Shown here: one piece after another, positions 1 to 64,000 of the stretch
Layout of the letters: each line of letters begins with the position of its first letter
Numbering within the stretch: position 1 is the stretch's first letter
Assembly: GCA_028688515.1 (NCBI GenBank)
Contig: JAQTXZ010000001.1
Location: forward strand, 1-64,000
Direction: 5' to 3'
DNA from: Patescibacteria group bacterium
GTDB lineage: Bacteria > Patescibacteriota > Patescibacteriia > 2-12-FULL-60-25
Length of the DNA: 64,000 bases
Made by a program: the position numbers and the translations under genes
Notes under the pieces: generated by a model
Database searches by the model: none
What the model was told of the DNA's origin: nothing
Seen by the model: the letters and a program-made list of their open reading frames with translations, nothing else

Positions 1-1240
<1,240 letters not shown>

Positions 1241-1340
1241 AGGGAAATACCGCCAGCTATGCTGGCCAATCCCGAGGTCGACGACATATCGATCCGACGC
1301 AAGTCGGAGAATGATGTCTCATTTCGGCGTATTTCCTTCA
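1241..1340 (+). other. 16S 3' trailer with closing stem
   Basis: A non-coding trailer follows the 16S 3' end. GGAAATAC at about 1242-1249 is complementary to GTATTTCC at about 1329-1336, so the trailer can fold on itself. This is a likely processing element. No tRNA-Ile, tRNA-Ala or 23S sequence follows. Confidence 0.5.
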
Positions 1341-1374
1341 GATGGTCACTTTTCTGGAGTTCAACCAAAATTTG

Positions 1375-1398
1375 AACCGCCTCGCAAGGGCGGTTTTA
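1375..1398 (+). terminator. terminator after 16S
   Basis: AACCGCC (1375-1381) pairs with GGCGGTT (1389-1395) and a T-run follows. It closes the 16S transcription unit about 135 nt after the rRNA, so no 23S is co-transcribed. Confidence 0.7.
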
Positions 1399-1458
1399 GA
1401 TATAAAATTTGTGTGTCACAGGAGTGGTAACTAGTAACTGGTAACTGGTGAAACAAAA

Positions 1459-1481
1459 AAACACGACTTGGTCGTGTTTTT
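1459..1481 (-). terminator. terminator of tRNA-Pro
   Basis: ACACGAC and GTCGTGT form a hairpin with A/T runs on both sides, directly behind the CCA end of the minus-strand tRNA. Confidence 0.8.
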
Positions 1482-1482
1482 G

Positions 1483-1558
1483 TGGTCGGGCTAGTGGGAC
1501 TTGAACCCACGGCCTCTTGCACCCCATGCAAGCGCGCTACCAACTGCGCCATAGCCCG
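1483..1558 (-). tRNA. tRNA-Pro (anticodon GGG)
   Basis: Read on the minus strand, the acceptor stem CGGGCTA/TAGCCCG, D stem GCGC/GCGC, anticodon stem CTTGC/GCAAG and T stem GTGGG/CCCAC all pair. The anticodon loop ATGGGGT gives GGG. The discriminator is A and CCA is encoded. A terminator follows immediately, the arrangement shared by all tRNA genes in this window. Confidence 0.95.
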
Positions 1559-1645
1559 TTTTTTTGTGCCGTATTTATCTCATACTTTGTGTATATTCGC
1601 AAGCTCTTCCGCACTAGCTACCAGCTACAAGTTACTAGTTACGCA

Positions 1646-1674
1646 TTGACGCCCATCCCGTTTTCTGGTACAAG
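1646..1674 (+). promoter_or_regulatory. promoter of small membrane protein operon
   Basis: TTGACG (1646-1651), a 17-nt spacer and TACAAG (1669-1674). It lies 60 nt before the first gene, so this transcript has a leader and a Shine-Dalgarno site. Confidence 0.5.
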
Positions 1675-1733
1675 CTCATCATCTTCGTACCCCGGCGGCC
1701 GGGCGGGCCGTGGATAGAAAGAGGGAGGTTCAC

Positions 1734-1997
1734 ATGAGGTTCCTGTTGGCAATGTTAGCGATGTCATTTTCCGTGGTGGTCGCCATATTCACCGCGCGGT
1801 GGATTGGCAACGAGATGCTCAGCGTCACAGAGTGCATCATCTTGGGGCAGATCGCTATTGTGGCGTTCTTCGTGACTGAGTTGCACCAGAGACTCGACAA
1901 GATTGTGAAGATTCTTGAGGCTGGGCGCCTCCCGGATTTCAAGTCACAAACCTTGTCCGTTGATGTAACCGCCAAGCCAACCGAGAAGAAGGAGTGA
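1734..1997 (+). CDS. small two-TM membrane protein
   Basis: I do not recognise this 87-residue protein. Two hydrophobic segments (about residues 2-20 and 33-47) are followed by a charged helix with leucines spaced for a short coiled coil (LHQRLDKIVKILEAGRL) and a Lys/Glu-rich tail, so it is probably an inner-membrane protein with a cytoplasmic tail. The ATG at 1734 is chosen because AGGGAGG sits 5 nt before it; an earlier in-frame ATG would lie upstream of that site. It is the first of three closely spaced small envelope genes that end at one terminator. Confidence 0.75.
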   Translation: MRFLLAMLAMSFSVVVAIFTARWIGNEMLSVTECIILGQIAIVAFFVTELHQRLDKIVKILEAGRLPDFKSQTLSVDVTAKPTEKKE

Positions 1998-2002
1998 AAA
2001 CT

Positions 2003-2098
2003 ATGAGCGATTTCATCTTCGCGATTGCCATGATTGCGCCGCTCGTCATTGTGACCTTTTTCTTGGTGGTAGAGCCTAAGAACGGCGTCCAAGAATAA
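2003..2098 (+). CDS. 31-residue membrane peptide
   Basis: A short ORF starts at ATG 2003, with GAAGGAG just upstream overlapping the end of the previous gene. The product is one hydrophobic helix (FIFAIAMIAPLVIVTFFLVV) followed by a short polar tail. It fits between two other envelope genes with 5-nt and 24-nt gaps, and its own ribosome site supports translation. Function unknown; single-helix peptides of this kind often bind a larger membrane partner, which is inference here. Confidence 0.6.
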   Translation: MSDFIFAIAMIAPLVIVTFFLVVEPKNGVQE

Positions 2099-2122
2099 GG
2101 TCAAGGAAAGAAAGGGTGAGCC

Positions 2123-2515
2123 ATGAACCGAGTTCTGTGTTGTCTCTTTGTTCTCGTGATCACGGGTTGTGCGGCGCGGCAGAGTGAGCCGGTGACTGCG
2201 GGGCGACAACCGTCGATGTCGCAGTGCGCCGACGGACACTGTCCAAAGGTACCAGAGAAATCCTCGCTTGATGCGTGTATGCATATGGGTGGATCGTCCG
2301 AAGTGGCCGATTGTCCGCCCGTAATGCCGCATTCTTTGCCACCAGGACATTTTGTGATAGCGAGATTGATGCCTAATTCTCGTGTCTCGCGCGTCCAGCT
2401 CGTCTTGATGGATGGACCGGCAAAGTTCAGTGCTCATATCTGCGATGCGCATCTTCCAGAGGGCTGTAATTCCTGGACGGCATGTGCAGTCGTAGATCGT
2501 GATTCTTGTTGGTAG
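2123..2515 (+). CDS. small Cys-containing lipoprotein
   Basis: The 130-residue product starts with a lipoprotein signal peptide: Met-Asn-Arg, a hydrophobic core and the lipobox ITGC, with the acylated Cys at about residue 16. The mature part has several further Cys (motifs SQCADGHCP, EGCNSW and a final DSCW), which suggests disulfides outside the membrane. No known domain is visible. It is the third gene of the small envelope operon and is followed by a hairpin terminator. Confidence 0.8.
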   Translation: MNRVLCCLFVLVITGCAARQSEPVTAGRQPSMSQCADGHCPKVPEKSSLDACMHMGGSSEVADCPPVMPHSLPPGHFVIARLMPNSRVSRVQLVLMDGPAKFSAHICDAHLPEGCNSWTACAVVDRDSCW

Positions 2516-2523
2516 AACTCAAG

Positions 2524-2557
2524 TCCTCGTACCGACCCTCGGTGACGAGGATTTTTT
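2524..2557 (+). terminator. terminator of small envelope operon
   Basis: TCCTCGT (2524-2530) pairs with ACGAGGA (2545-2551), followed by a run of T. Confidence 0.85.
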
Positions 2558-2573
2558 GTTTTATAGTTGCGCA

Positions 2574-2692
2574 GCCTAACTCCTCCTGCCTCCTCTTACC
2601 CAAGAGGAGGTTCTGAAACTGAAAAACTCGAAAACACGAGGCTGATGCGGCGCCCCTCTCTTTTCGAAAGAGAGGGGCAGGGGGTGAGTTAG
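2574..2692. repeat. dispersed palindrome, 'ACTCACCC-CTCTCTTACCC' family
   Basis: A long imperfect palindrome: arms carry 'taactc..cctcctcttacccaagaggagg' and 'cccctctctttt..gggtgagtta', each with its own small hairpin. Related copies occur at 9835-9985, 34936-35190 and 57656-57770. There is no ORF in it. It looks like a MITE/REP-type element without its own transposase. Confidence 0.75.
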
Positions 2693-2696
2693 GATC

Positions 2697-2729
2697 GTTG
2701 TACGTTGTACGTGGTACGTGGTACGTTAT
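2697..2729. repeat. heptamer array, TACGTNG type
   Basis: Four units (TACGTTG, TACGTGG, TACGTGG, TACGTTA) in exact 7-nt phase directly before malic enzyme. The same heptamer family recurs at 37091-37125, at 44827-44850 and inside the tmk-like gene. Confidence 0.8.
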
Positions 2730-2735
2730 TCGCCT

Positions 2736-3884
2736 ATGCCACAACCTACTATTGGCGAGCAAGCGCTCGAACTGCACAAAAAACTTGTCGGTAAGATAGA
2801 AGTTACGAGTAAGATGCCGGTTAAAAGCATGGCGGATCTTTCTTTAATTTACACGCCGGGAGTCGGCACTGTCTCGACTTATCTCGCGGAGCACAAAGAT
2901 CAAATGCGCGAATATACTGTCAAACGCAATATGGTCGCTGTGATTTCTGACGGCTCGGCTGTACTTGGACTTGGTAACATTGGACCGGAAGGTGCGTTGC
3001 CTGTGATGGAAGGTAAAGCGGTTTTGTTCAAAGAACTTGCCGGAGTCGATGCATTCCCGATCGTGCTCGCAACTCAAGATCCAGAAGAGATCATTCAGAC
3101 GGTCAAAAATATCGCACCTGTATTCGGCGGCATCAATCTGGAAGATATTTCTGCGCCGCGCTGCTTTGTAATCGAAGAACGATTGCAAGCGATGCTCGAC
3201 ATTCCTGTCATGCATGACGATCAACACGGTACGGCAGTAGTCGTCTCTGCGGCGTTGATGAACGCGTTTAAGGTCGTCGGCAAAGACATGACGCAATGCA
3301 AAGTCGTGATTGTCGGCGCGGGTGCGGCTGGCAATGCCGTCACGAAACTCTTGCTCGCGCTTGGCGTCGGTAACATCGTGATGCTTGATCGCAAAGGAAT
3401 TGTCTCGCGCGACAGAACTGACATCGACGAATACAAACGGGCGATTGCGGAAATGACGAATAAAGAAAATTTGAACGGTGATTTGAATGTCGCCATGGCC
3501 GGCGCGGATGCCGTGGTTGGAGTTTCCGGTCCCGGAATTTTGAAAGGCGAGCACATCAAGCTCATGGCAGAAAAACCGATCGTGCTTGCACTCGCCAATC
3601 CGGTGCCGGAGATTATGCCGGACGAGGCCAAGGCCGCGGGTGCGTTTGTGGTTGCGACTGGTCGATCCGATTTTCCAAACCAGACGAATAATGCGCTGTG
3701 CTTCCCAGGTTTCTTTCGCGGCGCACTCGACAATGGAGTTAAGAAAATTACGCAGGAGATGAAGCTTGCTGCGGCGTACGCACTTGCATCCACAGTTCCA
3801 AATCCGACGTCTAACCGCATCTTGCCAACAGTTTTTGAACCGGAAGTCGTCAAAGCGATCGCGAGCGCCATCAAGAACGTTTGA
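2736..3884 (+). CDS. NAD(P)-dependent malic enzyme
   Basis: Malate dehydrogenase (decarboxylating), converting malate to pyruvate and CO2 with reduction of NAD(P). The short bacterial form (382 residues) is complete: the N-terminal malic domain has SLIYTPGVG and DGSAVLGLGNIGPEGALPVM, the metal/substrate region has INLEDISAPRCF and MHDDQHGTA, and the NAD domain has the glycine loop VGAGAAGN. I prefer ATG 2736 over an upstream GTG (2718), because the GTG lies inside the heptamer array. In a CPR cell with reduced central metabolism it may supply pyruvate and NADPH; that is inference. Confidence 0.93.
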   Translation: MPQPTIGEQALELHKKLVGKIEVTSKMPVKSMADLSLIYTPGVGTVSTYLAEHKDQMREYTVKRNMVAVISDGSAVLGLGNIGPEGALPVMEGKAVLFKELAGVDAFPIVLATQDPEEIIQTVKNIAPVFGGINLEDISAPRCFVIEERLQAMLDIPVMHDDQHGTAVVVSAALMNAFKVVGKDMTQCKVVIVGAGAAGNAVTKLLLALGVGNIVMLDRKGIVSRDRTDIDEYKRAIAEMTNKENLNGDLNVAMAGADAVVGVSGPGILKGEHIKLMAEKPIVLALANPVPEIMPDEAKAAGAFVVATGRSDFPNQTNNALCFPGFFRGALDNGVKKITQEMKLAAAYALASTVPNPTSNRILPTVFEPEVVKAIASAIKNV

Positions 3885-3978
3885 CTTTTTTTTCTGTCGA
3901 AATGACAAAAGAGGGGGTTTTTATTGGGGTTATACACAGGGTGGGCCTTGCAACCCTTGATTTTATTGGTGATTTGCC

Positions 3979-4007
3979 TTGCGCCCGTTATTCATCACGA
4001 GTATAAT
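3979..4007 (+). promoter_or_regulatory. promoter of hup
   Basis: TTGCGC (3979-3984), 17-nt spacer, TATAAT (4002-4007). The transcript would carry a leader of about 125 nt that contains the inverted heptamer arrays. Confidence 0.6.
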
Positions 4008-4038
4008 TTCATCCGTCGAGAAAATTTTAATCACTTTT

Positions 4039-4119
4039 ATGTAGCATGTAACATTTATCATGTAACAAGGAACTGCTTTCCGCGGTCGATGTTACGTGTT
4101 ACATGTTACGTGTTACATG
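4039..4119. repeat. inverted heptamer arrays, ATGTAAC type
   Basis: Left: ATGTAGC, ATGTAAC, ATTTATC, ATGTAAC (4039-4066). Right: ATGTTAC, GTGTTAC, ATGTTAC, GTGTTAC (4089-4116), the reverse complement type. The unique core between them is 22 nt. In RNA it would form a long hairpin in the hup leader. Confidence 0.85.
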
Positions 4120-4138
4120 AAATAAATTTATTTGTTCT

Positions 4139-4420
4139 ATGCCAAAAATGACCAAGTCCCAAATTTTGGGCGAGCTCGCCAACAAGACGGGTCTTTCAAA
4201 GAAAGATGTTAATTCAGTCATGGATGCTTTGCTCGCATTGGCCTACAAAGAGGTTAAAAAGAGCGGCGAATTTGTAATCAACGGTATTGGTAAGCTCGTT
4301 AAGGTCAAGCGTTCCGCTCGCATGGGCCGCAATCCGGCAACCGGCGCAACCATCAAGATCCCGGCCAAGACGGTTGTTAAATTCCGCGTTGCCAAAGCTG
4401 CCAAAGAAGCGGTGCTGTAA
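4139..4420 (+). CDS. hup: HU-family DNA-binding protein
   Basis: Histone-like HU, a small dimeric protein that bends and compacts DNA. At 93 residues it has the usual length. It shows the N-terminal helices (KSQILGELANKTGLSKKDV), the conserved GEFVINGIGKLVKVKRSARMGRNPATG beta-arm region (shown here only as its position, about residues 42-70) and the closing KIPAKTVVKFR segment. It is a single gene with its own promoter and a hairpin-forming leader. The nucleoid role is from the family. Confidence 0.96.
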   Translation: MPKMTKSQILGELANKTGLSKKDVNSVMDALLALAYKEVKKSGEFVINGIGKLVKVKRSARMGRNPATGATIKIPAKTVVKFRVAKAAKEAVL

Positions 4421-4425
4421 TTTTT

Positions 4426-4605
4426 TTGTCATCCTCGGTCGAGGTCGCCCTACCTTTGTCATCCTCGGGCGAAGTCCTACGGAGACCCGGGGATCCAATA
4501 GAATTAATTTGTTTCAATTTAATCTTACTGGATTTCCGCCTCAACTAACCGCGGGAATGACAAAAACGGATAATTCCCTCCGCCTAGGTGAAGGAATGAC
4601 AATGG
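4426..4605. repeat. dispersed repeat family A (CCCGGGGATC type)
   Basis: It contains 'gtcatcctcgggcgaagtc', 'agacccggggatcc' and 'cgcgggaatgaca' with an AT-rich centre; the ends are inverse complements. Copies are at 32968-33115, 36764-36853 (inside queA), 41536-41672 and, more diverged, 44861-44935. It is the same kind of element that gives VIxAEAGIQ or CHSR-like peptides when translated. Confidence 0.8.
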
Positions 4606-4650
4606 GAGGGAAAGAAAGTTGAGCGTCTGCCGTAAGGCGGGCGCTTTTGG

Positions 4651-4656
4651 TATACT
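4651..4656 (+). promoter_or_regulatory. -10 box, leaderless start
   Basis: TATACT lies 6 nt before ATG 4663. No convincing -35 is seen at 17 nt. The upstream hairpin-like 'gcgtctgccgtaaggcgggcgc' may terminate earlier transcription. Confidence 0.5.
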
Positions 4657-4662
4657 GTCTTT

Positions 4663-5832
4663 ATGTCGGACGTACAACAAACAACGAAAGTGATACCAAG
4701 CACGATGAGAGTGACTTCTTTGCCGCACGCTGTGCGCGAGGAGCCTTCGTTGCGGCCAACGCCGGCCACGCTTAAAGACGCATTAATGTCTTTTGGCCAC
4801 GAACTTGTTATGCGTGCTTCGGACGAGTGTCGCGTGTTGCCGCATATTTTGCATTTGTTGGGCAAGGGCGGCGAGCATATTGTTTTTGAAGACGTGCGCT
4901 TTCCCAACTATGTTTTAAAAGTCGACTTTATCGAGAGTCTGCCTGTTTTGTATGCGCAGACAAAAGGGCGTGATGCTGTCGAATCCGCAGTCCGTAAATT
5001 GCACAACAAGGCGCAAGAGCACAATCAGCGTCTTAAGATTTTGCGATCTTATTTTTCGTCCGGATCCGTTCCGCTGGAGCTTGTCGGCGTCAAAGAACTG
5101 CCGTTAAGCGAGGAGATTGTGCTGAGCGTAATGCGCGATCGCAGATTGGACGTCCCTCAAAAGATGTTTGTGCCGGAAAGGTTGCCGTTGCTTTGCACTG
5201 TCCAGCATAAAATTATTTTGCCCAAAGATAGTCGAGTCGATATATATTCGAGCTACGCAGAGTTGAATAGAACGATTCTTTTGGAATATTTTGTCGACGG
5301 TCATCGACTGCTTGCAGGATCCGAGTCGATCGGGCCAGTCGAGAGTCAGGCCAGAGAAAAAATAATTTTGTTCATCTATCCTTCGTTGCGCCCTGTGGTC
5401 GAAAAGTTAAAAAAGGACGTCGACTTTAAGCGCGCGGTTGGACATTATGTAAAACGCGCTATGGCGTATTCGGTTGATACGGGCGAGATTATCGACATGG
5501 CCGGAGGCGGCAATGTACTGTTTATTTTAAACGAAGATCGCGTCTGGCAAGAATTTTTGATGGATGCTCTTTCGCCGCCGGAGCTTAACTTTAAACTTCT
5601 TAAACAGTCGGCATTAAAACTCAAACACGATCAAGAGCTTGATGTGCATGATAAAGCAAATACTTTGAACGTCATAAATTACGTGAGGTTCGCAAACGCT
5701 CTGGCGATGCTTACGGATTTGCCCGACAGATTGGATGTCGCCGGCATGACGGAAATCTCTCCTGAAAAATGGCATGCGAGTTTGATGATAGAAAAATACT
5801 TGGATGTATACACGCCTAAAAAGAGTCCATAA
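4663..5832 (+). CDS. unrecognised cytoplasmic protein, possibly kinase-like
   Basis: A 389-residue soluble protein with no family I can name. Residues 67-86 (GKGGEHIVF then VLKV) resemble a glycine-rich loop and the ATP-anchoring lysine of protein-kinase-like folds. Residues 276-287 (IIDMAGGGNVLF) resemble the catalytic Asp to Asn loop, although the spacing is one residue too long. No signal peptide or membrane segment is seen. It is monocistronic, between HU and tRNA-Val. The kinase-like reading is an inference from two short motifs, not an assignment. Confidence 0.7.
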   Translation: MSDVQQTTKVIPSTMRVTSLPHAVREEPSLRPTPATLKDALMSFGHELVMRASDECRVLPHILHLLGKGGEHIVFEDVRFPNYVLKVDFIESLPVLYAQTKGRDAVESAVRKLHNKAQEHNQRLKILRSYFSSGSVPLELVGVKELPLSEEIVLSVMRDRRLDVPQKMFVPERLPLLCTVQHKIILPKDSRVDIYSSYAELNRTILLEYFVDGHRLLAGSESIGPVESQAREKIILFIYPSLRPVVEKLKKDVDFKRAVGHYVKRAMAYSVDTGEIIDMAGGGNVLFILNEDRVWQEFLMDALSPPELNFKLLKQSALKLKHDQELDVHDKANTLNVINYVRFANALAMLTDLPDRLDVAGMTEISPEKWHASLMIEKYLDVYTPKKSP

Positions 5833-5895
5833 AGTCCATAAAGTCCTTAAAGTCTTAGAGTCGGTGCATGATTAAAGACTTTATGGATTCAAGGT
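5829..5895. repeat. 9-mer array, AGTCCATAA type
   Basis: AGTCCATAA, AGTCCATAA, AGTCCTTAA and AGTCTTAG follow with a 9-nt period, then an inverse copy (TTAAAGACTTTATGGA) after about 20 nt. The same unit is at 38634-38672. Confidence 0.75.
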
Positions 5896-5944
5896 GAGTG
5901 CGTTGACAGAGATTGTGTGTCTAGGTAGGATTGTGCATGTTCAA

Positions 5945-6021
5945 GGACGTTTAGCTCAGTTGGTTAGAGCGTTCGATTCACATTCGAAAGGTCGCAGGTT
6001 CGAATCCTGCAACGTCCACCA
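5945..6021 (+). tRNA. tRNA-Val (anticodon CAC)
   Basis: Acceptor GGACGTT/AACGTCC, D stem GCTC/GAGC, anticodon stem TTCGA/TCGAA, T stem GCAGG/CCTGC. The anticodon loop TTCACAT gives CAC. CCA is encoded. A hairpin terminator follows. Confidence 0.96.
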
Positions 6022-6023
6022 TG

Positions 6024-6053
6024 TAAAAAGCTCTCGCGAAAGCGGGGGCTTTT
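6024..6053 (+). terminator. terminator of tRNA-Val(CAC)
   Basis: AAAGCTCTCGC pairs with GCGGGGGCTTT around a GAAA loop, then TTGT. Confidence 0.75.
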
Positions 6054-6115
6054 GTATTCGCTTAACGTGGAGCAGTCGTAAAAAATTTATAAAAAAATAG
6101 ACCATGTGAAGATGG

Positions 6116-6310
6116 TCAGGAGTGAAAGTTGTCGGTGCCAGGAGAAACGGGCCCGTAGATGATGCGGAACGCGAGGAGTGATCTTGACATTGCTTCTGCG
6201 CGTCGCCTAGTCTCTTCCGCTGCTCTGCAGTTAGTCTCCATTCGCTCCATCAGATCGAGCACGATGGGATCTTTGATCTGTCTGTCGTGGCCTTGGCTAT
6301 CACTTGGCAT
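6116..6310 (-). CDS. small charged helical protein
   Basis: A 64-residue protein of unknown function. The start ATG (6308-6310) follows AGAGAGGAAATCGAC, a good ribosome site; longer in-frame starts would lie in the repeat upstream. Residues about 12-45 are rich in Arg, Glu and Ala (LMERMETNCRAAEETRRRAEA) and predict a long amphipathic helix. The end contains a hydrophobic patch. It belongs to the Shine-Dalgarno class of small genes in this window. Confidence 0.55.
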   Translation of the reverse strand: MPSDSQGHDRQIKDPIVLDLMERMETNCRAAEETRRRAEAMSRSLLAFRIIYGPVSPGTDNFHS

Positions 6311-6384
6311 GTCGATTTCCTCTCTGGATCGTATGGTAGTGACCTTAGGTTGTTTTGTCAATCTTCTTAGCTTGAGTACGTAGG

Positions 6385-6455
6385 ATGTGGGATGAGTGGC
6401 GTGGGACGTTATGCACGTAATGTACGTTCGGATAGATTGTGGATATTTCGTAAAG
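6385..6455. repeat. heptamer array, ACGT/GGATG type
   Basis: A degenerate 7-nt-period array ('gtacgta, ggatgtg, ggatgag, tggcgtg, ggacgtt') runs into ACGTTATGCACGTAATGTACG. It separates the small minus-strand gene from the next plus-strand gene. Confidence 0.55.
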
Positions 6456-6486
6456 CGCATTCGTGCTATAATTATTTGGCACTAAT

Positions 6487-6918
6487 ATGACCGCTCTTAA
6501 ACCAAGATCAAAATCAACGCGCAGCAAGAAAGTTGCGAACAGCCCGGTACCGTCTAAGATGTCGGCATGCGGTCATTCGCATTGCGAAGATGTCTGTCGC
6601 GTCAGATATATCGGACCGGTTTCATCCATCCGCGATCATCACATCATGCATGTGGCGCGCGGCATGTCGCATGTTTGGACAGCGGCAATCATTGCGGGTC
6701 TGGCGGTTGTTTTGACGGGGGCTGTGGCTTTTTCCGCAGTCAATGCCTCTAACCAACAGCGGGATGACGTGCGGACGGCAGAGTCCACGGGTGTGATTCT
6801 TGATAAGATGGATGATATGCAAAGTCGGTTGGATGTTTTGGAGCGCGAAGTCGGCCAGGTATCTGCAGACGGTAAAACTGCGGCCAACGTAAACACGGTT
6901 TTTCCGGAACAACGCTAG
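6487..6918 (+). CDS. membrane-anchored coiled-coil protein
   Basis: A 143-residue protein I do not recognise. A basic N-terminus with a His/Cys-rich stretch (CGHSHCEDVC, about residues 28-37) precedes one strong membrane helix (about residues 64-86, AAIIAGLAVVLTGAVAFSAV), then an acidic segment with heptad hydrophobics (ILDKMDDMQSRLDVLEREV). This suggests a bitopic protein with a coiled coil on the far side. TATAAT at 6467-6472 gives a 5' leader of only a few nt. The Cys/His cluster could bind a metal; inference. Confidence 0.7.
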   Translation: MTALKPRSKSTRSKKVANSPVPSKMSACGHSHCEDVCRVRYIGPVSSIRDHHIMHVARGMSHVWTAAIIAGLAVVLTGAVAFSAVNASNQQRDDVRTAESTGVILDKMDDMQSRLDVLEREVGQVSADGKTAANVNTVFPEQR

Positions 6919-6989
6919 TTTTGGGAGTTTAAAACAGGGGGTCTTGACGAGTCTTTTCATTTTTTTTCTAACTTGCTATCATATTGTCC

Positions 6990-7069
6990 ACGGGATGGGA
7001 GGCGAGTTCTACGAACGGGTTCTGGCGAGGATGCCGTTCGAGATCTCACCTTCTGTCCCGTTTTCTTTT
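6990..7069 (+). ncRNA. candidate rod-like small RNA
   Basis: There is no ORF here, but the sequence folds as one rod: ACGGGA (6990-6995) with TCCCGT (7056-7061), then GAGGCGAG with CTCACCTT (one mismatch), then CGAACGG with CCGTTCG near the tip. TTTTCTTTT follows, as in an intrinsic terminator. TATCAT (6977-6982) with TTTTCA 17 nt upstream could start it at about 6989. The SRP RNA tip (GGAAG..GCAGC) is absent. It may be a new sRNA or simply an oversized terminator for the upstream gene. Confidence 0.45.
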
Positions 7070-7074
7070 ACAAA

Positions 7075-7155
7075 TACTAAGATCAAATAACAAATGGCAA
7101 ATATCAAGAGTCACTTAGTTGCTCTTGTTATTTGACATTTGATATTTGCAATTAT
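7075..7155. repeat. inverted heptamer arrays, CAAATAA type
   Basis: Left units CAAATAA, CAAATGG, CAAATAT; right arm GTTATTTGACATTTGATATTTG is the inverse type. The core is about 20 nt. Confidence 0.75.
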
Positions 7156-7159
7156 TTTT

Positions 7160-7726
7160 ATGCCCAAACACAATCCGCACGAACGCGTTTCAGCTTTGCC
7201 CGGTGATCGCGACGAGCGCATTGCATTTATCGAGTCGCAACGCTGGACTGATTTGGAATTGGTTTTGGAGGCGGTTGATGATCCGCATAACATCGGTGCG
7301 ATTTTAAGAACTTGCGATGCCGTCGGTATCAAGACGGTCCATCTCGTTTATCAAAATGAACGTCCGCCGCGCATGAAGGAACTTTCGTCATCCGCCATGT
7401 CGGCGCTTAAATGGTTGGAAATAAAAAAATGGTCAAGCGCCGCGGAGTGTGTTGCTGATTTAAAAAAGAGGGGATTGGCAATTCGCGTCACTGCACTGGC
7501 GCAATCGGGAAAACCGCAATGGGATTTTGATTGGTGCAAACCATCGGTCATTGTCATGGGCAACGAGGCGGATGGCGTATCGCAAGAATTTATAAAACAA
7601 TCTGACGGTATCGTCACAATCCCGATGCGAGGTTTTGTTCAATCGCTCAATGTCTCCGTTGCTGCGGCGGTTGTGATGGAAGAAGCTTTGAGACAGCGAT
7701 TGACATCGCGCGATGTAAGAGTTTAA
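7160..7726 (+). CDS. TrmH/SpoU-family RNA 2'-O-methyltransferase
   Basis: A SAM-dependent ribose methyltransferase of the SPOUT class, acting on tRNA or rRNA. The 188-residue protein shows motif 1 (DPHNIGAILRTCDAVGI, about residues 35-51), motif 2 (VIVMGNEADGVSQEF) and motif 3 (IPMRGFVQSLNVSVAAAVVM), which form the trefoil-knot SAM site. ATG 7160 is used because an upstream ATG lies within the heptamer array. The exact substrate (tRNA Gm18, or 23S as for RlmB) cannot be told from motifs alone. Confidence 0.9.
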   Translation: MPKHNPHERVSALPGDRDERIAFIESQRWTDLELVLEAVDDPHNIGAILRTCDAVGIKTVHLVYQNERPPRMKELSSSAMSALKWLEIKKWSSAAECVADLKKRGLAIRVTALAQSGKPQWDFDWCKPSVIVMGNEADGVSQEFIKQSDGIVTIPMRGFVQSLNVSVAAAVVMEEALRQRLTSRDVRV

Positions 7727-7728
7727 AT
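7700..7728 (+). promoter_or_regulatory. promoter of nucleotidyltransferase gene
   Basis: TTGACA (7700-7705), 17-nt spacer, TTAAAT (7723-7728), located in the end of the methyltransferase gene. It gives a 25-nt leader with an AAGGAG site. Confidence 0.7.
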
Positions 7729-7758
7729 TAAATCTGCACCTACGCAAGGAGTATTGCC

Positions 7759-8499
7759 ATGGAAAAGGCCAGGGAATTGCCGTATCAAGCCGTTAGAAAA
7801 GCGGTTGCGCTCGCTGCGGGCAAGGGCACGCGCATGCGTGAGTTGACCGCCGAGATGCCCAAACCAATGATCATCGTGCGAGGGAAGCCGGTTCTGCAGC
7901 ACATCGTCGAAGGTTTGCGAGATGTAGGCATCGTCAAGATATTGATCGTCGTCGGCTATCGCTCGGATGTGATCAAGGATTGCTTTCATGACGGATCGCG
8001 GTTCGGTGTAAAGATCGAGTATGTAAACCAAACGGTTCAGGATGGTACCGGCAGAGTGGTGGGGTTGGCTCGCGATTTTGCGGGCGCCGATCCGTTCATT
8101 TTGAGCTACGGTGATATCCTGATCTCGCCGAACAGCTATCTTTGCATGGCAGAACTCGGAGCTGCGGAGGCTTTGATAAGCGTTCGCCACATGCCGGAAG
8201 AGATCGCCAAAGGCGGTGCGGTATTCGTCGATCATCGCTTCGCGGTAACAGGCATCCGCGAAAAGCCCAAGCCCGGCGAACCGACCAGTCCGTGGTACAA
8301 CGCCGGCATCTACACCTTTCGCCAAAGCATCTTTCGGTTCATTGATCAGCTGACCGTGTCTCCACGAGGAGAATATGAGCTGACCGATGCGATCCACGCT
8401 TTGGTGAAAAGCGATCGATTTGTTCACGCGGTCGAGCTACCTGGTGAGTGGGCCGATGTCCGCGATCCGGAGGTGTTGGCAAAACTAAACGGCGCCTGA
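7759..8499 (+). CDS. sugar-phosphate nucleotidyltransferase
   Basis: Transfers an NMP to a sugar 1-phosphate (glucose-1-P thymidylyl-, uridylyl- or mannose-1-P guanylyltransferase type), giving an activated sugar for surface polymers. The 246-residue protein has the signature AVALAAGKGTRMRELTAEMPKPM (about residues 15-37, quoted only as position), a GKPVLQHIVEGL segment and the metal-binding SYGDIL. It has no left-handed helix tail, so it is a minimal form. AAGGAG lies 7 nt before ATG 7759. A terminator follows, so it is monocistronic. Confidence 0.88.
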   Translation: MEKARELPYQAVRKAVALAAGKGTRMRELTAEMPKPMIIVRGKPVLQHIVEGLRDVGIVKILIVVGYRSDVIKDCFHDGSRFGVKIEYVNQTVQDGTGRVVGLARDFAGADPFILSYGDILISPNSYLCMAELGAAEALISVRHMPEEIAKGGAVFVDHRFAVTGIREKPKPGEPTSPWYNAGIYTFRQSIFRFIDQLTVSPRGEYELTDAIHALVKSDRFVHAVELPGEWADVRDPEVLAKLNGA

Positions 8500-8512
8500 T
8501 GCGCCGCTCTCA

Positions 8513-8536
8513 AAGCCCTCTCGGGCTACTTTTATT
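8513..8536 (+). terminator. terminator after nucleotidyltransferase
   Basis: AAGCCC and GGGCT around TCTC, followed by ACTTTTATTTT. It overlaps the stop of the convergent DHH-like gene. Confidence 0.7.
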
Positions 8537-9662
8537 TTAACTGCAATCGCAAAGTTTCCACTGCATGATCTTTTGCTTCCACGAGCGGTTTGGCGATGGC
8601 GCCGCTCGCGCGTGCGTGCGAGCCGTCCAATCCGAGTGCGCGTCCGAGGGTGCTTGCGGAAAATGGCGGTTGGGCAAACAAAGCCATGCGCGTGGTGAAC
8701 GGATCGTGCTCAACAAAAATCGCGGTCAATTTTGCATCCGGAACAAAAGCTATCAACTCGTTAACCAATTCGTCCAAGCGCGCTTCGGTCGTGCCACTAT
8801 CCAAAATATCTTGGCGCGAAAGAGTAGTCCAAACCAAACCGTGTGTGCGATCGTGTTCCAATCTGTTCAGCGCGCGGCCCCAAAGTTTTAATGTATTGAT
8901 TTGTCTTGTGCGCCACAAACCGTGGACGACAGCTTCGCGATCCGCGCCAAGTGTGATGAGCTTTGAAGCGTTATCCAAATTTTTGGACGTAACGGAAGGG
9001 GAGCGGAAGGAGTTTGTGTTTGTAATCAAGCCTGCGAGCAAGGCGGTGGCAATCCGCTCGTCTATTTTTTGTTTGTCCCAGCTCTCAAACCAAGTCAGCG
9101 CAATCTCCGTGTTGGAAACGCTTGCAAGATCCACCAAATTAATTGCGCCCCAATGTTCGTTTTTGGCGTCGTGATCCAAGTTGATAATCGGCAGGCGCAG
9201 CAAAATATCCATAGGTTCGCGGAAAGCCGCGATTAATGACTGTCGATCGGCAAAACCGATTGCAATGATCGCTTCGTAGCGATCTTCGCCCGGATTGACG
9301 GAAATGTCTTTAGCGGACCATTCGCCGGATTTAGGCGTCAACAAAATTTCGAGCTTGGTGCCTTTAATGTCATACGTCAGTTCATGAATGGGAGTCTTGG
9401 ACAAATCGAGCGTGACTTTTAAGTCGCTCAAGCCGGAAAAGTGCGATTGTATCTTGTCTCTGACCGGCAAGAACGACGGTATTTTGTCCAAATTGGCTTG
9501 CGGTATCACTCCTTCGGCTTGGATGTTTTGGGCGCTTAAATATGCCAAAACAGCCGCCATGGTTGCCATGGTGTCCTGGGTGGGGTTTTCGGCCGCCAAA
9601 ACCAGCACGCGTTTGGCGCGCTTAACGGTTTCCGTGGCTTGTTCAAAGGCATTCCAGGCCAT
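8532..9662 (-). CDS. degenerate DHH-family phosphoesterase
   Basis: Related to NrnA-type DHH/DHHA1 phosphoesterases (nanoRNase/pAp phosphatases). The fold is recognisable: LDHDAKNEHWGAINLVD corresponds to the DHH motif and LDGSHARASGA to the DHHA1 GGH motif. But the metal ligands are altered: the first motif HxNPDGD reads AENPTQD, and DHH reads DHD. So it may be inactive or have a different role. ATG 9662 gives 376 residues; an extension to 9722 would be coded by a dispersed repeat. It is convergent with the nucleotidyltransferase gene. Confidence 0.75.
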   Translation of the reverse strand: MAWNAFEQATETVKRAKRVLVLAAENPTQDTMATMAAVLAYLSAQNIQAEGVIPQANLDKIPSFLPVRDKIQSHFSGLSDLKVTLDLSKTPIHELTYDIKGTKLEILLTPKSGEWSAKDISVNPGEDRYEAIIAIGFADRQSLIAAFREPMDILLRLPIINLDHDAKNEHWGAINLVDLASVSNTEIALTWFESWDKQKIDERIATALLAGLITNTNSFRSPSVTSKNLDNASKLITLGADREAVVHGLWRTRQINTLKLWGRALNRLEHDRTHGLVWTTLSRQDILDSGTTEARLDELVNELIAFVPDAKLTAIFVEHDPFTTRMALFAQPPFSASTLGRALGLDGSHARASGAIAKPLVEAKDHAVETLRLQLK

Positions 9663-9689
9663 ATTACATTGCGCTTGCTCAACAGTTGT

Positions 9690-9726
9690 GTCGTCATTGC
9701 GAGGAGTCCGACGACGTGGCAATCCG
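9690..9726. repeat. half copy of repeat family C (TCATTGCGAGG)
   Basis: 'gtcattgcgaggagtccga' then 'gtggcaatccgc', as in the copies at 50956-51033 and 53866-53950. It abuts the start of the DHH-like gene and lengthens its open frame. Confidence 0.65.
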
Positions 9727-9834
9727 CTGAATTCAACTTACCTTAAACCTTATTGCAAATTTAAGGAATCGAATAGCTTATACTGAACCGAAAAACCCGT
9801 CAACCATGCGAATGTCAAGCGAGATGAGACAGAA

Positions 9835-9985
9835 AACCCTCCTACCTGCCTTTGCCTAGGGAGTAGTTGATGAGCAACCGAAAACCCCCGCTCCTTTGCC
9901 AAGGGGTTAGCTACTTTGTTGCTAAGTTGCTTAGAACTGCTCCTGGATAAAGGAGCTGGCGAGTCCGACGAGACTGAGGTTCTCT
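9835..9985. repeat. dispersed palindrome family D
   Basis: 'aaaaccctcctacctgcctttgcctagggagtag' and 'gctcctggataaaggagctgg' hairpins, related to 34936-35190. The stretch 9727-10069 holds no gene that I can see. Confidence 0.65.
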
Positions 9986-10069
9986 TGCATTTTAAGCCAA
10001 GATCCAGCCTTCAAATCTTGACATTCGGCACATTGATGCGTCTTCGCTCAGATTTTGGAGGCTCGTACC

Positions 10070-10561
10070 ATGACAACTCAGTTGATCACGCCTGTCGCCA
10101 ACATCGTCGTCGTCCCGGATCTTGCGGCGGTTGACCTCACTGCGCTTGCCAAACGCGAGTTCAATCTGTCCGGCCTCGACAACGACCACGATAGGTGGGA
10201 CTACTACACAGACCTCAAGGGTCAACCGATTCGCGGACGCGGATTGAAGTTCAAGGTTATGATCTACAGGCCTGAGATTGGTTCTGAAGAATCCGTCTCA
10301 TCCGAGGCGGTTCGCGTGTATCTTCGGGAATGCAAGTTTTACGGTCACACAGGAGCATTCACTCAGTGGTGTCGTACCTGTGGGCTCATTGGCCGTTATG
10401 CCTCGATTCCCGAAGACGACGCTTGCTACCGCGATGCGAGTGGCTACCTCCGCATTCCGTATTTCTACTTCGGTGGCGGAAGCCGCCTGATCGACCAGTG
10501 TTGGCTTGACGGCTACTGGGACGACCGCTGGTCTTTCGTCGGGTTCCGCGAGGTAGCGTAG
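10070..10561 (+). CDS. orphan family protein, paralogue of 41916-42674
   Basis: A 163-residue protein of unknown function. It is clearly homologous to the C-terminal half of the protein at 41916-42674. Shared features in order are VPDL near the N-terminus, an RG..(F/Y)xV..(Y/W)RP segment, VRxY/H, GxTAAF-like, a (Y/C)(A/T)SIPxDxA..RD..GxL segment and a final W.F..FRE(V/I)A. Cys residues are present (CRTCGL). No signal peptide is visible. ATG 10070 is set by GGAGG 8 nt upstream. It is monocistronic with a strong terminator. Confidence 0.8.
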   Translation: MTTQLITPVANIVVVPDLAAVDLTALAKREFNLSGLDNDHDRWDYYTDLKGQPIRGRGLKFKVMIYRPEIGSEESVSSEAVRVYLRECKFYGHTGAFTQWCRTCGLIGRYASIPEDDACYRDASGYLRIPYFYFGGGSRLIDQCWLDGYWDDRWSFVGFREVA

Positions 10562-10590
10562 CAACGCTGCCGGCTTGCATCTTTCTGAGC

Positions 10591-10639
10591 GCCCTGTCTG
10601 CGATCTGTCAAAAACAGAGCTTGCGGATAGGGCCTTTTT
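10591..10639 (+). terminator. long terminator hairpin
   Basis: GCCCTGTCTGCGATCTGT pairs almost fully with ACAGAGCTTGCGGATAGGGC around CAAAA; CTTTTTA follows. Confidence 0.85.
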
Positions 10640-10641
10640 AA

Positions 10642-10690
10642 TGCCAAATGCCAAATTACGAATGCCAAATCAATGTATCGCTTCGCTATA
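10642..10690. repeat. heptamer array, AATGCCA type
   Basis: AATGCCA, AATGCCA, AATTACG, AATGCCA in 7-nt phase, at the 3' end of the ATPase gene. The same unit type occurs at 31913-31998 and 56757-56848. Confidence 0.75.
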
Positions 10691-10693
10691 TTA

Positions 10694-13264
10694 TTATGAA
10701 TTGCCGATTTGTTTTTCCACGTATTTATAAAACGCCCGTTTGCCCATTTCGACAAGCAGAGCATAGCCGAGGACGATTACGACGATATAAGTCAAAAGTT
10801 TTAGGTTAAGAGGCACGAGTTCGAATTGTCCTCCGAGAATGGTGTTGGTGATTAAAATGGAAATGCCGATGGCGATTACGCAAAGCGCGGTCAAAATTCC
10901 GCTTGGCAGGTTGGAGAATTTGGTGCGGCGCGTGCGCAGCAAAAAGATCACGATCACTTCCGTGATGACGGATTCCACAAACCAGCCGCTGCGGAAAAGC
11001 GCCATATCGGCATGGACGATAAAATATAAAATGCCGAATGTGGCGTAATCGGCTACGCTCGAGATTATGCCGAAAAAATACATGTAGTTTGCGATGCGCG
11101 AGGTGTTCCATTGGCGCGGACGAGTCAAATCATCTTCCGAAACTCTGTCGCTCGAAATGCCGATCATGGGCATGTCTGATAAAAAGTTTAAAAGCAAAAT
11201 TTGCGCGGGCAGCATTGGGATGAAGGGGAGGAGCAGGGACATGCCGGCCAGTGAAAGCATGTTGCCAAAGTTGGAGCTGATGGTCGTGTTAATGTAGGTC
11301 TGCGTGTTGGCAAAAGTTCTGCGGCCTTCGCGAATGCCGTCGGCAAGCACCATCAAATTCTTTTTCAGCAAAATAACGCTGGCTGCTTCTTTGGCGATAT
11401 CGATCGCATTGTCAAAAGATATGCCAACGTCCGCGGCGCGCAAAGACGGAGCATCGTTAACTCCGTCACCGATATAGCCGACCGTGTGTCCGCTTTTTTT
11501 CAACGCCTGAATGATGCGCAATTTTTGCGAAGGCGTGATACCCGCAAAAACGTTTACGGTCTCGACCGCTTTTTCCAATTGCGCCTCGTCCAGTCTTTCT
11601 ATCTTGTCGCCGTTCAATAAACCGGTAATCTCAAAGTTAAGTTGTTGTGCAACGTGCCGCGTGATGCGTTCGCTGTCGCCGGTCAAGATATTAATGCGCA
11701 CGTTAAGATTTTTAAGCGCCAAAATGGCTGCTTTGGCGGTTTGCTTTGGCGCGTCGCTCATCAAGATGAATCCCAAGAATTCGAGCTGCTTTTCGTCGCT
11801 TGGCAAATATTTTTGTTTGGCCCGGATGGATCTGCGCGCCACTGCAATCACGCGATAGCCGTCATCTTGGTATTGATCGGACAATTTCATCAAGCGCCTG
11901 CGATCTGTCGCAGTCATCTCTTTGGATTCGCCGCTGCGACTGATTGATGTCGTGCAGGCTGACAATGTCTCCTTGACTGCGCCTTTTGCGATCAAACTTC
12001 TGATACCGCCGTTTTTGCCGACGACGCAGCTCATGCGGCGTCTTGTGAAGTCAAATGAAATCAAATCAAAAAGTTTTGTGCCTGCAAGTACGGCTTTGAT
12101 GCGCTTGCCTCTTGTTGCTTCGTAAAGCGCCTGGTCGATTGGATTGCCGGCGCGCCCGTTGGAATCAAGCGCCAAACAGTGTGCGGCATAAGCCAACGGC
12201 AAGTCGCTCCGCTCGCCGTTTGGGTCAATCGATTCACGAACTCTTATTTTGCCCACGGTCAAAGTCCCTGTTTTGTCGGTGCAGAGGACGTCCGCATTGC
12301 CAAGATCTTCGATGGCAATCAAGCGCTTCACGAGCACTGATTTTTTGCTCATCATGATGGCGCCGCGCGAAAGGTTGACGGTCACAATCATCGGAAACAA
12401 TTCGGGGGAAAGCCCAACCGCCAGTGCGAGCGCAAAGAGTATCGATTCTATCCAATTGCCGCGCAGCAAACCGAGACCGACGCCAACCAGAATTATTAGC
12501 CCAAACGTCACCTTTAAAATAAAGCCTCCGAAACTGCGCACGCCTTTTTGAAAATCAGTCTCTTCCGTTTTCTCCGCGAGCAGCGACGCTGTTTTGCCCA
12601 TCTCCGTATTTTTACCGACAGACGTCACCACGCCGCGCCCGGAGCCTTGCGCAACGTGCGTGCCCATAAACGCCATGTTGGTCTGTTCTTGCGGAGTCAA
12701 TTTCTTTTTCCCGACGGCATCGATTATTTTTGGCAAGGGCATGGACTCGCCGGTCAAGATCGCTTCATCGATTTCCAAGTCCTCGGTTTGTATCAAGCGC
12801 AGGTCTGCCGGTACGACGCTCCCGAGCTCGAGCGCCACGATATCGCCGATGACCAACTCGCGAGCGTCAATCGTCTGCAATTTGTTGCTGCGCAGCACGG
12901 TGGCATAGCGCGTCAGTTTTTTGCGCAACATTCTTAACGCCTTTTCACTCCTAAATTCCTGCACAAAAGCGAGCAGGCTGCTTAGGATGACCATGGCCAA
13001 AATCATGACGACCTGCGTGTTGTCGCCCAAGAAATATGCAACGGCACTCGCAAAAACCAAAATCAAAGTCAGCGGACTTTTAAATTGTCTTATCAGAATA
13101 AACCATGCCGGAACATTCTCTTCGCTTTTTATTTCATTCGGTCCCTGCGCTTCAAGTCTTGTCTTTACCATTTGCATCGAAAGTCCCGTTTCCGATGAAT
13201 CAAGCAATCTTAAAACCTCATCCTTATCAACGGACCAAGGAGCGGCACGATTACCGACGAGCAT
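10694..13264 (-). CDS. P-type ATPase, Mg2+-transport (MgtA/MgtB) type
   Basis: A cation pump of the P3B/P2-like group. The 856-residue protein has the actuator motif TGES (LTGESMPLPK), the phosphorylation site DKTGTLT, the hinge GDGVNDAPSLRAADVGI and membrane motif VGLSPELFPMIVT. The SPEL/FP motif in M4 is typical of Mg-transporting MgtA/MgtB rather than calcium pumps (PEGLP). About ten membrane helices are present. ATG 13264 is preferred: TATAAT lies 7 nt upstream, while a longer frame would be coded by the AT-rich heptamer array. Ion choice is from the family. Confidence 0.9.
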   Translation of the reverse strand: MLVGNRAAPWSVDKDEVLRLLDSSETGLSMQMVKTRLEAQGPNEIKSEENVPAWFILIRQFKSPLTLILVFASAVAYFLGDNTQVVMILAMVILSSLLAFVQEFRSEKALRMLRKKLTRYATVLRSNKLQTIDARELVIGDIVALELGSVVPADLRLIQTEDLEIDEAILTGESMPLPKIIDAVGKKKLTPQEQTNMAFMGTHVAQGSGRGVVTSVGKNTEMGKTASLLAEKTEETDFQKGVRSFGGFILKVTFGLIILVGVGLGLLRGNWIESILFALALAVGLSPELFPMIVTVNLSRGAIMMSKKSVLVKRLIAIEDLGNADVLCTDKTGTLTVGKIRVRESIDPNGERSDLPLAYAAHCLALDSNGRAGNPIDQALYEATRGKRIKAVLAGTKLFDLISFDFTRRRMSCVVGKNGGIRSLIAKGAVKETLSACTTSISRSGESKEMTATDRRRLMKLSDQYQDDGYRVIAVARRSIRAKQKYLPSDEKQLEFLGFILMSDAPKQTAKAAILALKNLNVRINILTGDSERITRHVAQQLNFEITGLLNGDKIERLDEAQLEKAVETVNVFAGITPSQKLRIIQALKKSGHTVGYIGDGVNDAPSLRAADVGISFDNAIDIAKEAASVILLKKNLMVLADGIREGRRTFANTQTYINTTISSNFGNMLSLAGMSLLLPFIPMLPAQILLLNFLSDMPMIGISSDRVSEDDLTRPRQWNTSRIANYMYFFGIISSVADYATFGILYFIVHADMALFRSGWFVESVITEVIVIFLLRTRRTKFSNLPSGILTALCVIAIGISILITNTILGGQFELVPLNLKLLTYIVVIVLGYALLVEMGKRAFYKYVEKQIGNS

Positions 13265-13271
13265 ACAAACA

Positions 13272-13277
13272 ATTATA
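13272..13277 (-). promoter_or_regulatory. -10 box of the P-type ATPase gene
   Basis: TATAAT on the minus strand, 7 nt before ATG 13264. This implies a leaderless mRNA and fixes the start. Confidence 0.6.
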
Positions 13278-13460
13278 CAATAACTAAGCACCAATAACCA
13301 GATAAATCTCAATAACCAAGCTCCAATTTCCAAACAAATCTTAAGCGCCAAATACCAATAACCTAACAACCTCCGAAAGTTTGGTTATTGGAGGTTTGTT
13401 TATTGGTTAATATTTGGTTATTGTTTTTTGGTCTATTGGTTATTGATTATAGTTTGGATA
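13278..13460. repeat. long inverted heptamer arrays, CAATAAC type
   Basis: Left arm: CAATAAC, CAGATAA, CAAGCTC, CAATTTC and similar. Right arm: GGTTATT, GGAGGTT, GGTTAAT and similar (inverse). The core is 'cctaacaacctccgaaag'. It lies between the divergent ATPase and valS promoters and is the largest such block in the window. Confidence 0.8.
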
Positions 13461-13463
13461 TTC

Positions 13464-13492
13464 TTGCTAAAGTGAGGTTTTTTGCGTAATAT
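13464..13492 (+). promoter_or_regulatory. valS promoter
   Basis: TTGCTA (13464-13469), 17-nt spacer, TAATAT (13487-13492), 10 nt before ATG 13503. An upstream ATG at 13491 overlaps the -10 box, so it cannot be the start from this promoter. Confidence 0.65.
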
Positions 13493-13502
13493 GGCAATCA
13501 TT

Positions 13503-16265
13503 ATGGACACTTCAACTCCGTTCAGTGCAGACATGAAAGACCTGCCAAAAGCTTACGAAGCCTCGAATATCGAAGCGGATATCTACCAAAAATGGGAAGA
13601 TTCCGGAGCCTTTAACCCGGATGAGCTGTTAAAACTCGACCCAAGATATAAAGATGCCGAGCCGTATTGCATAGTTTTGCCGCCGCCGAACAGGACGGGA
13701 AACCTGCATATGGGTCATGCTAAAACAGTTGCCATCGAAGATATCTTGATTCGTTTTCATCGTATGCTTGGACGTAAGACGTATTGGGTGCCGGGTACTG
13801 ATCATGCCGCGATCGCAACGCAGGTGAAAGTTGAACAGCAATTGATCAAGCAAGGCATAAAAGATCCGCGCCGCGAGCTTGGCCGTGAAAAGTTTTTGGA
13901 AAAAGTCAGGGAGTTTGCACAGGGTTCGCGCGACAACATCGTCAGTCAATGCAAAGCCATGGGCGGATCAATGGACTGGAAATTGGAAAAGTATACTTTG
14001 GATGAACAACGCAACCGCGCGGTCAATCAAATGTTTAAGATGATGCATGAGGATGGTTTGATTGAACGAGGTTACCGCGTAGTCAACTGGGATCCGCGAT
14101 TCAAAACAACTCTTTCGGACGATGAAGTGTTGCATAAAGAAACTCAAGCCGAATTGATTACCTTCAAATACGATAAAGATTTTCCGATCGCAATCTCAAC
14201 TACGCGTCCCGAAACCAAGTTCGGTGATACGGCGGTGGCCGTTAACCCGGATGATAAAAGATATGCTCAATATGTGGGGCAAACTTTTACGGCCAATTAT
14301 TGTGGCAAAGAAATAACGGTCAAGGTTGTTGCTGATAAAGAAGTGGACATGAATTTTGGCACAGGAGCCTTGGGCGTTACGCCGGCGCATTCTATGATAG
14401 ATGCCGAAATCGCCGAGCGCCACGGTCTTCCGATGGTGCAAGTGATCAATGAAGAAGGGTGCATGAAAAATGAGGCGGGACCGGAATTTTTTAACCTTAC
14501 AACCATTGAAGCGCGCAAGAAGGCGGTACAAATGTTAGATGATAACGGTTTGGTGTTGGAAAGGAAGGATATACTACAGAATTTAATGGTCGCCGAACGC
14601 GGCGGAGAAACTGTCGAGCAGCTGCCGATGTTTCAATGGTTTGTGCGAGTAAATAAAAAATTTAAATTGCGTCAAGACACTTTGCGCAAATGGAAGAAGG
14701 GCGATGAGGCGACGTTAAAAGATTTGATGCGTCATTCGGTTGAGTCGGGTCAAATCCGCATACTGCCGGAAAATCAAGTTAAGATTTATTTTCATTGGGT
14801 CGACAATCTGCGTGACTGGTGCATCTCGCGCCAAATTTGGTTTGGTCATCAAATTCCGGTTTGGTACAAACTGCAAAGTGACATGTATGAGACGTACGAA
14901 AGAGATCCAGATTCTTTTGCTCGGACTATTCGATCATTGGGGAATAGCCCAATAGTTGCTTTAGAGAAACCTGAAGGAGAGCGTTGGGTTCAGCATCCTG
15001 ACACGCTTGATACTTGGTTTTCTTCCGGTATGTGGACGTTTTCGACTTTGGGTTGGCCGGATGAAAACGAGTGGAATAAGAATCGCGCATATCATCCAAC
15101 GGACGTTCTCGAGACTGGGCGCGACATCATCTTCTTTTGGGTGGCCCGCATGATTTTGATGACGACTTACGCTTTGGGAGAAGTGCCGTTTAATGATGCG
15201 TATTTGCACGGCTTGGTTTTGGATGAGAAAGGACGCAAGATGAGCAAATCTCTCGGCAACACCATCGAGCCTCTTGAAATGATTCCAAAATACGGAACCG
15301 ATGCCGTGCGTCTCTCTCTCGTCATGGGCACATCGCCGGGCATGGATCAGAAGCTTTCGGAAGATAAGATAAAAGATTTCAGAAATTTCACGAATAAGCT
15401 TTGGAACATCTCGCGTTTTATTCTTCAGAGTACTTCACGTGCCGTCATTTCGACGGAGGACGTAGGACGATTGGAGAAATCTTTGGCTGACAAATGGATA
15501 CTCTCAAAATATTACGATGTCCAAAATCGCGTCACCCAACTGCTTGAGCAATATCAATTTTCACAAGCCGGTGAGTTGTTGCGCGATTTTACGTGGGGAG
15601 ATTTTGCAGATTGGTATTTGGAAGTAGCCAAGATTGAAAAAAACAAAGATGCTATGCTCTGGCACATATTGCCTCGTCTGTTAAAGCTTTGGCATCCGTT
15701 CATGCCGTTTGTGACGGAATATATTTGGGAGGTTGGTAAAATGGGGGAGCAATCGTTGATTGTGTCTGAATGGCCGAGCGGAGAAATGAAAGACGAAGGT
15801 CTCGTTAAGGATTTTGAGCAAGTCAAAAATTTAATCACCGATCTCCGTCGCTTGCGCAGCGAGAATGGCGTGGAGCCGGTTAAGCTGGTTGATTTCGCGG
15901 TTGTTGCGGACGAGGCGAGTCGCCGCTTGATCGAAGAGAATATGGAAGTCGTCAAAGCCATGAGCCGCGCGCAGTCCGTGACGCTCGTCGAATCAATCGC
16001 CGAAGGTTGGGCGACTGCAGTTTCGGGCACGATGACGATCGGACTCGATTTGGCCGGAGCGATAGACGTCGCCGCAGAAAAGTCCAAGCTGCAAAAAGAG
16101 ATCGACGGCTTAAAGCCGTACATCGCATCAACCGAGGCCAAGCTTCAAAACAAAGAATTTACTTCCAAAGCGCCGGAAAAAGTCGTGGCTGGCATGCAGG
16201 CAAAACTTGATGAAGCGAAGGCAAAGATAAGTGCGTTGGAAGAAAGGCTGACAAGTCTAAAATAA
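13503..16265 (+). CDS. valS: valyl-tRNA synthetase
   Basis: Class I synthetase charging tRNA-Val; two tRNA-Val genes (CAC, TAC) are in this window. The 920-residue protein has the HIGH motif (PPPNRTGNLHMGHA), the editing CP1 domain (TTRPETKFGDTAVAV), WCISRQIWFGHQIPVWY, the GRKMSKSLGN (KMSKS) loop and a C-terminal coiled-coil arm (residues about 855-920, EKSKLQKEIDGL). The start is set by the promoter. Conserved and full length. Confidence 0.97.
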   Translation: MDTSTPFSADMKDLPKAYEASNIEADIYQKWEDSGAFNPDELLKLDPRYKDAEPYCIVLPPPNRTGNLHMGHAKTVAIEDILIRFHRMLGRKTYWVPGTDHAAIATQVKVEQQLIKQGIKDPRRELGREKFLEKVREFAQGSRDNIVSQCKAMGGSMDWKLEKYTLDEQRNRAVNQMFKMMHEDGLIERGYRVVNWDPRFKTTLSDDEVLHKETQAELITFKYDKDFPIAISTTRPETKFGDTAVAVNPDDKRYAQYVGQTFTANYCGKEITVKVVADKEVDMNFGTGALGVTPAHSMIDAEIAERHGLPMVQVINEEGCMKNEAGPEFFNLTTIEARKKAVQMLDDNGLVLERKDILQNLMVAERGGETVEQLPMFQWFVRVNKKFKLRQDTLRKWKKGDEATLKDLMRHSVESGQIRILPENQVKIYFHWVDNLRDWCISRQIWFGHQIPVWYKLQSDMYETYERDPDSFARTIRSLGNSPIVALEKPEGERWVQHPDTLDTWFSSGMWTFSTLGWPDENEWNKNRAYHPTDVLETGRDIIFFWVARMILMTTYALGEVPFNDAYLHGLVLDEKGRKMSKSLGNTIEPLEMIPKYGTDAVRLSLVMGTSPGMDQKLSEDKIKDFRNFTNKLWNISRFILQSTSRAVISTEDVGRLEKSLADKWILSKYYDVQNRVTQLLEQYQFSQAGELLRDFTWGDFADWYLEVAKIEKNKDAMLWHILPRLLKLWHPFMPFVTEYIWEVGKMGEQSLIVSEWPSGEMKDEGLVKDFEQVKNLITDLRRLRSENGVEPVKLVDFAVVADEASRRLIEENMEVVKAMSRAQSVTLVESIAEGWATAVSGTMTIGLDLAGAIDVAAEKSKLQKEIDGLKPYIASTEAKLQNKEFTSKAPEKVVAGMQAKLDEAKAKISALEERLTSLK

Positions 16266-16267
16266 AT

Positions 16268-16298
16268 TAAAAGCCCCGGTTTGTTCCGGGGCTTTAAT
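16268..16298. terminator. bidirectional terminator between valS and surface-protein gene
   Basis: AAAGCCCCGG (16270-16279) and CCGGGGCTTT (16286-16295) with A- and T-rich flanks. It can serve both convergent genes. Confidence 0.85.
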
Positions 16299-16304
16299 TT
16301 ATTA

Positions 16305-17414
16305 CTATCTTGTTTCGTCCTTCTTTTTTCTGGAAAGCCAGGCGAACAGTGCTGCGAGCAAACCGCAGATGATGGCGATAATCCACAAAAATGTCGTTAA
16401 TCCGAAAGATGTTTTAATTGGCTCTTGATTTTGTTGTTCGGGTTGAAGGTCAGCCAAGGCTTGGGCACTTACGTCTTCCATCAGAGTAGTTGTGGAAACT
16501 CGTTCGTCAGCTGTCGTCGCGTTTGTAGAGCTGGCGCTATCCGGGGCGGCAAAATCTTCTGCGGCCAGTACGCGGCCGTTCTCATGTGTATTTGTAAAAC
16601 CGGATGACACGGACGCAAGCGAGCCGTCGGCGCTATTTGTTGCGGCGGTATTTGAAGGGCTTGTTGCGCCAGATGTTCCGGACGAACCGGGCGATTCAGA
16701 GGAGCCGGACGAGCCGGACGAGCCGCTGGTTAGCGTCTCTGCTTTTGAACGGTTTGGATCAAGCGGGTAAACATCTTCTTTGTCTCCAACGCCGTCGCCA
16801 TCCGTATCATATTTTGTCGGGTCTGTGCCGATCTTTGTCTCGTCCCAGTTATACAAACCGTCGTTGTCGATATCAGAATCTTTGCTGTCGTCTATGCCGT
16901 CGTGATCAGTGTCCTTCGTCATGTTCGGATCAAGCGGGAATTGATCTTGCCCATTTGATGTGCCGTCGCCGTCTGTGTCAGGATCAACGGAATCGCCAAT
17001 GCCGTCGTTGTCCGTGTCTTTGTCGACGAGAATAGAAATCGATCTCTCGTTGTTTGCAGGGGATGGGTCGGTTACATTTGAATCCGGAATCAGTTTTACG
17101 GAAATCGTATGTTGACCCAAGATTTCCGGTTTCCAGCTCAACCAAACTTCTTCCGATTTTCCGTTGGCTTTGGCCGAGACGGCCTTCATGCCGATATTTA
17201 CTCCGTCATCGGAAAACATGGCTGTTCCCTCTGTATCCACCGTACCTGCGTTGTCGACTGTCACGTAAATTTTTGCCGTTTGCCCCAACAAAACAGTGGA
17301 GTGGTCTGTCGTTATCCCGCCGGATGGGATAAGGATGTCGTAATCAACTGCGGCATAGGCGCCGATCGGCGCGATGGCTAAGGCGGCTGCGAATAAAAAA
17401 ATGTGGGTTTTCAT
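16305..17414 (-). CDS. surface protein with thrombospondin type 3 calcium repeats
   Basis: A 369-residue envelope protein. A signal peptide (about residues 1-22) is followed by a beta-rich CARDB-like domain (about 25-130). Then come calcium-binding TSP3-type repeats with DxDxDGxxD motifs (DTDNDGIGD, DTDGDGTSN, DTDHDGIDD, DIDNDGLYN, DTDGDGVGD), a Gly/Ser linker of SGSSGSS type, a Ser/Thr-rich stalk and a C-terminal membrane helix with RKKKDETR at the end. So it is anchored by its C-terminus with the repeats outside. ATG 17414 is chosen because it starts the signal peptide. A role in cell contact is inference. Confidence 0.88.
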   Translation of the reverse strand: MKTHIFLFAAALAIAPIGAYAAVDYDILIPSGGITTDHSTVLLGQTAKIYVTVDNAGTVDTEGTAMFSDDGVNIGMKAVSAKANGKSEEVWLSWKPEILGQHTISVKLIPDSNVTDPSPANNERSISILVDKDTDNDGIGDSVDPDTDGDGTSNGQDQFPLDPNMTKDTDHDGIDDSKDSDIDNDGLYNWDETKIGTDPTKYDTDGDGVGDKEDVYPLDPNRSKAETLTSGSSGSSGSSESPGSSGTSGATSPSNTAATNSADGSLASVSSGFTNTHENGRVLAAEDFAAPDSASSTNATTADERVSTTTLMEDVSAQALADLQPEQQNQEPIKTSFGLTTFLWIIAIICGLLAALFAWLSRKKKDETR

Positions 17415-17450
17415 GCTGTCATCATAGCAAATAATCAGCGGGCAGGCTAA

Positions 17451-17475
17451 AAAAAGAACCCGGTTAGATTCGGGT
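17451..17475 (-). terminator. terminator overlapping stop of the 17904-17464 gene
   Basis: ACCCG and CGGGT pair around AATCTAAC (which contains the TAA stop), followed by TTCTTTTTTT. Confidence 0.65.
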
Positions 17476-17904
17476 GGTTGCGATGGATGGATCGCTGCGT
17501 CGCACGATTGTGCGAGTGGGTCCTTCATCGAAGAGCGAGCGCAGAATTTCTTCCGGAGCTTCCGGCAAAGGTTGCTCAAGCTGTAGGAAGTGGTGGACGA
17601 GCGGGCCAAGTGTGTCTCTGGCAACGCTATCGCAACATTCCCAGACTGTATTTTTGGACAAGCTGTGAACCATCTTGGTGCGCGATGCTCTGGTGACCTT
17701 GCCGAATGCAAAGTGCAAACAGTACATCATCCTTTCTTCCATATGCACCACATCCAGTTGTGAGAGCTTGTCACAGGTGTAGACCGCGGTGCCGCGGTAG
17801 AGAAGGCGGCGGAACGGCGGAGTCGTGTCAGTCATTGTGAAGACGTGGAGCACGCTTCCTCTGTACTTATAGTTTTTGTAATCAACCTGTGTAAATGCGT
17901 TCAT
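17464..17904 (-). CDS. unrecognised 146-residue protein
   Basis: No family recognised. It is soluble, with several Cys (about residues 49, 62, 90, 91) and a basic, Arg-rich C-terminus. There is no signal peptide or membrane helix. It belongs to the Shine-Dalgarno class: the leader from its promoter (17960-17987) is about 50 nt and ends with GGGGGGAG 4 nt before ATG 17904. The terminator is fused to the stop codon. Divergent from tyrS. Confidence 0.65.
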   Translation of the reverse strand: MNAFTQVDYKNYKYRGSVLHVFTMTDTTPPFRRLLYRGTAVYTCDKLSQLDVVHMEERMMYCLHFAFGKVTRASRTKMVHSLSKNTVWECCDSVARDTLGPLVHHFLQLEQPLPEAPEEILRSLFDEGPTRTIVRRSDPSIATTRI

Positions 17905-17959
17905 GTCTCCCCCCTCAAAAGTGCAGCTGACGTTTGTTAAGCGTTAAGCTACAAGGGGA

Positions 17960-17987
17960 ATTATAAACCCTTGATTTTTTGCGTCAA
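17960..17987 (-). promoter_or_regulatory. promoter of 17904 gene
   Basis: TTGACG (minus strand of 17982-17987), 16-nt spacer, TATAAT (minus strand of 17960-17965). Its -35 nearly touches the -35 of the divergent tyrS promoter. Confidence 0.75.
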
Positions 17988-17988
17988 G

Positions 17989-18017
17989 TTGCAACATGTT
18001 GGCTTTTTCGCTAACAT
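17989..18017 (+). promoter_or_regulatory. tyrS promoter
   Basis: TTGCAA (17989-17994), 17-nt spacer, TAACAT (18012-18017), 7 nt before ATG 18025. This makes the mRNA leaderless. Confidence 0.65.
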
Positions 18018-18024
18018 TCGATAC

Positions 18025-19428
18025 ATGCCCAACATTAAAACCGATGACCAGACGGTCACGAATTTTCTTGAACGCGCCGTGGAAAACGCTTATCCCAACA
18101 AAGAGGCGTTTGCGCAGGCGCTCAAATCCGGCAAGCAACTGACCGCGTATCTTGGAATTGACCCGACGGGACCGTCACTGCATCTGGGCCATGCCATCGC
18201 CATGCGCAAGTTGAAAGAGCTGCAAGACATGGGTCATCGCTGCATTTTGTTGATCGGAGATTTTACAGCCATGATCGGCGATCCGACCGATAAGGCCGCC
18301 GCGCGCAAGCAGCTTACTCGAGAACAAGTTTTGGAAAATTGTAAAAATTATCGCGACCAAGCGTCAAAAATTCTTGACATGGAAGGCAAAGTAACGGGCA
18401 ATCCGATTGAGATGAAATATAATAGTGAATGGCTGGGCAAGATGTCATTTGCGGAAGTTTTGGAGTTGGCCTCGCATTTTACCGTTCAGCAGATGTTGGA
18501 GCGCGATATGTTCCGCAGGCGCATGTCGTGGCGCTCGATTTGTCCCGAATGCCATCACGAGAATTTGGTGTCGGCCGAGGTTCAGCAGACGGTGACTGAT
18601 GAGAACGGCAAAAAAGTCGTGCTTTCGAGCATTGATAATTTAACTTGGAAATGCAAAGAATGCGCGCATGAATACACCACGGAAATGGCGGATCAAATTC
18701 ATTCTCCGCGCCCGATTTTTATCCACGAGTTCCTATATCCTCTGATGCAAGGTTATGATTCGGTTGCCATGGATGTTGATATCGAAGTCGGCGGCAACGA
18801 TCAAACGTTTAACATGCTGGCCGGACGCGAGTTGATGAAAGATTTGAAAGGCAAAGAAAAATTTGTTGTTGCCTGTAAACTTTTGGCTGATCCTGACGGC
18901 AAAAAGATGGGCAAGAGCGAAGGTAATATGATTACGTTAAACGACGCGCCGGAAGAAATGTTCGGCAAAGTCATGAGCTGGCCGGACGGAGTGATTTTGG
19001 ACGGTTTGGAAATCTGCACCAATATGCCCGGCGAAGAAATCGATGAGATATCAACGCGTCTCGATGAAGGCGTAAACCCGGTCGGTTTTAAACGCCGCTT
19101 GGCGCGTGAAATCGTTTCGACTTGGCATTCTATAGACGCTGCCAACCGCGCCGAAGAGCATTTCGACCGTTTGTTTAAAGATCACCAAGCGCCGGAAGAA
19201 ATGTCAGAATTCGAAGTCAGTGAACGCCGCAACAAAGTCGTCGATTTATTAGTGCTTGCAAAACTCGTGCCATCAAAAACAGAAGCCAGACGACAAATTG
19301 AACAAGGGGCGGTCAAAGTCGACGGTCAGCCGGTCAGCGACACCGAAGCGGAAGTCGAGATCGTCGATCATCAGCTCGTGCTGCAAAAGGGTAAGCGTGG
19401 ATTTGCAAGGATAAAACTAAAGAACTAG
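18025..19428 (+). CDS. tyrS: tyrosyl-tRNA synthetase with inserted zinc ribbon
   Basis: Class I synthetase for Tyr. The 467-residue protein has the HIGH-type motif PTGPSLHLGHAIAM, the substrate region VGGNDQTFNML, the KMSKS-type KKMGKSEGN loop and a C-terminal S4 RNA-binding domain (SKTEARRQIEQGAVKVDG). It is longer than usual because of an insertion at about residues 172-228 with CPEC and, about 40 residues later, CKEC, a likely Cys4 zinc ribbon. Such a ribbon is not part of the standard bacterial enzyme as I know it. The start is fixed by the promoter 7 nt upstream. Confidence 0.95.
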   Translation: MPNIKTDDQTVTNFLERAVENAYPNKEAFAQALKSGKQLTAYLGIDPTGPSLHLGHAIAMRKLKELQDMGHRCILLIGDFTAMIGDPTDKAAARKQLTREQVLENCKNYRDQASKILDMEGKVTGNPIEMKYNSEWLGKMSFAEVLELASHFTVQQMLERDMFRRRMSWRSICPECHHENLVSAEVQQTVTDENGKKVVLSSIDNLTWKCKECAHEYTTEMADQIHSPRPIFIHEFLYPLMQGYDSVAMDVDIEVGGNDQTFNMLAGRELMKDLKGKEKFVVACKLLADPDGKKMGKSEGNMITLNDAPEEMFGKVMSWPDGVILDGLEICTNMPGEEIDEISTRLDEGVNPVGFKRRLAREIVSTWHSIDAANRAEEHFDRLFKDHQAPEEMSEFEVSERRNKVVDLLVLAKLVPSKTEARRQIEQGAVKVDGQPVSDTEAEVEIVDHQLVLQKGKRGFARIKLKN

Positions 19429-19434
19429 TTCTTC

Positions 19435-19525
19435 TGTCATCTTGAGCGTAACGTAGTGGAGTCGAAAGATCTGGCTCGACCGGTCCTGATCCTTCGAATC
19501 CGTATGACTCCGCTCAGGATGATAA
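19435..19525. repeat. dispersed repeat family B (TCATCTTGAGCGTAACG type)
   Basis: 'tcatcttgagcgtaacgtag' and 'gactccgctcaggatgat' form the two ends of an imperfect palindrome. A second copy is in frame inside argS (20121-20215). Confidence 0.75.
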
Positions 19526-19534
19526 GGTGTAAGT

Positions 19535-21475
19535 ATGTACACATTAGATGCAATCAAAACAAATCTCGCCCGTATTCTCGGCGAGGTTGTCGAAAGTAAA
19601 ATAGATGCGCAGGAAATAGTCACCCCGCCTAAACCCGGGATGGGAGATTTGGCGTTCGGGTGTTTTAAACTGGCAAAACAGCTAGGAAAGAGTCCAAACG
19701 AGATTGCAAAAAAGTTGGCGGATGATTTTGGCCAACTTGATCCCACGATAAAATCAGTGCAGGCGACAGGCCCGTATTTTAACGTCACGCTAAACAACGG
19801 CGCGTTTACAGAACGCGTGGTTAAGGATATCGAACTGCAAGGCAAGAAATACGGTTCGCAGGATGTCGGAAAGAACAAACAGGTGATGCTTGAGTATGCG
19901 AATTTGAATACGCATAAAGAGTTTCACGTCGGCCACTTGCGCAACATTCTTTTGGGACTTTCGGTGAGTAGGATCTTGGATAATGCGGGCTGGAAGACGA
20001 TTCCGGTTTCGTATTTGAATGACATGGGTTCGCATGTTGCAAAATGTCTTTGGCTTTTTGTTAAAAAGCACGCCAAAGCGGTGCCGCAACCCAAGAAGCG
20101 CAATACATCAAAAAAACAATCCGTTATCCTGAGCGCAGTCGAAGGATCCGGATCTAAGGTTGATGAGCGCGAGCCAGATCTTTCGACTCCGTCGGACTCC
20201 GCTCAAGATGACAGGGCTGCTTGGTCGACTCATGTTTTACAAAATTTGACTCCCGCGTGGGTGAGAAAGATGATCGAGTCGATTCCGGTCAACGAACGAA
20301 CGGGGAGTTATCTTGGAGATTTGTATGTCGAGTCGACAAAGTTGTTGGAAGAAAATGAGGATTGGAAGAGCGAGGTTTCTTCGGCGTTGAATAAGATGGA
20401 GACTCACGATCCGGCTTGGACATTACTGTGGCAAGAGACTCGTCGTTGGAGCTACATGGAATTTAGCCGCATGGTCAAAGATTTTGGAGTTGTAATCGAA
20501 AGGCAGTATTTTGAAAGTGATTTCGTCGATCAAAGCCATACTGTTGTAAAAGAGCTGATGGACAAGGGTTTGGCTATTGAATCGCGTGGAGCAATTATCG
20601 TCGATTTGGAGAATCATCCGGATCCTGAAATTCAAAAACAAAAGTTGGGCGTTTTCATGATCCGCAAATCGGACGGCACTTTGATTTACGCGGCCAAAGA
20701 CATTCCGCTTGCGGAGCTTAAGTTTGTCGAATATCCGGAAATGGTTTCGAGTATCATGGTCGTCGATTCGCGCCAATCTTTATATTTCAAGCAACTTTTT
20801 ACGGTGCTCAAACTAATGGGTTATACCAAGCCATTCAACCATCTGGCTTACGAGTTTGTGACTTTGCCTGACGGCGCCATGGCCAGCCGCAAAGGCAATA
20901 CGATTTTGCTTAAAGATTTTATGTCCGCAATGCAGCAATCCGCCCGCGATGAGATATTGAAGCGGCATGACGATTGGAACGAAGGAAAAGTTGAACATAC
21001 GGCTTGGTGTATTGCTTTGGCCGGAGTGAGCTTTACCATCCTAAAACAAGATCCCGAAAAGATTATTGTATTTGACATGCAAAAAGCGTTGGCCTTTGAC
21101 GGCGATACGGGTCCGTACGTGCAATATGCGGCGACAAGGTTGCAGGCAATTTTGCGCAAAGCGGAAAAAGAAAAAATAAAATTCGCCAAAGCGGATTTAA
21201 GCGTGTTGACGGAGGAATCCGAAAAGCAGCTTGCGCTTTGTTTGGCCGCGATGCCGAATATGTGCGTAAAATCCGCAGAAAATTTTAGGCCGTCACTCGT
21301 TGCTCAGTGGCTTTTGGAAGCGGCTGTGCGCGTCAATGCTTTTTATCGCGACGTTGCCGTGATGGAAGCGCAGGAAGATACCAAGAAAGCTCGCCTGCGC
21401 CTTGTCGCCGCTGCTCACGACGCGATCGAGAACGGTCTTTATTTGCTTGGCATACCCTTGCCGGATGCGATGTAG
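19535..21475 (+). CDS. argS: arginyl-tRNA synthetase with in-frame repeat insertion
   Basis: Class I synthetase for Arg, 646 residues. The N-terminal Add1 domain, the HIGH-type motif (LEYANLNTHKEFHVGHLRN, within residues 110-133), the MASRKGN motif (KMSKS equivalent) and the C-terminal anticodon domain are intact. Residues about 195-228 (SVILSAVEGS... STPSDSAQDD) are coded by a family B dispersed repeat, an extra loop not found in other ArgS proteins. The reading frame is open through it, so the protein probably tolerates it on the surface. TAAGGT lies 6 nt before ATG 19535. Confidence 0.95.
   Translation: MYTLDAIKTNLARILGEVVESKIDAQEIVTPPKPGMGDLAFGCFKLAKQLGKSPNEIAKKLADDFGQLDPTIKSVQATGPYFNVTLNNGAFTERVVKDIELQGKKYGSQDVGKNKQVMLEYANLNTHKEFHVGHLRNILLGLSVSRILDNAGWKTIPVSYLNDMGSHVAKCLWLFVKKHAKAVPQPKKRNTSKKQSVILSAVEGSGSKVDEREPDLSTPSDSAQDDRAAWSTHVLQNLTPAWVRKMIESIPVNERTGSYLGDLYVESTKLLEENEDWKSEVSSALNKMETHDPAWTLLWQETRRWSYMEFSRMVKDFGVVIERQYFESDFVDQSHTVVKELMDKGLAIESRGAIIVDLENHPDPEIQKQKLGVFMIRKSDGTLIYAAKDIPLAELKFVEYPEMVSSIMVVDSRQSLYFKQLFTVLKLMGYTKPFNHLAYEFVTLPDGAMASRKGNTILLKDFMSAMQQSARDEILKRHDDWNEGKVEHTAWCIALAGVSFTILKQDPEKIIVFDMQKALAFDGDTGPYVQYAATRLQAILRKAEKEKIKFAKADLSVLTEESEKQLALCLAAMPNMCVKSAENFRPSLVAQWLLEAAVRVNAFYRDVAVMEAQEDTKKARLRLVAAAHDAIENGLYLLGIPLPDAM
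20121..20215. repeat. family B repeat inside argS
   Basis: 'gttatcctgagcgcagtcga' to 'ctccgctcaagatgacag'. It is the same element as 19435-19525 but read in the opposite sense, and it keeps argS in frame. Confidence 0.8.
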
Positions 21476-21476
21476 T

Positions 21477-21505
21477 TTGACTGTTAAATGCCCGCCGAGT
21501 AAGGT
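21477..21505 (+). promoter_or_regulatory. bactofilin promoter
   Basis: TTGACT (21477-21482) overlaps the argS stop region; 17-nt spacer; TAAGGT (21500-21505) 9 nt before ATG 21515. Confidence 0.6.
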
Positions 21506-21514
21506 TTTGTCGCT

Positions 21515-21991
21515 ATGTCACTCTTTGGATCATCACAACCAGACGAAGCTTTTAACAAGCAAACGCGGGCAGAAAGTGCGGCCGTTCCGCCTTCGATATC
21601 GTCTTTTCATACACCAACCAATAAAAATATGCCTGCAACAGTGATTGCCAAGGGCGTAAAGCTCGAAGGTGAATTTAAAAGTCAGGGAGATGTTTTAATA
21701 GAGGGCGAGGTTATCGGCAACATTCAGACCGATGGTTTGTTAACTGTCGGACCGGAGGCTGTGCTTAAGGCCGGAATAAGCGCCGGAGATGCTGTAATTG
21801 CGGGGAAAATCGAAGGTAGTATTAATGTTAAAAAACGTCTTGAATTGAAAGCCACAGCCAAAATCAAAGGCGACATCAGCTGTCAAACCGCAGTGGTTGA
21901 ATCGGGCGCCGCCATGCAAGGCAACGTAAAATGTGGCGAAGAATCCAAGCCTGTAGCAGAATCGAACAAATCAGTAACGAGTAACGGGTAA
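21515..21991 (+). CDS. bactofilin
   Basis: A polymer-forming cytoskeletal protein of the bactofilin (DUF583) family, involved in cell shape or polar organisation. The 158-residue protein has a disordered N-terminus with Pro/Ser/Thr (about 1-40) and a beta-helix core with the repeating hydrophobic-Gly pattern (KGVKLEGEFKSQGDVLIEGEVIGNI, positions about 49-73; then GDAVIAGKIEGSINVKKRLELKATAKIKGDI region). The last residues (SVTSNG) are coded by the heptamer array that follows. It is downstream of argS with its own promoter. Confidence 0.9.
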   Translation: MSLFGSSQPDEAFNKQTRAESAAVPPSISSFHTPTNKNMPATVIAKGVKLEGEFKSQGDVLIEGEVIGNIQTDGLLTVGPEAVLKAGISAGDAVIAGKIEGSINVKKRLELKATAKIKGDISCQTAVVESGAAMQGNVKCGEESKPVAESNKSVTSNG

Positions 21992-22082
21992 CTAGTAACG
22001 GGAAACTGAAAAGTAGAAAATGGAATGAGTTATTTGCATAAAACAAAATCGCTCTTTCTAGTTTCCAGTTTCTAGTTGTTTG
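21970..22082. repeat. inverted heptamer arrays, AGTAACG / AACTAGA types
   Basis: AGTAACG, AGTAACG, GGTAACT, AGTAACG, GGAAACT in phase, then after a core the inverse type TTTCTAGTTTCCAGTTTCTAG. The left arm overlaps the bactofilin stop. Confidence 0.75.
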
Positions 22083-22088
22083 AGTTTT

Positions 22089-22874
22089 ATGAATCCGGCA
22101 TACGCCTACATATACGATGATTTCCTGGTTGATCAGCGTTACCGGGAAATTTTGGACGCGCTAGAAACAAGGTTGGCGTCTCTTGGTTTAAGCGGCCGCA
22201 TCGGTCGTCTGACGTTGTTTCGTAATGCTAAAGAGTTGGTCGAAGGTTTTGTTAAAAGCGGAATCACAAATGTCGTTGTTGTCGGCAATGATAATACTTT
22301 GGACAAGGTACTTTGGTTTTTGCCGGATGTTCCCGTGACAATGGGTTACATTCCCTTGGCCGAACCTTCCGACATCGCGGCACTGCTCAACATCCCGACC
22401 GGTTTGCCGGCGTGCGATGTGTTGAGTGCGCGTCTGATAGAAACGATGGACGTCGGCAAATTGAATGACCGTTATTTTTTATCGGAAGTTATTTTCGAAA
22501 ATACAATGGCTTCGATTTTTGTCGACGGCCAATATCGTTTGACTTTAACGCAGGGAGGAACGCTTGAAATTAAAAATCTTGGTCGCGTCTCCGGAACAGG
22601 GGATGCTCTGTCTGATGCGCGCGACGGTTTGCTTGAAGCGGTTATAACGCCGCATGACACAAATGTCAAAACCAGATTTTGGAATAAGCTTAAAATCATG
22701 CCACCGAATGAAACGCGCATATCCTTTAAGTCCGGCGAAATAGTGACAAACCAACCCATGTCCGGCCAGGCTGATCGTTTTTCGGTCAGTGGTTTTCGTT
22801 TTAACGTCTCAATCATGCCAAACAGGCTAAAGGTCATCATGGGCAAAAAGATGAAGAGCGTATCGTCACAGTAA
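22089..22874 (+). CDS. diacylglycerol/lipid-kinase-like protein
   Basis: A 261-residue soluble protein resembling the YegS/BmrU diacylglycerol kinase-like fold. VVVVGNDNTLDKVLWFL (about residues 61-77) matches the GGDGTLNEV-type nucleotide loop and PLAEPSDIAALLNIP (about 94-108) matches the P-GTxNDFAxxLGI segment. In the first loop Asn replaces one Gly/Asp, so nucleotide binding may differ. A C-terminal beta domain follows. Substrate unknown. ATG 22089 is used instead of an upstream TTG. Confidence 0.7.
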   Translation: MNPAYAYIYDDFLVDQRYREILDALETRLASLGLSGRIGRLTLFRNAKELVEGFVKSGITNVVVVGNDNTLDKVLWFLPDVPVTMGYIPLAEPSDIAALLNIPTGLPACDVLSARLIETMDVGKLNDRYFLSEVIFENTMASIFVDGQYRLTLTQGGTLEIKNLGRVSGTGDALSDARDGLLEAVITPHDTNVKTRFWNKLKIMPPNETRISFKSGEIVTNQPMSGQADRFSVSGFRFNVSIMPNRLKVIMGKKMKSVSSQ

Positions 22875-22911
22875 GACGTTTTCTATTGATATCGGTACAT
22901 GTGGATAAAGA

Positions 22912-22935
22912 ATTATTATTATTATTATTATTATT
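22912..22935. repeat. ATT microsatellite (8 units)
   Basis: Eight perfect ATT triplets lie directly upstream of the -10 box TAAAAT (22940-22945) of the next gene and cover its spacer and -35 position. Confidence 0.9.
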
Positions 22936-22953
22936 ATGATAAAATGTCTCAAT

Positions 22954-23577
22954 ATGAAAAAAATCGCTTTAATTACGGCGGCCGTTGCCTTGATAGCGGC
23001 TGCTGTTTATGTGCCTTCGATAATTCACGCGGCACCATTCGAAAATATAATGAGTGACAAACCATTGCATCAAGTCACGGACGTGGTTAGTAATCAAGAT
23101 GGCAGTATCTCTCTTTCGACGCGCCTGGAGGGTTTTAGCCTGCATAGTTTTCAAGATGGCGATCCCGGAAAAGTCGAGTTGACAGGGGGAATGATGGATC
23201 CTTCAAACCGAAGATATATCTATATTGCTGCGCGAGTTGATTTAAAAAGTAACGGAGAGGGCCCTTTTATAACTAAGATTTATAGATACGATTTAGAAAA
23301 TGGAAAATTATGGCGCATTTATCGTCAAACAGACGGTACGGGTTTTACTCTATTGGGTTTTGACGGCAAAAAGCTTTTTGTTATGTCAACACCGGCGGGT
23401 GACAACTCACCGGGTCCTTGTTGGGATAATCAGTATCTGGCAGATAACAACAAGTTGTCATATATTGACGTCGGGAGACCGTGGGAAGGTGTTAAATATT
23501 GGACTCCTACCGGTTCGTTTAAAGAAATGCGGAAAAAGGCGTTTGATAGTTGTATGGCGCCGTTTCAGTCTCAATAG
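22954..23577 (+). CDS. secreted protein of unknown function
   Basis: A 207-residue protein with a clear signal peptide (MKKIALITAAVALIAAAVYV...IIHAA, about residues 1-25) and no later membrane helix, so probably exported. The mature part is rich in beta-type patterns (FITKIYRYDLENGKLWRIYR) and has two Cys (CW near 160, DSC near the end). I do not recognise a family. ATG 22954 is 8 nt after TAAAAT, a leaderless arrangement, with the ATT tract in the promoter. Confidence 0.75.
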   Translation: MKKIALITAAVALIAAAVYVPSIIHAAPFENIMSDKPLHQVTDVVSNQDGSISLSTRLEGFSLHSFQDGDPGKVELTGGMMDPSNRRYIYIAARVDLKSNGEGPFITKIYRYDLENGKLWRIYRQTDGTGFTLLGFDGKKLFVMSTPAGDNSPGPCWDNQYLADNNKLSYIDVGRPWEGVKYWTPTGSFKEMRKKAFDSCMAPFQSQ

Positions 23578-23587
23578 AGCAACTCAA

Positions 23588-23618
23588 ATTAAAAACTCGA
23601 CTTATGTCGAGTTTTTTT
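23588..23618. terminator. terminator shared with a lost tRNA
   Basis: AAAAACTCGAC and GTCGAGTTTTTTT form a symmetrical hairpin. It serves the secreted-protein gene on plus and sits behind a tRNA 3' end on minus. Confidence 0.85.
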
Positions 23619-23619
23619 G

Positions 23620-23641
23620 TGGTGGACGCCGAGGGATTTGA
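23620..23641 (-). pseudogene. 3' stub of a tRNA-Val-like gene
   Basis: On the minus strand the sequence reads TCAAATCCCTCGGCGTCCACCA. This equals the T-arm 3' half, acceptor strand, discriminator A and CCA of tRNA-Val(TAC) at 32006-32082, with one change in the T loop. The terminator follows directly, as for intact tRNAs here. The rest of the tRNA is missing; the epimerase gene starts right behind the break. Confidence 0.75.
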
Positions 23642-23657
23642 GCACTGAAAGCAAAAT

Positions 23658-24620
23658 TCAAATTTTGCGTGATTCAAACCAGACAATCGTTTCCTTTAAT
23701 CCGTCTTCAAAATTCGCCCGCGGTTTATAGCCGATAAGCCGTTTTGCTTTTGCAATGTCGGCTCGCGTATGTTTTACGTCACCCAATCTTGGCGGGCGTT
23801 TTTCCAGTTCCAGTTTTTTGCCGGTGAATTTTTCTATGAGTTTTTTCACATCATTGATTTTTGTTTGAGATCCATGGGCAATGTTCATCGAATCTCCTTT
23901 AAATTTTCGTTTCGATTGCATGGCTAAGATATTTGCCGCGACAACATTATCCACATAACAAAAATCCCTTGATTGGCTGCCGTCGCCTTCGATGAAAGCT
24001 TTTTTCTTTTTGGGAAAATACAATGATTCCAACCAAGCGGAAACAATGGTCGAATATGGGGAATCGCCATATTGCCCAGGACCGAAAACGTTAAAATACC
24101 TCAAGCAAACGGTATCAAGCCCGAATAGTTCGCTAAAGACTTTACAGAACGGTTCGCCGATATATTTTTGGACGGCGTATGGGGATTTTGGATCAGGAAA
24201 GTTCTCAGATTCTTTTGTCGGCATCTTTTTTGCCCCGCCGTAAACAGATGAAGAAGATGAGTAAATGAATCTTTTGACACGATGGTTTTTTGATGCCTCC
24301 AGAAGAGCCACCGTGCCAATGATATTGACTTCGCTTGTGTGTCGCGGGTGCTCCACCGAATAAGAGACACGAGGCAGCGCCGCAAAGTGAAAAACGTATT
24401 CGGGTTTATGTTTGGAAAATATTTTTTCCAACAGGGCTTCGTTCAAGATTGAGCCTTGATGAAAAATGACCGAATGTTCCAGCGCGTCACGCCTTCCAGT
24501 TGACAAGTCGTCGATACCTATGATTTTTGTTTTTGGAAATTTTTTTCTAAACTGTTTGGTAAAGTTGCTGCCGATAAAACCGGCACAACCAGTCACTAAA
24601 ATTGTTTTTAGGTTAAACAT
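23658..24620 (-). CDS. NAD-dependent sugar epimerase (GalE/WbpP type)
   Basis: Short-chain dehydrogenase of the extended type that epimerises or dehydrates UDP-sugars for surface glycans. The 320-residue protein has the NAD loop TGCAGFIGSNF, IDDLSTGRR, HFAALPRVSYSVEHP, the SSSSVYGG serine site and the catalytic YxxxK (YAVQK). GDGSQSRDFCYVDN is typical of UDP-glucose/UDP-GlcNAc 4-epimerases. TTGTAC-17-TTATAA lies 11 nt before ATG 24620. It ends at the tRNA stub, suggesting arrival with a rearrangement there. Confidence 0.88.
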   Translation of the reverse strand: MFNLKTILVTGCAGFIGSNFTKQFRKKFPKTKIIGIDDLSTGRRDALEHSVIFHQGSILNEALLEKIFSKHKPEYVFHFAALPRVSYSVEHPRHTSEVNIIGTVALLEASKNHRVKRFIYSSSSSVYGGAKKMPTKESENFPDPKSPYAVQKYIGEPFCKVFSELFGLDTVCLRYFNVFGPGQYGDSPYSTIVSAWLESLYFPKKKKAFIEGDGSQSRDFCYVDNVVAANILAMQSKRKFKGDSMNIAHGSQTKINDVKKLIEKFTGKKLELEKRPPRLGDVKHTRADIAKAKRLIGYKPRANFEDGLKETIVWFESRKI

Positions 24621-24712
24621 AGAAGTGTTATTTATAAGTTAATCTATTCTTACTGTACAACCAATCTGACCGCCGGACAACAAGTCGGATGCGATCTGAT
24701 TTGTTTACAAAC

Positions 24713-24739
24713 AAAAATCCCGACAATGTCGAGATTTTT
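24713..24739. terminator. terminator at left edge of island
   Basis: AAAATCCCGAC/GTCGAGATTTTT hairpin. Its core (CCGACAATGTCGAG) is the same as that of the rplK terminator at 63517-63545. Confidence 0.8.
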
Positions 24740-24743
24740 GCGA

Positions 24744-24755
24744 TGGTGCACCAGA
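24744..24755. repeat. direct repeat TGGTGCACCAGA, left copy
   Basis: Same 12 bp as at 28187-28198, same orientation, and again directly behind a terminator. On the minus strand it reads TCTGGTGCACCA, like a tRNA acceptor end with CCA. The copies bracket a 3.4-kb gene cassette. Possible attachment site. Confidence 0.5.
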
Positions 24756-24982
24756 TTGCTCGACGTGCGTCGACTGATTTGTGATTCAACCCATCAATCC
24801 GGACAAGTTGCCCACAGCCCCGTGCCGAAAAGCGGACATGAATGTCCGGTAGCGCCCACCTCCGCAAACAAGATTGCCACGCTACACTACTACCGAGACG
24901 AGCCGGGGTAGTTTCGCTGGGCCCGCCCAACGTGAACCAGTACCACAACAACCAACCATTCTTAATCCGTAATCCTTGCACT

Positions 24983-25270
24983 ATGTCACAAGACACAAGT
25001 AGGCGGGCTCCCCGCCTGATCACCGCCCGAGAAGCTGCACGCTGCATCGGAATCACCAAGAGCACTTTCTACGATTGGCTCGCACGAGGCTACCTCCCGT
25101 GCCACAGGTTCGGGAGAACGATACGCGTGAATACATCAGACCTTGAAGCGTATCTCGTTCGAACACGCATGAACGAACTGGCAACGCCTAGCATTCTTGA
25201 GGCCCAACGAGCGAGCGGTCTCTCATTACCCGAACCATCGAAGTATTCAACTGAACAGCCCGTGCAATAG
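24983..25270 (+). CDS. excisionase-like helix-turn-helix protein
   Basis: A 95-residue DNA-binding protein of the HTH_17/MerR-like excisionase type. The segment ITAREAARCIGITKSTFYDWLARG (within residues 14-40) is the winged HTH, and CHRFGRTIRVNTSDLEAYL is the typical wing and end helix. These proteins act as excision factors or small regulators in mobile elements. It lies 230 nt inside the left direct repeat. The 3' end overlaps the convergent RuvC-like gene by 83 nt. The stretch 24756-24982 holds nothing I recognise. Confidence 0.82.
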   Translation: MSQDTSRRAPRLITAREAARCIGITKSTFYDWLARGYLPCHRFGRTIRVNTSDLEAYLVRTRMNELATPSILEAQRASGLSLPEPSKYSTEQPVQ

Positions 25271-25877
25271 TGATGGCGGCGAACAGGTCTCGCACCTCCC
25301 GGAGCTTTTCGCGATTACGCAGCAATTGCCCAGTATGATCCGGAAGCTTCAAGCGTATCAGAGAGCGGTACGGGTGCACCATCGACAGACATCCCTTCCA
25401 TCTGGTCGAGCCAGTCAATTGGGTTGATGCGCATCGTCGGCTGAGGTGAATAACCGGAACACCATAGAATTGCGCTAGACGAGTCAAGCTTGGGACCAAG
25501 GACTCAAGAGCGGGAGACTTCAATCCGGGTCGGCCTTGTTCGAGAACGAAGATGCGCGGTTCGTAGCGTGCAAGTACTCGATCGACGGCGCGGCAAAGGG
25601 TGAACACCTTAGCTGCGGGCGTCTTTGCACGGCGAAGGTAGACGCGGCGGAGCAGTAGAATCTCGTGTTCCTCATCCATACAGACCAGCCCCGCCCATCG
25701 ACCCGTTGGGGTGACGACCAAGACCGTGGGTTGTCGCGTACCATTCGAAGCCCGGCCGACAGTATCCGGGCACGCCAATTCTGGCCACCGGGACGAAGAG
25801 GCGACGGGCGTGGTGAATCGGGCGACCGGCGCCTCGGGTGAGCGCAGCGTAAGCGCGCCGAAGAGTATGCTAGACAT
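25188..25877 (-). CDS. RuvC/RNase H-like protein, first Asp missing
   Basis: A 229-residue protein with a RuvC-like fold. VLVVTPTGRWAGLV corresponds to the first strand (normally GIDPG), YEPRIFVLEQG to the strand with the second acid, LAQFYGVPVIHLSRR to the following strand, and VRDLFAAITIARA to the last helix with its Asp. The first catalytic Asp is Thr here, so nuclease activity is doubtful. The N-terminal 50 residues are low in recognisable features. It is convergent with the HTH gene and divergent, with 29 nt between, from the nuclease-like gene. A role in DNA processing of a mobile element is inference. Confidence 0.6.
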   Translation of the reverse strand: MSSILFGALTLRSPEAPVARFTTPVASSSRWPELACPDTVGRASNGTRQPTVLVVTPTGRWAGLVCMDEEHEILLLRRVYLRRAKTPAAKVFTLCRAVDRVLARYEPRIFVLEQGRPGLKSPALESLVPSLTRLAQFYGVPVIHLSRRCASTQLTGSTRWKGCLSMVHPYRSLIRLKLPDHTGQLLRNREKLREVRDLFAAITIARAVQLNTSMVRVMRDRSLVGPQEC

Positions 25878-25894
25878 AAGGGAAGACGTCGCGA

Positions 25895-25900
25895 TAGAAT
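25895..25900 (+). promoter_or_regulatory. -10 box of the island gene pair
   Basis: TAGAAT 6 nt before ATG 25907; leaderless type. Confidence 0.45.
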
Positions 25901-25906
25901 TGAAGC

Positions 25907-26782
25907 ATGCGCCTTAAGATTCCGCGAGCGACCGCCGAGGAACTCCTGAATGCTTCGCTCACCGAGGGGTTTGCCTTGATGCATCGAGTCGCTGGTGAAC
26001 ACGCCGCCGCGGTGAAGGCAGGCAGGTGGGACCCCGGCAAGGACAGGCCTGCGCGAGAAGCGCTGCTGAATGAGTGGTACGCGCGAACCATTGCTCAAGT
26101 GGGTAGCATCTTTCCCACGGAGCGTGAAGCTTACGAAGTAATTTACCCTCCGAATAGGGGGCTCAGCGCCGTTTCTGGTGATTACGAATGGCAGTCTCTC
26201 ATGCTTAATGTGCGCGAGAAGCTGCATGCGCTTCGAGGCGTCATCGACAACAGGCTTCGGGCATATACCGACTTACCGCTAAGACTTCGCCTCTACGTAG
26301 AGGACATAGAGAGTTTTCAGAAAGTGCGCGATGTCAACCCGGCCATGGTCGCGGGTCGACTTCGCGATGGCGGATACCTTGATATGCCAGAGGACCAGGT
26401 CCAGATTGCGCTGGAACAAATTCTGGACGTTCCTTTTCACAAGAAGGACTGGGGCGGTGAAAGTAATGATCTCTACACCTCTAACATTGTCCTCAATGGT
26501 TCGCGTATCGCATCGGCGTTCTTGCTCAAGGGGAACGGACTTCGCAAGGCCACGATGGAAATCGCGAATTGCGGCAAGAATGGGGATCAGATTCTGAGGC
26601 TCATGGAGGGTCCTGCACAGCTATTCGTCGTGCAATTCGTCGGCGAGGTATCCGAGGCAGTCATCAAGGACGTCGAAGGTAAAGTCGCGCAACTCCGAGC
26701 TGCAGGCAGAGATGCGTGTTTCCTGATCATGAACGGGCAAGATACGGCTCGGGTTCTGCATGCTTATGGGAAGCTGTCTTGA
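25907..26782 (+). CDS. nuclease-like protein, partner of HEPN/Toprim gene
   Basis: A 291-residue soluble protein. The C-terminal third (about 180-291) has a pattern I recall from an uncharacterised family: AFLLKGNG, a GKNGDQILRL segment, FVVQFVGEV, a helix, then IMNGQDTARVLHAYGK. The conserved Lys after a hydrophobic strand, with an acidic residue before it, would suit a PD-(D/E)xK-like nuclease, but I cannot confirm the fold. The N-terminal part is helical (about 1-130). It lies 83 nt upstream of the HEPN/Toprim gene, same strand. Together they look like a defence cassette; inference. Confidence 0.6.
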   Translation: MRLKIPRATAEELLNASLTEGFALMHRVAGEHAAAVKAGRWDPGKDRPAREALLNEWYARTIAQVGSIFPTEREAYEVIYPPNRGLSAVSGDYEWQSLMLNVREKLHALRGVIDNRLRAYTDLPLRLRLYVEDIESFQKVRDVNPAMVAGRLRDGGYLDMPEDQVQIALEQILDVPFHKKDWGGESNDLYTSNIVLNGSRIASAFLLKGNGLRKATMEIANCGKNGDQILRLMEGPAQLFVVQFVGEVSEAVIKDVEGKVAQLRAAGRDACFLIMNGQDTARVLHAYGKLS

Positions 26783-26865
26783 CGGTTCGCACTCAGCATT
26801 CGGAATATCCGATTGCCCGGTCTACGGTCCAAGACCAAATATCACTTGCATGGTAAATTGAGCAT

Positions 26866-28062
26866 ATGGGATCCATCGTAACGCTCGGACTGGGACGGCT
26901 CGAACTTGATTGGGGGAAGAACAACTTCTTTCGTAACCATTCGGGCCTCTTTCTACCTGATGACCGGCGTCAGGTGGATTACTACTATGCCGACGATATC
27001 GTGGAGGCCAAGGTCGCGCTCGCGCGGCCATTGCGGTCCGTAATGCGCCGGCTCGAGATGTTGGGATACACACTTTCGGGCTGCGAAGATGTATATGCTC
27101 AGGCGGTGGCGACGGTTCCCGACTACTACGATCCGCCGCTACTCGCGTTTGCCGAATACGCAGCGGTCATGAAGCGGGTTGACGTGACTAAGGTTACGCC
27201 GCCTGATGACGGCGACTATGACCTCGGAGAGTACGCGAACGCCGTGATCCGTGATCCTGAGTTCACTAAGTCTGACCCACGACTCGCTACGTTGAACTCG
27301 GACGATGGTACTTTCCTCGAGAACCTGGATCCTTACGTGACGCTCCGTCTGCTCGCAGAAAACCCGGCGCATTTGGATGAGCTAGTGATTTGGCGAATTG
27401 CCGACATCATCGAAGGCGGTTATGCGTCCGACTCTGAGATATATGAAGGTCCTCCGGCTGCTGCTGTCTGCCTTGTGGTGACCGAGGGATCGTCAGACAC
27501 TGCCGTGCTCCGCGAATCACTACAGCGCGTTGCCCCCGACATCGCCGACTTCTTCGACTTCGTCGACATGCGTGATAACTACCCCTTCACTGGCACAGGC
27601 AACCTCTTTCGATTCGCCCAAGGACTGGCGCGTATAAAGATACAAAACCGAATTCTGTTCGTCTTGGACAACGACACGGCTGGTCATGAAGCCCTACGAC
27701 GGATTTCCGCGCTGGGTTTGCCGCGAGATATGCGCGCCGTGACGCTGCCCGACCTCCGAGAGTGCAGAGAATTCCCCACGTTGGGTCCATCTGGGTCGAC
27801 GAAGGAGGATATCAACGGACGAGCGGTCTCGATCGAGCTCTTCTTGGATCTCCAAGCCGCCGATTCGAGCGAACGCGTGGTGCGGTGGACCAGCTTCAAT
27901 GAGGCGATCGGTCGGTACCAAGGCGAACTACTCGGAAAGGATGCTCACGTTCGCAGGTTTTTGGAAGCGATAAGGCGGCAGGAGAACTACGACTGCACAA
28001 AGCTAGAACGACTCTGGAAGCATCTGGTCGATGCGTGCACAAAGCCGGCCGCGACTCCTTGA
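26866..28062 (+). CDS. HEPN/Toprim-associated domain protein
   Basis: A 398-residue protein matching the HEPN_Toprim_N architecture: the N-terminus MGSIVTLGLGRLELDWGKNN with RRQVDYYYADDIVEAK and RRLEMLGYTL, a helical middle, then a TOPRIM domain at about residues 203-290. The TOPRIM acids are the Glu in VVTEGSSD and the DxD in FVLDNDTAGHEAL. The C-terminus includes KEDINGRAVSIELFL. Toprim domains cut or join nucleic acids with Mg2+. Relatives are commonly found near defence genes. TAAATT lies 6 nt before ATG 26866, so each gene of the pair has its own leaderless promoter. Confidence 0.82.
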   Translation: MGSIVTLGLGRLELDWGKNNFFRNHSGLFLPDDRRQVDYYYADDIVEAKVALARPLRSVMRRLEMLGYTLSGCEDVYAQAVATVPDYYDPPLLAFAEYAAVMKRVDVTKVTPPDDGDYDLGEYANAVIRDPEFTKSDPRLATLNSDDGTFLENLDPYVTLRLLAENPAHLDELVIWRIADIIEGGYASDSEIYEGPPAAAVCLVVTEGSSDTAVLRESLQRVAPDIADFFDFVDMRDNYPFTGTGNLFRFAQGLARIKIQNRILFVLDNDTAGHEALRRISALGLPRDMRAVTLPDLRECREFPTLGPSGSTKEDINGRAVSIELFLDLQAADSSERVVRWTSFNEAIGRYQGELLGKDAHVRRFLEAIRRQENYDCTKLERLWKHLVDACTKPAATP

Positions 28063-28155
28063 ATACTGGCCGCGGGTTCTAATTGCTTCTGGTGTTTGAT
28101 GTCGGCTGAATGGTGATTGTTGTGCGGGGGGAGCTCAACCTGGCCAAAAATAGAA

Positions 28156-28182
28156 AACCTACTCCTGTCCGTGGAGTAGGTT
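28156..28182. terminator. terminator at right edge of cassette
   Basis: AACCTACTCC pairs perfectly with GGAGTAGGTT around TGTCCGT. Confidence 0.8.
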
Positions 28183-28186
28183 CTTG

Positions 28187-28198
28187 TGGTGCACCAGA
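28187..28198. repeat. direct repeat TGGTGCACCAGA, right copy
   Basis: Right partner of 24744-24755, likewise just after a terminator. Confidence 0.5.
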
Positions 28199-28595
28199 CT
28201 ACTGGATGCTAGAAATGCCCTGCCCTCTGCGGCACAAACGTCGCGCGGTGAGTGGCACGGGCGCCGACGGTGAAGGAAGCGGCGCCACGCACACGAGCCA
28301 CGGTTGCGCTGCACGCGGACGTGGTTCGCTTCAACCTCCGCCGCAAGAGCACAGCGGGAACACGGGGCAGCGCAGCCGAGAACCAATCGGCCGCACGGGG
28401 TGTCCGCAAGTCCACTTTGGCTGCCAGTCGTGAAAAAGAAGGCACTCCAGTTTGAACGCGCGTCGGCGATCGGTGCAGTGCTCATCGTCGCTGACCGACG
28501 TGTGCAGGTGAGGTCGAGTATGCGGCGCGTGGTGCAGGCGCTTGCCGATGCCGGGAGCATGCTAGATCTTCGCTGTCCATCCCGACCGTCGCCGC
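28199..28595. other. GC-rich stretch without a recognised gene
   Basis: Open frames exist on both strands, but all are Arg/Cys-rich with no domain or ribosome site. It may hold remnants of mobile DNA. Confidence 0.4.
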
Positions 28596-29944
28596 TCAGG
28601 TCGCCCCGTCGTCAAGCAACAGGGCAACGTCTGGAGGCGGCTTCGGTGTCACGAGGCCCTCGACCGCCATGGCTATGGCCGTTGCTTGATTGCGGAGCTT
28701 TATGCGCGTCTCGACAGCTTCCCTTATTTCGCGAGCCAAGCGCTTCCGTTCCGAGTCGCTCTTGGGGAGCGGGATCTGGATCTCGCGAATACGCTTGCCC
28801 AGGGTGTCGATAATGTCTTGCGTGAACTGCTTGGCCTTCACCTGCCTGCGAACGATCGGAGTGTTTAGAGCAGCAAACAAGAGCCAAGGGTCTAACTCAT
28901 CGGGTTGTTGGACACGTATGCGAAGGATGTGGCTTTGAAACAGCATCGGCAGGTCGCTTTCGGTCACAATCGCTGTGGTCCCGATGAGGTACGTGCCGTC
29001 GCGAACCATCAGAATGTCACCGGCTCTTACGTCGCAAGCCTTACGGTAGGCTTCGTAGATAGCCTCACTCACGCCGTGCTTGAAGTCGGCCTTCATCTCC
29101 CAATTCGAGAGGTCGGAGGTCCGAATGAACGGGATTCTGCCGGTCCCGTAAGCCATCTTGCCGATTTCCGTGCCGGTCGAGAGTGTCACGACGCCCCGGT
29201 TCACCAACGACCCGATCTCAAGGAGCTTGTGGGTGCGGCGCAGTTTCTTGAGGTAGCCGTCGATCTCCGGGTCGTAGTACTTCGGAACGAGGATGCGTCC
29301 CCGAATCGCTCCGGATGACAGAACGAAGCCCTTGTGGTCCGGGGCACGCACCTTGCCGCTGCAGAAGGCGTGGTACGCCTCCGTCACTTCGGGCACTTCA
29401 TCTAGGAGTCTGTAGGCCCCGCGCTCATCCTTTCTGATGGTCGGATTACCTCGAGAGTCATGCCCGCACCACTTAGCGTCTGCCATGAAGATGTCGTGCG
29501 GGCCGGTTGGAGATTTGTTCTCCAGTACCAAGATGCAGACTTTCGTGTGGGTTCCGCCTTTGCCGCTGGTCTTGAACAGCACCTCGGGCATAGTCACCGC
29601 AACACGGATCGTTGTCCGCTGCATGATAAAGGTCACGATGTGCTCGTATGAAGGGTTCCCAAGAATGCTCTCGGGCAGAACGATCCCCAACCGCCCGCCT
29701 CGTTTGAGGAGCTGAAGACAGCGCTCCAAGAACAGCAGGTGGGGCGGTTGGTCGTCATGAAGCGTAGTCGTCTTCGAGAAGTCGCCGGTCGCGGGATGCC
29801 GCTTCCACTTGCATCCAAGGTCGTATTGACCAAGAGTTGCCGCACCCTTCACCGGGATCTTGCTACCGAACGGAGGATTGGTGAAGACAACATTGAATTG
29901 CCCGAGCCCAATTGCAGCTCGCGCCGCAGAATGCCATTCCGACG
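28596..29944 (-). pseudogene. truncated N6-adenine DNA methyltransferase with specificity domain
   Basis: The C-terminal two thirds of a type I-like HsdM protein fused to a target-recognition domain. It contains the catalytic NPPF motif (VVFTNPPFGSK), the following helix and strand (RLGIVLPESILGNPSYEHI) and an HsdS-like half (GTGRIPFIRTSDLSNW, MVRDGTYLIGTTAIV, KRIREIQIPLP). The N-terminus with the SAM-binding motif is lost: the frame runs into the oppositely oriented IS200-type fragment at about 29940. So it is probably inactive. No restriction subunit is seen beside it. GC is higher than in the housekeeping genes. Confidence 0.8.
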
Positions 29945-30240
29945 AACACAAGGAGTGCAAGATCGAGGAAGGGCACCTGATGCCTGACCACGTGCACATG
30001 CTGATCTCGATCCCCCCGAAGTACGCGGTGGCGCAGATTATCGGATACATCAAGGGGAAGAGCGCGATCCACATTGCGCGGACCTACATGGGCGTCCGAC
30101 GAAACTTCGTCGGGCAGAATTTCTGGGCGCGCGGGTACTTCGTGTCGACCGTAGGTCGGGACGAAGCGGCCGTGCGCGACTACATCCGGAAGCAGGAGGC
30201 CGAAGACAAGCGACTGGAGCAGATGAAGTTGAAGATGTAG
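29945..30240 (+). pseudogene. IS200/IS605-type Y1 transposase, N-terminus missing
   Basis: The last 95-100 residues of a TnpA-like single-strand transposase: the HUH motif in MPDHVHMLISIPPK, AQIIGYIKGKSAIHIAR, FWARGYFVSTVG and the catalytic Tyr helix VRDYIRKQE. About 40-50 residues are missing from the N-terminus, where it meets the broken methyltransferase head to head. Plausibly its insertion or a later deletion broke both genes. Confidence 0.85.
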
Positions 30241-30243
30241 TAG

Positions 30244-30350
30244 GGACGCCACCGCCAGGTGGCTCACAGGGCCGCTCGTGAGCGGCTCACAACCGTTGCC
30301 GCCTTGGGCGGCTCACATATGCAATCCCCCCGGCTTTGCCGGGGGATTCT
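30244..30350 (+). repeat. hairpin-rich right end of IS200-type element
   Basis: Three GGCTCAC boxes alternate with hairpins (GCCACC..GGTGGC, GCCGCTCGTGAGCGGC, GCCGCC..GGCGGC), ending in AATCCCCCCGG/CCGGGGGATT. Ends of this sort are typical of Y1-transposase elements. Confidence 0.65.
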
Positions 30351-30404
30351 TAGTGCACGAGTGAGAACAGCGTTTGACGTTGAGGCGCCAGCATGACTCG
30401 CCGG

Positions 30405-30660
30405 TACGCTACGACCTCGGCGTATCCTGGCTACGATCTTCCAAGCGCAGCCGAAGAGCCAACCCCGGATCGCGTGCCGGTCGGCGAAGTCCGCTGTCTT
30501 CTCCCGCATCCTGAGCACGGTGAGGACTGCGATGTCCTGGATCACATCCGCGGGATCCGCTACGCCGCACGCAATCCGAGCGAGTCGGTTGCGTCCTTCG
30601 CCGTGGGCTAGGCGATGAATTTCCCGGCACACCGCCTCTTCGCTGGACCACGGGTCGTCG
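30405..30660 (-). pseudogene. fragment of an ECF-type sigma factor (region 2)
   Basis: Within a longer open frame (30264-30806), only this part looks conserved: DPADVIQDIAVLTVL and IRGWLFGCAWKIVARIRR match sigma-70 region 2 (core binding and -10 recognition). Region 4 is absent, and the frame continues into the IS right end. So it is a truncated gene. Sigma factors of this kind are rare in CPR genomes, which suggests an outside source. Confidence 0.55.
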
Positions 30661-31123
30661 CTCGTGCGCTGGATGCCATCAAGGCTCGCTTGACCGTTTC
30701 CGCCGCAACATGATACTAATGAACCAGTTGACGTTCCCACCTTCCCGCACATGGTCACCTCCGCGCACGGTGACGATGCGCCCACAGGTGGGGGCGCCAC
30801 CGACACCGCGAGTCTCAGCGCGGCTCTACCGGGCTGCTATCCCGGTAGGGGCGTCGACGACGCCCCCACTCCTAACCCCGACACCAATGCCGGGGTCTTT
30901 TGTTGGCCGCTCGCGTTGTTGGCGGGCTGCTCCCGCCAACCAACAGCATGATGACTCGGGGGAGCGGTACGTGCCTTACAAGAGACGCTCCTAACCGCCC
31001 AAAATATCGGCCGAATTTGCACCTGCGCGGGATGAGATTCGGCCGAATTCCGATTGGAACGGGCACGCGCGGGCACAGTGCTAAACTTGGGGCTGGCAAC
31101 CACTCACCGCTCGAGGAGCACCA
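30661..31123. other. GC-rich hairpin region without a clear gene
   Basis: It contains several strong palindromes, such as CCCCG..CGGGG followed by TCTTTT (30876-30900, a likely terminator) and TTGGCGGG..CCCGCCAA (about 30919-30940). Short frames are not convincing. Confidence 0.45.
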
Positions 31124-31432
31124 ATGACACTTGAAGGCTCAGACGAGATCATGTTGTGGCTGGAAGGTTCAACTGAGGGGCAGGTCGTGCTGGTCAGGCA
31201 AGATGACACGGGCGTGAAACCTGCTGCGTTCGACAGCACGATCTGGCCACGCCTCCTTGGCGGCCCCGGTCCGCGTTCACCGCAAGGCGACACGTGTGCA
31301 CGCTTCGTTGTTCTCCTTGCCCTGCTCGCGTGCAGGGAAAAAGAGGGTGTCCATGGCATCAGTGCCACTGACCTGCAATGCCTGGGTTGGCACACACGAC
31401 CGCGCCGATCGAATTCGTCATTCTCTCGATGA
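31124..31432 (+). CDS. small hypothetical protein of the island
   Basis: A 102-residue frame starting at ATG 31124 with GAGGAG about 6 nt upstream. The first 45 residues look like normal protein (EIMLWLEGSTEGQVVLVRQDD), the rest is Arg/Cys-rich and overlaps the recombinase remnant in another frame. So it may be a truncated gene. No family recognised. Confidence 0.4.
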   Translation: MTLEGSDEIMLWLEGSTEGQVVLVRQDDTGVKPAAFDSTIWPRLLGGPGPRSPQGDTCARFVVLLALLACREKEGVHGISATDLQCLGWHTRPRRSNSSFSR

Positions 31433-31811
31433 CCCCGAAGCCGAAATCGACTCCTGGAGGACCGTCACCACGGATGCCTTGACCTTCTCCGCTACCGCCC
31501 TCGATTCCTTTCGGAACGGCAGCGAAGACGACCGCCGCGCCATCCTCGCAAGGATGTACGCGAACCTCTTGGTGACCGACCGAAAAGTGGCTCCAGTACT
31601 GCGTTTTCCATACTCGTTGCTCGACGGAGAGCGTCCTGACGGCGATATGGGAAAAGGGCCGAGTCAGAACCCGCCCGACCCGTCGAAAATCTGGCTCAGT
31701 CTACGCAAAAAGGCACGGCCGCGAGACGCTCGCGAACGTGCCTTTATGGACTGGTGCTCGGGAGAGGACTTGAACCTCCAAGGGCTTGCGCCCGCTAGCA
31801 CCTCAAGCTAG
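31353..31811 (+). pseudogene. C-terminal remnant of a large serine recombinase
   Basis: The segment FSATALDSFRNGSEDDRRAIL (31480-31550) with ANLLVTDRKVAPVLRFPYSLL resembles the far C-terminus of large serine recombinases common in CPR genomes. The catalytic domain is absent. The frame then runs through the tRNA-Leu terminator into the tRNA. A recombinase tail next to a tRNA suggests an old integration at this place. Confidence 0.45.
31708..31746 (-). terminator. terminator of tRNA-Leu
   Basis: AAAAAGGCACG and CGTGCCTTTA pair around a GC-rich inner hairpin. Confidence 0.8.
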
Positions 31812-31838
31812 TGCGTATACCAGTTCCGCCACCCGAGC
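31752..31838 (-). tRNA. tRNA-Leu (anticodon GAG)
   Basis: On the minus strand: acceptor GCTCGGG/CCCGAGC, anticodon stem CTAGC/GCTAG with loop TTGAGGT giving GAG, a long variable arm (GGGCGCAAGCCC) and T stem GGAGG/CCTCT-type. CCA is encoded. It marks the right edge of the island. Confidence 0.94.
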
Positions 31839-31912
31839 TTGTTTGTTTTTTTGTGCCCAAAGGATACCAATCTCCTAACATCTTGGCAAGACCGTCTGAA
31901 TAAGCTAAGATG

Positions 31913-31998
31913 ATGCCAAATTCTGGTGTGCCTCGCAATATTATTTAGAATTGCCGAAGGCTTCCAAAATTTGGCATTAGTCATTTGGCATTCGTAAT
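31913..31998. repeat. inverted heptamer arrays, TTTGGCA type
   Basis: Left: ATGCCAAATTC. Right: TTTGGCA, TTAGTCA, TTTGGCA, TTCGTAA in 7-nt phase. Confidence 0.7.
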
Positions 31999-32005
31999 TA
32001 TTTTC

Positions 32006-32082
32006 GGACGCCTAGCTCAGTTGGTTAGAGCATCTCATTTACACTGAGAGGGTCGGGGGTTCGAATCCCTCGGCGTCCACCA
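32006..32082 (+). tRNA. tRNA-Val (anticodon TAC)
   Basis: Acceptor GGACGCC/GGCGTCC, D stem GCTC/GAGC, anticodon stem TCTCA/TGAGA, loop TTTACAC giving TAC, T stem GGGGG/CCCTC. CCA is encoded. Its 3' end equals the stub at 23620-23641. Confidence 0.96.
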
Positions 32083-32088
32083 TTTCAA

Positions 32089-32113
32089 GATCCGACTTCG
32101 CGTCGGATTTTGT
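32089..32113 (+). terminator. terminator of tRNA-Val(TAC)
   Basis: ATCCGAC and GTCGGAT around TTCGC, then TTTGTG. Confidence 0.8.
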
Positions 32114-32130
32114 GTTATAATGTTTGTCGT

Positions 32131-32955
32131 ATGCCGTTAAAAGTTTTGACTTTAGGCTCCGGAGTTTGTGCCAATAACTGCTTGCCCGGCAAGCGCCGTT
32201 TTCCTCCCGGATTTTTGATTAATTATAACAATCAACTTTTGCTGCTTGATGTGAGTGAAGGCGTCAGATTCCGCTTGGAAGACGCGGGGTATGATTACGG
32301 ACGGTTGACGAAAATCGCCGTCACGCACGTGCATCCTGATCACGCAGATCTCTCACCGTTTTTGCAGGCAAAACTTTGCCGCACGCTTTGGGGCGAGCCC
32401 GTCGAAGGTATGGAGCATTTGGATGTCTACATGCCGGAAATTTCCATCAAAGGATTTGAGGATGCTTGGAATTGGAGACACCCCGAAGCGGGAGGAAGGC
32501 TGAATCACATGCCGGAAAAATTTAAGTTTGATATACATCCGATGCGCGGAGAATGGGAAGAAGAGATTTTTCCTGGCTTAAAACTTAAAGCATTCGGAGT
32601 TTATCACGGCTTTGGTCAGCATCCGGCTTTAGGTTTTAGAGTCGAAGCCGAAGGCAAGTCGATCGTCTACACCGGCGATACTGGCATGGTGGAGTCTTTG
32701 TTTAAAAATGTCGAACCCGCGGATTTATTGATTGCGGATTGCGGAGTAAGAATCGGTCAGGAATATACCGGCGGGTACGGACACATGGGTCCGTCGCAAT
32801 GCGGCATGTTGGCGTATCGCAGCAAAGTCAAAGAACTTTGGTTGACGCATTATGTCGGTTACGATGCTCCTGCGGCAATGGAGGCTGAGGCGCGCAAATC
32901 CGGCTTTACAGGCACCCTCAAAGTCGCGACAGACGGTTTAACTTGGAACGTCTAG
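32131..32955 (+). CDS. metallo-beta-lactamase-fold hydrolase (RNase Z-like)
   Basis: A 274-residue MBL-fold protein. The metal motif HVHPDHAD (about residues 68-75), a later His (GVYHGFGQHP), YTGDTG and a final LTHYVG segment give the set of zinc ligands. N-terminal LTLGSGVCANNCLPGKRR resembles RNase Z and related hydrolases. The substrate cannot be told; RNase Z would fit tRNA 3' processing, but every tRNA here encodes CCA. TATAAT (ending 9 nt before ATG 32131) overlaps the tail of the tRNA terminator. Confidence 0.85.
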   Translation: MPLKVLTLGSGVCANNCLPGKRRFPPGFLINYNNQLLLLDVSEGVRFRLEDAGYDYGRLTKIAVTHVHPDHADLSPFLQAKLCRTLWGEPVEGMEHLDVYMPEISIKGFEDAWNWRHPEAGGRLNHMPEKFKFDIHPMRGEWEEEIFPGLKLKAFGVYHGFGQHPALGFRVEAEGKSIVYTGDTGMVESLFKNVEPADLLIADCGVRIGQEYTGGYGHMGPSQCGMLAYRSKVKELWLTHYVGYDAPAAMEAEARKSGFTGTLKVATDGLTWNV

Positions 32956-32967
32956 CCGTTTCCTTAT

Positions 32968-33115
32968 CTGTCATCTTCGGGCGAAGTCAGACGGAGACCC
33001 GGGGATCCAATAAAATCAATTTGTTTCATTTAATTTTACTTGGATTCCCGCCGCAACTAACCGCGGGAATGACAAAGGGGGGACGGATCCCCGCATTCGC
33101 GAGGATGACAAAAAG
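32968..33115. repeat. dispersed repeat family A
   Basis: 'tgtcatcttcgggcgaagtc', 'gagacccggggatccaat' and 'cgcgggaatgaca', followed by an extra 'gcgaggatgaca' end. Closest to the copy at 4426-4605. Confidence 0.8.
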
Positions 33116-33137
33116 GGAATGCGATCCGTAATCGTGT

Positions 33138-33143
33138 TATAAT
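33138..33143 (+). promoter_or_regulatory. -10 box, leaderless start of 33150 gene
   Basis: TATAAT 6 nt before ATG 33150. Confidence 0.6.
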
Positions 33144-33149
33144 GTCATT

Positions 33150-33419
33150 ATGTTCACACAAATACTCATCGGTTTGGTTTTGGTCGCAATTGGTGCGACC
33201 ATTACCATCAAAGCAAATACTGTTTATGATTGGTTCGGCTCCATGGATTTTGCGGACAAATATTTGGGCGCAGGCGGTTCGCGTCTAATGTATCGCCTAA
33301 TGGGAATCATACTGTGTCTTGTTGGATTCATGGTCGCAACCAATCTATGGAGTTCGTTTTTGCAGGCGACTTTGGGCAGCTGGTTGAATCTAAATCCAAA
33401 GAACGGACTTCCTAAATAA
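33150..33419 (+). CDS. small two-TM membrane protein
   Basis: An 89-residue protein with hydrophobic helices at about 4-22 and 48-68. The middle segment (DWFGSMDFADKYLGAGGSRLMYRLMG) is conserved-looking, with an aromatic and Gly-rich turn. No function recognised. It is first in a tight cluster: the methyltransferase gene starts 2 nt after its stop, so they are probably co-transcribed from the TATAAT. Confidence 0.75.
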   Translation: MFTQILIGLVLVAIGATITIKANTVYDWFGSMDFADKYLGAGGSRLMYRLMGIILCLVGFMVATNLWSSFLQATLGSWLNLNPKNGLPK

Positions 33420-33421
33420 AT

Positions 33422-34006
33422 ATGCAAGGTTTGGTTTTACGCAGCGGCACGGAGTTGATAAATCCATTTAAACTTTTGGAGCGCGTTGGCATTCGCCGCG
33501 GTTGGAAAGTCGCTGACATGGGCTGCGGCGCAACCGGGCATTTTGTAATACCGGCAGCGCAGTTGGTCGGTGCGGACGGCGAAGTTTTTGCCGTAGATAT
33601 TCGTCGCGATTTTTTGGAACATATCGAACGCATGGCCAAACATGAGCAGTTTTTTAACATTAAAACAGTTTGGGCTGACATGGATGTTTACGGAGCTACG
33701 CGAATCCCGGACGGCGAGCTCGATCTTTGTCTTTTGGTCAACAACCTTTATCTCTCGCAGAATCGTCCGGCTTTGATCCGCGAGATGGCCAGATTGACCA
33801 AGCCCGGCGGGCGCATCTTGGCCGTCGAGTGGAAAGCAACGGCAACGCTCATCGGTCCGCCATCGGACAGACGTTTAACGTCAGAACAAAGCCAGGCTAT
33901 TTGCCAAAGTCAGTATATGGAATTAATCGATGAGATAGACGTTGGTCATTCTCACTACGGTTTGCTGTACGAGAGGACGGAAGTCTCCGCAGAGGAGGAG
34001 TCTTGA
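33422..34006 (+). CDS. class I SAM-dependent methyltransferase
   Basis: A 194-residue methyltransferase of the UbiE/COQ5-like shape. SAM motif I is VADMGCGATGHF (about residues 25-36), the acidic end of strand 2 is VFAVDI, motif II is DLCLLVNNLYLS, motif III is KPGGRILAVEWK. The substrate is unknown. It is co-transcribed with the small membrane protein upstream and followed by another membrane protein gene. Confidence 0.87.
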   Translation: MQGLVLRSGTELINPFKLLERVGIRRGWKVADMGCGATGHFVIPAAQLVGADGEVFAVDIRRDFLEHIERMAKHEQFFNIKTVWADMDVYGATRIPDGELDLCLLVNNLYLSQNRPALIREMARLTKPGGRILAVEWKATATLIGPPSDRRLTSEQSQAICQSQYMELIDEIDVGHSHYGLLYERTEVSAEEES

Positions 34007-34052
34007 CGCGATATTGAAAGCAAAACTCGAAACGTGTAACGTGTAACGCGAT

Positions 34053-34454
34053 ATGAATCTACTCACACTCAATTTCTGGTTTCAGATGCAGCCGCCAATG
34101 TTCGTGTATTGGGTCGGGCTGGTCATGTTGGTGGTTTTCGCCGCTATGTCCATCATTGGTTTGGCTGCGAAAATATACGTCACAAAAGCCGGCATGGATA
34201 AACTCATGAAGCGCGCTGTCGGGAGAGCCGGTACTATGCTTCTAACTATGGGATTGTTCGGCCTGGCTCTGTACGGTTTCGTCTACGAGAGCGTGCCGAT
34301 TTTGAGTATGCGCGCTTGGCTGCTTGTTTGGTTGATTTGTCTCGGTGTTTGGGTTTGGAGCATTTTACGATATGTGAGAGTGGAAATTCCTGCTAAAAAA
34401 GAAATGGCCGCAGAACGCGAGAGGATGAACAAGTGGCTACCGAAGAAAAAGTAA
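34053..34454 (+). CDS. three-TM membrane protein
   Basis: A 133-residue protein with membrane helices at about 16-42, 60-78 and 88-106 and a basic, Lys/Glu-rich C-terminus (AKKEMAAERERMNKWLPKKK). No family recognised. It follows the methyltransferase gene by 46 nt, and the gap holds a short CGTGTAA heptamer array. A membrane-bound cluster of unknown role is suggested. Confidence 0.75.
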   Translation: MNLLTLNFWFQMQPPMFVYWVGLVMLVVFAAMSIIGLAAKIYVTKAGMDKLMKRAVGRAGTMLLTMGLFGLALYGFVYESVPILSMRAWLLVWLICLGVWVWSILRYVRVEIPAKKEMAAERERMNKWLPKKK

Positions 34455-34459
34455 ACTTA

Positions 34460-34580
34460 AAGCAAGAAGCAAGTAGCAAAGTTATAGCAAGTAGCAAATA
34501 GCAAAATTCAAATTGTTGGAGGCCTGCGGCATTTAAATATATCTAAATCGCGAAGCGCACCTGCAATTTGCTATTTGAAT
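34460..34580. repeat. heptamer arrays, AGCAAGT type, inverted
   Basis: AGCAAGA, AGCAAGT, AGCAAGT, AGCAAAT, AGCAAAA (two out of phase by an insert), then TTCAAATTG. Right arm: TGCAATTTGCTATTTGAA. Core about 60 nt. Confidence 0.7.
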
Positions 34581-34581
34581 T

Positions 34582-34938
34582 ATGTTGGTTAGCAATCAGT
34601 CATTTGGCAAGAGCGGCGAGGATATCGCTGCTTTGTTTTTTGAGGAAAAAGGTTACAGCATTGTTGATCGCAATTGGCGCTGCAAGTTTGGCGAGATAGA
34701 TGTCATTGCTCGTAAAAACGATGAGTGGCGATTTATCGAAGTCAAAACCCGCGGTTCAACCCGCTACGGCCAGCCCGAGGAATCGTTGACTCCGCGCAAG
34801 CGCGAGCATTTTTATAAGGCTATTCAGTGGTATACGCTGGAAAACAACATCGCTTCGCAAGATATTCACGCGGATGTTGTGGCTATAATTATCAATGAAA
34901 AAGAGTTTGATGTCCGCTGGCTGCCGGATGCCAACTGA
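34582..34938 (+). CDS. yraN: YraN/UPF0102 nuclease-like protein
   Basis: A 118-residue protein of the UPF0102 family, a small fold related to Holliday-junction and archaeal restriction-like nucleases. GKSGEDIAALFFEEKGY, DRNWRCKFGEIDVIA and FIEVKTR supply the E..GEIDVI..(I/V)EVKTR signature (Asp-Glu-x-Lys site at about residues 38-55). The cellular role in bacteria is not settled. ATG 34582 immediately follows the heptamer array. Confidence 0.93.
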   Translation: MLVSNQSFGKSGEDIAALFFEEKGYSIVDRNWRCKFGEIDVIARKNDEWRFIEVKTRGSTRYGQPEESLTPRKREHFYKAIQWYTLENNIASQDIHADVVAIIINEKEFDVRWLPDAN

Positions 34939-35190
34939 AAACCCTCCTACCTCCCTTTGCCTAGGGAGTAGTTAGATAGGCAACAAAGTTACTAAGCCTA
35001 ACTCACCCGGCCCTCTCTTACCCAAGAGAGGGTTCTGCCGGACTATCTAGCATGAAAACTCACAAGCACAAGGATGATGCGGTTCTCTCTCTTGGGTAAG
35101 AGAGAGCTAGAGTGAGTTAGGCAAAGTCGCTCAGCAACTTCTCCTTGATAAAGGAGAAGTTGTATCCGATGCGACAGGGGTTTCCCTATT
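34936..35190. repeat. composite palindromic repeat, family D
   Basis: Nested hairpins: 'cctacctccctttgcctaggg', then 'taactcacccggccctctcttacccaagagaggg', its inverse 'ctctctcttgggtaagagagag', then 'cttctccttgataaaggagaag'. It looks like one element inserted into another. It fills the gap between yraN and the next promoter; no gene seen. Confidence 0.75.
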
Positions 35191-35236
35191 TTTAGCCAAA
35201 TATAGGTCAAATTAGACCTGTCCGGCCCATTTGCCC

Positions 35237-35265
35237 TTGACAAAAGGGGCGATTTGTGCTTTAAT
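35237..35265 (+). promoter_or_regulatory. strong consensus promoter
   Basis: TTGACA (35237-35242), 17-nt spacer, TTTAAT (35260-35265). It gives a leader of about 43 nt before the 35315 gene, with AAGGAG 8 nt before the ATG. Confidence 0.85.
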
Positions 35266-35314
35266 GCAGACCATCAACCAGCGCTGAAGCGCATTGACAC
35301 AAGGAGAAGTCACC

Positions 35315-35542
35315 ATGGCGAAGCAGAAGGCACGGCTGAGACGCGGGGGACATCGAGTCCCCGAAAATCTTTTTCTGAAGAGCGACGGCAATTCGAACAT
35401 GAGCACGACGGGCCCCGCGACGACGGCTAGCGGCTCCATCAACGGCGGAGGGCGGTTCACGGGCGACGCGAGCGTCGCGCCGGCCCAGATCGCCCCGATC
35501 GCCACCACGGGCTCGACGGCCCAGGCGCGCAACATTCTCTGA
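35315..35542 (+). CDS. small Gly/Ser/Thr-rich protein
   Basis: A 75-residue protein with a basic head (MAKQKARLRRGGHRVPENLF) and a low-complexity tail of Ser, Thr, Gly and Ala (MSTTGPATTASGSINGG). No signal peptide. It has one of the best promoters and ribosome sites in the window, so it is probably highly expressed. No known family. The transcript goes on for about 260 nt as a structured 3' region. Confidence 0.7.
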   Translation: MAKQKARLRRGGHRVPENLFLKSDGNSNMSTTGPATTASGSINGGGRFTGDASVAPAQIAPIATTGSTAQARNIL

Positions 35543-35805
35543 CGACCACTCCGCGCCGGCCGCCGCAGCAGCAGAAGGTGTAGAGCTCGCGAGTGACATT
35601 GCCGGCATGACCCGCCAATAGTCCTCGCAGACTACACCACACAACTCCTTCACCTCGTCGACGGCAACACGCCGCCGACGCACCCCGCACCTTCCACCTA
35701 CGGACCGCGACTTCATCGCCGTCCGCCTCGGTGCCGAGAACCTCACTCTCGGCACCGCCAACCCCCAAAGTAGATGATTAAATCATCGTCCGCTTTGGGG
35801 GTTTT
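35543..35805 (+). ncRNA. structured 3' UTR / possible sRNA with terminator
   Basis: A GC-rich stretch without convincing coding frame. It contains a perfect 11-bp hairpin (CGGTGCCGAGA 35729-35739 with TCTCGGCACCG 35747-35757). It ends in a terminator formed by AACCCCCAAAG (35760-35770) and CTTTGGGGGTT (35793-35803) with an inner ATGAT/ATCAT stem and TTTT. The length is unusual for a 3' UTR in this compact genome. Confidence 0.5.
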
Positions 35806-35815
35806 GCGTTTCACT

Positions 35816-35900
35816 TGCGTACATAACGTGCATCACGTACCTGCATGCATCCGACGACGTTATGTACGTTATGCACGCTATGTACGTTATGTACGCTAGT
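35816..35900. repeat. inverted 9-mer arrays, CGTTATGTA type
   Basis: CGTTATGTA, CGTTATGCA, CGCTATGTA, CGTTATGTA in 9-nt phase (about 35867-35897), with an inverse arm GTACATAACGTGCATCACGTAC at 35820-35842. It reaches the stop of queA. Confidence 0.75.
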
Positions 35901-37083
35901 TGATAAACATCGCATCCCCGAAAGAGTAAAATCTGTAATCATTGGCGATTGCCTCGCGGTAGGCATTGAGTACAAAAGAACGCCCGGCGTCCTCCGTACC
36001 ACGCACATCGTACGGCGTGCCACGTTTATTCATCCTGTGTTGAGCAAAAGCGCTGACGAGTACGACAAGCGTCGATTCGGGCAAATGAAAGTTGGTTATC
36101 ATTGCGTCGACAACGTTGAATTTGTCGCCGGGCTTTATAAAAATAGAAGTGAAGCCACGGTGATCCCCCCTGCTCCCCTTGGTAAGGGGGAGTGATTCGA
36201 GTGCGCGGACTGTTGTGGTGCCAACGGCAATCACACGTCCGCCCCGCGATTTTGTTGCCTTAATCGCATCAACCGTTTCTTGCGGCACATCAATCCATTC
36301 TTCATGCATCACATGTTCTTCCAAAGTCTCTGCCATCACGGGGCGGAATGTGCCGAGTCCGACGTGCAGAGTCACTGACGCGAAATTGATGTTTTGTTTT
36401 TTGAGTTTTTCTATCAACTCCGGAGTAAAGTGAAAGCCGGCTGTCGGCGCTGCGGCAGAACCGGTTTTTTCAGCATAGACTGTTTGATAATCATCCAAAC
36501 TCTCAAACTGTTTTACATATGGCGGAGTTGGGACTTGTCCGTGACTGTCCGCGAATGCAAAAACTTGTTCATTGGAAATGTTAAAGCGCAAAAGTACGGA
36601 ACCGTCCGGCAACTTTTCGATGAGCGCTGCCTTTACGTCATCTGCAAAAAGCAGCTCGTCGTTGAGGTTCAACTTCTTGCCTGGTTTGACGAGCGCTAGC
36701 CAATTCTCACCTTGCGGCCTAAGCAAAAAGACTTCGAACAATCTTTCCTTCGTTTCCTTCTTTTTGTCATCCTCGGGCGAAGTCCGACGTAGACCCGGGG
36801 ATCTAGTAGAATTAATTTTATCATATTGGATTCCCGCCTCTGCGAGAATGACAGAAGGGGTGGCGTTTGAAGTGGCGCTCAATCTCGCTCTAAAAACCTT
36901 GGTATCATTCCAAATTAAAAGATCGCCCGGGCGCAAAAATTCGGGCAGGTCAAAAAAATGTTTGTGCTCTATTTTTTGCGAACTACACGTCAAAACCATC
37001 ATTTTTGAGTGGTCTCGCGGACGGATCGGTTTTTGAGCTATGCGTTCTTGCGGCAGCTCGTACCAAAAATCTTTGGTCAACAT
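35896..37083 (-). CDS. queA: tRNA ribosyltransferase-isomerase QueA with in-frame repeat
   Basis: S-adenosylmethionine:tRNA ribosyltransferase-isomerase, the queuosine pathway step that makes epoxyqueuosine from 7-aminomethyl-deazaguanine tRNA. Signatures: YELPQERIAQKPIRPRDHSKMM, LLIWNDTKV, FLLRPQGENWLALVKPGKK, GSAAAPTAGFHFTPELI, HVGLGTFRPV and YREAIANDYRFYSFGDAM. Residues about 85-115 (VILAEAGIQYDK... SPGLRR) come from a family A repeat and have no counterpart in QueA. ATG 37083 avoids the heptamer array. No other que genes are in the window. Confidence 0.95.
   Translation of the reverse strand: MLTKDFWYELPQERIAQKPIRPRDHSKMMVLTCSSQKIEHKHFFDLPEFLRPGDLLIWNDTKVFRARLSATSNATPSVILAEAGIQYDKINSTRSPGLRRTSPEDDKKKETKERLFEVFLLRPQGENWLALVKPGKKLNLNDELLFADDVKAALIEKLPDGSVLLRFNISNEQVFAFADSHGQVPTPPYVKQFESLDDYQTVYAEKTGSAAAPTAGFHFTPELIEKLKKQNINFASVTLHVGLGTFRPVMAETLEEHVMHEEWIDVPQETVDAIKATKSRGGRVIAVGTTTVRALESLPLTKGSRGDHRGFTSIFIKPGDKFNVVDAMITNFHLPESTLVVLVSAFAQHRMNKRGTPYDVRGTEDAGRSFVLNAYREAIANDYRFYSFGDAMFIN
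36764..36853. repeat. family A repeat inside queA
   Basis: 'tgtcatcctcgggcgaagtc', 'gtagacccggggatct' and 'gcgagaatgaca'. It lies in a surface-loop position of QueA and keeps the reading frame. Confidence 0.85.
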
Positions 37084-37090
37084 ATCGGTC

Positions 37091-37125
37091 GTACAACGTA
37101 CCACGTACAACGTACCACGTACAAC
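37091..37125. repeat. perfect heptamer array, GTACAAC/GTACCAC
   Basis: Five units alternating GTACAAC and GTACCAC in exact 7-nt phase, between the divergent queA and rpmE. Confidence 0.9.
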
Positions 37126-37134
37126 GTTCGGTCC

Positions 37135-37163
37135 TTGCCAAATTTGGGGGAGTTTGTTAATCT
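37135..37163 (+). promoter_or_regulatory. rpmE promoter
   Basis: TTGCCA (37135-37140), 17-nt spacer, TAATCT (37158-37163), 9 nt before ATG 37173; leaderless type. Confidence 0.65.
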
Positions 37164-37172
37164 GTGCCCATT

Positions 37173-37484
37173 ATGAAAGCTAGCATCCATCCGGCATATT
37201 ACCCGGACGCCAAGATTGTCTGCGCATGCGGCAATGAGGTAACTGTCGGTTCGACGGTTAAAGAGATCCATGTGGAGTTGTGTTCCAACTGCCATCCTTT
37301 TTATACAGGCAAAAAGGTTTTGTTGGATACCGAAGGACGCGTAGAAAAGTTTAAGGGCAAGGCAGCTGCCAAGCAGGCTAAAGAAGGTTCTGTTTTGGGC
37401 AAAAAAGCCAAGACCGAAAAGCGCGCCAAGGCCAAGGCGGAAAAGCGAGCGGCAAAACAACCGAGCGCGCTCATCGAAGAATAA
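37173..37484 (+). CDS. rpmE: 50S ribosomal protein L31
   Basis: L31 of the zinc (C+) type: CAC near residue 18 and CSNC near 37 supply four Cys, followed by the conserved HPFYTGKK. At 103 residues it is longer than the usual 66-75. The extra C-terminal 40 residues are Lys/Ala/Glu-rich and helical (GKKAKTEKRAKAKAEKRAAK), as often seen in CPR ribosomal proteins. The start at ATG 37173 is fixed by the promoter. Confidence 0.95.
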   Translation: MKASIHPAYYPDAKIVCACGNEVTVGSTVKEIHVELCSNCHPFYTGKKVLLDTEGRVEKFKGKAAAKQAKEGSVLGKKAKTEKRAKAKAEKRAAKQPSALIEE

Positions 37485-37493
37485 CCGGGATTG

Positions 37494-37560
37494 TAACGGG
37501 TAACGAGCAGTTGTCAGCGGGTGTTTAAATAGACTCGTTGCCGGGTGCGGTTACCTGTTT
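37494..37560. repeat. heptamer array, GTAACGG type
   Basis: GTAACGG, GTAACGA then core and an inverse CGGTTACC. It lies between rpmE and prfA. Confidence 0.6.
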
Positions 37561-37566
37561 TATTTT

Positions 37567-38634
37567 ATGCCAGATTTATTGGAAAGTTTAAAACAAGCCA
37601 AGGATCGTTTGACTGAATTGGAGGCACGGATGTCAGATCCTGAAGTGCTCGGAAATCCTGCCAAAGTCAGGGAGATTTCTCGTACATATTCAGAAGTGAA
37701 AAATTTGGTAAAAATCGGCGAAGCGTTTGCGTCGGTAAAAAAGGCTTTGGATGATACAGAACAAGCTGCGGCATCTGACGATGCGGAATTAAAGTCTATG
37801 GCAGAAGTTGAACTTCCGCATTTAAAAGAGGATTTTGAAAAAACCAAAGAGGCTTTTGAAATTGCACTCGTTCCTCCCGGCCCATACGATCACTCAAACG
37901 CGATCGTGGAAATCCGTGCAGGAGTCGGCGGAGAAGAAGCGGCAATTTTTGCGGCGGATCTTTTTAGAATGATCAATCGTTTTGCGGAACGCCACGGTTG
38001 GAAGACTTCTCTGGCAAGCGAATCCGCGGCTGAACAGGGAGGATATAAAGAAATTATTTTTAATGTTCAAGGCGAAGGCGCGTACGGTTTGCTTAAAACG
38101 GAAATGGGCGTGCATCGCGTGCAGCGCGTTCCGGAAACGGAAAAACAAGGACGTATCCATACTTCGACTGCAACCGTCGCGGTTTTGCCGGAGCTCGAAG
38201 AATCAGAATTAAAAATCGACGCCAAGGATTTGCGCATTGATACTTTTTGCGCCGGCGGCAAAGGTGGCCAATCGGTCAACACGACATATTCTGCCGTGCG
38301 CATAACTCACATTCCAACCAACACTGTCGTCAACTGTCAGGATGAGCGTTCGCAGCTGCAAAACCGCGAACGCGCCATGCAGATTTTGCGCGCCAGGATT
38401 TGGGAGCACCAAGAGATGGAGCGCCGTGCAAAATTGGACAGCGAACGCAGATCGCAAATCGGTTCGGGCGACCGTTCGGAAAAAATCAGAACTTACAATT
38501 ATCCGCAGGATAGAATTACGGATCATCGCATCAAAAAATCTTGGCACAATATTCAATACATTTTAGATGGTGATTTGGATCAAATAATCGCTGCCGTAAA
38601 AAGCGGGAAGATGGGGAACGAGGCGGAAGAATAA
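37567..38634 (+). CDS. prfA: peptide chain release factor 1
   Basis: Reads UAA and UAG and triggers peptide release. The 355-residue protein has the RF1-type codon-recognition segment near [17 protein letters not shown], the catalytic GGQ motif in [16 protein letters not shown] and the usual C-terminal [23 protein letters not shown]. Pro-Glu-Thr replaces the commoner Pro-Ala-Thr at the anticodon-like tripeptide. It is single-gene, followed by a 9-mer repeat. Confidence 0.96.
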
Positions 38635-38672
38635 CAGAGTCCATAAAGTCCTTAAAGTCCTTAAAGTTCTTG
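38634..38672. repeat. 9-mer array, AGTCCTTAA type
   Basis: AGTCCATAA, AGTCCTTAA, AGTCCTTAA, AGTTCTTG in 9-nt phase after the prfA stop. Same unit as 5829-5895. Confidence 0.8.
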
Positions 38673-38798
38673 AATCTGTGGGCATATTTACTATTGACAG
38701 AAATGGTTTTTTAGTGTAAGAAGAAATGACGCAATTGTGCGTTTACATCGCCAACCCCCTTTGCGTAAAGCTATGGGGGATCATCGAGGAGGCACGCG

Positions 38799-39653
38799 AT
38801 GATGTTCTATTCATGGGCAGTTCTGTTTCTTTCGCTGACTGTTCTGGCTGCTTGCGGAGGGGGTGAGTTCTCCGCTTTTCCAGATGGCCCGCAGGTCGAC
38901 GCCGGCCACGACGTCAATGCCGTCGACCACTACGTCGGCGATGCAAAACTAGACGTTCAGCCGGACATCATCGGCCGTGACGTCATCACGAGCGACGTCG
39001 TCGACGCGTCCAACGACGTTATCGACGCCGGACAAGATGTACAGCCCGATGTCGTCACGGAGGTCGGAACGGACGCTCAGCCTGACGTCGTTGCCGAAGT
39101 CAGTGTCGACGCCAAGCCGGACGTTGTCGCGGATGCCAAGCCGGATGTTATCGTCGACGCCGGCCATGATGCTGACCTGGCTGACGCAAGCCCGGAAGAC
39201 GTCTGCCAGACGTTGGGCGTGAACGGTTGGATATCTGTTATCGTCAACTTTCAGGATTCCGCACCCAATAACAAGGTGCTGGGAGTCTTTGGAAAGAGCA
39301 CGATCTACGGTCCGGACGGCGGGTCGAACGGTTACGAGATCTGGAAGCAGGCGTCGGATTCAACCCAACACTGGGTTGTTGCAAGACCAATCCAGTCCGT
39401 GGACAGCGCGATGCTGTTGGTTGATCCGGGCTTTGCCGCCATCGGCGAGCAGGACTTCTCGCAGTGGGTCCATCTGTGCCCGTCTGCAGGATGTCTCGAC
39501 TCGGTATGGGTCTACGTTTGCGAGGGCAAGACCTTGCTTGGTACGGTCAACGGGCTTAATTATTCTCCGCCCACGGCACGGGTGACCATCGTACCTTCCG
39601 GCGGACCGTGGGGCATTACCGAGATCAAGGTGACGCTCAATAGTGTCAACTGA
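38799..39653 (+). CDS. lipoprotein with Asp-Val repeat stalk
   Basis: A 284-residue lipoprotein. The signal peptide ends in the lipobox LAAC (Cys at about residue 19), followed by GGG. Residues about 30-130 are repeats built on (D/Q)xDV and KPDVV units (DAQPDVVAEV, DAKPDVVADA), giving a very acidic stalk. The C-terminal globular domain (about 135-284) has a few Cys and a beta-rich pattern (STIYGPDGGSNGYEIWKQ). Stalks of this type occur in myxobacterial lipoproteins. GAGGAGG precedes ATG 38799 by about 8 nt. TTGACA (about 38694) may be its -35. Function unknown. Confidence 0.85.
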   Translation: MMFYSWAVLFLSLTVLAACGGGEFSAFPDGPQVDAGHDVNAVDHYVGDAKLDVQPDIIGRDVITSDVVDASNDVIDAGQDVQPDVVTEVGTDAQPDVVAEVSVDAKPDVVADAKPDVIVDAGHDADLADASPEDVCQTLGVNGWISVIVNFQDSAPNNKVLGVFGKSTIYGPDGGSNGYEIWKQASDSTQHWVVARPIQSVDSAMLLVDPGFAAIGEQDFSQWVHLCPSAGCLDSVWVYVCEGKTLLGTVNGLNYSPPTARVTIVPSGGPWGITEIKVTLNSVN

Positions 39654-39716
39654 CCTCGCCGGGTCGGTCGATCTATGGCTCGCTTGCGCATCCTAGCGCG
39701 GGCGGGTCTTTTTGTT
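39652..39716 (+). terminator. terminator of Asp-Val lipoprotein gene
   Basis: ACCTCGCC and GGGCGGGT pair around a GC-rich branched loop, followed by CTTTTTG. Confidence 0.65.
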
Positions 39717-39732
39717 TTCTGAGTTGACCTTT

Positions 39733-39827
39733 ATGCTGTAGAGACGCAAAATCTTGCGTATAGCTTAAAACCGCAAATTAGATAAACAGTTTTAGGTTAG
39801 ACGCAAGATTTTGCGTCTCTACAGCAT
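39733..39827. repeat. perfect inverted repeat, GTAGAGACGC family
   Basis: Two perfect 27-bp arms (39733-39759 and 39801-39827), each containing GTAGAGACGCAAAATCTTGCG, enclose 41 bp with an inner TAAAAC/GTTTTA pair. No ORF. A MITE-like element. A smaller relative is at 61720-61752. Confidence 0.9.
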
Positions 39828-39841
39828 TGTGAGTGGATGGG

Positions 39842-39870
39842 TTGACGCGTTGGGCGGGTTTTGGTACACT
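39842..39870 (+). promoter_or_regulatory. rpsB promoter
   Basis: TTGACG (39842-39847), 17-nt spacer, TACACT (39865-39870). Confidence 0.7.
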
Positions 39871-39876
39871 CCTAGC

Positions 39877-40043
39877 GCCAATTTTTGGCTTATTCTATCT
39901 TAATTAATCCGATATTTTGTCGGAAAATCCCATCTTCGGCCACAACGATTTGATGGCCTGTCCTCCCAAGTCGGGGGATCGTCAAATCTGCTGAAGAGAG
40001 GTATAAGGCTCTCGGGTCATAAAATGACTGCGAGATCAAAACT
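39877..40043 (+). promoter_or_regulatory. structured rpsB leader
   Basis: A leader of about 167 nt, long for this genome. GATTTGA (39947-39953) pairs with TCAAATC (39982-39988), with an inner TCCTCC/GGGGGA stem. Then GAGAG..CTCTC and, earlier, CCGA..TCGG hairpins follow. It could be an autoregulatory S2-binding site; inference. Confidence 0.5.
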
Positions 40044-40796
40044 ATGGCTAAGCTCCCTACGCTCGTAGAGATGCTGGAGGCCGGTGTGCATTTTGGCCAC
40101 CGCACTTCCAAATGGCATCCCAAGATGAGCAAATTCCTGTTCGGCTCGCGCCAGGGAATACATATTATTAATCTCGAACAAACGCAAAAGGCGTTGGACG
40201 AGGCAATGGCTTTTTGTAAACAAACAACCGGACGCGGTGGAATTGTTTTGTTCGTCGGTACCAAAAAGCAAGCTGCGCCGATAATCGAAACTGCTGCAAA
40301 AGATGCCGGCATGCCGTTTATCACCAAGCGCTGGCTTGGCGGAACGATGACTAATTTTTCGGTCATCGCTCAACTTCTTAAGCGTTTTAAAGATCTCAAG
40401 CGCCGCCACGAAAAAGGCGAGCTTGGCAAATATACCAAACTTGAGCAGCTAAAATTCAGCGAACAAATTACAATTTTGGAAGACAAGGTCGGCGGCATTC
40501 AAGACATGAACCGCATTCCGGACGCCATCTTCATCGAAGATATTCACAAAGATAAAACAGCTTTGACCGAAGCTGTTCGCCGCGGAGTCAAAATCATCGC
40601 CATCTGCGATTCAAACGTCAATCCGCAGGATGTCGATTACCCGATTCCTGCCAATGATGATGCTGTTAAAGCAATCTCATTGATCGTTGGTTTGCTTGGC
40701 CAGGCCTGCAAACAGGGCAAGGACGAATGGGAGGCCGGACGCTCGCGCCTAGCCGGCTCGTTGGTGCAAAGCGGACCGAGAGAAACTAAAAAATAA
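40044..40796 (+). CDS. rpsB: 30S ribosomal protein S2
   Basis: S2, full length at 250 residues: LLEAGVHFGHRTSKWHPKM-type N-terminus (MLEAGVHFGHRTSKWHP), FVGTKKQAAPIIETAA, RWLGGTMTNF, PDAIFIEDIHKDKTALTEA and IPANDDAVKAISL. It is followed by tsf after a heptamer block, the usual rpsB-tsf order. Confidence 0.97.
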   Translation: MAKLPTLVEMLEAGVHFGHRTSKWHPKMSKFLFGSRQGIHIINLEQTQKALDEAMAFCKQTTGRGGIVLFVGTKKQAAPIIETAAKDAGMPFITKRWLGGTMTNFSVIAQLLKRFKDLKRRHEKGELGKYTKLEQLKFSEQITILEDKVGGIQDMNRIPDAIFIEDIHKDKTALTEAVRRGVKIIAICDSNVNPQDVDYPIPANDDAVKAISLIVGLLGQACKQGKDEWEAGRSRLAGSLVQSGPRETKK

Positions 40797-40905
40797 TTAA
40801 GAATTAATAATTAAGAATTAAGAATGTTGGAGTCGCTGCGCTGAATTTATTTCTTTCACAACGAAATTCATAATTCATAATTCTTAATTCATAATTGAAA
40901 AGTGA
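40797..40905. repeat. inverted heptamer arrays, AATTAAG / AATTCAT type
   Basis: Left: AATTAAG, AATTAAT, AATTAAG, AATTAAG. Right: AATTCAT, AATTCAT, AATTCTT, AATTCAT. All in exact 7-nt phase, core about 45 nt, between rpsB and tsf. Confidence 0.88.
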
Positions 40906-40908
40906 GTT

Positions 40909-41517
40909 ATGTCAGACGCAAAAACAGTCGCGGAATTGCGCGACAAAACAGGGGCGGGCATGATGGCCTGCAAAAAAGCTTTGGACGAAGCCGGCGGTAA
41001 CTTGGAAAAGGCCGTCGAGGTATTGCGTAGAATGGGTGAGATGAAAGCCGCGCAAAAAACGGCAGAACGTACAACGGCAGAAGGCATTGTCGCAACATAT
41101 TTGCACCACAACAAAAAGATGGCGGCTATGCTCGAACTTCAATGCGAGTCCGACTTTGTGGCGCGCAACGATGACTTTGTGAATTTTGCCAATGATTTGG
41201 CCATGCAAGTTGCTGCCATGAATCCGGATTTCCTTTCTCCGGAGTCGGTCCCGGAAGCGGACTTGGAACGTCAGCGCAAGTTGTTTTTGGAAGAAGTCGC
41301 AAACGACAACAAGCCCGAAGAAATTAAAGTAAAAATCGTTCAGGGTAAAATCGACAAATGGTTGAACGAAGTTTGCCTCACTAAACAATCATTCTTCAAA
41401 GACGAAGAAAAAACAGTCGAACAACTGGTCAATGAAAAAATCGCCAAAATCGGCGAAAAGATCGTTATCGCCAGATTTGTGCGCTGGGAGTTGGGCAAAA
41501 AGGGGACGAGCTGCTAG
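40909..41517 (+). CDS. tsf: translation elongation factor Ts
   Basis: Nucleotide exchange factor for EF-Tu. The 202-residue protein has the N-terminal UBA-like helix (AELRDKTGAGMMACKKALDEAGG), AERTTAEGIV, LELQCESDFVARNDDF and EKIVIARFVRW. Shorter than the 280-residue E. coli form, as is common for the compact type. Paired with rpsB. Confidence 0.96.
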   Translation: MSDAKTVAELRDKTGAGMMACKKALDEAGGNLEKAVEVLRRMGEMKAAQKTAERTTAEGIVATYLHHNKKMAAMLELQCESDFVARNDDFVNFANDLAMQVAAMNPDFLSPESVPEADLERQRKLFLEEVANDNKPEEIKVKIVQGKIDKWLNEVCLTKQSFFKDEEKTVEQLVNEKIAKIGEKIVIARFVRWELGKKGTSC

Positions 41518-41535
41518 TCAGTTGATCCCTCCGTT

Positions 41536-41672
41536 TGTCATCCTCGGGCGTAGTTCGACGACGTAAAGTCGCGTGGCGACCACGTCGCTTTACGCGAAGA
41601 CCCGGGGATCCAGTAGTATCAGTTTGTTTCAAACTAATTTTATTAGATCTCCGCATCCGCGAGGATGACAGA
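41536..41672. repeat. family A repeat with nested GTAAAG palindrome
   Basis: Family A ends ('gtcatcctcgggcg', 'agacccggggatcc', 'gcgaggatgaca') are interrupted at 41562-41594 by an inverted repeat CGTAAAG..CTTTACG with CGTGG/CCACG inside. A relative of the inner palindrome is at 63557-63587. Confidence 0.75.
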
Positions 41673-41701
41673 AAGAAAAGGGCGAGGGGAGTCTGAAGAC
41701 A

Positions 41702-41735
41702 GCCGCCGGGTTTTTTACTCGGCGGTTTTGTTTTT
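41702..41735 (+). terminator. terminator of rpsB-tsf
   Basis: GCCGCC pairs with GGCGGT around a T-rich loop; TTTTGTTTTT follows. Confidence 0.75.
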
Positions 41736-41769
41736 GGCTAATTTTAGATAATAAAGTACGCTTCATCCC

Positions 41770-41798
41770 TTGACAAAACCCCATTTTTATGCTAAATT
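41770..41798 (+). promoter_or_regulatory. promoter of 41916 gene
   Basis: TTGACA (41770-41775), 17-nt spacer, TAAATT (41793-41798). Leader about 110 nt. Confidence 0.75.
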
Positions 41799-41915
41799 AT
41801 CGCAAATCTTAATAGATTGCGGACTTTGACTTTAGTGCTTAATTGCAACGGCAAGCCTGGACTTTTCGCATGGTGCGGAGAGTGTGGGGTAAGCCAAGCG
41901 AAGAAGGGGGCCATC

Positions 41916-42674
41916 ATGGCCGCGACAAAGAAAGACTTTGGGCTGGTGATCTGGGTATTTGGTTGGTTGCTCGGCATTGCGACTACAATCCGCAAAATCA
42001 CAAATGAGATGGACGTGCCGTTTGATGCCTTCGAGCGTCTCGGTTCACCCGGCGGTGTGGACACCATTCGGCGAATGGTCGAGGTGGTTCGTACCGACTG
42101 GCAGGCCGAGCAACTCGTGCCGGTCAAGGTCACGGCGGTCAAGCCTGCACTCCAGGCGCAAGGGGACAATCCATATCGGAGCACCTCAACGAACGGCGCA
42201 GCCGACGTGGTCACTGTGCCCGACCTTTCACCTGCCGAGCTGGTAGCATGGGCGCACAAGAAGGTTGACTTTACCCATGTCAATCCAAACCTTAAGGCCT
42301 GGGATTTCAATCAGTATCGAGTTCCTGAAGGCCAAACGCCACGGTATTTGGAGGTACGTGGCAAGCGCTACGAGGTCCTGACATGGAGACCCGGCGAGAG
42401 AGTAACGACGCAGCAGGTTCGGGACCACTTCGCAGCCTTGAAAGCGGATGGTAACACGGCCGCTTTCATTGCGTGGATCGCAGAGAAGAATCCAGTGGGA
42501 TGGTGCACTTCAATCCCAAGCGATGAAGCTCTGTTCTTCCGTGACGGCGACGGCAACCTGTACGTTCTGTACTTCGGTCGTGACGTCGCTAACCGCGGTC
42601 TGAATCTGGATGACGTCGGGCACGACTGGAACGCTGGGTGGGTTTTTGCGGCTTTCCGCGAGATTGCTTCCTAG
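41916..42674 (+). CDS. orphan family protein, paralogue of 10070-10561
   Basis: A 252-residue protein. The N-terminal third has a hydrophobic stretch (LVIWVFGWLLGIATTI, about residues 10-25) that could be a membrane helix. The C-terminal part (about 95-252) is homologous to the whole 10070 protein: VPDLS, RGKRYEVLTWRPGE, GNTAAFIAW, CTSIPSDEALFFRDGDGNLYV and a final W.FAAFREIA. The function is unknown. ATG 41916 is set by AAGGGGG 5 nt upstream. Own promoter and terminator. Confidence 0.8.
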   Translation: MAATKKDFGLVIWVFGWLLGIATTIRKITNEMDVPFDAFERLGSPGGVDTIRRMVEVVRTDWQAEQLVPVKVTAVKPALQAQGDNPYRSTSTNGAADVVTVPDLSPAELVAWAHKKVDFTHVNPNLKAWDFNQYRVPEGQTPRYLEVRGKRYEVLTWRPGERVTTQQVRDHFAALKADGNTAAFIAWIAEKNPVGWCTSIPSDEALFFRDGDGNLYVLYFGRDVANRGLNLDDVGHDWNAGWVFAAFREIAS

Positions 42675-42704
42675 CACTCGGTTCGGATACTTGGCTCTCA
42701 TCTG

Positions 42705-42726
42705 AACATCCTGCAGGATGTTTTTA
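42705..42726 (+). terminator. terminator of 41916 gene
   Basis: AACATCCT and AGGATGTT form a perfect stem followed by TTTTT. Confidence 0.85.
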
Positions 42727-42756
42727 GTTATTTTTTATCTAAACCATCCCCATTTC

Positions 42757-42785
42757 TTGACCAAAAGGCCAATAAAGCCTATCAT
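42757..42785 (+). promoter_or_regulatory. infB promoter, leaderless
   Basis: TTGACC (42757-42762), 17-nt spacer, TATCAT (42780-42785). The ATG at 42792 begins 6 nt after the -10 box, at the expected start of transcription. Confidence 0.75.
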
Positions 42786-42791
42786 GCTGCC

Positions 42792-44822
42792 ATGAATGTA
42801 AGCGATTTGGCACGACGTTTAAAGGTTACGCCGCAAGAGCTGTTGGATAAGCTCCCGGCTTTGGGTTTTGATATTGGGGCGCATGCCATCAAGCTGGATA
42901 ACCAGATGGCGGAAAAGATTTTCCGCAAGTGGATTGAGCAGGCGCGTCGAGAGCGTTTGCGCGGACAGTTGCTTTCGGGTAGTCAGCAGACGCAGAATGC
43001 GTCGATGGCGGAACCCGGAGCTAAAAAGTCTGTGACGCTTCCGGAAATTATTATTGTCCGTGAATTGGCAGGCAAACTCAATTTGCCTGTGACTCGCGTG
43101 ATTCAAGAATTGATGCGCGCCGGCATTCTGGCCTCGCAAAACGAACGTCTGGATTTTGAGACGGCGGCCATTATTTCTGACGAGTTGGGTTTTGAAGCCA
43201 AGAAGGAAGATGGGAACAAACCGACAGTCGAAGCTGCGCAGGCGCAGGATCGTTTGAAAGAAATTTTGGATACTCAAGAAACAGGAAAAATAATTTTGCG
43301 TCCGCCGGTTGTCGTCGTGATGGGTCACGTTGACCACGGCAAGACGAAAACGCTCGATGCCATTCGCAGAACGAATGTTATGGAGGGCGAAGCCGGAGGT
43401 ATTACGCAGCATATCGGCGCTTATCAAGCGCAGCGCAAGGGGCGTCTTATAACTTTTATTGATACGCCCGGACACGAAGCTTTTACCGTTATGCGTTCGC
43501 GTGGCGCGAAGGTTGCTGACATTGCCATTTTAGTCGTTGCGGCGGATGACGGCGTGCAGCCGCAAACCAAAGAGGTTATAGACATTATTCATGCGGCGCA
43601 TCTGCCGTTTGTCGTTGCTTTGAATAAAATAGATAAACCGGACGCAGATCCGGATCGCGTGTTGGCGCAGCTGGCGGATTACGGAGTTACGACCGAAGCT
43701 TGGGGAGGTACTGTGCCAATCGTCAAAATTTCTGCCAAGCAGGGAACCGGTATCGACGATTTACTGGAAATGATTTTGCTTTTGGCGGACATGAATGCGG
43801 AACAGATAAAAGCCGATCCCAGCCGCCTCGCGGCGGGAACAATCATCGAATCGCACGTCGACAAAGCGGAAGGCCCTGTCGCCACGATTCTCGTCCAAAC
43901 CGGAACATTGCATCGCAATGATTGGCTTGGCATGAACGGCAGTTTGTACGGCCGCGTGCGAGCCATGCGCGATTGGAACGGCAAACTTATAGACGAAGCC
44001 GCCCCGGGCGTGCCGGTTAAAGTACTTGGCTTTAAAGTTGCGCCGGCGGTCGGAGACACCATGGAGGTGCCGGTAGATTTTAAAAAGTTGGAAAGAAAAG
44101 CAAAATCAAATCAGCAGATCGCCAACCAATTTACTGCAGTCAAAGCAACCAAGACCGAGGGAGCGGAAGGCGAGCAAAAGAAGCTCATGTTAAACATCGT
44201 TTTGAAAGCGGATGTCTTGGGTTCTCTGGAAGCTATTTTGGGCATGCTTGAAAAGATTGATCACGAATATGTCGGGGTTGAACTTTTGAAGAAGGGCTTG
44301 GGCAACATCACGGAAAATGATATCGACAGCGCGGCGGCTGCAACTCCGTCTGTCGTCTACGGATTTAATACCGTTGCCACGCCTCAGGCTTCTGTAATGG
44401 CGCGAGAGAAAAAAGTGGAAGTTAAACAAGTCAAAATCATTTACGAATTGATCGATGATGTAGTTGCTCGTTTAAACAAGATGCTTCCTCCGGAAGTGAT
44501 TCGTACTCCGCTTGGAACAAGCGAGGTCATCGCAATATTCCGCACCGAAAAAGATCGTATGGTGGTCGGCTGCAAAGTCAGACATGGAATGATGCAAAAA
44601 GATGCGAAGTTGATCGTCTGGCGCAAAGAAGGCGCAGAGGAACAGCCGATGGGAGAGGGTGTAATCGAATCTTTGCAGGTTGGTAAAGAACAGGTTAAGG
44701 AAGTTCAGCAAGGTCAGGAATGTGGCATCTCTTATCGCGGCAAAGAAAAACTGCAGGTTGGCGACAGGTTGGAGGTTTTTCACGAAGAGACTAAAATACG
44801 CAAGGTGGAGATACAGAGGTAA
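42792..44822 (+). CDS. infB: translation initiation factor IF-2
   Basis: The GTPase that places initiator tRNA. The 676-residue protein has a short N-terminus with an IF2_N-like domain ([20 protein letters not shown]) and a second such segment ([18 protein letters not shown]), then the G domain: G1 GHVDHGKT, G3 DTPGHEAF, G4 NKID and G5 SAKQGTG. The C-terminal domains follow. It lacks the long charged linker of E. coli IF-2. Leaderless promoter, as above. Confidence 0.97.
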
Positions 44823-44940
44823 CTGGCGTACATCACGTACCACGTACAAACCGTCTCTCTCTGTCATCCTTGCGTAGGCGAGGATCCAGAATTCGACCGG
44901 ATGGATTCTCGCTTTCGCAAGAATGAAAATGATGGTAACT
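44822..44940. repeat. CACGTAC heptamers plus diverged family A repeat
   Basis: CGTACAT, CACGTAC, CACGTAC (44829-44850) followed by 'tgtcatccttgcgtaggcga' and 'gctttcgcaagaatgaaa' (44861-44935), a short diverged relative of family A. Confidence 0.6.
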
Positions 44941-44950
44941 TGATATCCTT

Positions 44951-45274
44951 ATGTCAGAAATCACACTTACACAAGACAACTTCGAATCAGAGGTCATAAA
45001 GTCCGACAAGCCAGTGCTGGTCGACTTTTGGGCACCGTGGTGCGGGCCGTGCAGAATGATGACGCCAATCATCGAAGAGCTGGCAACCGAGCTTGAAGGC
45101 AAAGTAAAAGTCGCCAAGATGAATGTGGACGAAAGTCAAAACATTGCTCAGCAGTTTAATATACTTTCCATTCCGACTTTTTTGATATTTAAAAACGGCA
45201 TGGTCGCGGATCAGATGGTTGGAGGATTGGAGAAAGAGACGTTAAAAGACAAGTTGTTGAGAATCGCGGAATAA
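44951..45274 (+). CDS. trxA: thioredoxin
   Basis: Disulfide reductase, 107 residues, complete. The active site WCGPC is in LVDFWAPWCGPCRMM, cis-Pro is in LSIPTFLIFKNG and the C-terminal helix is normal. No signal peptide, so cytoplasmic. It stands alone between infB and a membrane-anchored protein gene. Confidence 0.96.
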   Translation: MSEITLTQDNFESEVIKSDKPVLVDFWAPWCGPCRMMTPIIEELATELEGKVKVAKMNVDESQNIAQQFNILSIPTFLIFKNGMVADQMVGGLEKETLKDKLLRIAE

Positions 45275-45313
45275 AGTTCTGGTCGCGTCACGTATGTGGT
45301 ATACTTTGAGCGT

Positions 45314-46132
45314 ATGCCAATTAAAAGACATCCCGCGTCCCGCGTCCAAAGCGTCCCGCGTCAAGCGCTAAAGTTAGAAGTAACGAGAGCAAAATCGTCT
45401 TTTTGGACGGTTTTTGTTTTTATGCTGCTTTTTGCGGCGCTTTTTATCGTGGGATCAACAACGGTTCTGCTGTACGAGCAGCAACTCGGCATTGTCAACT
45501 TTATTGATTCCAGCCTTGGCGGAACGAATACGCCTTCGATGCAGGGCAGTTATCAGGAATCCGGCGTTAAAGGTCTGTTTATTTATTACAAACCGTGTCC
45601 GTCGACTTTCACCGGAGCGTGTGACGATGCGAGCTTGTACCGCCTCGCGGCGGATGGCTCCAAAGAAGTGATTGTCTCGAGTGTCAGAAATATACCGCAA
45701 TCTCCCGTTACAAGTGAGTTATTACAACCGATCGAACAAAGCGTCGGCGGCCAATACATCGTTTTTGGCGCCTGGGCATACGGATCCGAGCGCAACCCGA
45801 TGGATCAGCGCGTTTGGGTCTACGACACGCTCACGGGTCAAACCATTGCACGGGCCAACGTGCCGAAAGATTCCGTATTTTCTCCCGATTATAAATACGC
45901 AGCTAATCCAGTGAGAAAAGATGCAGACGTGAAAGAAATTCAAATTGTTGATATGGCTAGCAATAGCGTCGTTAAGACTGTCGATGCGCGGGAAAGTTAC
46001 ACTTTTGTTGGTACGAATGGATATGATGTTCAAATGCGATGGGAAGATGCGAAAGATCTTTATGTCACAGAGTTTATAATAGACACCAACAATATCGAAG
46101 CGGTGCGTGAAATACACGTTACTCTCAAATAA
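45314..46132 (+). CDS. membrane-anchored protein, N-terminus coded by CGTCCCG repeats
   Basis: A 272-residue protein. A basic N-terminus (KRHPASRVQSVPRQA) coded by a CGTCCCG heptamer array (about 45330-45365) precedes one membrane helix (about residues 29-58). The remaining 210 residues lie outside, beta-rich with Cys (KPCPSTFTGACDDASLYRL), and end in a propeller-like pattern (YDTLTGQTIARANV). TATACT ends 8 nt before ATG 45314. It is 8 nt upstream of gap and probably co-transcribed. Function unknown. Confidence 0.75.
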   Translation: MPIKRHPASRVQSVPRQALKLEVTRAKSSFWTVFVFMLLFAALFIVGSTTVLLYEQQLGIVNFIDSSLGGTNTPSMQGSYQESGVKGLFIYYKPCPSTFTGACDDASLYRLAADGSKEVIVSSVRNIPQSPVTSELLQPIEQSVGGQYIVFGAWAYGSERNPMDQRVWVYDTLTGQTIARANVPKDSVFSPDYKYAANPVRKDADVKEIQIVDMASNSVVKTVDARESYTFVGTNGYDVQMRWEDAKDLYVTEFIIDTNNIEAVREIHVTLK

Positions 46133-46140
46133 CTTCATCT

Positions 46141-47145
46141 ATGACAAATATTGCAATTAACGGTTTCGGACGCATCGGCCGCGGTGCGTTTAAAGCGGGA
46201 TATGACAAAAAGGGCTTTAACGTCGTTGCTATCAACGATCTTACGGACGCCAAAACTCTCGCACATTTGCTAAAGCACGATTCAACATATCGTACGTGGG
46301 ACAAGAAAGTTTCGTATGACGACAAGCATATCATCGTCGAAGGCAAAAAGATTCCTGTTGTTGCGGAAAAAGATCCTACTCTCTTGCCGTGGGGAAAGAT
46401 GAAAGTCGATGTCGTGCTCGAATGTACCGGGAGATTTACGAATGAGGAAGGCGCATCAAAACATCTGCAGGCCGGAGCTAAGCGCGTAATAATTTCTGCG
46501 CCGGCAAAAGGCGGCAACGTACCGACGCATGTCATCGGCGTGAACAACAAAGGCGCCGGCAAAAAGTCAAAAGTCATTAACAACGCTTCTTGCACGACAA
46601 ATTGCATTGCGCCTGTTGCGGCAATAATCAACGCCGCGTTTGGAATAAAAAAAGCGATGATGACGACCGTCCATTCTTATACTGCGGATCAAGTTTTGCA
46701 GGACGGCCCGCATAAAGATTTGCGCCGCGCTCGTTCTGCCGCGCAAAACATTGTACCGACGACAACCGGTGCCGCCATAGCAACGACAGAAGTCCTTCCG
46801 CAACTCAAAGGTCTGTTTGACGGCATTTCCATTCGCGTTCCAACGCCATGCGTTTCTATCGCTGATTTTACATTTTTGCTAAAAAAGAAAACCACCAAAG
46901 AAGCAGTCAACGCGGTATTGAAGAAGGCTGCTAAAAATCCTTTGTATAAAAATGTTTTAGAAGTTACGGAAGAGGAGTTGGTGTCATCCGATTTTATAGG
47001 CAATTCGGCGTCATCAATCGTTGATTTGCCTTTCACGCAAGTCGTCGACGGCGACATGGTTAAAGTCCTTGCTTGGTATGACAATGAATGGGGCTATTCG
47101 CACCGCTTGGCCGAGATGGCGCTTGAGGTGGGGAGAAATTTGTGA
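46141..47145 (+). CDS. gap: glyceraldehyde-3-phosphate dehydrogenase, type I
   Basis: Converts glyceraldehyde-3-P to 1,3-bisphosphoglycerate with NAD. The 334-residue protein has the NAD loop INGFGRIGRGAFK, the catalytic Cys in NASCTTNCIAP, TVHSYT, GAAIATTEVLPQLKG and WYDNEWGYSHRL. It is first of the lower-glycolysis genes here (gap, pgk, eno). The stop overlaps the GTG start of the phosphoesterase gene by 4 nt. Confidence 0.97.
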   Translation: MTNIAINGFGRIGRGAFKAGYDKKGFNVVAINDLTDAKTLAHLLKHDSTYRTWDKKVSYDDKHIIVEGKKIPVVAEKDPTLLPWGKMKVDVVLECTGRFTNEEGASKHLQAGAKRVIISAPAKGGNVPTHVIGVNNKGAGKKSKVINNASCTTNCIAPVAAIINAAFGIKKAMMTTVHSYTADQVLQDGPHKDLRRARSAAQNIVPTTTGAAIATTEVLPQLKGLFDGISIRVPTPCVSIADFTFLLKKKTTKEAVNAVLKKAAKNPLYKNVLEVTEEELVSSDFIGNSASSIVDLPFTQVVDGDMVKVLAWYDNEWGYSHRLAEMALEVGRNL

Positions 47146-48044
47146 AGTTAAACTTGCAAACTAACAATCAATCCTTTGCGATATTCGACGTAATAATGTC
47201 AGTGATGGCTTTTTTTGCGATTGTCCTTGCAATTGCTGGACTGTTCACCGGAGGTTATTTTCTATGGCTGGCAGGATTTATGTTGGTTTGCCTTTTTCTT
47301 TTGGCTGAAGGAGTTTTCATCGAACCAAAAAGACTTAAGATCACGCGTTTAAGACGTCCGCTCGTCAAAAATCCGAAAGTTTGGTTAAAAGCGGTTTTTA
47401 TTGCAGATTTGCATGCAGGTTCAAATAAGTCGAAGAGTTGGTATGACGGAATGTGGAACAAGATTAAACAGTTAGGGCCTGAATTGCTGTTAATCGGTGG
47501 AGATTGTGTCGTCGGTGATCCAAAGTTTATTGATAAACTCGACGGATTGGAAAAAGTCAGTCCGCGTCTTGGAAAATATTTCGTGTTGGGCAATCACGAC
47601 TATTTGGATGATCCACAGGCCGTCAAAGAGCAGGTGGAGGCTTGGGGGTGCGAGGATTTGACCAACAAAAGTCATGGCATAAAATTCCAAGGGCAAGATT
47701 TGCGATTGGTCGGCATGGATGAAACGCTTTTTGGCAAGCCGGATTTTAATTTCGTCAGAGATCCATCCGTCCCAACCGTTTGTCTTTCGCATCAAGCGGA
47801 TAACTTATTGGACATGAAAGAAGGTCAGGCGGACTTGGTGCTGTGCGGACATGCGCACGGCGGACAAATCAGATTTCCGTTAATTGGCAGCGTTGTTGTT
47901 CCGTCTAAACTCAAGAAGGCCGACATGGGTTTTAGGGTTATTAACGGTTTGCCGACATTTATCACGACTGGAATAGGCGAGGTGCTCATCCGCGCCAGAC
48001 TCTTCTGCCCGCCGGAAATTGTCGTTTTGGAATTGGGGTTGTAA
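47142..48044 (+). CDS. membrane-anchored metallophosphoesterase (YkuE-like)
   Basis: A 300-residue calcineurin-like phosphoesterase. Two membrane helices at the N-terminus (about 15-35 and 40-60) are followed by the metal motifs ADLHAG, LIGGDCV, LGNHDYL, CLSHQ and CGHAHGGQ. Relatives act on lipid A precursors or lipid phosphates near the membrane, but the substrate is not clear here. GTG start, overlapping gap by GTGA, implies translational coupling. Confidence 0.9.
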   Translation: MKLNLQTNNQSFAIFDVIMSVMAFFAIVLAIAGLFTGGYFLWLAGFMLVCLFLLAEGVFIEPKRLKITRLRRPLVKNPKVWLKAVFIADLHAGSNKSKSWYDGMWNKIKQLGPELLLIGGDCVVGDPKFIDKLDGLEKVSPRLGKYFVLGNHDYLDDPQAVKEQVEAWGCEDLTNKSHGIKFQGQDLRLVGMDETLFGKPDFNFVRDPSVPTVCLSHQADNLLDMKEGQADLVLCGHAHGGQIRFPLIGSVVVPSKLKKADMGFRVINGLPTFITTGIGEVLIRARLFCPPEIVVLELGL

Positions 48045-48050
48045 TGAAAC

Positions 48051-48131
48051 TGACAACTGACGTCTGACGACTCACAACTGACAACTTACAAGAGCAGATT
48101 GGCAACTCTTGTAAGTTGTTAGTTGTCAGTT
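48051..48131. repeat. inverted heptamer arrays, TGACAAC type
   Basis: Six units in exact 7-nt phase (TGACAAC, TGACGTC, TGACGAC, TCACAAC, TGACAAC, TTACAAG; 48051-48092). The inverse arm CTCTTGTAAGTTGT (48107-48120) gives a 14-bp stem with a 12-nt loop. TTTTTAA follows, so it could also stop transcription. Confidence 0.9.
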
Positions 48132-48138
48132 TTTAAGT

Positions 48139-48144
48139 TAAAAT
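48139..48144 (+). promoter_or_regulatory. -10 box of pgk
   Basis: TAAAAT 8 nt before ATG 48153; it fixes the start against a longer frame reaching into the repeat. Confidence 0.5.
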
Positions 48145-48152
48145 GTATCCGT

Positions 48153-49505
48153 ATGAAAGACTTGCCGATTTTAAACTCCCGCGTTCAACTCAAGAATAAG
48201 CGGGTTTTATTGCGTCTGGATTGGAATATTCCGGTACAAGGAATGCCGTCCAAAGAAGATCTGGCCAAAGTCGATGCGTCCGTCTCGACTGTTCGATATC
48301 TGCAAAAACACGGTGCAATCGTCATCATTCTCACGCACTTGGGCCGTCCCAAAAAGCGCGATAAGTCTCTTTCAACTGTCAGACTCTTGCCGATGGCCGA
48401 AGCGTATCTTGATTGTCCGGTTATGTTTTGCGGTGAGGATATAACCAAGCAAGATGGTAAATTAGAAGTCGAGAGTGCGCTAAGTACTGCAAAATCAGGT
48501 GATGTTTTTTTGATGGAAAACGTCAGGTTTTATGAAGGCGAGGAAAAGAATGATGTCGCATTGTCGCAAACATATGCATCGCTTGCGGATTATTTTGTGA
48601 ATGATGCCTTTGCCTCCAGTCACCGTGCCCATGTGTCCGTCGCAGGCATCGCAAGATACTTGCCGCATTTTGCCGGACCGGAACTTATCAATGAGATAGA
48701 GGCGGCAAGCCGTTTGATTGAAAAACCAAAAAGACCTTTTGTGACTGTTATCGGCGGGATGAAACTTTCGACCAAAATGCCGGTCATTAATTCGCTGCTT
48801 AAGGCCGCTGACAAAGTTTTAATCGGCGGAGCGATGGCTCATCCGTTTTTTGTTGCAAAAAAATATAAAATCGGTAAATCGTATACTGAGGTCGAAGGTC
48901 TGAAATTTGCCAAAGCGCTGATAAAAAATAAAAAGATTGTTTTACCGTCAGATGCACTCGTCGCAAAAAAGATAGACATCCACGCCAAGCCGCATGTCGT
49001 TTTGGTCAATGAAATCAAGCTCAACGACGTTATAGGTGATATTGGCACCGCAACTATGCGCGAATGGTCGTCGATAATAAAAAATGCGCAGACAATACTT
49101 TGGAACGGTCCTCTCGGCGTTGCAAAAATACCGGCATTCAGTCACGGCTCTTTGGTCATTGCACGCGCCATCGCGGCTCGCAGCAACGGTGCGGCTTACG
49201 GTCTTGTAGGCGGGGGAGATACTGTACCTGTCGCATTACAGACGGGAATGAGCGAATGGTACGACCATGTTTCGATGGGAGGCGGAGCTTTGCTTGAGTT
49301 TATCGAGAAGAAAGGGAGGCTACCGGGGATAGAAGCACTGCTAGCGTCCTCAACGCGTACTTTGAACGTCCTTAAAGCGTCCTTAAAACGTCCTCAGGAA
49401 AAAAAACAGATCGCGCGCAAGATGATTGCAGCAAAGAGCAAGAAAATTGTTCAAAAGGTTAAGAAGATTGTTCATAAAAAGGGTTCATTAAAGAAGAAGA
49501 AATAA
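48153..49505 (+). CDS. pgk: phosphoglycerate kinase with basic C-terminal tail
   Basis: Makes ATP from 1,3-bisphosphoglycerate. The 450-residue protein has RVLLRLDWNIPV, HLGRPKK, DVFLMENVRF, NDAFASSHRAHVS, GGMKLSTKMPV and GGGDTV. Beyond the normal end it carries about 50 extra residues, almost all Lys, Arg, Ile and Val (KKIVQKVKKIVHKKGSLKKKK). That tail is not part of the PGK fold and could bind nucleic acid or the membrane; inference. eno follows after 5 nt. Confidence 0.95.
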   Translation: MKDLPILNSRVQLKNKRVLLRLDWNIPVQGMPSKEDLAKVDASVSTVRYLQKHGAIVIILTHLGRPKKRDKSLSTVRLLPMAEAYLDCPVMFCGEDITKQDGKLEVESALSTAKSGDVFLMENVRFYEGEEKNDVALSQTYASLADYFVNDAFASSHRAHVSVAGIARYLPHFAGPELINEIEAASRLIEKPKRPFVTVIGGMKLSTKMPVINSLLKAADKVLIGGAMAHPFFVAKKYKIGKSYTEVEGLKFAKALIKNKKIVLPSDALVAKKIDIHAKPHVVLVNEIKLNDVIGDIGTATMREWSSIIKNAQTILWNGPLGVAKIPAFSHGSLVIARAIAARSNGAAYGLVGGGDTVPVALQTGMSEWYDHVSMGGGALLEFIEKKGRLPGIEALLASSTRTLNVLKASLKRPQEKKQIARKMIAAKSKKIVQKVKKIVHKKGSLKKKK

Positions 49506-49510
49506 TCGAT

Positions 49511-50770
49511 ATGTCTAACTTTGATATTCAATCCATTCATGCCAGTGAAATTCTTGACTCGCGCGGCAACCCGACCGTTGCTTGTCGCGTGACGCTTAAA
49601 GGCGGCGTCGGTGCAGAAGCGAAAGTTCCCTCTGGTGCTTCGACGGGCAGTCATGAGGTTTTGGAATTGCGTGATGGGGGAAAAAGATACGGCGGAAAAG
49701 GCGTGTTAAAAGCGGTTCAGAACGTCAATAAAAAGATAGCGCCGGTGCTAAAAGGTGTTGATGTTCGTCGTCAAATTGACATTGATCATGTAATGCTTGA
49801 GTTGGACGGAACTGCAAACAAAAAGAAGCTCGGAGCAAATGCGATTTTAGCTGTGTCGCTCGCTTGCGTGCAGGCTCACGCGATTGCCGTCAAAAGACCT
49901 TTGTGGAAAGTCTTGCGTTTGATTTATAAATTTCCACACGCGGCCGCTATGCCGATGCCGACAATGAACGTCTTGAACGGAGGGGCGCATGCAAACTGGT
50001 CTTTGGATGTTCAAGAATGCATGATTGTTCCAAAACAAAAAAAGATGTCAGAGCGTATTCGTGCAGGTGCGGAAGTTTTTCACGCGTTGAAGTCCATTTT
50101 GGAAAAGGGCGGCTTTGCGACAACCGTCGGAGATGAAGGGGGATTTGCGCCAAAGCTAAAAAATGTTGAAGCGGCGTTCGATCTGCTAAAAGAGGCAATA
50201 AAGTCAGCTGGTTACGCTCCCGGACGAGATGTCGGTATGGCAACTGATGTTGCAGCTTCGGAGTTTTATGATGCCAAAACAGCGGAATATATTTTTAAAG
50301 CCGAGGGTGGCCGCCGATTTACATCTGAACAACTTTTGAACCGTTATCTTGAATGGCAAAAGAAATATCCCATCATCAATTTGGAAGATCCGTTTGCAGA
50401 GGATGATTGGGCGGCGTGGTCCGGATCGTTGTCTCGTCTAGGACGCCACTGCCACGTTGTGGGTGATGATCTGTTTGTCACTAACGTCGAACGTTTGCAA
50501 AAAGGAATTCAAGCAAAAGCGGCAAATGCAATACTTATCAAACTCAATCAAATCGGAAGTTTGACGGAAACTGCGGAAGCTATCACGCTCGCCCATCGGT
50601 CCGGTTTTGCAACCAGCATTTCTCATCGCTCGGGTGAAACGTCCGACACGACCATTGCAGACCTGGCAGTCGCCTGCGGATCCGAATACATAAAAACCGG
50701 CTCATTGTCCCGGTCCGAAAGGGTTGAAAAATATAATAGGCTGATGGAAATCGAGGAGATGGAATTTTAA
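49511..50770 (+). CDS. eno: enolase
   Basis: Converts 2-phosphoglycerate to phosphoenolpyruvate. The 419-residue protein has EILDSRGNPTV, GASTGSHEVLELRDG, VGDEGGFAP, the Mg ligand regions (MATDVAAS, NLEDPFAEDD, VGDDLFVTN), LIKLNQIGS and SHRSGETSDT. Co-transcribed with pgk. Confidence 0.97.
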   Translation: MSNFDIQSIHASEILDSRGNPTVACRVTLKGGVGAEAKVPSGASTGSHEVLELRDGGKRYGGKGVLKAVQNVNKKIAPVLKGVDVRRQIDIDHVMLELDGTANKKKLGANAILAVSLACVQAHAIAVKRPLWKVLRLIYKFPHAAAMPMPTMNVLNGGAHANWSLDVQECMIVPKQKKMSERIRAGAEVFHALKSILEKGGFATTVGDEGGFAPKLKNVEAAFDLLKEAIKSAGYAPGRDVGMATDVAASEFYDAKTAEYIFKAEGGRRFTSEQLLNRYLEWQKKYPIINLEDPFAEDDWAAWSGSLSRLGRHCHVVGDDLFVTNVERLQKGIQAKAANAILIKLNQIGSLTETAEAITLAHRSGFATSISHRSGETSDTTIADLAVACGSEYIKTGSLSRSERVEKYNRLMEIEEMEF

Positions 50771-50946
50771 ACTCCAGACCCGATCATTTTTTGAATTTCT
50801 TCCGCTTTTTGGCGATCCAAATCGTCCAATATTTGTTTTACGCGGTCACGGTGTTGGGCAACGATAACATCCGCCTCCTCGCGAAAGCGACGGAGGATTT
50901 CTTGGATGCTTTTTTGCTGTTCTTCTGATAGTTTGTTGTCGTTCAT
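50767..50946 (-). CDS. 59-residue helical protein
   Basis: A small frame on the minus strand; its stop overlaps the eno stop by 4 nt (convergent). The product is one long charged helix (QQKSIQEILRRFREEADVIV, then RDRVKQILDDLDRQKAEEIQKM) with heptad-spaced hydrophobics, so it is probably a coiled-coil dimer. TATACT is close upstream (2 nt from the ATG), too near for this ATG as a leaderless start, so the start is not certain. Function unknown. Confidence 0.55.
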   Translation of the reverse strand: MNDNKLSEEQQKSIQEILRRFREEADVIVAQHRDRVKQILDDLDRQKAEEIQKMIGSGV

Positions 50947-50955
50947 ACAGTATAC

Positions 50956-51033
50956 CTGTCATTGCGAGCGGAGTCCTACGGAGCGCGGCAATTTTCGGCA
51001 GATTGCTTCGTCATCGAATTCCTCGCAATGACG
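50956..51033. repeat. dispersed repeat family C
   Basis: 'gtcattgcgagcggagtcct', 'gagcgcggcaattttcgg' and 'cctcgcaatgacgag': ends are inverse complements. Copies at 9690-9726 (half) and 53866-53950. Confidence 0.8.
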
Positions 51034-51107
51034 AGCCGGAATGTTGGACGTCTATCAGCACTCATGTTACTCTCGCGCGCATGAAACGTCTACCGGTTTT
51101 ATAGATT

Positions 51108-52439
51108 ATGCCCGATAAATTGCGATATTTTATACAGACTTACGGTTGCCAAATGAACACGAACGACTCGGAACGCATGGCCGGGTTATTAAAGTCTGTC
51201 GGTTTTGAGGAATCTTCCACGGAACAAGAGGCGAACTTGGTTGTATTTAATACTTGTTCGGTGCGAGCGCATGCGGAGGACAGAATCTACGGCAGAATGG
51301 AGGAGCTTTCTGAACGAAAAAAGAAAGGTGAAGATGTTCTGGTCGCCGTGATGGGATGTATGGCGGGGCGCGATAAAAACGGCGAGTTGCGCAAACGTTT
51401 GCAGACTGCGGATTTGTTTTTTCCGACTCCGGACATGGTCAATCTACCGCGTTGGATTGCCGAGCTTCGTCCGCTATGGTCAATCAGCGGCGATATTGCA
51501 GAAGACTATCTAAAGATTCAACCTTTGCGTCAAAAGGCCAAGCAGGCGTATGTAACAATCCAAACGGGATGCAATCATTTTTGCACTTATTGCGTTGTGC
51601 CTTATGCGCGCGGCTTGGAAAAGAACCGTCCGGCTGCTGAGGTTTTGTCAGAAGTAAACGATCTGGCCGCACACGGAGTCATCGACATAACGCTGCTCGG
51701 TCAGGCTATCAATGACTATAGGGCTCCTGATCCAGGTTCGTTCAGTCCGTTTAATCCGTATAAAAATCATTTTGCATCTTTGCTTTGGGAGGTAAATCAA
51801 ATTGCGGGCATAGAGCGAGTGCATTGGACTGCCGCACATCCGCTTTCAATGGATGACGAAGTTATTGATGCATTAACTTTGCCAAAACAAGTCAACTATT
51901 TACATCTTCCCGTGCAGTCGGGGTCAAATAGCGTCTTACATCGCATGAACCGCAAGTATACGCGCGAACATTATCTGGATGTGATTTCAAGAGTCAAAAC
52001 CGCGCGTCCCGGCATTGCTCTTGGGACGGATATTATCGTTGGCTTTTCAGGCGAGTCGGAACAGGACTTTCAAAATACTGTCGAATTGTTTAAAGAATGT
52101 GATTTCGACATTTCATATACTGCGCAATACAGTCCGCGCTCCGGCACGCTTGGCAATCGCCTGTATCAAGACGACGTGACGGAGGACGAAAAGAAAAGGC
52201 GTTGGCAGGTTTTGCAGGATTTGATGGAAGAAAATACTTTGCGTAAAAATCAGGTTTATGCGGATAAGACGCTGGAGGTGTTTGTTGAAAAAGTGGAAGA
52301 CAACGTAGCTTATGGTACTTCCAATGAACTAAAAAACATCCGCGCCATAAATGCGGACAAATTGGCGGCCGGAAAAATAAAGAACATGCATATCGCCAAA
52401 GCTCTAACCTGGCTTTTGGAGGGCGAGATCGTATTTTGA
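51108..52439 (+). CDS. miaB: tRNA-2-methylthio-N6-dimethylallyladenosine synthase
   Basis: Radical SAM methylthiotransferase that turns i6A37 into ms2i6A37. The 443-residue protein has the UPF0004 domain (QTYGCQMNTNDSERM, FNTCSVR, VMGCMA) with three cluster Cys, the radical SAM CxxxCxxC (CNHFCTYC), DIIVGFSGE and a C-terminal TRAM domain. With miaA 380 nt downstream it completes the pathway. Confidence 0.96.
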   Translation: MPDKLRYFIQTYGCQMNTNDSERMAGLLKSVGFEESSTEQEANLVVFNTCSVRAHAEDRIYGRMEELSERKKKGEDVLVAVMGCMAGRDKNGELRKRLQTADLFFPTPDMVNLPRWIAELRPLWSISGDIAEDYLKIQPLRQKAKQAYVTIQTGCNHFCTYCVVPYARGLEKNRPAAEVLSEVNDLAAHGVIDITLLGQAINDYRAPDPGSFSPFNPYKNHFASLLWEVNQIAGIERVHWTAAHPLSMDDEVIDALTLPKQVNYLHLPVQSGSNSVLHRMNRKYTREHYLDVISRVKTARPGIALGTDIIVGFSGESEQDFQNTVELFKECDFDISYTAQYSPRSGTLGNRLYQDDVTEDEKKRRWQVLQDLMEENTLRKNQVYADKTLEVFVEKVEDNVAYGTSNELKNIRAINADKLAAGKIKNMHIAKALTWLLEGEIVF

Positions 52440-52457
52440 AGGGGATTGTTAATCTGA

Positions 52458-52463
52458 TATAAT
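52458..52463 (+). promoter_or_regulatory. -10 box, leaderless start of 52470 gene
   Basis: TATAAT 6 nt before ATG 52470; TTGAAG lies 16 nt upstream. Confidence 0.65.
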
Positions 52464-52469
52464 ATCTCT

Positions 52470-52817
52470 ATGCAAAAAAAGTGGTTTTGGCCGCTCGGAC
52501 TGATAATTATTTTGATCATCGGTGGCGTTGTCTTATGGCAGATTGAGAAGAACCGCGATATCGTAGGATCTTTGACTGATAAACAGCATCCATCGCTGAA
52601 TGATTGTGCACAAGCCGAGTATCCGTTTGCTTGTTTTTTGGATCGCACCATGAATGCGAACGATCCGAACTTGTGCGCGGATGCCGGGGCGGAAAAAAGA
52701 GTTGATTGCCTTAAGGCTTATGCGGAAATTAAAGTAACCGAAATTGATTGTTCCCGCATATTGAGTCCGGATTTTCAACTGGAATGCCAGATGGAAATTC
52801 AACCGAGTAATAAATAG
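52470..52817 (+). CDS. membrane-anchored Cys-rich small protein
   Basis: A 115-residue protein with one N-terminal membrane helix (about residues 5-24) and an outside domain with six Cys (NDCAQAEYPFACF, NLCADAGAEKRVDC, DCSRIL, LECQM). The Cys pairs suggest disulfides. No family recognised. It is 2 nt upstream of miaA and shares its promoter. Confidence 0.78.
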   Translation: MQKKWFWPLGLIIILIIGGVVLWQIEKNRDIVGSLTDKQHPSLNDCAQAEYPFACFLDRTMNANDPNLCADAGAEKRVDCLKAYAEIKVTEIDCSRILSPDFQLECQMEIQPSNK

Positions 52818-52819
52818 AT

Positions 52820-53857
52820 ATGTCTGTTAAAATCAAGCGCGGCACGGCTAAACCCATTTCCAAAAAGCCGTTGCCGCGCGTTATTGTTATGGTCGGTCCG
52901 ACATCTTCGGGCAAGACGTCGTTAAGTCTTCGTATTGCCAGAGATCACGTCGGGGAAATTGTAAATGCCGACGCGCGGCAAATGTATAAAGGATTCAGTA
53001 TCGGAACGGGCAAGCCGCCTGGCAGACGCGGAAAATTTAAAGAGCATGGTGCTTTTATGGTACAGGTTGAGTTTAAGGAAGACTTGGAAAAAGCCGAAGA
53101 TTCCAAATACGATATCGACGCGGTTTATCCCGAGATACCCCACTACCTGATGGATTTTTTAGAGCCTGGAGAAATAATGTCCGTGGCCGAATGGCGCGAA
53201 AGCGCGGTCCGCGCCATCAGAGGGGTTTTCAAGCGCGGTCATCTTCCGATTGTCGTCGGAGGTACGGGACTTTACACGACTGCTTTGATTGATAATTTTG
53301 ATATTCCAAAAGTTCCTCCCAGCAGCAGTTTGCGATCTTCGTTTGAAAAACAATCTTTGGAAAAGTTAGTCGAGCATTTGTTAAGATTGGATCCGACGGC
53401 CGCCAATGCCGTTGATCTTAAAAATCCGCGCCGTGTAATCCGCGCCATCGAGATTGTGACTTTTACGGGCAAGCCCATAAGCGAGCAGCGTAAAAAGCGC
53501 CCGCCGATTATTGACGCTTTTCAAGTCGGTATCAAGTGGTCTCGCGAGGAATTGTACAAACGCATCGATCTTGCCGTCAGCCGCATGATGGACGAGGGTT
53601 GGCCCGAAGAAGTGCGTCAGCAGCACAAAGCCGGCGTTTCCTGGACCGCACCCGCCATGACTTCCATTGGCTATCGTGAGATAGGCATGTACTTGCGGGG
53701 AGAAATAATGCTCGACGAAGCGGTCAGACTCATCAAACTGTCAACTTACCACTACGCAAAAAGACAGGAAACGTGGTTTAAACGCGATCCGCGCATTCAT
53801 TGGGCCAGAAACCAAGATGAGGCGGCGGAGCTGGTAGATGCATGGCTTGCTAAATAA
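52820..53857 (+). CDS. miaA: tRNA dimethylallyltransferase
   Basis: Adds dimethylallyl to A37 of tRNAs that read U-starting codons. The 345-residue protein has the P-loop VGPTSSGKTSLS, NADARQMYKG (with a basic/aromatic stretch), GGTGLY, RRVIRAIEI and the tRNA-binding ETWFKRD. A Lys-rich N-terminal extension of about 20 residues is present. Clustered with miaB. Confidence 0.95.
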   Translation: MSVKIKRGTAKPISKKPLPRVIVMVGPTSSGKTSLSLRIARDHVGEIVNADARQMYKGFSIGTGKPPGRRGKFKEHGAFMVQVEFKEDLEKAEDSKYDIDAVYPEIPHYLMDFLEPGEIMSVAEWRESAVRAIRGVFKRGHLPIVVGGTGLYTTALIDNFDIPKVPPSSSLRSSFEKQSLEKLVEHLLRLDPTAANAVDLKNPRRVIRAIEIVTFTGKPISEQRKKRPPIIDAFQVGIKWSREELYKRIDLAVSRMMDEGWPEEVRQQHKAGVSWTAPAMTSIGYREIGMYLRGEIMLDEAVRLIKLSTYHYAKRQETWFKRDPRIHWARNQDEAAELVDAWLAK

Positions 53858-53865
53858 CCTATCCG

Positions 53866-53950
53866 TCATTGCGAGCGAAGTTGGACGGAGCGCGGCAATC
53901 TCCCGACCGACTAACGCCTCGCTAGCTGTCTCTATTTTCCCTCGCAATGA
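53866..53950. repeat. dispersed repeat family C
   Basis: 'cgtcattgcgagcgaagttg', 'agcgcggcaatctcccga' and 'cctcgcaatgaca'. It lies between the convergent miaA and gatB. Confidence 0.8.
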
Positions 53951-53965
53951 CAAAGGAGATTGTTT

Positions 53966-55513
53966 TTATAGTTCGAGTTGTCTCCGAATTTCCTCCTCTG
54001 CCTGTTGCGGATTGGCGCGGCCTTCAGTCTCTCGCATAACGACGCCGACAAACCATTTGATTATTTGAATTTTACCGGCTTTGATATCTGCAACCTTTTC
54101 TGTATTTGCTTCCAAGTTTCTTTTTACGACTTCAATCAACTCATTGCCGTTTAAGTTTTGTCCAAGGTTATGTGTTTCCATCAAGGTCGACGGATCGCCG
54201 CCGGAATCCATCATAAGCTGCATTAATTTTTGTCCGTTTGTACTGTTGATGACTTTTGAGTCAAGCAGCGTCAAAAACTCAGCAAAGTTTTCCGGCGTAA
54301 TATTCGCATCCTTGATTCCGATGTTGCGTTCAATGAGCAAACCGGCGAGCTTTGAGGTGAGCCAACCGCTTGCGAGTTTTGCCAGTTCGGTTTTGCGCTC
54401 GGCAAGTATTTCTCCGGCGCTTTCTTTTTTATTATCTTCACTTTCCAACCATGTGCCGAGCTCTCCCATTACATGTTCTGCGTACGCTTGCCAATCCGTG
54501 TCCGCCGCAAAAAAGACGGCTGCCGAAGTCGGGAAACCCCATTCGTTTTGCAGGCGCGTTCTTGTCTCCGCGGGAAGTTCGGGAAGTTTGGACGCCAGCC
54601 TTTCTTTTATTTCGATCAAATCCTGCGGAGGCAAATCAGGTTCAGGGAAATAGCGATAATCGGCGGACGATTCTTTGGTGCGCTGTTCAAGAGTTCTGCC
54701 TTGCCCGTCGTCCCAGCCGCGAGTCGATTCAATCGGCGGCGTACCGGCTTCGTATAACGCTGTCTGACGTTGAATCTCGTAGATGATCGCGCGCTCGACT
54801 GCGCGGAAAGAATTTAGATTTTTGACCTCCGTTCGGGCGTTGAGAGTCTCTGTTAGCGGAAAGCCGCTGTCATCGATTTCGATCAGTGAAATATTAACGT
54901 CGCAGCGCATCTGGCCTTTCTCCATATCAGCATTGGAGACTTTGATGGCGCGCATAATGGCGCGAAGTTCCTGTAAAAAGCATTTTGCCTCAAAAGCCGA
55001 ACGGACGTCCGGATCGGTCACGATTTCGATCAACGGAGTGCCTGCACGGTTATAATCCACCAGCGTCGCCGGCCTGCCGTTCATACCGTTTGGGGCGTGG
55101 TGGTTTTTTGCCGCATCCTCCTCCAAATGAACGCGGGTAATGCCGATTTTAACCCTTTCACGGCCCGGAATAGCCTGTTCGGGGATGTCGATCTCCACAG
55201 AGCCTTTTAGAGCCACGGGCAGGGCGAATTGGGAGATTTGGTAGCCTTTGGGCAGGTCCGGGTAAAAGTAGTTTTTACGGTCAAAAGCGCTTTTGTCCGG
55301 GATATGACAACTTAAAGCCAAACCGGCCAAAACGCCTTTGTCCAAAGCAGCCGCATTTAAAGCCGGCAGTGCGCCCGGTTGACCTGTGCACACCGGACAG
55401 ATTGCGGTATTGGGAGGCGCGCCGTCATCCACATTGGGACAACCGCAAAACATTTTGCTTGCGGTGTTAAGCTGCACGTGGATTTCCAAACCAATAATCG
55501 GGGCAAATTTCAT
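53966..55513 (-). CDS. gatB: Asp/Glu-tRNA amidotransferase subunit B
   Basis: Subunit B of GatCAB, which turns misacylated Glu-tRNA-Gln or Asp-tRNA-Asn into the amide form. The 515-residue protein has GLEIHVQLNTASKMFCGC, PNTAICPVCTGQPGALP, DRKNYFYPDLPKGYQISQ, TRVHLEEDAAK, DYNRAGTPLIEIVT and the C-terminal GatB/YqeY domain. The Cys in the Zn site are kept. gatA and gatC are not in this window. A membrane protein gene lies 20 nt upstream. Confidence 0.96.
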   Translation of the reverse strand: MKFAPIIGLEIHVQLNTASKMFCGCPNVDDGAPPNTAICPVCTGQPGALPALNAAALDKGVLAGLALSCHIPDKSAFDRKNYFYPDLPKGYQISQFALPVALKGSVEIDIPEQAIPGRERVKIGITRVHLEEDAAKNHHAPNGMNGRPATLVDYNRAGTPLIEIVTDPDVRSAFEAKCFLQELRAIMRAIKVSNADMEKGQMRCDVNISLIEIDDSGFPLTETLNARTEVKNLNSFRAVERAIIYEIQRQTALYEAGTPPIESTRGWDDGQGRTLEQRTKESSADYRYFPEPDLPPQDLIEIKERLASKLPELPAETRTRLQNEWGFPTSAAVFFAADTDWQAYAEHVMGELGTWLESEDNKKESAGEILAERKTELAKLASGWLTSKLAGLLIERNIGIKDANITPENFAEFLTLLDSKVINSTNGQKLMQLMMDSGGDPSTLMETHNLGQNLNGNELIEVVKRNLEANTEKVADIKAGKIQIIKWFVGVVMRETEGRANPQQAEEEIRRQLEL

Positions 55514-55532
55514 AAGACGCGTTGAGGACGTT

Positions 55533-56747
55533 TTAGGATGTCTTCTTAAAAGCTCTATAAAGTTTGAGCATGAATGCCAAGATGAGCGGGAGGATGATCA
55601 TCTCGATCAACCCGTTCAAAGCTTGGCTTGCAAAGGCCGAGAAGATTTGCCCCAGTTTTAACGTTTCGAAAATTGCGGTTATAAGCAGCACGGCGATGCT
55701 CATGCCGAGGCTGATTAACATCGCATAAGAACCGAACACGATTCCTGAAAGTTCCTTTTTCCAAAACAAACCCCACCATTTGCCTTTTGCCAGGCGATCG
55801 CATTCTTTAAGATTTGCCAAGCCTTTTTTGCCTTCGATAGTTAGTAAAGGCAAGATAAAACTATTCCAAATGACAGTCTTGTAGATTAGCCAAAGCCACG
55901 ACAGGAACACTAATAATCCGCTAACTACCAAGATGATCGCAACTCCGTAGATGCTGACTGTCTGATTTGGGGTTTGCGCCAGAGTCGGAAAAAGATAAGC
56001 CGCGATAGTTTGCCAACCTCCGGCTAAAATTGCAGCGCCGGTCGTCAAAATGATTACGAGGATCAACGGGCCTGCGCCAAAGACGATCGTTTCTATGCCC
56101 AGCCATAAATAAGAAACAGCCGTCCGCCAACTGTTTAGGACCGGTTCGCTGTAAGATTTTTCGCCTCGTTCCAAAGCGATTAGGTGCTTAAATACAGCGA
56201 GTGAAATCCAGAGATTGGTAAGAATCATGGGAATGACCAGGAGGTAGTTCACAATCAAATAAGCGGAAGATGTAAAGTAGCTCGCGACGGCAGCGATTGC
56301 TCCGAAAACGATTGCCACGTACAAAAACCAAAGCGAGGTTTTTGCCAAATCTTTGAAAGTGTCGGTATAAAGTTTCCAAGAATCTTTAACCAAATCCCAC
56401 GTGCGCGGCAATTGCTTTGTTTCCGGTTTGCCGTCAGCTAAGTATTTGAGAGGTTCGATGAAAAGCATCGAGACCAGCAAGACTCCAATCACGGGTAGGA
56501 ACAGCCATAGCGCTCCCCAGGGAGAGACTTTGAGGTCTGCGGCAAGTTGCCAGAACGTGATGAAAAGCCAAACGAATAAAGCGAGCCAGACTAAAAGTTC
56601 AAATAAGATGACCAAGCCCGTGCTTTGAAAACCGACCATAGTAAGACCGGCAGCGATCAAGCCTCCAATCAGAGGCCAGAGAACTCCGACTAACAATAAA
56701 ACGAGTGTTGAGCGAAATTTTTGTTTCGCTTGAGTTTGGTTTAACAT
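55533..56747 (-). CDS. polytopic membrane protein
   Basis: A 404-residue protein with about nine hydrophobic helices and short loops. A soluble loop at about 120-145 (KQLPRTWDLVKDSWKLYTDTF) precedes the second half, a layout also seen in uncharacterised bacterial membrane proteins. No transporter motif. It probably shares an mRNA with gatB (20-nt gap). Function unknown. Confidence 0.82.
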   Translation of the reverse strand: MLNQTQAKQKFRSTLVLLLVGVLWPLIGGLIAAGLTMVGFQSTGLVILFELLVWLALFVWLFITFWQLAADLKVSPWGALWLFLPVIGVLLVSMLFIEPLKYLADGKPETKQLPRTWDLVKDSWKLYTDTFKDLAKTSLWFLYVAIVFGAIAAVASYFTSSAYLIVNYLLVIPMILTNLWISLAVFKHLIALERGEKSYSEPVLNSWRTAVSYLWLGIETIVFGAGPLILVIILTTGAAILAGGWQTIAAYLFPTLAQTPNQTVSIYGVAIILVVSGLLVFLSWLWLIYKTVIWNSFILPLLTIEGKKGLANLKECDRLAKGKWWGLFWKKELSGIVFGSYAMLISLGMSIAVLLITAIFETLKLGQIFSAFASQALNGLIEMIILPLILAFMLKLYRAFKKTS

Positions 56748-56756
56748 ACTTCAAAG

Positions 56757-56848
56757 AATTACGAATGCCAAATTACGAATTACGAATTAATGAGTCCCAA
56801 ACTTGGATATACCAAAATTTGGCATTTGGCATTTGTAATTTGGCATTA
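56757..56848. repeat. inverted heptamer arrays, AATTACG / TTTGGCA type
   Basis: Left: AATTACG, AATGCCA, AATTACG, AATTACG, AATTAAT. Right: TTTGGCA, TTTGGCA, TTTGTAA, TTTGGCA. All in 7-nt phase, core about 35 nt. Confidence 0.87.
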
Positions 56849-56855
56849 TTATAAA

Positions 56856-57638
56856 TTATATTCTAGCAAAATTGGGCAAATTTTGCGAGAGCAGGGCTTT
56901 AACGGACTCGCCGACGGCCTCAATGCTTTGATTGCCGTCAACTTCTGCAATTAACGTCCCTGCTTGCTTGAAAGGACCCAAAACATCGTCTGATAAAAAT
57001 CTTTTAACCAATCTTTGCTGAAAATCTTCGACTTCAAAAATATGTTCGTCCTGCTTTTCGGTTCTGCCCGAAAGTCTGGCCATGGCTGCGGCCGCTTCGG
57101 TTCTTATCAGGATGAGCAAGGTCGGCGCAAAAGCGATTGTCTGCGCATTGCCCGGAAGACTCAAAAGTTTTTCGGTCGTCAAACTCTCGTCCTGCAAAGG
57201 TTGATATGCCAATGTTGACGCCAAACTGCGATCTTGAAAAATTATTCTGTCACTGTGGTTTTGAAGAAAGGGGATGATGACGCGTCTAAACTGGACGAGC
57301 CGATCAACCGAAAACCCGTGCGCCGTTTCCCAGCCGGAATAACGTATCACGTCCCACGTCCCACGTACCACGTCAACATGTTTGGCGATCATCTCTTCGC
57401 GAATCGCACGACCGGTCCAGCAAAAAGTTGGTTCCGCAGTCATGAGTCCTGTCACTGACTCGACTTCGTCAACCGTTGGCAGTCTGCCCTCGCGCGTGGA
57501 AAATTCCACCGCATCAAAAAAAGAAATGCCGCGCTCTTCTGCCCAGGCGCGGCAAGCATTTAAAACCGTCGATTTTCCCGAGCCGTCGATTCCTTCAATG
57601 ATGACGTGCAGACCGTCGTTTGGTTGGCGATGGATCAT
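56856..57638 (-). CDS. thymidylate-kinase-like P-loop kinase
   Basis: A 260-residue kinase with the P-loop IEGIDGSGKSTVL (about 13-25), a DRS motif (FQDRSLAST) and an Arg-rich lid region (RLSGRTEKQDEH). It resembles dTMP kinase but is longer and diverged. The genes next to it (thyX, dut) support a role in dTTP synthesis. Residues about 92-105 (VDVVRGTWDVIRYS) are coded by an ACGTGGG heptamer array, in frame. ATG 57638 lies 8 nt after TAAAAT on the minus strand. Confidence 0.8.
   Translation of the reverse strand: MIHRQPNDGLHVIIEGIDGSGKSTVLNACRAWAEERGISFFDAVEFSTREGRLPTVDEVESVTGLMTAEPTFCWTGRAIREEMIAKHVDVVRGTWDVIRYSGWETAHGFSVDRLVQFRRVIIPFLQNHSDRIIFQDRSLASTLAYQPLQDESLTTEKLLSLPGNAQTIAFAPTLLILIRTEAAAAMARLSGRTEKQDEHIFEVEDFQQRLVKRFLSDDVLGPFKQAGTLIAEVDGNQSIEAVGESVKALLSQNLPNFARI
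57339..57375. repeat. heptamer array inside the tmk-like gene
   Basis: On the minus strand: ACGTGGT, ACGTGGG, ACGTGGG, ACGTGAT, ACGTTAT in 7-nt phase. Same family as 2697-2729 and 37091-37125, here in coding sequence. Confidence 0.75.
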
Positions 57639-57655
57639 ATTTAAGTATTTTAGCA

Positions 57656-57770
57656 TAACTCACTATAGCTCTCTCTTACCCAAGAGAGAGAACCTCATCA
57701 TCTTCGCGTTATTGAGTTTTTTCGGTTTCAGAACCCTCTCTTGGGTAAGAGAGGGCAGGGTGAGTTATGC
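57656..57770. repeat. dispersed palindrome, ACTCACCC-CTCTCTTACCC family
   Basis: 'taactcactatagctctctc' with 'ttacccaagagagag', then 'ccctctcttgggtaagaggg' and 'agggtgagttat'. It lies between tmk-like gene and thyX. Confidence 0.8.
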
Positions 57771-57786
57771 TGTCGGACATAGAACA

Positions 57787-59364
57787 TCAAAATCCCTTTG
57801 GCTTCTCTCCCAGCGTCGAAACTCCTTCGGCGCTCATGTCGACGCGGATGTACGAGCCGATCATCGGATGCGTCTCATTCAACTTGCGCCAAATTTCTTG
57901 CGCAATGCGGCGATAAGACATGTGGCCTTTTTTGCCGGACCGCAGTTCGATAAAATGGAAGAGTTCGCGCAAGTTCCAACTGACAAGCAGGCGTCTGCGA
58001 TAAGCCATAGGAACGACATATTGCGCTTCCGCAATCATACCGGCATTTAAAATATCATGATTCAAATCATGCGCCATATTCATAAGTCGCGTAAATTCTT
58101 TGCCTTTGCCGATTTCTGCAATCTCTTCCGGCACATCAAAACCCAAGTCGGTTCCCAATGGTTGGTTCGTTTGCGTACAAATTCGATGTCGCTGAATATC
58201 GCGCCAAGCGCCAAAATCCATGACGATTTCATGCTGGAACCAAGCGTGTTCAAACTCGCGCGGCGGAGCATCGTGCGCGCCGCGGTCTTCCAAAGCGGTG
58301 CGGATGACTTCTTCTTGCAGTTGAGTGTCTTGAGAAACCATCTTCATGGCGGCTTCCATTGGTATCAGCGCATAGCGCGAGAGCAGGGCGGCCGATATTC
58401 GGTGTTCAGTCAAATTATCATCATAAGTGCAAGCGACCGGATTTTCCGCAGTCGCACCGCCTTTAAACTCGCTCACATTTACGGTTTTATCCCGGTTGAC
58501 CATCTCTTTTGCGAGATCGGACATTTTGCCGGGCAGCTCGGTGAGATACTGATTTGGGTCAGCGTATTTCAAGAGAGTCGGAAGAGGAAAGTGTTTCAGC
58601 GCCTGATCTCTGTCCAGTGATTCAAAACCGCGCAAAACGCTTTTAACCTCCTCGCCGATTTGTTTGGCCAGAGGATCGCCGGAAGAAAGTAGTTTAACTA
58701 TGGCATGCTCCCAAACGCGGGCATTGGCCGTCATGCCGAGAGAGGCAAGCGCGGCTGCCGGCAAAAGATAGCGGACGCGATCGCAGGTCATGGCTTTAAG
58801 TGTTGCTTTGTATGCACTGTCCGGCATGTCGCCTTGCGGCTGGCGCTCTTGGAATATCGGGTAGAGCAAGGCGTAACATTCCTCGTACAAAGCATAAAGC
58901 CCGTCGAACAATTCGTTGACGCGTTCATTGAATTCGCTTTGTGATAATGTCTTTGGCACGCCGACACGCGAACGATTGAAAACTTGGTAGCGCGAAGAAA
59001 CTTCGGTGTAAGAAGCCAGGCGCGCGTCCTCTAAAATTTTAATGACAGTCTGCGGTATGTTTTGAAAAGCCACGGAAGCAACCGCGTGTTCGGCAACCGA
59101 ACCGTGTCCGTAACCGACGACCCACTTTTCGTGAAATTCCGCCGCCTTTTCCAAACTTACATCATCGACATTTTGATCAAAGGGCGTAGAGCTGCGCGAG
59201 CATTTTGCGATTGCAACAGCCATCTGTTCCGGCGTCGGCCTCAACTCGACCGGCTCGCCGTCTTCACGTTTTGTGCGGATGTGGTTCATCCAATAGATGC
59301 GCCGCGTAGAGCTGTCTTCGGGCTGCACAAGCTTGGCCTTTTTTACCTCGTCTTTTGTGGACAT
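57787..59364 (-). CDS. thyX: double-length FAD-dependent thymidylate synthase
   Basis: ThyX makes dTMP from dUMP using FAD and folate. This protein has 525 residues, about twice the usual 220-250, and looks like two fused ThyX domains. The first has SSTPF, HGSVAEHAVASVAF and EVSSRYQVF. The second has NLTEHRISAALL-type helices and the flavin motif RDIQRHRICTQTN. The RHR part and the S-RY part of the usual ThyX motif lie in different halves, so the active sites may be formed between the two. Neighbours: tmk-like gene and dut. Confidence 0.88.
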   Translation of the reverse strand: MSTKDEVKKAKLVQPEDSSTRRIYWMNHIRTKREDGEPVELRPTPEQMAVAIAKCSRSSTPFDQNVDDVSLEKAAEFHEKWVVGYGHGSVAEHAVASVAFQNIPQTVIKILEDARLASYTEVSSRYQVFNRSRVGVPKTLSQSEFNERVNELFDGLYALYEECYALLYPIFQERQPQGDMPDSAYKATLKAMTCDRVRYLLPAAALASLGMTANARVWEHAIVKLLSSGDPLAKQIGEEVKSVLRGFESLDRDQALKHFPLPTLLKYADPNQYLTELPGKMSDLAKEMVNRDKTVNVSEFKGGATAENPVACTYDDNLTEHRISAALLSRYALIPMEAAMKMVSQDTQLQEEVIRTALEDRGAHDAPPREFEHAWFQHEIVMDFGAWRDIQRHRICTQTNQPLGTDLGFDVPEEIAEIGKGKEFTRLMNMAHDLNHDILNAGMIAEAQYVVPMAYRRRLLVSWNLRELFHFIELRSGKKGHMSYRRIAQEIWRKLNETHPMIGSYIRVDMSAEGVSTLGEKPKGF

Positions 59365-59371
59365 ATCGTTT

Positions 59372-59462
59372 AATTAACAATTAACAAATAACAATGAACA
59401 ACGTTGGAATAATCCCTGAATTCAATAATTGTTATTTGTTAATTTTTCATTGTTAATTGTAA
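59372..59462. repeat. inverted heptamer arrays, AATTAAC type
   Basis: Left: AATTAAC, AATTAAC, AAATAAC, AATGAAC. Right (inverse): AATTAAC, AATGAAA, AATTAAC, AAATAAC. Core 'gaataatccctgaattc'. It lies before thyX. Confidence 0.88.
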
Positions 59463-59540
59463 AAACGGCTATACCTTGTCACACGCGCAAAAGACGGGCA
59501 ATATAATTTGCCGTTTGCGTCAAGCCTTATTTGTGGATTG

Positions 59541-59966
59541 TCAGCCGGTGGACCCAAAACCGCCTCTATTTTGGCCGTCTGCTTGAGCTTCGTAGAACTC
59601 TGCGCGGGTAAAGGGGACGAAGATGCCTTGCGCCAGCCTTTCTCCTTTGGAGACGCTGACAGGGGTCTGGCCGGGGTTATAGCATGACAAGAAAATTTGA
59701 TCGTTTGGGCCGCAATAATCGCTGTCTATCGTACCGACGCCATTGGCGAGCATTAGGCCTTTCTTTTTAAAAAGACTGGAACGCGCAGTTAAGAACAAAG
59801 CATGTCCGGGCGGCGTCGCAATCACTAGTCCGGTCGGAACCAGGAACGACTGTCCGGGCGGCACTGTACAGTCTTCCGCAGCCGCCAAATCAAACCCCGC
59901 GGCTCCCTCTGTTTGATAAGCTGGGAGCTCGACGTCGTTTTTGAGTTTTGTTATGCGGACTTTCAT
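59541..59966 (-). CDS. dut: dUTP diphosphatase
   Basis: Trimeric dUTPase, dUTP to dUMP, the substrate of ThyX. The 141-residue protein has the five motifs: AAGFDLAAAED, ARSSLFKKKG, NGVGTIDSDYCGP, GERLAQGIFVP and RGGFGSTG. Complete. It is 34 nt downstream of the P-loop kinase gene on the same strand. Confidence 0.95.
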   Translation of the reverse strand: MKVRITKLKNDVELPAYQTEGAAGFDLAAAEDCTVPPGQSFLVPTGLVIATPPGHALFLTARSSLFKKKGLMLANGVGTIDSDYCGPNDQIFLSCYNPGQTPVSVSKGERLAQGIFVPFTRAEFYEAQADGQNRGGFGSTG

Positions 59967-60000
59967 AAAAACTGGAAACTGGAAAGAGCAAATTTGTCGG

Positions 60001-60555
60001 TTAGTAGTTCAGTTTTGCGAACAGCGCTTCCAACCGCGTGGAAAGAGTTGCAAGATCGCCGTCGTTTTCGATTTTAGCTTCGGCTTTTTCCGCCACTCCC
60101 GCGATGGTCATCTCTGTTTCTTTTTTGCTCATCTCGAGAAAATCTTCCCAAGTCATGTCTGATTCGCCCGGTTTTTCGTTGCGATTCTTAAGTCTTTGAA
60201 AGCGCACCTCGGGCGGCGCCCATATCTCTATCAAATGAAAATTTGGGTTTTGATCAAGATATGCAAGATCTCCGACGCGCCTGATGCCGTCCACGATAAC
60301 GACGTCGGTAGGCGATTCAGATACCTGTTTATCCATGGCAATCGAAAGGACGTCCTGCCCAAAAAACTGCCGCGTTGCCTGGGACATTGCAATCAAGTTT
60401 TCACGCGAAGCCGGCAAGTATAGTCTTTTTAGCAAATCTTTTAAGATATCGCTGAAAACAAAAATTTCGATGCTGTGTTTTTCACCGATCAATTTTGCCG
60501 CTGTATTTTTGCCCGCGCCGGCTTGGCCTACAAATCCTAGAATTAATTTTGACAT
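60001..60555 (-). CDS. P-loop nucleotide kinase (dNMP- or dephospho-CoA-kinase-like)
   Basis: A 184-residue P-loop kinase: GFVGQAGAGKNTAAKLI (Walker A), FSDILKDLLKRL, VIVDGIRRVGDLAYL and RNEKPGESDMTWEDF. The shape is near deoxynucleoside-monophosphate and dephospho-CoA kinases, found in many CPR genomes without a firm function. Next to dut, thyX and a tmk-like gene, a dNMP kinase role is plausible; inference. A small acidic protein gene lies 1 nt upstream. Confidence 0.78.
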   Translation of the reverse strand: MSKLILGFVGQAGAGKNTAAKLIGEKHSIEIFVFSDILKDLLKRLYLPASRENLIAMSQATRQFFGQDVLSIAMDKQVSESPTDVVIVDGIRRVGDLAYLDQNPNFHLIEIWAPPEVRFQRLKNRNEKPGESDMTWEDFLEMSKKETEMTIAGVAEKAEAKIENDGDLATLSTRLEALFAKLNY

Positions 60556-60556
60556 A

Positions 60557-60886
60557 TTAAGCTGCTTTTTCTACCGCTTGACCTTCATCAAGCACTTGCC
60601 GTCTGCGACCGGTTGTCACGACTGATCCAGTTTCGTTAAACATTAATCCGTCGTTTGGATCAGAAGGATCCTGTAAAAGATAAAATGTTTTTCCGTCGAA
60701 TTCGTATTTTACGGTTTTATCAAGTTTGGACATGTCGAGATGTTCGACGTCCGAATTTTTATCGACGCTGCGACCTCCGGTGCCACCTTCCAAATTAAAA
60801 TCGTCACGACGTTCTTCTTCCTCTGCGTCGGGAGGGGGGAGTTCATCGGCTTTATCGTCGTGCGGGGTTTCGAATTGTTTTCGCAT
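60557..60886 (-). CDS. small acidic protein
   Basis: A 109-residue protein. The first 50 residues are disordered and acidic (DDKADELPPPDAEEEERRDD), followed by a small beta-rich part (VKYEFDGKTFYLLQDPSDPNDG) and a basic end (TTGRRRQVLDEG). No family recognised. It is the first gene of a run with the P-loop kinase and dut. Confidence 0.65.
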   Translation of the reverse strand: MRKQFETPHDDKADELPPPDAEEEERRDDFNLEGGTGGRSVDKNSDVEHLDMSKLDKTVKYEFDGKTFYLLQDPSDPNDGLMFNETGSVVTTGRRRQVLDEGQAVEKAA

Positions 60887-60940
60887 AGGTTTTTAGTTTA
60901 GCACATCGAAAGACAAAATTACGATTCGTGTCAATGGCAT

Positions 60941-60970
60941 CAAAAAATCCCCGAATTGGGGATTTTTTGT
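60941..60970. terminator. terminator of rplA
   Basis: AAAAAATCCCC and GGGGATTTTTT around GAATT, symmetrical. Confidence 0.9.
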
Positions 60971-60972
60971 CG

Positions 60973-61665
60973 TTAGGCGAATGTTGATGGGTCGACGTTT
61001 ATGCCTGGGCCCATTGTTGTTGTAACCGTGATATTTTTGAGGAATGTGCCTTTGGCCGAGGCCGGTTTCAGCTTGCGTATGGCTTCCATCAAAACGGTAA
61101 AGTTTTCCAAGAGCTGTGCGGATTCGAGCGTTGTCTTGCCGATGGCTTGATGAATTATTCCCGTCACATCGTTTTTGAATGCAACTTTGCCTTTTTTGAG
61201 ATCTTCCACCATCTTTTTAACGTTCGGTCCGACGGTGTCTGTTTTCGGGTTAGGCATCAAACCCTTAGGTCCGAGGATTTTTGCCAGCTTGGAAAGTTTA
61301 GGCATCATGTCCGGCGTGGCAACGGCAACTTCAAAGTCCAGCTTGCCGCTCTGTAAGATTTCGTTAATCAGTTCTTCGCCGCCGACTATATCAGCTCCGG
61401 CGTCTTTAGCGTCCTTCTCCTTGTCAGCGCCTACAAAGGCGACAACCTTTTTGGTTTTGCCGATGCTGTTTGGATAAACCAAAGTTGCACGCACGGTCTG
61501 GTCAGTCTTTTTGGGGTCAATACCCAAACGGACATGGACCTCCACGCTTCCGGCGAACTTAGTCGTGGCCGTCTTTTTAGCTAATTCAATGGCTTCTGCC
61601 GGCGTGTATTTTTTGGATCCGTCGACCAATTTTTTGGCCTCCAGGTAGCGCTTACTTTGCGCCAT
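60973..61665 (-). CDS. rplA: 50S ribosomal protein L1
   Basis: L1, complete at 230 residues: KRYLEAKKLVDGSKKYTPAEA, KFAGSVEVHVRLGIDPKKTDQ, LGPKGLMPNPKTDTV and GKVAFKNDVTGIIHQAIGK. L1 binds 23S rRNA and often its own mRNA. It normally follows rplK; here three genes lie between them. Confidence 0.97.
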   Translation of the reverse strand: MAQSKRYLEAKKLVDGSKKYTPAEAIELAKKTATTKFAGSVEVHVRLGIDPKKTDQTVRATLVYPNSIGKTKKVVAFVGADKEKDAKDAGADIVGGEELINEILQSGKLDFEVAVATPDMMPKLSKLAKILGPKGLMPNPKTDTVGPNVKKMVEDLKKGKVAFKNDVTGIIHQAIGKTTLESAQLLENFTVLMEAIRKLKPASAKGTFLKNITVTTTMGPGINVDPSTFA

Positions 61666-61719
61666 ATTTTTGCGTGAGAATAGGCTTATTTAGCCTGTTC
61701 CCGTGGTAAACATCCTTTC

Positions 61720-61752
61720 GTAGAGACGCCCTCTGAGGGCGTATCTACGGCG
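61720..61752. repeat. GTAGAGACGC palindrome
   Basis: CGTAGAGACGCCCTC and GAGGGCGTATCTACG form a hairpin between rplA and the next gene. Related to 39733-39827. Confidence 0.75.
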
Positions 61753-61826
61753 GATTGGTCGGTAAGACTTTCGTCAAACCTCCCACGTGAATAATGGGCG
61801 TATGTTAGGTTGAATTAGCAAAAACG

Positions 61827-62213
61827 TCAAGCTTTGTCGCTTTCCTTATCCTTCCTGATTGTTATCCAGTGATACAGGAAAAGCGGCAAGCCGACGACGA
61901 TAAACGAGATGTCGCGCACGGCGCTTTGTTGTTTTTGAACGATGAAAGCTTCTTGTTCGTCAACGCGGCCTTGCTCGCACTGCTGCAGTCTTTGCGAGTA
62001 TTGATCGTCAGTTTCTTTAAGGTTCGGATCTTTGAACACCATGGTGGCACACTTCGGTTGTGAATAAGGATTGCGGTCGGCTTTGGTAAAGACCCACGTT
62101 TTGAGTGCAATGTTGCACAAGTCGGCGATCGAAAAGACGACCATCATGAGAGCGATGAGTGAGACCAGATAAAAGTAGATGGTTTTGATGAGAGTGGATT
62201 TGTTGAGAGGCAT
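61827..62213 (-). CDS. two-TM membrane protein
   Basis: A 128-residue protein with membrane helices at about 10-36 and 98-118. Between them is a 60-residue charged segment with two Cys (PKCATMVF, QQCEQG). Such small proteins are frequent in CPR genomes, without known function. It is on the same strand as def and rplA. Confidence 0.75.
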   Translation of the reverse strand: MPLNKSTLIKTIYFYLVSLIALMMVVFSIADLCNIALKTWVFTKADRNPYSQPKCATMVFKDPNLKETDDQYSQRLQQCEQGRVDEQEAFIVQKQQSAVRDISFIVVGLPLFLYHWITIRKDKESDKA

Positions 62214-62221
62214 AGAAAAAA

Positions 62222-62246
62222 TTATGAATTAAGAATTAATAATTGG
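62222..62246. repeat. heptamer array, AATTAAG type
   Basis: AATTATG, AATTAAG, AATTAAT, AATTGGC in phase, before the small membrane protein gene. Confidence 0.7.
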
Positions 62247-62262
62247 CGAAAGACAAAGTGAT

Positions 62263-62784
62263 TTAAACTCGGGATTGATATTCTTCGGAACTCATTATCT
62301 TTTTTATATCGGTTATTTTTTCTGTAAACTCGATTCCGTTTAAATGGTCATATTCGTGCTGGATTACTCGGCTAAGCATGCCATCGGCTTTGAGTGTGAA
62401 TTTGTTGCCGTTTTCGTCGCAAGCTTCAACGATTATTTTTTCCGGTCTTTTGACCGGAGCGAAAAGTTTGGCGTAGGCAACGCTGCCGCAACCTTCATAG
62501 ATGATGATTTGTTTTTTTGAAAGCCAGATGATATCGGGATTTATATAAACTCGAAGTTTGTCGTTTTTCAAATTGCGGTACTTGGTTTTTCGTACTTCTG
62601 TCACGAATATTCTAGATTTCTCGCCGATTTGAGAAGCTGCGATTCCAATCAAATCATGATAACGCAAAGAATCAACCAAGCTTTTTATTACTCGTCGCGT
62701 TTCCATCGAGTCGAACTTGGTGACAAGTTCGGTTTTTCTTTTCAAAAGGGGATTGCCTATTTGTATGATTTCTTTGATGATCAT
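62263..62784 (-). CDS. def: peptide deformylase
   Basis: Removes formyl from the N-terminal Met. The 173-residue protein has the three motifs: GIAASQIG (motif 1), EGCGS (motif 2, normally EGCLS) and QHEYDHLNG (motif 3, HEYDH). The Cys and two His metal ligands are present. Codons are more AT-rich than in rplA and rplK, which flank this insert. Confidence 0.92.
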   Translation of the reverse strand: MIIKEIIQIGNPLLKRKTELVTKFDSMETRRVIKSLVDSLRYHDLIGIAASQIGEKSRIFVTEVRKTKYRNLKNDKLRVYINPDIIWLSKKQIIIYEGCGSVAYAKLFAPVKRPEKIIVEACDENGNKFTLKADGMLSRVIQHEYDHLNGIEFTEKITDIKKIMSSEEYQSRV

Positions 62785-62794
62785 TTAATTGGAA

Positions 62795-63475
62795 TTATTT
62801 TAGTTGTTCAAGTTTTTTCTCCCACCATTTTTTTAGCGCGTCCGTGTGGGCATCGGGTCCGGCTTTGCGCAAATAAGTGATTTTTTCTTGGAAAAGGGAG
62901 TGATATTTTTTGAAGTTGGCTGGATTCTTTAAGGCGAGCAAGTCGTATTTTAAAACAATTTTTTCTTTACGATCCAAAAATTCAGGGTCAAGGTATCTGT
63001 TTGTGGTAACATCAAAATCAACCGGCGCGACAGTGATTTTGAAATTCTTGCCGAATATTTTTTTGACAAGGATTTTTATGCGCCTTCCTCGAGTCTGCTC
63101 GCAAAAAATAACGCAGTTTGTATTTTTTATTTTGAGTTTGTCAATTATTGTTTTGGCGTTCACAAAATTTTCCAAGGTCGATATGGATTGTCTTTCCGGC
63201 ACAAAGCGCCATTTTTTAGTCATGTCTTTTATAAAAGGCCGTGACTTGATAAGTTTACTAAAAAATTTAATCATCTCATCCGCTTCGGTCCTTTTGTACG
63301 GTTTGCGCATGTCCGTCTTACCGCCGCATGGGATGATCAGCACGTCCGCCGATTTATTTTTTACTTCTAAATCGTAGATTTTATTAAAAACCATCTTAAG
63401 ATAGAAATTGTAGTTTTCATCTTTCAAGATGTCTTTGGGTATTCCGTAGCCGAAAATGAGGTAGATGGAAAGCAT
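62795..63475 (-). CDS. YdcF/SanA-like DUF218 protein
   Basis: A 226-residue protein resembling the DUF218 family: PCGGKTDMRKPYKRTEADEM (about 50-69) and ERQSISTLENFVNA (about 95-108) correspond to the G-G..EA..M and E..S.NT.EN motifs. There is no membrane helix at the N-terminus, so it is cytoplasmic, like YdcF. TATAAT lies 8 nt before ATG 63475. AT-rich codons, as in def, 10 nt downstream. Confidence 0.75.
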   Translation of the reverse strand: MLSIYLIFGYGIPKDILKDENYNFYLKMVFNKIYDLEVKNKSADVLIIPCGGKTDMRKPYKRTEADEMIKFFSKLIKSRPFIKDMTKKWRFVPERQSISTLENFVNAKTIIDKLKIKNTNCVIFCEQTRGRRIKILVKKIFGKNFKITVAPVDFDVTTNRYLDPEFLDRKEKIVLKYDLLALKNPANFKKYHSLFQEKITYLRKAGPDAHTDALKKWWEKKLEQLK

Positions 63476-63486
63476 ATTTTTTAATT

Positions 63487-63512
63487 ATACAGTTAACAAT
63501 GGCAAATGAACA
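63487..63512. repeat. short heptamer array, AACAATG type
   Basis: AACAATG, GCAAATG, AACAATA in phase, between the YdcF-like gene and the rplK terminator. Confidence 0.55.
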
Positions 63513-63516
63513 ATAA

Positions 63517-63545
63517 CAAAACCCCGACAATGTCGAGGTTTTGTA
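63517..63545. terminator. terminator of rplK
   Basis: ACAAAACC and GGTTTTGT flank CCGACAATGTCGAG. Same core as the hairpin at 24713-24739. Confidence 0.85.
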
Positions 63546-63556
63546 TTTTTGCGGGG

Positions 63557-63587
63557 CGTAAAGCCCGTGGGGCCACACCCCTTTACG
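63557..63587. repeat. GTAAAG palindrome
   Basis: CGTAAAG (63557-63563) and CTTTACG (63581-63587) with CGTGGGG/CCACACC inside. Related to the palindrome nested at 41562-41594. Confidence 0.65.
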
Positions 63588-63594
63588 GGGAGGA

Positions 63595-64000
63595 TTAGCC
63601 GATGACTTCCAGTCCCATATTCTTTGCCGTGCCTTCCACTTGTCTCATGGCCGCTTCGACCGTGGTGCAGTTTAAATCAGGCATTTTCTTTTCTGCGATT
63701 TCGCGGACTTGCTTTTTTGTGACCTTGCCGACCTTGTCGGTCAAAGGTTTTGGTGAACCTTTTTTGATGTTGGCGGCGATTTTGAGCAGCTCGGGAACCG
63801 GAGGAGTTTTTAAGATAAACTCGTAGGTTCTGTCTTCGTAAACGGTGATGACGCACGGAACGACTTCGCCCATGCGGTCGCGGGTGGCATCGTTAAATTT
63901 TTTGCAAAATTCAGCGATGTTTAAACCTTGCGGACCAAGAGCAGTACCGACAGGAGGCGCCGGATTGGCTTTGCCGCCTTCGATTTGCAGTTTGATAAGT
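63595..64000 (-). CDS. rplK: 50S ribosomal protein L11, 5' end beyond the window
   Basis: L11 without its first few residues. The frame reads in from the window end with [35 protein letters not shown], then [21 protein letters not shown] and a C-terminal domain ending in AKNMGLEV. About 135 residues are visible of the usual 141. A terminator and a small palindrome follow. Confidence 0.95.

Follow-up and report, generated by a model that had tools for sequence, protein, structure and literature searches.

Why does an arginyl-tRNA synthetase gene in a small patescibacterial genome hold, within its reading frame, a palindromic repeat that also occurs in the spacer just upstream? We analyzed the first 64 kb (the window) of contig C4, which is 971 kb long and belongs to a genome of 1.29 Mb that is 99% complete. 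Judging from sequence, and with a probability of about 0.87, we think that the segment is one of the dispersed copies of a non-autonomous REP-like palindromic element, inserted in a variable linker and translated in ArgS, and that the copies surviving inside genes are those that are in frame, free of stops and in tolerant loops. The features at the locus are as follows.

17971..19428, plus strand: tyrS, the upstream neighbor (from the ORF list, start codon uncertain, identity read from the translation)
19435..19524, no strand assigned: second full element, between tyrS and argS, with arms at 19435-19481 and 19478-19524; an inverted-dimer relative of the argS element
19535..21475, plus strand: argS, arginyl-tRNA synthetase, 646 codons (646 aa) with no internal stop, single copy; hosts the repeat
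20122..20213, plus strand: full palindromic element in argS, 92 nt, two facing arms with the tags outside; codes VILSAVEGSGSKVDEREPDLSTPSDSAQDD in frame
20122..20158, minus strand: left arm of the argS element, short-loop form, tag CGTT, stem ATCCT/AGGAT
20167..20213, plus strand: right arm of the argS element, long-loop form, outer tag TGTC, stem ATCTT/AAGAT

The preliminary description had placed a repeat at 20121-20215, in frame inside argS, and a related copy between tyrS and argS at 19435-19525. We found the first at 20122-20213, in frame and stop-free, so those coordinates were right to within two bases, and the second at 19435-19524, with the tyrS stop 6 nt before it. The two elements match each other both directly (81% over 43 nt) and in inverted orientation (100% over 21 nt and over 15 nt) because each consists of two facing arms.

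The rest of ArgS is intact, as had been claimed. The Pfam domains Arg_tRNA_synt_N, tRNA-synt_1d and DALR_1 are present and the flanks of the insert align on both sides; in structure alignments the homology breaks off before the linker and picks up again after it. ArgS has one match in its own genome, which rules out a second intact argS. About 34 residues had been attributed to the repeat, and there are 34 between SKK and AW in the linker (SKK-QSVILSAVEGSGSKVDEREPDLSTPSDSAQDDRA-AW), with SVILSAVEGSGSK and EPDLSTPSDSAQDDR as stretches coded by the insert. The two closest congeners have nine residues each at this place (SKK-FPESQLDES-AW and SKK-SPEPQLNES-AW). With 34 residues against 9, a net gain of 25 codons over these two, the native linker has been partly replaced or has diverged. 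The extra repeat-coded segment is therefore real, but it is not a clean insertion. Among the congeners we saw no insertion intermediates, target duplications or near-identical empty sites, and no clean junction is visible because they are too divergent (about 55-73% in ArgS).

In congeners and other relatives the linker at this site is variable, rich in K and P, and lacks the repeat segment (the named relatives of ArgS are Patescibacteria or Parcubacteria assemblies). The loop might have turned up in ArgS proteins without the repeat; it did not, and the congeners lack it. A more distant ArgS, from Falkowbacteria, has an SSAEATADK repeat in the same linker (L095:3553-3606), and its genome holds about four copies like it. 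An AlphaFold model of ArgS built from a five-sequence alignment had a mean pLDDT of 57.7 and placed the insert between two helices, as coil of low confidence. Confidence is low over so much of the model that this placement does not count, and it does not establish that the insert is exposed.

A linker that is naturally variable and K/P-rich could come to resemble a repeat by chance or convergence. However, the match to other copies is one of DNA and not just of peptide, extending over 48-91 nt with E-values down to 4e-16, and shuffling the window gives an expectation of 0.01 occurrences for the core 21-mer. These DNA-level matches and the shuffles refute chance similarity, and we put its probability at virtually nil.

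Searching the genome with a 97-nt argS repeat query gave 37 matches, many with E<1e-9; beyond the window, the analysis covered the parts of the genome that surround such matches. A covariance model of one arm (R1) gave 71 matches at E<=1, of which 34 also pass E<=3e-5, and the weaker ones grade into sister families with the common ends TGTCAT and ATGACA. The right arm in argS is the best match of this model in the genome (E 1.5e-15, a copy included in the training set), while the left arm matches weakly (20123-20158, E 0.028). Both arms of the tyrS-argS element were also training copies and match at 7.5e-11 and 3.9e-11. The unit is about 40 nt long, and a full element, with two units facing each other, measures about 90 nt. 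Full elements with facing arms and tags outside are found at 20122, 19435, 146860, 233605 and 181811.

The repeat unit is a hairpin under constraint. We aligned 19 arm copies from this genome, in which the stem AUCUU/AAGAU alternates with AUCUC/GAGAU and AUCCU/AGGAU. Standard pairs fill 99.1% of the cells, 12 cells have changed on both sides, and none of 500 shuffles scored as high; the pairing was destroyed when the partners were slid against each other. The first two stem pairs are A-U in 17 of the 19 copies and U-A in 18. The stem has five standard pairs, a tandem G-A mismatch and one further pair, and the loop is about 16 nt in most copies and about 6 nt in a short form (the left arms in ArgS and MurE). 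Among 23 parsed arms the outer tag, which was not imposed in the search, is TGTC in 18 and CGTC in 2 (20/23), and the unpaired tail is CTG in 10, CTC in 6 and CCG in 3.

Folded alone, the argS element reaches a predicted -39.8 kcal/mol (z -2.31) and the tyrS-argS element -42.1 kcal/mol (z -4.35). Such a stable predicted hairpin in the mRNA leaves room for another explanation, in which the insert is eliminated either ahead of translation or in its course, by RNA processing at the hairpin, as an intervening sequence, or by ribosomal bypassing like that of mitochondrial byp elements. An Rfam search with the element matched no family, which speaks against this, and the reading frames discussed below bear on it more directly.

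The argS-type repeat has a patchy distribution, being found at E<=1e-5 in 19 of 96 genomes including this one. Because of this patchiness and the dispersed copies, we infer that a non-autonomous hairpin element spreads across the genome by transposition or by copying in trans. A plasmid search with the consensus arm gave one weak match, in Hymenobacter, and an exact 23-mer of the element was found in 14 stretches of viral contigs. For a transposase we searched one family, PF01797 (Y1), and in this genome we found no intact member and one partial match.

29944..30195, plus strand: the only Y1 (HUH) transposase-like match of the genome, partial to PF01797 (profile 37-121 of 121), with no element at its flanks

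A REP driven by a RAYT was rejected, as the sole PF01797 match is partial and without a flanking element. The partial IS200-like Y1 remnant at 29944-30241 overlaps a long minus-strand frame (28596-30074) in a stretch that looks GC-rich and is possibly an acquired island.

The preliminary description had proposed looking for further such peptides inside conserved proteins, and these exist. In-frame, stop-free copies of the argS-type repeat lie inside an RluA/RluD-type pseudouridine synthase (KHEPDLSAPSDSAQDDK), a MurE-like ligase (VILSVVERSGLVGPDPSTPSDFVQDDR), UvrB (KHEPDLSTPSNFARDD), a GT4 glycosyltransferase (SFILSEAEESGSAGPDPSTSSDYVQDD) and LeuRS, where the repeat is read in another frame and codes SKEISRLRRTSLEMTK in a loop just before the editing domain (L080:1440-1559). 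QueA has an in-frame, stop-free insert from another family.

35896..37080, minus strand: queA, S-adenosylmethionine:tRNA ribosyltransferase-isomerase (match to 1vky chain A, E 8.7e-92; single match in the genome)
36765..36872, minus strand: in-frame element of a second repeat family (D1) inside queA; codes SVILAEAGIQYDKINSTRSPGLRRTSPEDDK

Alignments of UvrB, LeuRS and QueA to solved structures continue past the insert. UvrB passes from query 436 to 465 while the chain passes from 427 to 429 (28 unaligned residues against 1), LeuRS from 300 to 340 while the chain passes from 237 to 242 (39 against 4), and QueA from 76 to 115 while 1vky chain A passes from 89 to 90 (38 residues skipped at one junction against 0). 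UvrB, LeuRS, QueA and the MurE-like gene are single-copy in this genome. Absence from relatives was checked for ArgS, UvrB, MurE and QueA, and in part for LeuRS: the QueA insert is absent in most congeners, and in UvrB, MurE and LeuRS of congeners the insert is absent or another repeat stands in its place.

Family D1 also has copies at 4457 and 32969. Other repeats in the window are a near-perfect 39-nt inverted repeat with a 17-nt spacer at 39733-39827 (GTAGAGACGCAAAATCTTGCGT type), a candidate dispersed element, and a larger dispersed repeat of AACTCCTCCTGCCTCCTCTTACCCAAGAGGAGG type with several copies and orientations (2572-2626, 34995-35125 and 57650-57772). Elsewhere in the genome, further in-frame repeat-coded stretches occur in an AsnB-like protein (L113:1347-3362), a MurD-like fusion (L106:2131-4722), ComEC (L109:2165-3874) and one more protein. 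These copies are longer, more degenerate or of other families, and they are less fully tested.

Assemblies can go wrong at repeats, and the genome may have been assembled from a metagenome, so repeat copies could have been joined into genes by an assembly or binning artefact. We regard this as extremely improbable, since seven genes are intact on both sides of their inserts within long contigs, all in frame, and separately assembled congeners have repeat insertions at the same loops.

When the best matches are merged, there are about 30 sites. Six of these are internal to conserved genes (ArgS, UvrB, LeuRS, MurE-like, pseudouridine synthase, GT4), and in all six the repeat is in frame; if frame were irrelevant, this would have a probability of (1/3)^6 = 0.0014. 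The remaining 24 sites are intergenic or C-terminal. A scan of open frames could miss broken genes, so the flanks of these 24 were inspected, and the long frames there start or stop outside the element or stop shortly past it. None is split, and no gene is broken. With random landing at a coding density of about 0.85 (an approximate figure from simple ORF tiling of the window), about 25 of the 30 sites would be expected in genes. Removal of gene-breaking insertions by selection is supported.

If the insert were taken out of the message or skipped by the ribosome, frame and stop-freeness would not matter. All six internal copies and the one in QueA are in frame and open, which counts against removal and makes it very unlikely to our minds. 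Under translation of the insert, which we prefer, most genic insertions would be lost, and those kept would be in frame, open and in a loop or linker that tolerates 15-40 extra residues. Because the frame is kept in single-copy genes, the surviving inserts are probably translated, and the peptide would be part of mature ArgS, with an effect on the enzyme that is presumably close to neutral.

The same loops hold different repeats in congeners. In LeuRS, two congeners have a different repeat in this loop, VIARSSSDEAISGDCRAPSNSARND and VIARNPMTKQSTVDCHAPSNSARND (L126:831-920 and L127:2320-2400), and a search with that DNA in three genomes gave between 8 and 26 matches per genome; other congeners have a short loop. 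In one congener (G001) the place of the argS-type repeat in UvrB is taken by a PLPPFHKG...NPLDKGG repeat (L117:2275-2364), with eight matches in that genome, and QueA of another (L187) has RHPELVSGSQ, a repeat-like segment, at the same loop. This recurrent occupancy may mean that tolerant loops were hit independently, or else that exchange among the elements has overwritten old inserts. We offer only tentatively the wider idea that, across the genus, several unrelated palindromic families continue to insert, time and again, in one small set of loops in core proteins of translation and repair, so that these loops would be repeat-tolerant hotspots refilled by different families in each species, possibly with exchange through the shared TGTCAT/ATGACA ends. 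Repeats also make up the N-terminal extension of a GrpE-like protein, which is made of several families in this genome (L028:1404-1529) and of the argS-type repeat in congener G002 (L154:1499-1549).

This pattern also bears on whether the insert has been co-opted for ArgS, as an mRNA hairpin for regulation or as a new binding surface. It is kept in an essential gene, and several of the hosts act on tRNA or rRNA (ArgS, LeuRS, QueA and the pseudouridine synthase). However, the remaining hosts (UvrB, the MurE-like ligase and the glycosyltransferase) are unrelated, no congener has the insert at the ArgS site, and sister species fill the same loops with different families, as expected of a tolerant site and not of a function. 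Co-option is therefore unlikely, in our estimate, and insertion into a tolerated linker remains our reading.

Taken as tolerated insertions, these repeats extend protein-coding palindromic elements to the CPR, whose members form a very large group of bacteria and have small genomes. In one genome, repeat-coded peptides are present in UvrB, a cell-wall ligase, a tRNA-modifying enzyme and two tRNA synthetases. Such natural cases allow the tolerance of essential enzymes for random inserts to be tested. They are also a warning for the annotation and structure prediction of CPR proteins. In the literature that we searched, we found no report of coding palindromic repeats in Patescibacteria or CPR, and no paper with the element's peptide or core-sequence strings.

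Among known systems, the GTAG REPs and REPINs are small hairpins moved by RAYT transposases, often as inverted pairs and sometimes inside genes. The argS-type element is alike in these arrangements, but its tag is TGTC or CGTC and not GTAG, and no RAYT is flanked by copies.

The preliminary description had drawn a parallel to Rickettsia palindromic elements in an unrelated group. Further hosts were found and the loop is absent from congeners, and therefore the parallel holds. RPE-1 and the other long families (Ogata et al. 2000, 2002), as they are presented at second hand in PMC2229807 and PMC10969869, are palindromic mobile repeats that contain an open frame and occur both between genes and as in-frame fusions with conserved genes. 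Their units are 105-146 bp, in contrast to an arm of about 40 nt and an element of about 90 nt here, and in what these two sources relate, expression is shown for Rickettsia only; guanylate kinase is a translated and active example (PMC2229807). Coding palindromic repeats are also known from Wolbachia and Methanocaldococcus jannaschii, going by titles cited in PMC2229807, and the likeness to ours, palindromes with coding potential, is drawn from those titles and not from sequence.

The closest resemblance is to the CGTC-tagged REPs (Di Nocera et al. 2013, PMC3733652), which have the tag variants TGTC and CCTC, AT-initial stems of 8-9 bp (first two positions A and T), loops of 4-5 nt with other lengths in some species, a tail that is mostly CCA, facing dimers and no transposase. 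That survey reports them from five phyla, Patescibacteria not among them. Our element shares the TGTC/CGTC outer tag, the AT-initial stem with alternative complementary residues and the facing dimers with tags outside. As to a dedicated transposase, the search for PF01797 gave the one partial match without flanking elements. It differs in the longer loop of most copies, the tandem G-A mismatch, which leaves the stem borderline against 8-9 bp, and the tail, mostly CTG or CTC as opposed to CCA. With this longer loop and mismatched stem, membership in the CGTC superfamily is likely but not proven. RPE-4 and RPE-6 of Rickettsia conorii are assigned to the CGTC group (PMC3733652), so while the hosts belong to an unrelated group, the repeats themselves may be related. 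The same survey also reports that recB of two Xanthomonas species holds different REPs at roughly one position. A repeat in an essential synthetase, stressed in the preliminary description, is present but has precedents: in-frame REPs in uvrB (that of R. conorii included), tRNA synthetases and pseudouridine synthases of other bacteria are already listed there (PMC3733652), and our element is found in the same three kinds of gene. What is new here is the phylum, how many hosts a single small genome contains, and that the same loops are used recurrently.

Follow-up and report, generated by a model that had tools for sequence, protein, structure and literature searches.

The locus raises the question of whether two neighbouring genes, ORF1 and ORF2, constitute a two-gene defence system that has not been described as a unit, as a first-pass annotation had proposed, or whether two separate genes have come to lie side by side. 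The window, that is, the whole stretch of DNA that was analysed, comprises 64,000 nucleotides of a patescibacterial genome assembled as 1.29 Mb in 4 contigs.

The gene pair and its island

As the annotation had it, both genes lie on the + strand, and the gap between them is 83 bp. ORF1 (25907–26782) encodes a solo protein of 291 aa with a predicted helical N-terminal bundle and a predicted C-terminal PD-(D/E)xK-like nuclease domain, and ORF2 (26866–28062) encodes a protein of 398 aa that joins a HEPN/Toprim-NTD1 domain to a TOPRIM nuclease domain and lacks a HEPN domain. Their GC contents at the three codon positions are similar (0.65/0.40/0.61 for ORF1 and 0.65/0.42/0.65 for ORF2). The two genes are located inside a GC-rich foreign island (24640–31750, with approximate edges drawn from the GC profile and the tRNA end), in which GC content is 0.54–0.63 as compared with 0.42–0.48 in the flanks, and the end of which is marked by a tRNA-Leu (gag) gene at 31752–31838. 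The GC step, the tRNA-Leu end and a truncated restriction-modification (R-M) methylase/specificity ORF bear out the earlier placement of the pair in an island that carries R-M remnants. This last ORF (28596–30074, − strand) combines an N6 methylase with a type I specificity part and is missing its N-terminal portion, as its Pfam match covers the profile only from position 122 of 311 onward. By eye, the segment into which this ORF runs (29860–30240) resembles a fragment of an IS200-type transposase. Also by eye, the + strand segment 31257–31811 looks like what is left of the C-terminus of a serine recombinase; it ends at the tRNA-Leu gene and is probably a relic of the island's integration.

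A TANNNT hexamer ends 6 nt upstream of each ATG: TAGAAT (25895–25900, + strand), a possible −10 element of ORF1 that is not above chance expectation, and TAAATT preceded by TGG (26854–26859, + strand), a possible −10 element of ORF2 that the formal scan did not return. No clear Shine-Dalgarno sequence was seen before either ATG, and the formal promoter scan returned 1 promoter-like site where 1.2 would be expected by chance. The hexamers and the lack of a clear Shine-Dalgarno sequence fit the separate leaderless promoters proposed at first, which the promoter scan does not raise above chance; leaderless expression of both genes is plausible from the sequence.

ORF1 carries a widespread nuclease-like domain

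No model in Pfam, NCBIfam, PADLOC or PHROGs matched ORF1. A profile search of PDB sequences retrieved only designed armadillo repeats, which were judged spurious, and the best viral matches, none with E as low as 0.1, were to Mrr and to restriction endonucleases. An alignment of homologues together with the structure model divides the protein into an all-helical N-terminal domain (residues 1–125; 25907–26281, + strand) and a widely distributed nuclease-like domain (residues 126–291; 26282–26779, + strand), the latter also delimited by fold matches. Residues 1–125 are common only to a close family (L017–L023), with an interrupted copy in L016. Because the members of this family also carry the N-terminal domain, and align to ORF1 along its full length at 25–33% identity (E 9e-9 to 9e-19), ORF1 belongs to a full-length, evidently mobile family, as judged from sequence. 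A reading of the N-terminus as a HEPN domain was rejected, since its RxxxxH string, RVAGEH, is not kept in the homologues.

Relatives of residues 126–291 were found in genomes of the same phylum, on plasmids, in one phage record, on viral contigs and at no fewer than 104 genome loci (at least 104, of which 80 were analysed), spanning Cyanobacteria, Bacteroidota, Acidobacteriota, Chloroflexota, Actinomycetota, Pseudomonadota and archaea. In a Cylindrospermum protein (L024:6954–8495), the domain is fused to pentapeptide repeats. The four strings singled out in the first reading, AFLLKG (residues 204–209), GKNGDQILRL (223–232), FVVQFVGE (240–247) and GQDTARVLHAYGK (277–289), are all present and are conserved motifs of the family rather than chance resemblances.

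The structure model of ORF1 (pLDDT 93.6) shows a helical bundle (residues 1–125) followed by a core of helix (162–172), two-strand hairpin (189–196 and 199–208), helix (224–234) and strand (239–244). Foldseek gave no significant match for this model and was uninformative for that of ORF2 as well; the fold matches reported here for both proteins come from a second structural aligner. With that aligner, residues 143–291 matched the N-terminal part of Avs4 (8dgf; Z 7.4), MspJI (6.8), AspBHI (6.6) and EcoT38I (5.4), and residues 159–290 matched RPB5 (Z up to 5.8). All five share a PD-(D/E)xK-like fold. Because these matches, weak or middling individually (Z 5.4–7.4), agree on one fold, the model supports a PD-(D/E)xK-like core in the C-terminal domain of ORF1, which is what had been guessed from the sequence.

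Eight residues, E162, D181, E185, D188, K208, D227, Q228 and R231, are invariant in 79 of 79 aligned members of the domain; invariance within residues ~179–187 and 222–229 was partly imposed, as the search patterns spanned these stretches, and E162, D188, K208 and R231 stand outside them. In the model, E162 (26390–26392, + strand) lies at the N-terminus of the first core helix, E185 and D188 belong to a WGGExxD motif (26459–26470, + strand) that places D188 just before the first strand of the hairpin, K208 (26528–26530, + strand) closes the second strand as the lysine of an xxK motif, and D227, Q228 and R231 fall within GKNGDQILR (residues 223–231; 26573–26599, + strand). D188 and K208 stand in the order expected of a PD-(D/E)xK site. 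The residue two positions before K208 is acidic in 0 of 79 members, being L, A, G, I, M, V or Q instead. Because the position of the (D/E)xK acid is never acidic, either the active site is rearranged or ORF1 is not an enzyme; from their conservation, E162 and E185 could substitute for the missing acid. On the second of these readings, ORF1 would have a PD-(D/E)xK-like fold without catalytic activity and would bind nucleic acid or protein. This view draws on the absence of the acid throughout the family and on the presence of the non-enzymatic RPB5 among the fold matches. We regard it as unlikely, since a dead fold would not need invariant E162, E185, D188, K208 and Q228, and MspJI-type enzymes, too, vary in the residue at the (D/E)xK acid position.

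ORF2 is a Toprim protein of defence-type architecture

The N-terminal domain of ORF2 (residues 1–192; 26866–27441, + strand) matched Pfam family PF18871, HEPN_Toprim_N, with an E value of 4.8e-30, above the curated cut-off. This name denotes an N-terminal domain that is able to precede either HEPN or Toprim effectors (PMC3710099). In ORF2, the C-terminal part (residues 196–398; 27451–28059, + strand) is a TOPRIM domain, and no HEPN effector family of Pfam matched at E<=1. The original description as a HEPN_Toprim_N protein with intact Toprim acids can therefore be kept as regards the PF18871 domain and the invariant E207, D268 and D270, with the correction that a HEPN domain is absent.

The model of ORF2 (mean pLDDT 80, pTM 0.82) resembled the Toprim part of retron Eco2 most closely (Z 8.8 and 8.7, over ~170 residues), followed by T7 primase and OLD nucleases (Z 7.6 for OLD). 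Six residues, E207, D211, D268, D270, E324 and K358, are kept without exception in ORF2 and its relatives, and residue 322 is S or A among the relatives. The Toprim domain of Eco2 is an RNase with catalytic residues E374, D378, D460, D462, S513/E515 and K562 (PMC12405507); by motif order and spacing, as distinct from a residue-level structural alignment, the six residues of ORF2 match E374, D378, D460, D462, E515 and K562, respectively. Sequence and model together support the view that ORF2 is a putative Toprim nuclease of defence-type architecture with a catalytic set of the OLD/retron Eco2 type.

Relatives of ORF2 were found on 50 plasmid records. Among their neighbours are AbiV and CBASS genes, an AbiE-type toxin gene and a Fic gene; no recurrent partner was seen, and five plasmids show differing partners. 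One relative (L096:6001–7254) is inserted among apparent structural genes of a Mu-like phage, as is typical of a cargo gene.

Genomic contexts of the ORF1 domain

At four loci (L025, L030, L032 and L035), a type III R-M modification gene is directly followed, after ~9 bp, by a gene for an ORF1-type domain, an arrangement that would suit an additional subunit, and at L027 a gene for such a domain adjoins hsdM-hsdS. An Abi_2 gene stands beside the ORF1 relative of L017, with an R-M-like cluster nearby. The R-M contexts among these, together with the methylase/specificity remnant ~0.5 kb past ORF2, are what would be expected if ORF1 were an accessory R-M subunit whose partner here had been the nearby methylase fragment. 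The remnant in the window, however, is truncated and runs opposite to ORF1 and ORF2, and the close relatives that share the full length of ORF1 are otherwise found outside R-M operons and have no neighbours in common: when the genes within 5 kb were clustered, no cluster was common to two loci of this family, in neighbour lists that were compiled from mechanical ORF calls and include some false ORFs. We consider this role of ORF1 improbable.

On a viral contig (L014:4511–7578), two AbiTii genes are followed by a gene for a 227-aa ORF1-type protein and then by an AbiJ_NTD4 gene, and in a phage-labelled stool record (L008:2196–6403), an ORF1-type gene lies beside an ORF that by eye is Sir2-like and a HerA-like ATPase gene. 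At 11 actinobacterial loci (L042:2221–8501, L041, L043, L045, L046, L049, L050, L051, L054, L056 and L059), an ORF1-type domain is encoded immediately after a Ser/Thr kinase. The operon specifies a Walker A protein of ~1030 aa that has no match in Pfam, a kinase of ~456 aa and the ORF1-type nuclease, and a gene for ~250 aa often precedes them; L041 and L056 have the large gene on the opposite strand. As a candidate for an undescribed unit, this ATPase-like/kinase/nuclease operon is stronger than the pair in the window. PADLOC models were not in excess beside the ORF1 domain relative to distant genes of the same loci (213 families/133 proteins vs 152/92, a crude control). Because of this negative result, a defence role of the domain draws on the individual contexts, and our confidence in it is lowered.

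No support for ORF1 and ORF2 as a unit

Within the collections that were searched, the two families adjoin nowhere but in the window. A relative of ORF2 was found near the ORF1 domain at 0 of 80 genome loci, with up to 8 kb considered on each side, and at 0 of 5 further loci (0 of 85 ORF1-domain loci), and ORF1 was found at 0 of 7 viral loci of ORF2. Among 50 whole genomes that carry the ORF1 domain, one also encodes ORF2, on another contig, and among the nine closest genomes none does. A survey of the phylum (380 genomes) found 4 with the ORF1 domain and 2 with ORF2; the source genome alone had both. Because ORF2 was found in only 3 of 385 genomes around an ORF2 carrier (2 of 380 in the phylum), its presence in 1 of 50 ORF1-domain genomes is approximately at chance level. 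The search for co-occurrence that the first-pass annotation had called for yielded no second adjacent pair in any of these collections, the outcome that the annotation had itself named as counting against its proposal. The idea of an undescribed two-gene defence unit is thus not supported, and within the limits of these collections ORF1 and ORF2 are not one system. The actinobacterial and type III modification loci show how recurrent adjacency looks in the same data. That the pair is instead a rare system, newly assembled in this lineage, with sensing assigned to one protein and cutting to the other, would accord with the shared strand, the 83 bp gap, the similar composition and the nuclease-like character of both proteins, but is highly improbable given that no second instance exists in the searched collections, that each gene is found elsewhere without the other and that the two lack translational coupling. 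Because the relatives of each gene occur alone or with other partners, chance is the most likely cause of the adjacency, in an island that serves as a gene dump.

Discussion

We propose, as the probable explanation of this locus, that ORF1 and ORF2 are two single-gene nuclease effectors that are independent of each other, were gained by horizontal transfer, most likely act against phages and came to lie side by side in a decaying island next to a tRNA-Leu gene. Each protein would be held inactive through its own N-terminal domain and freed by a phage signal, the two acting as independent effectors. In ORF1, the helical N-terminal domain may serve in sensing or oligomerisation, and E162, E185, D188 and K208, conserved residues of the predicted fold, would hold the metal for cutting nucleic acid, most likely DNA. 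In ORF2, the PF18871 domain would act as a sensor that keeps the enzyme off and so controls a two-metal TOPRIM nuclease; upon sensing of a phage, the nuclease would cut RNA or DNA and thereby stop the infection. More tentatively, ORF1 may be the founding member of a family of PD-(D/E)xK-like effectors that no model covers and whose active site (E162/E185/D188/K208) is rearranged. The catalytic module would then move between solo genes, type III R-M operons, AbiTii pairs and the ATPase-kinase-nuclease operon and would function as a general anti-phage DNA cutter.

The practical consequence is that the two genes are worth testing singly, and the claimed unit would have misdirected such tests. The useful outcome of the analysis is a widespread nuclease-like family, present in archaea and many bacterial phyla, which has no Pfam, NCBIfam or PADLOC model and deserves one. 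Its domain does have real, recurrent partners, in Actinobacteria and in type III R-M operons.

In PARIS (AriAB) and Gabija, a Toprim nuclease effector works with an ATPase domain or partner. ORF2 is likewise a predicted Toprim nuclease effector, but it has no adjoining ATPase gene. By fold and, as judged by motif, by catalytic set, it is like the Toprim effector of retron Eco2 (Ec67) and the OLD nucleases; unlike these, it lacks a reverse transcriptase, msDNA and an ATPase, and its sensor part would be the PF18871 domain. The combination of HEPN/Toprim-NTD1 with TOPRIM was named in 2013 and placed among Abi-like proteins (Anantharaman et al. 2013, PMC3710099), and the architecture of ORF2 is the same, without essential difference; no characterised member with this architecture was found in the literature searched. 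Residues 143–291 of ORF1 are predicted to fold like the N-terminal domain of Avs4, MspJI, AspBHI and EcoT38I, with D preceding K as expected. In contrast to these PD-(D/E)xK endonucleases, with which it has no detected sequence similarity, ORF1 has the (D/E)xK acid replaced and an N-terminal helical domain of its own. The AbiTii-associated protein of viral contig L014 is 62% identical to the ORF1 domain but lacks the N-terminal domain, and its gene is the one preceded by AbiTii genes. In relation to known systems, then, the architecture of ORF2 is a known one, and ORF1 represents a known fold in a variant that no model covers.
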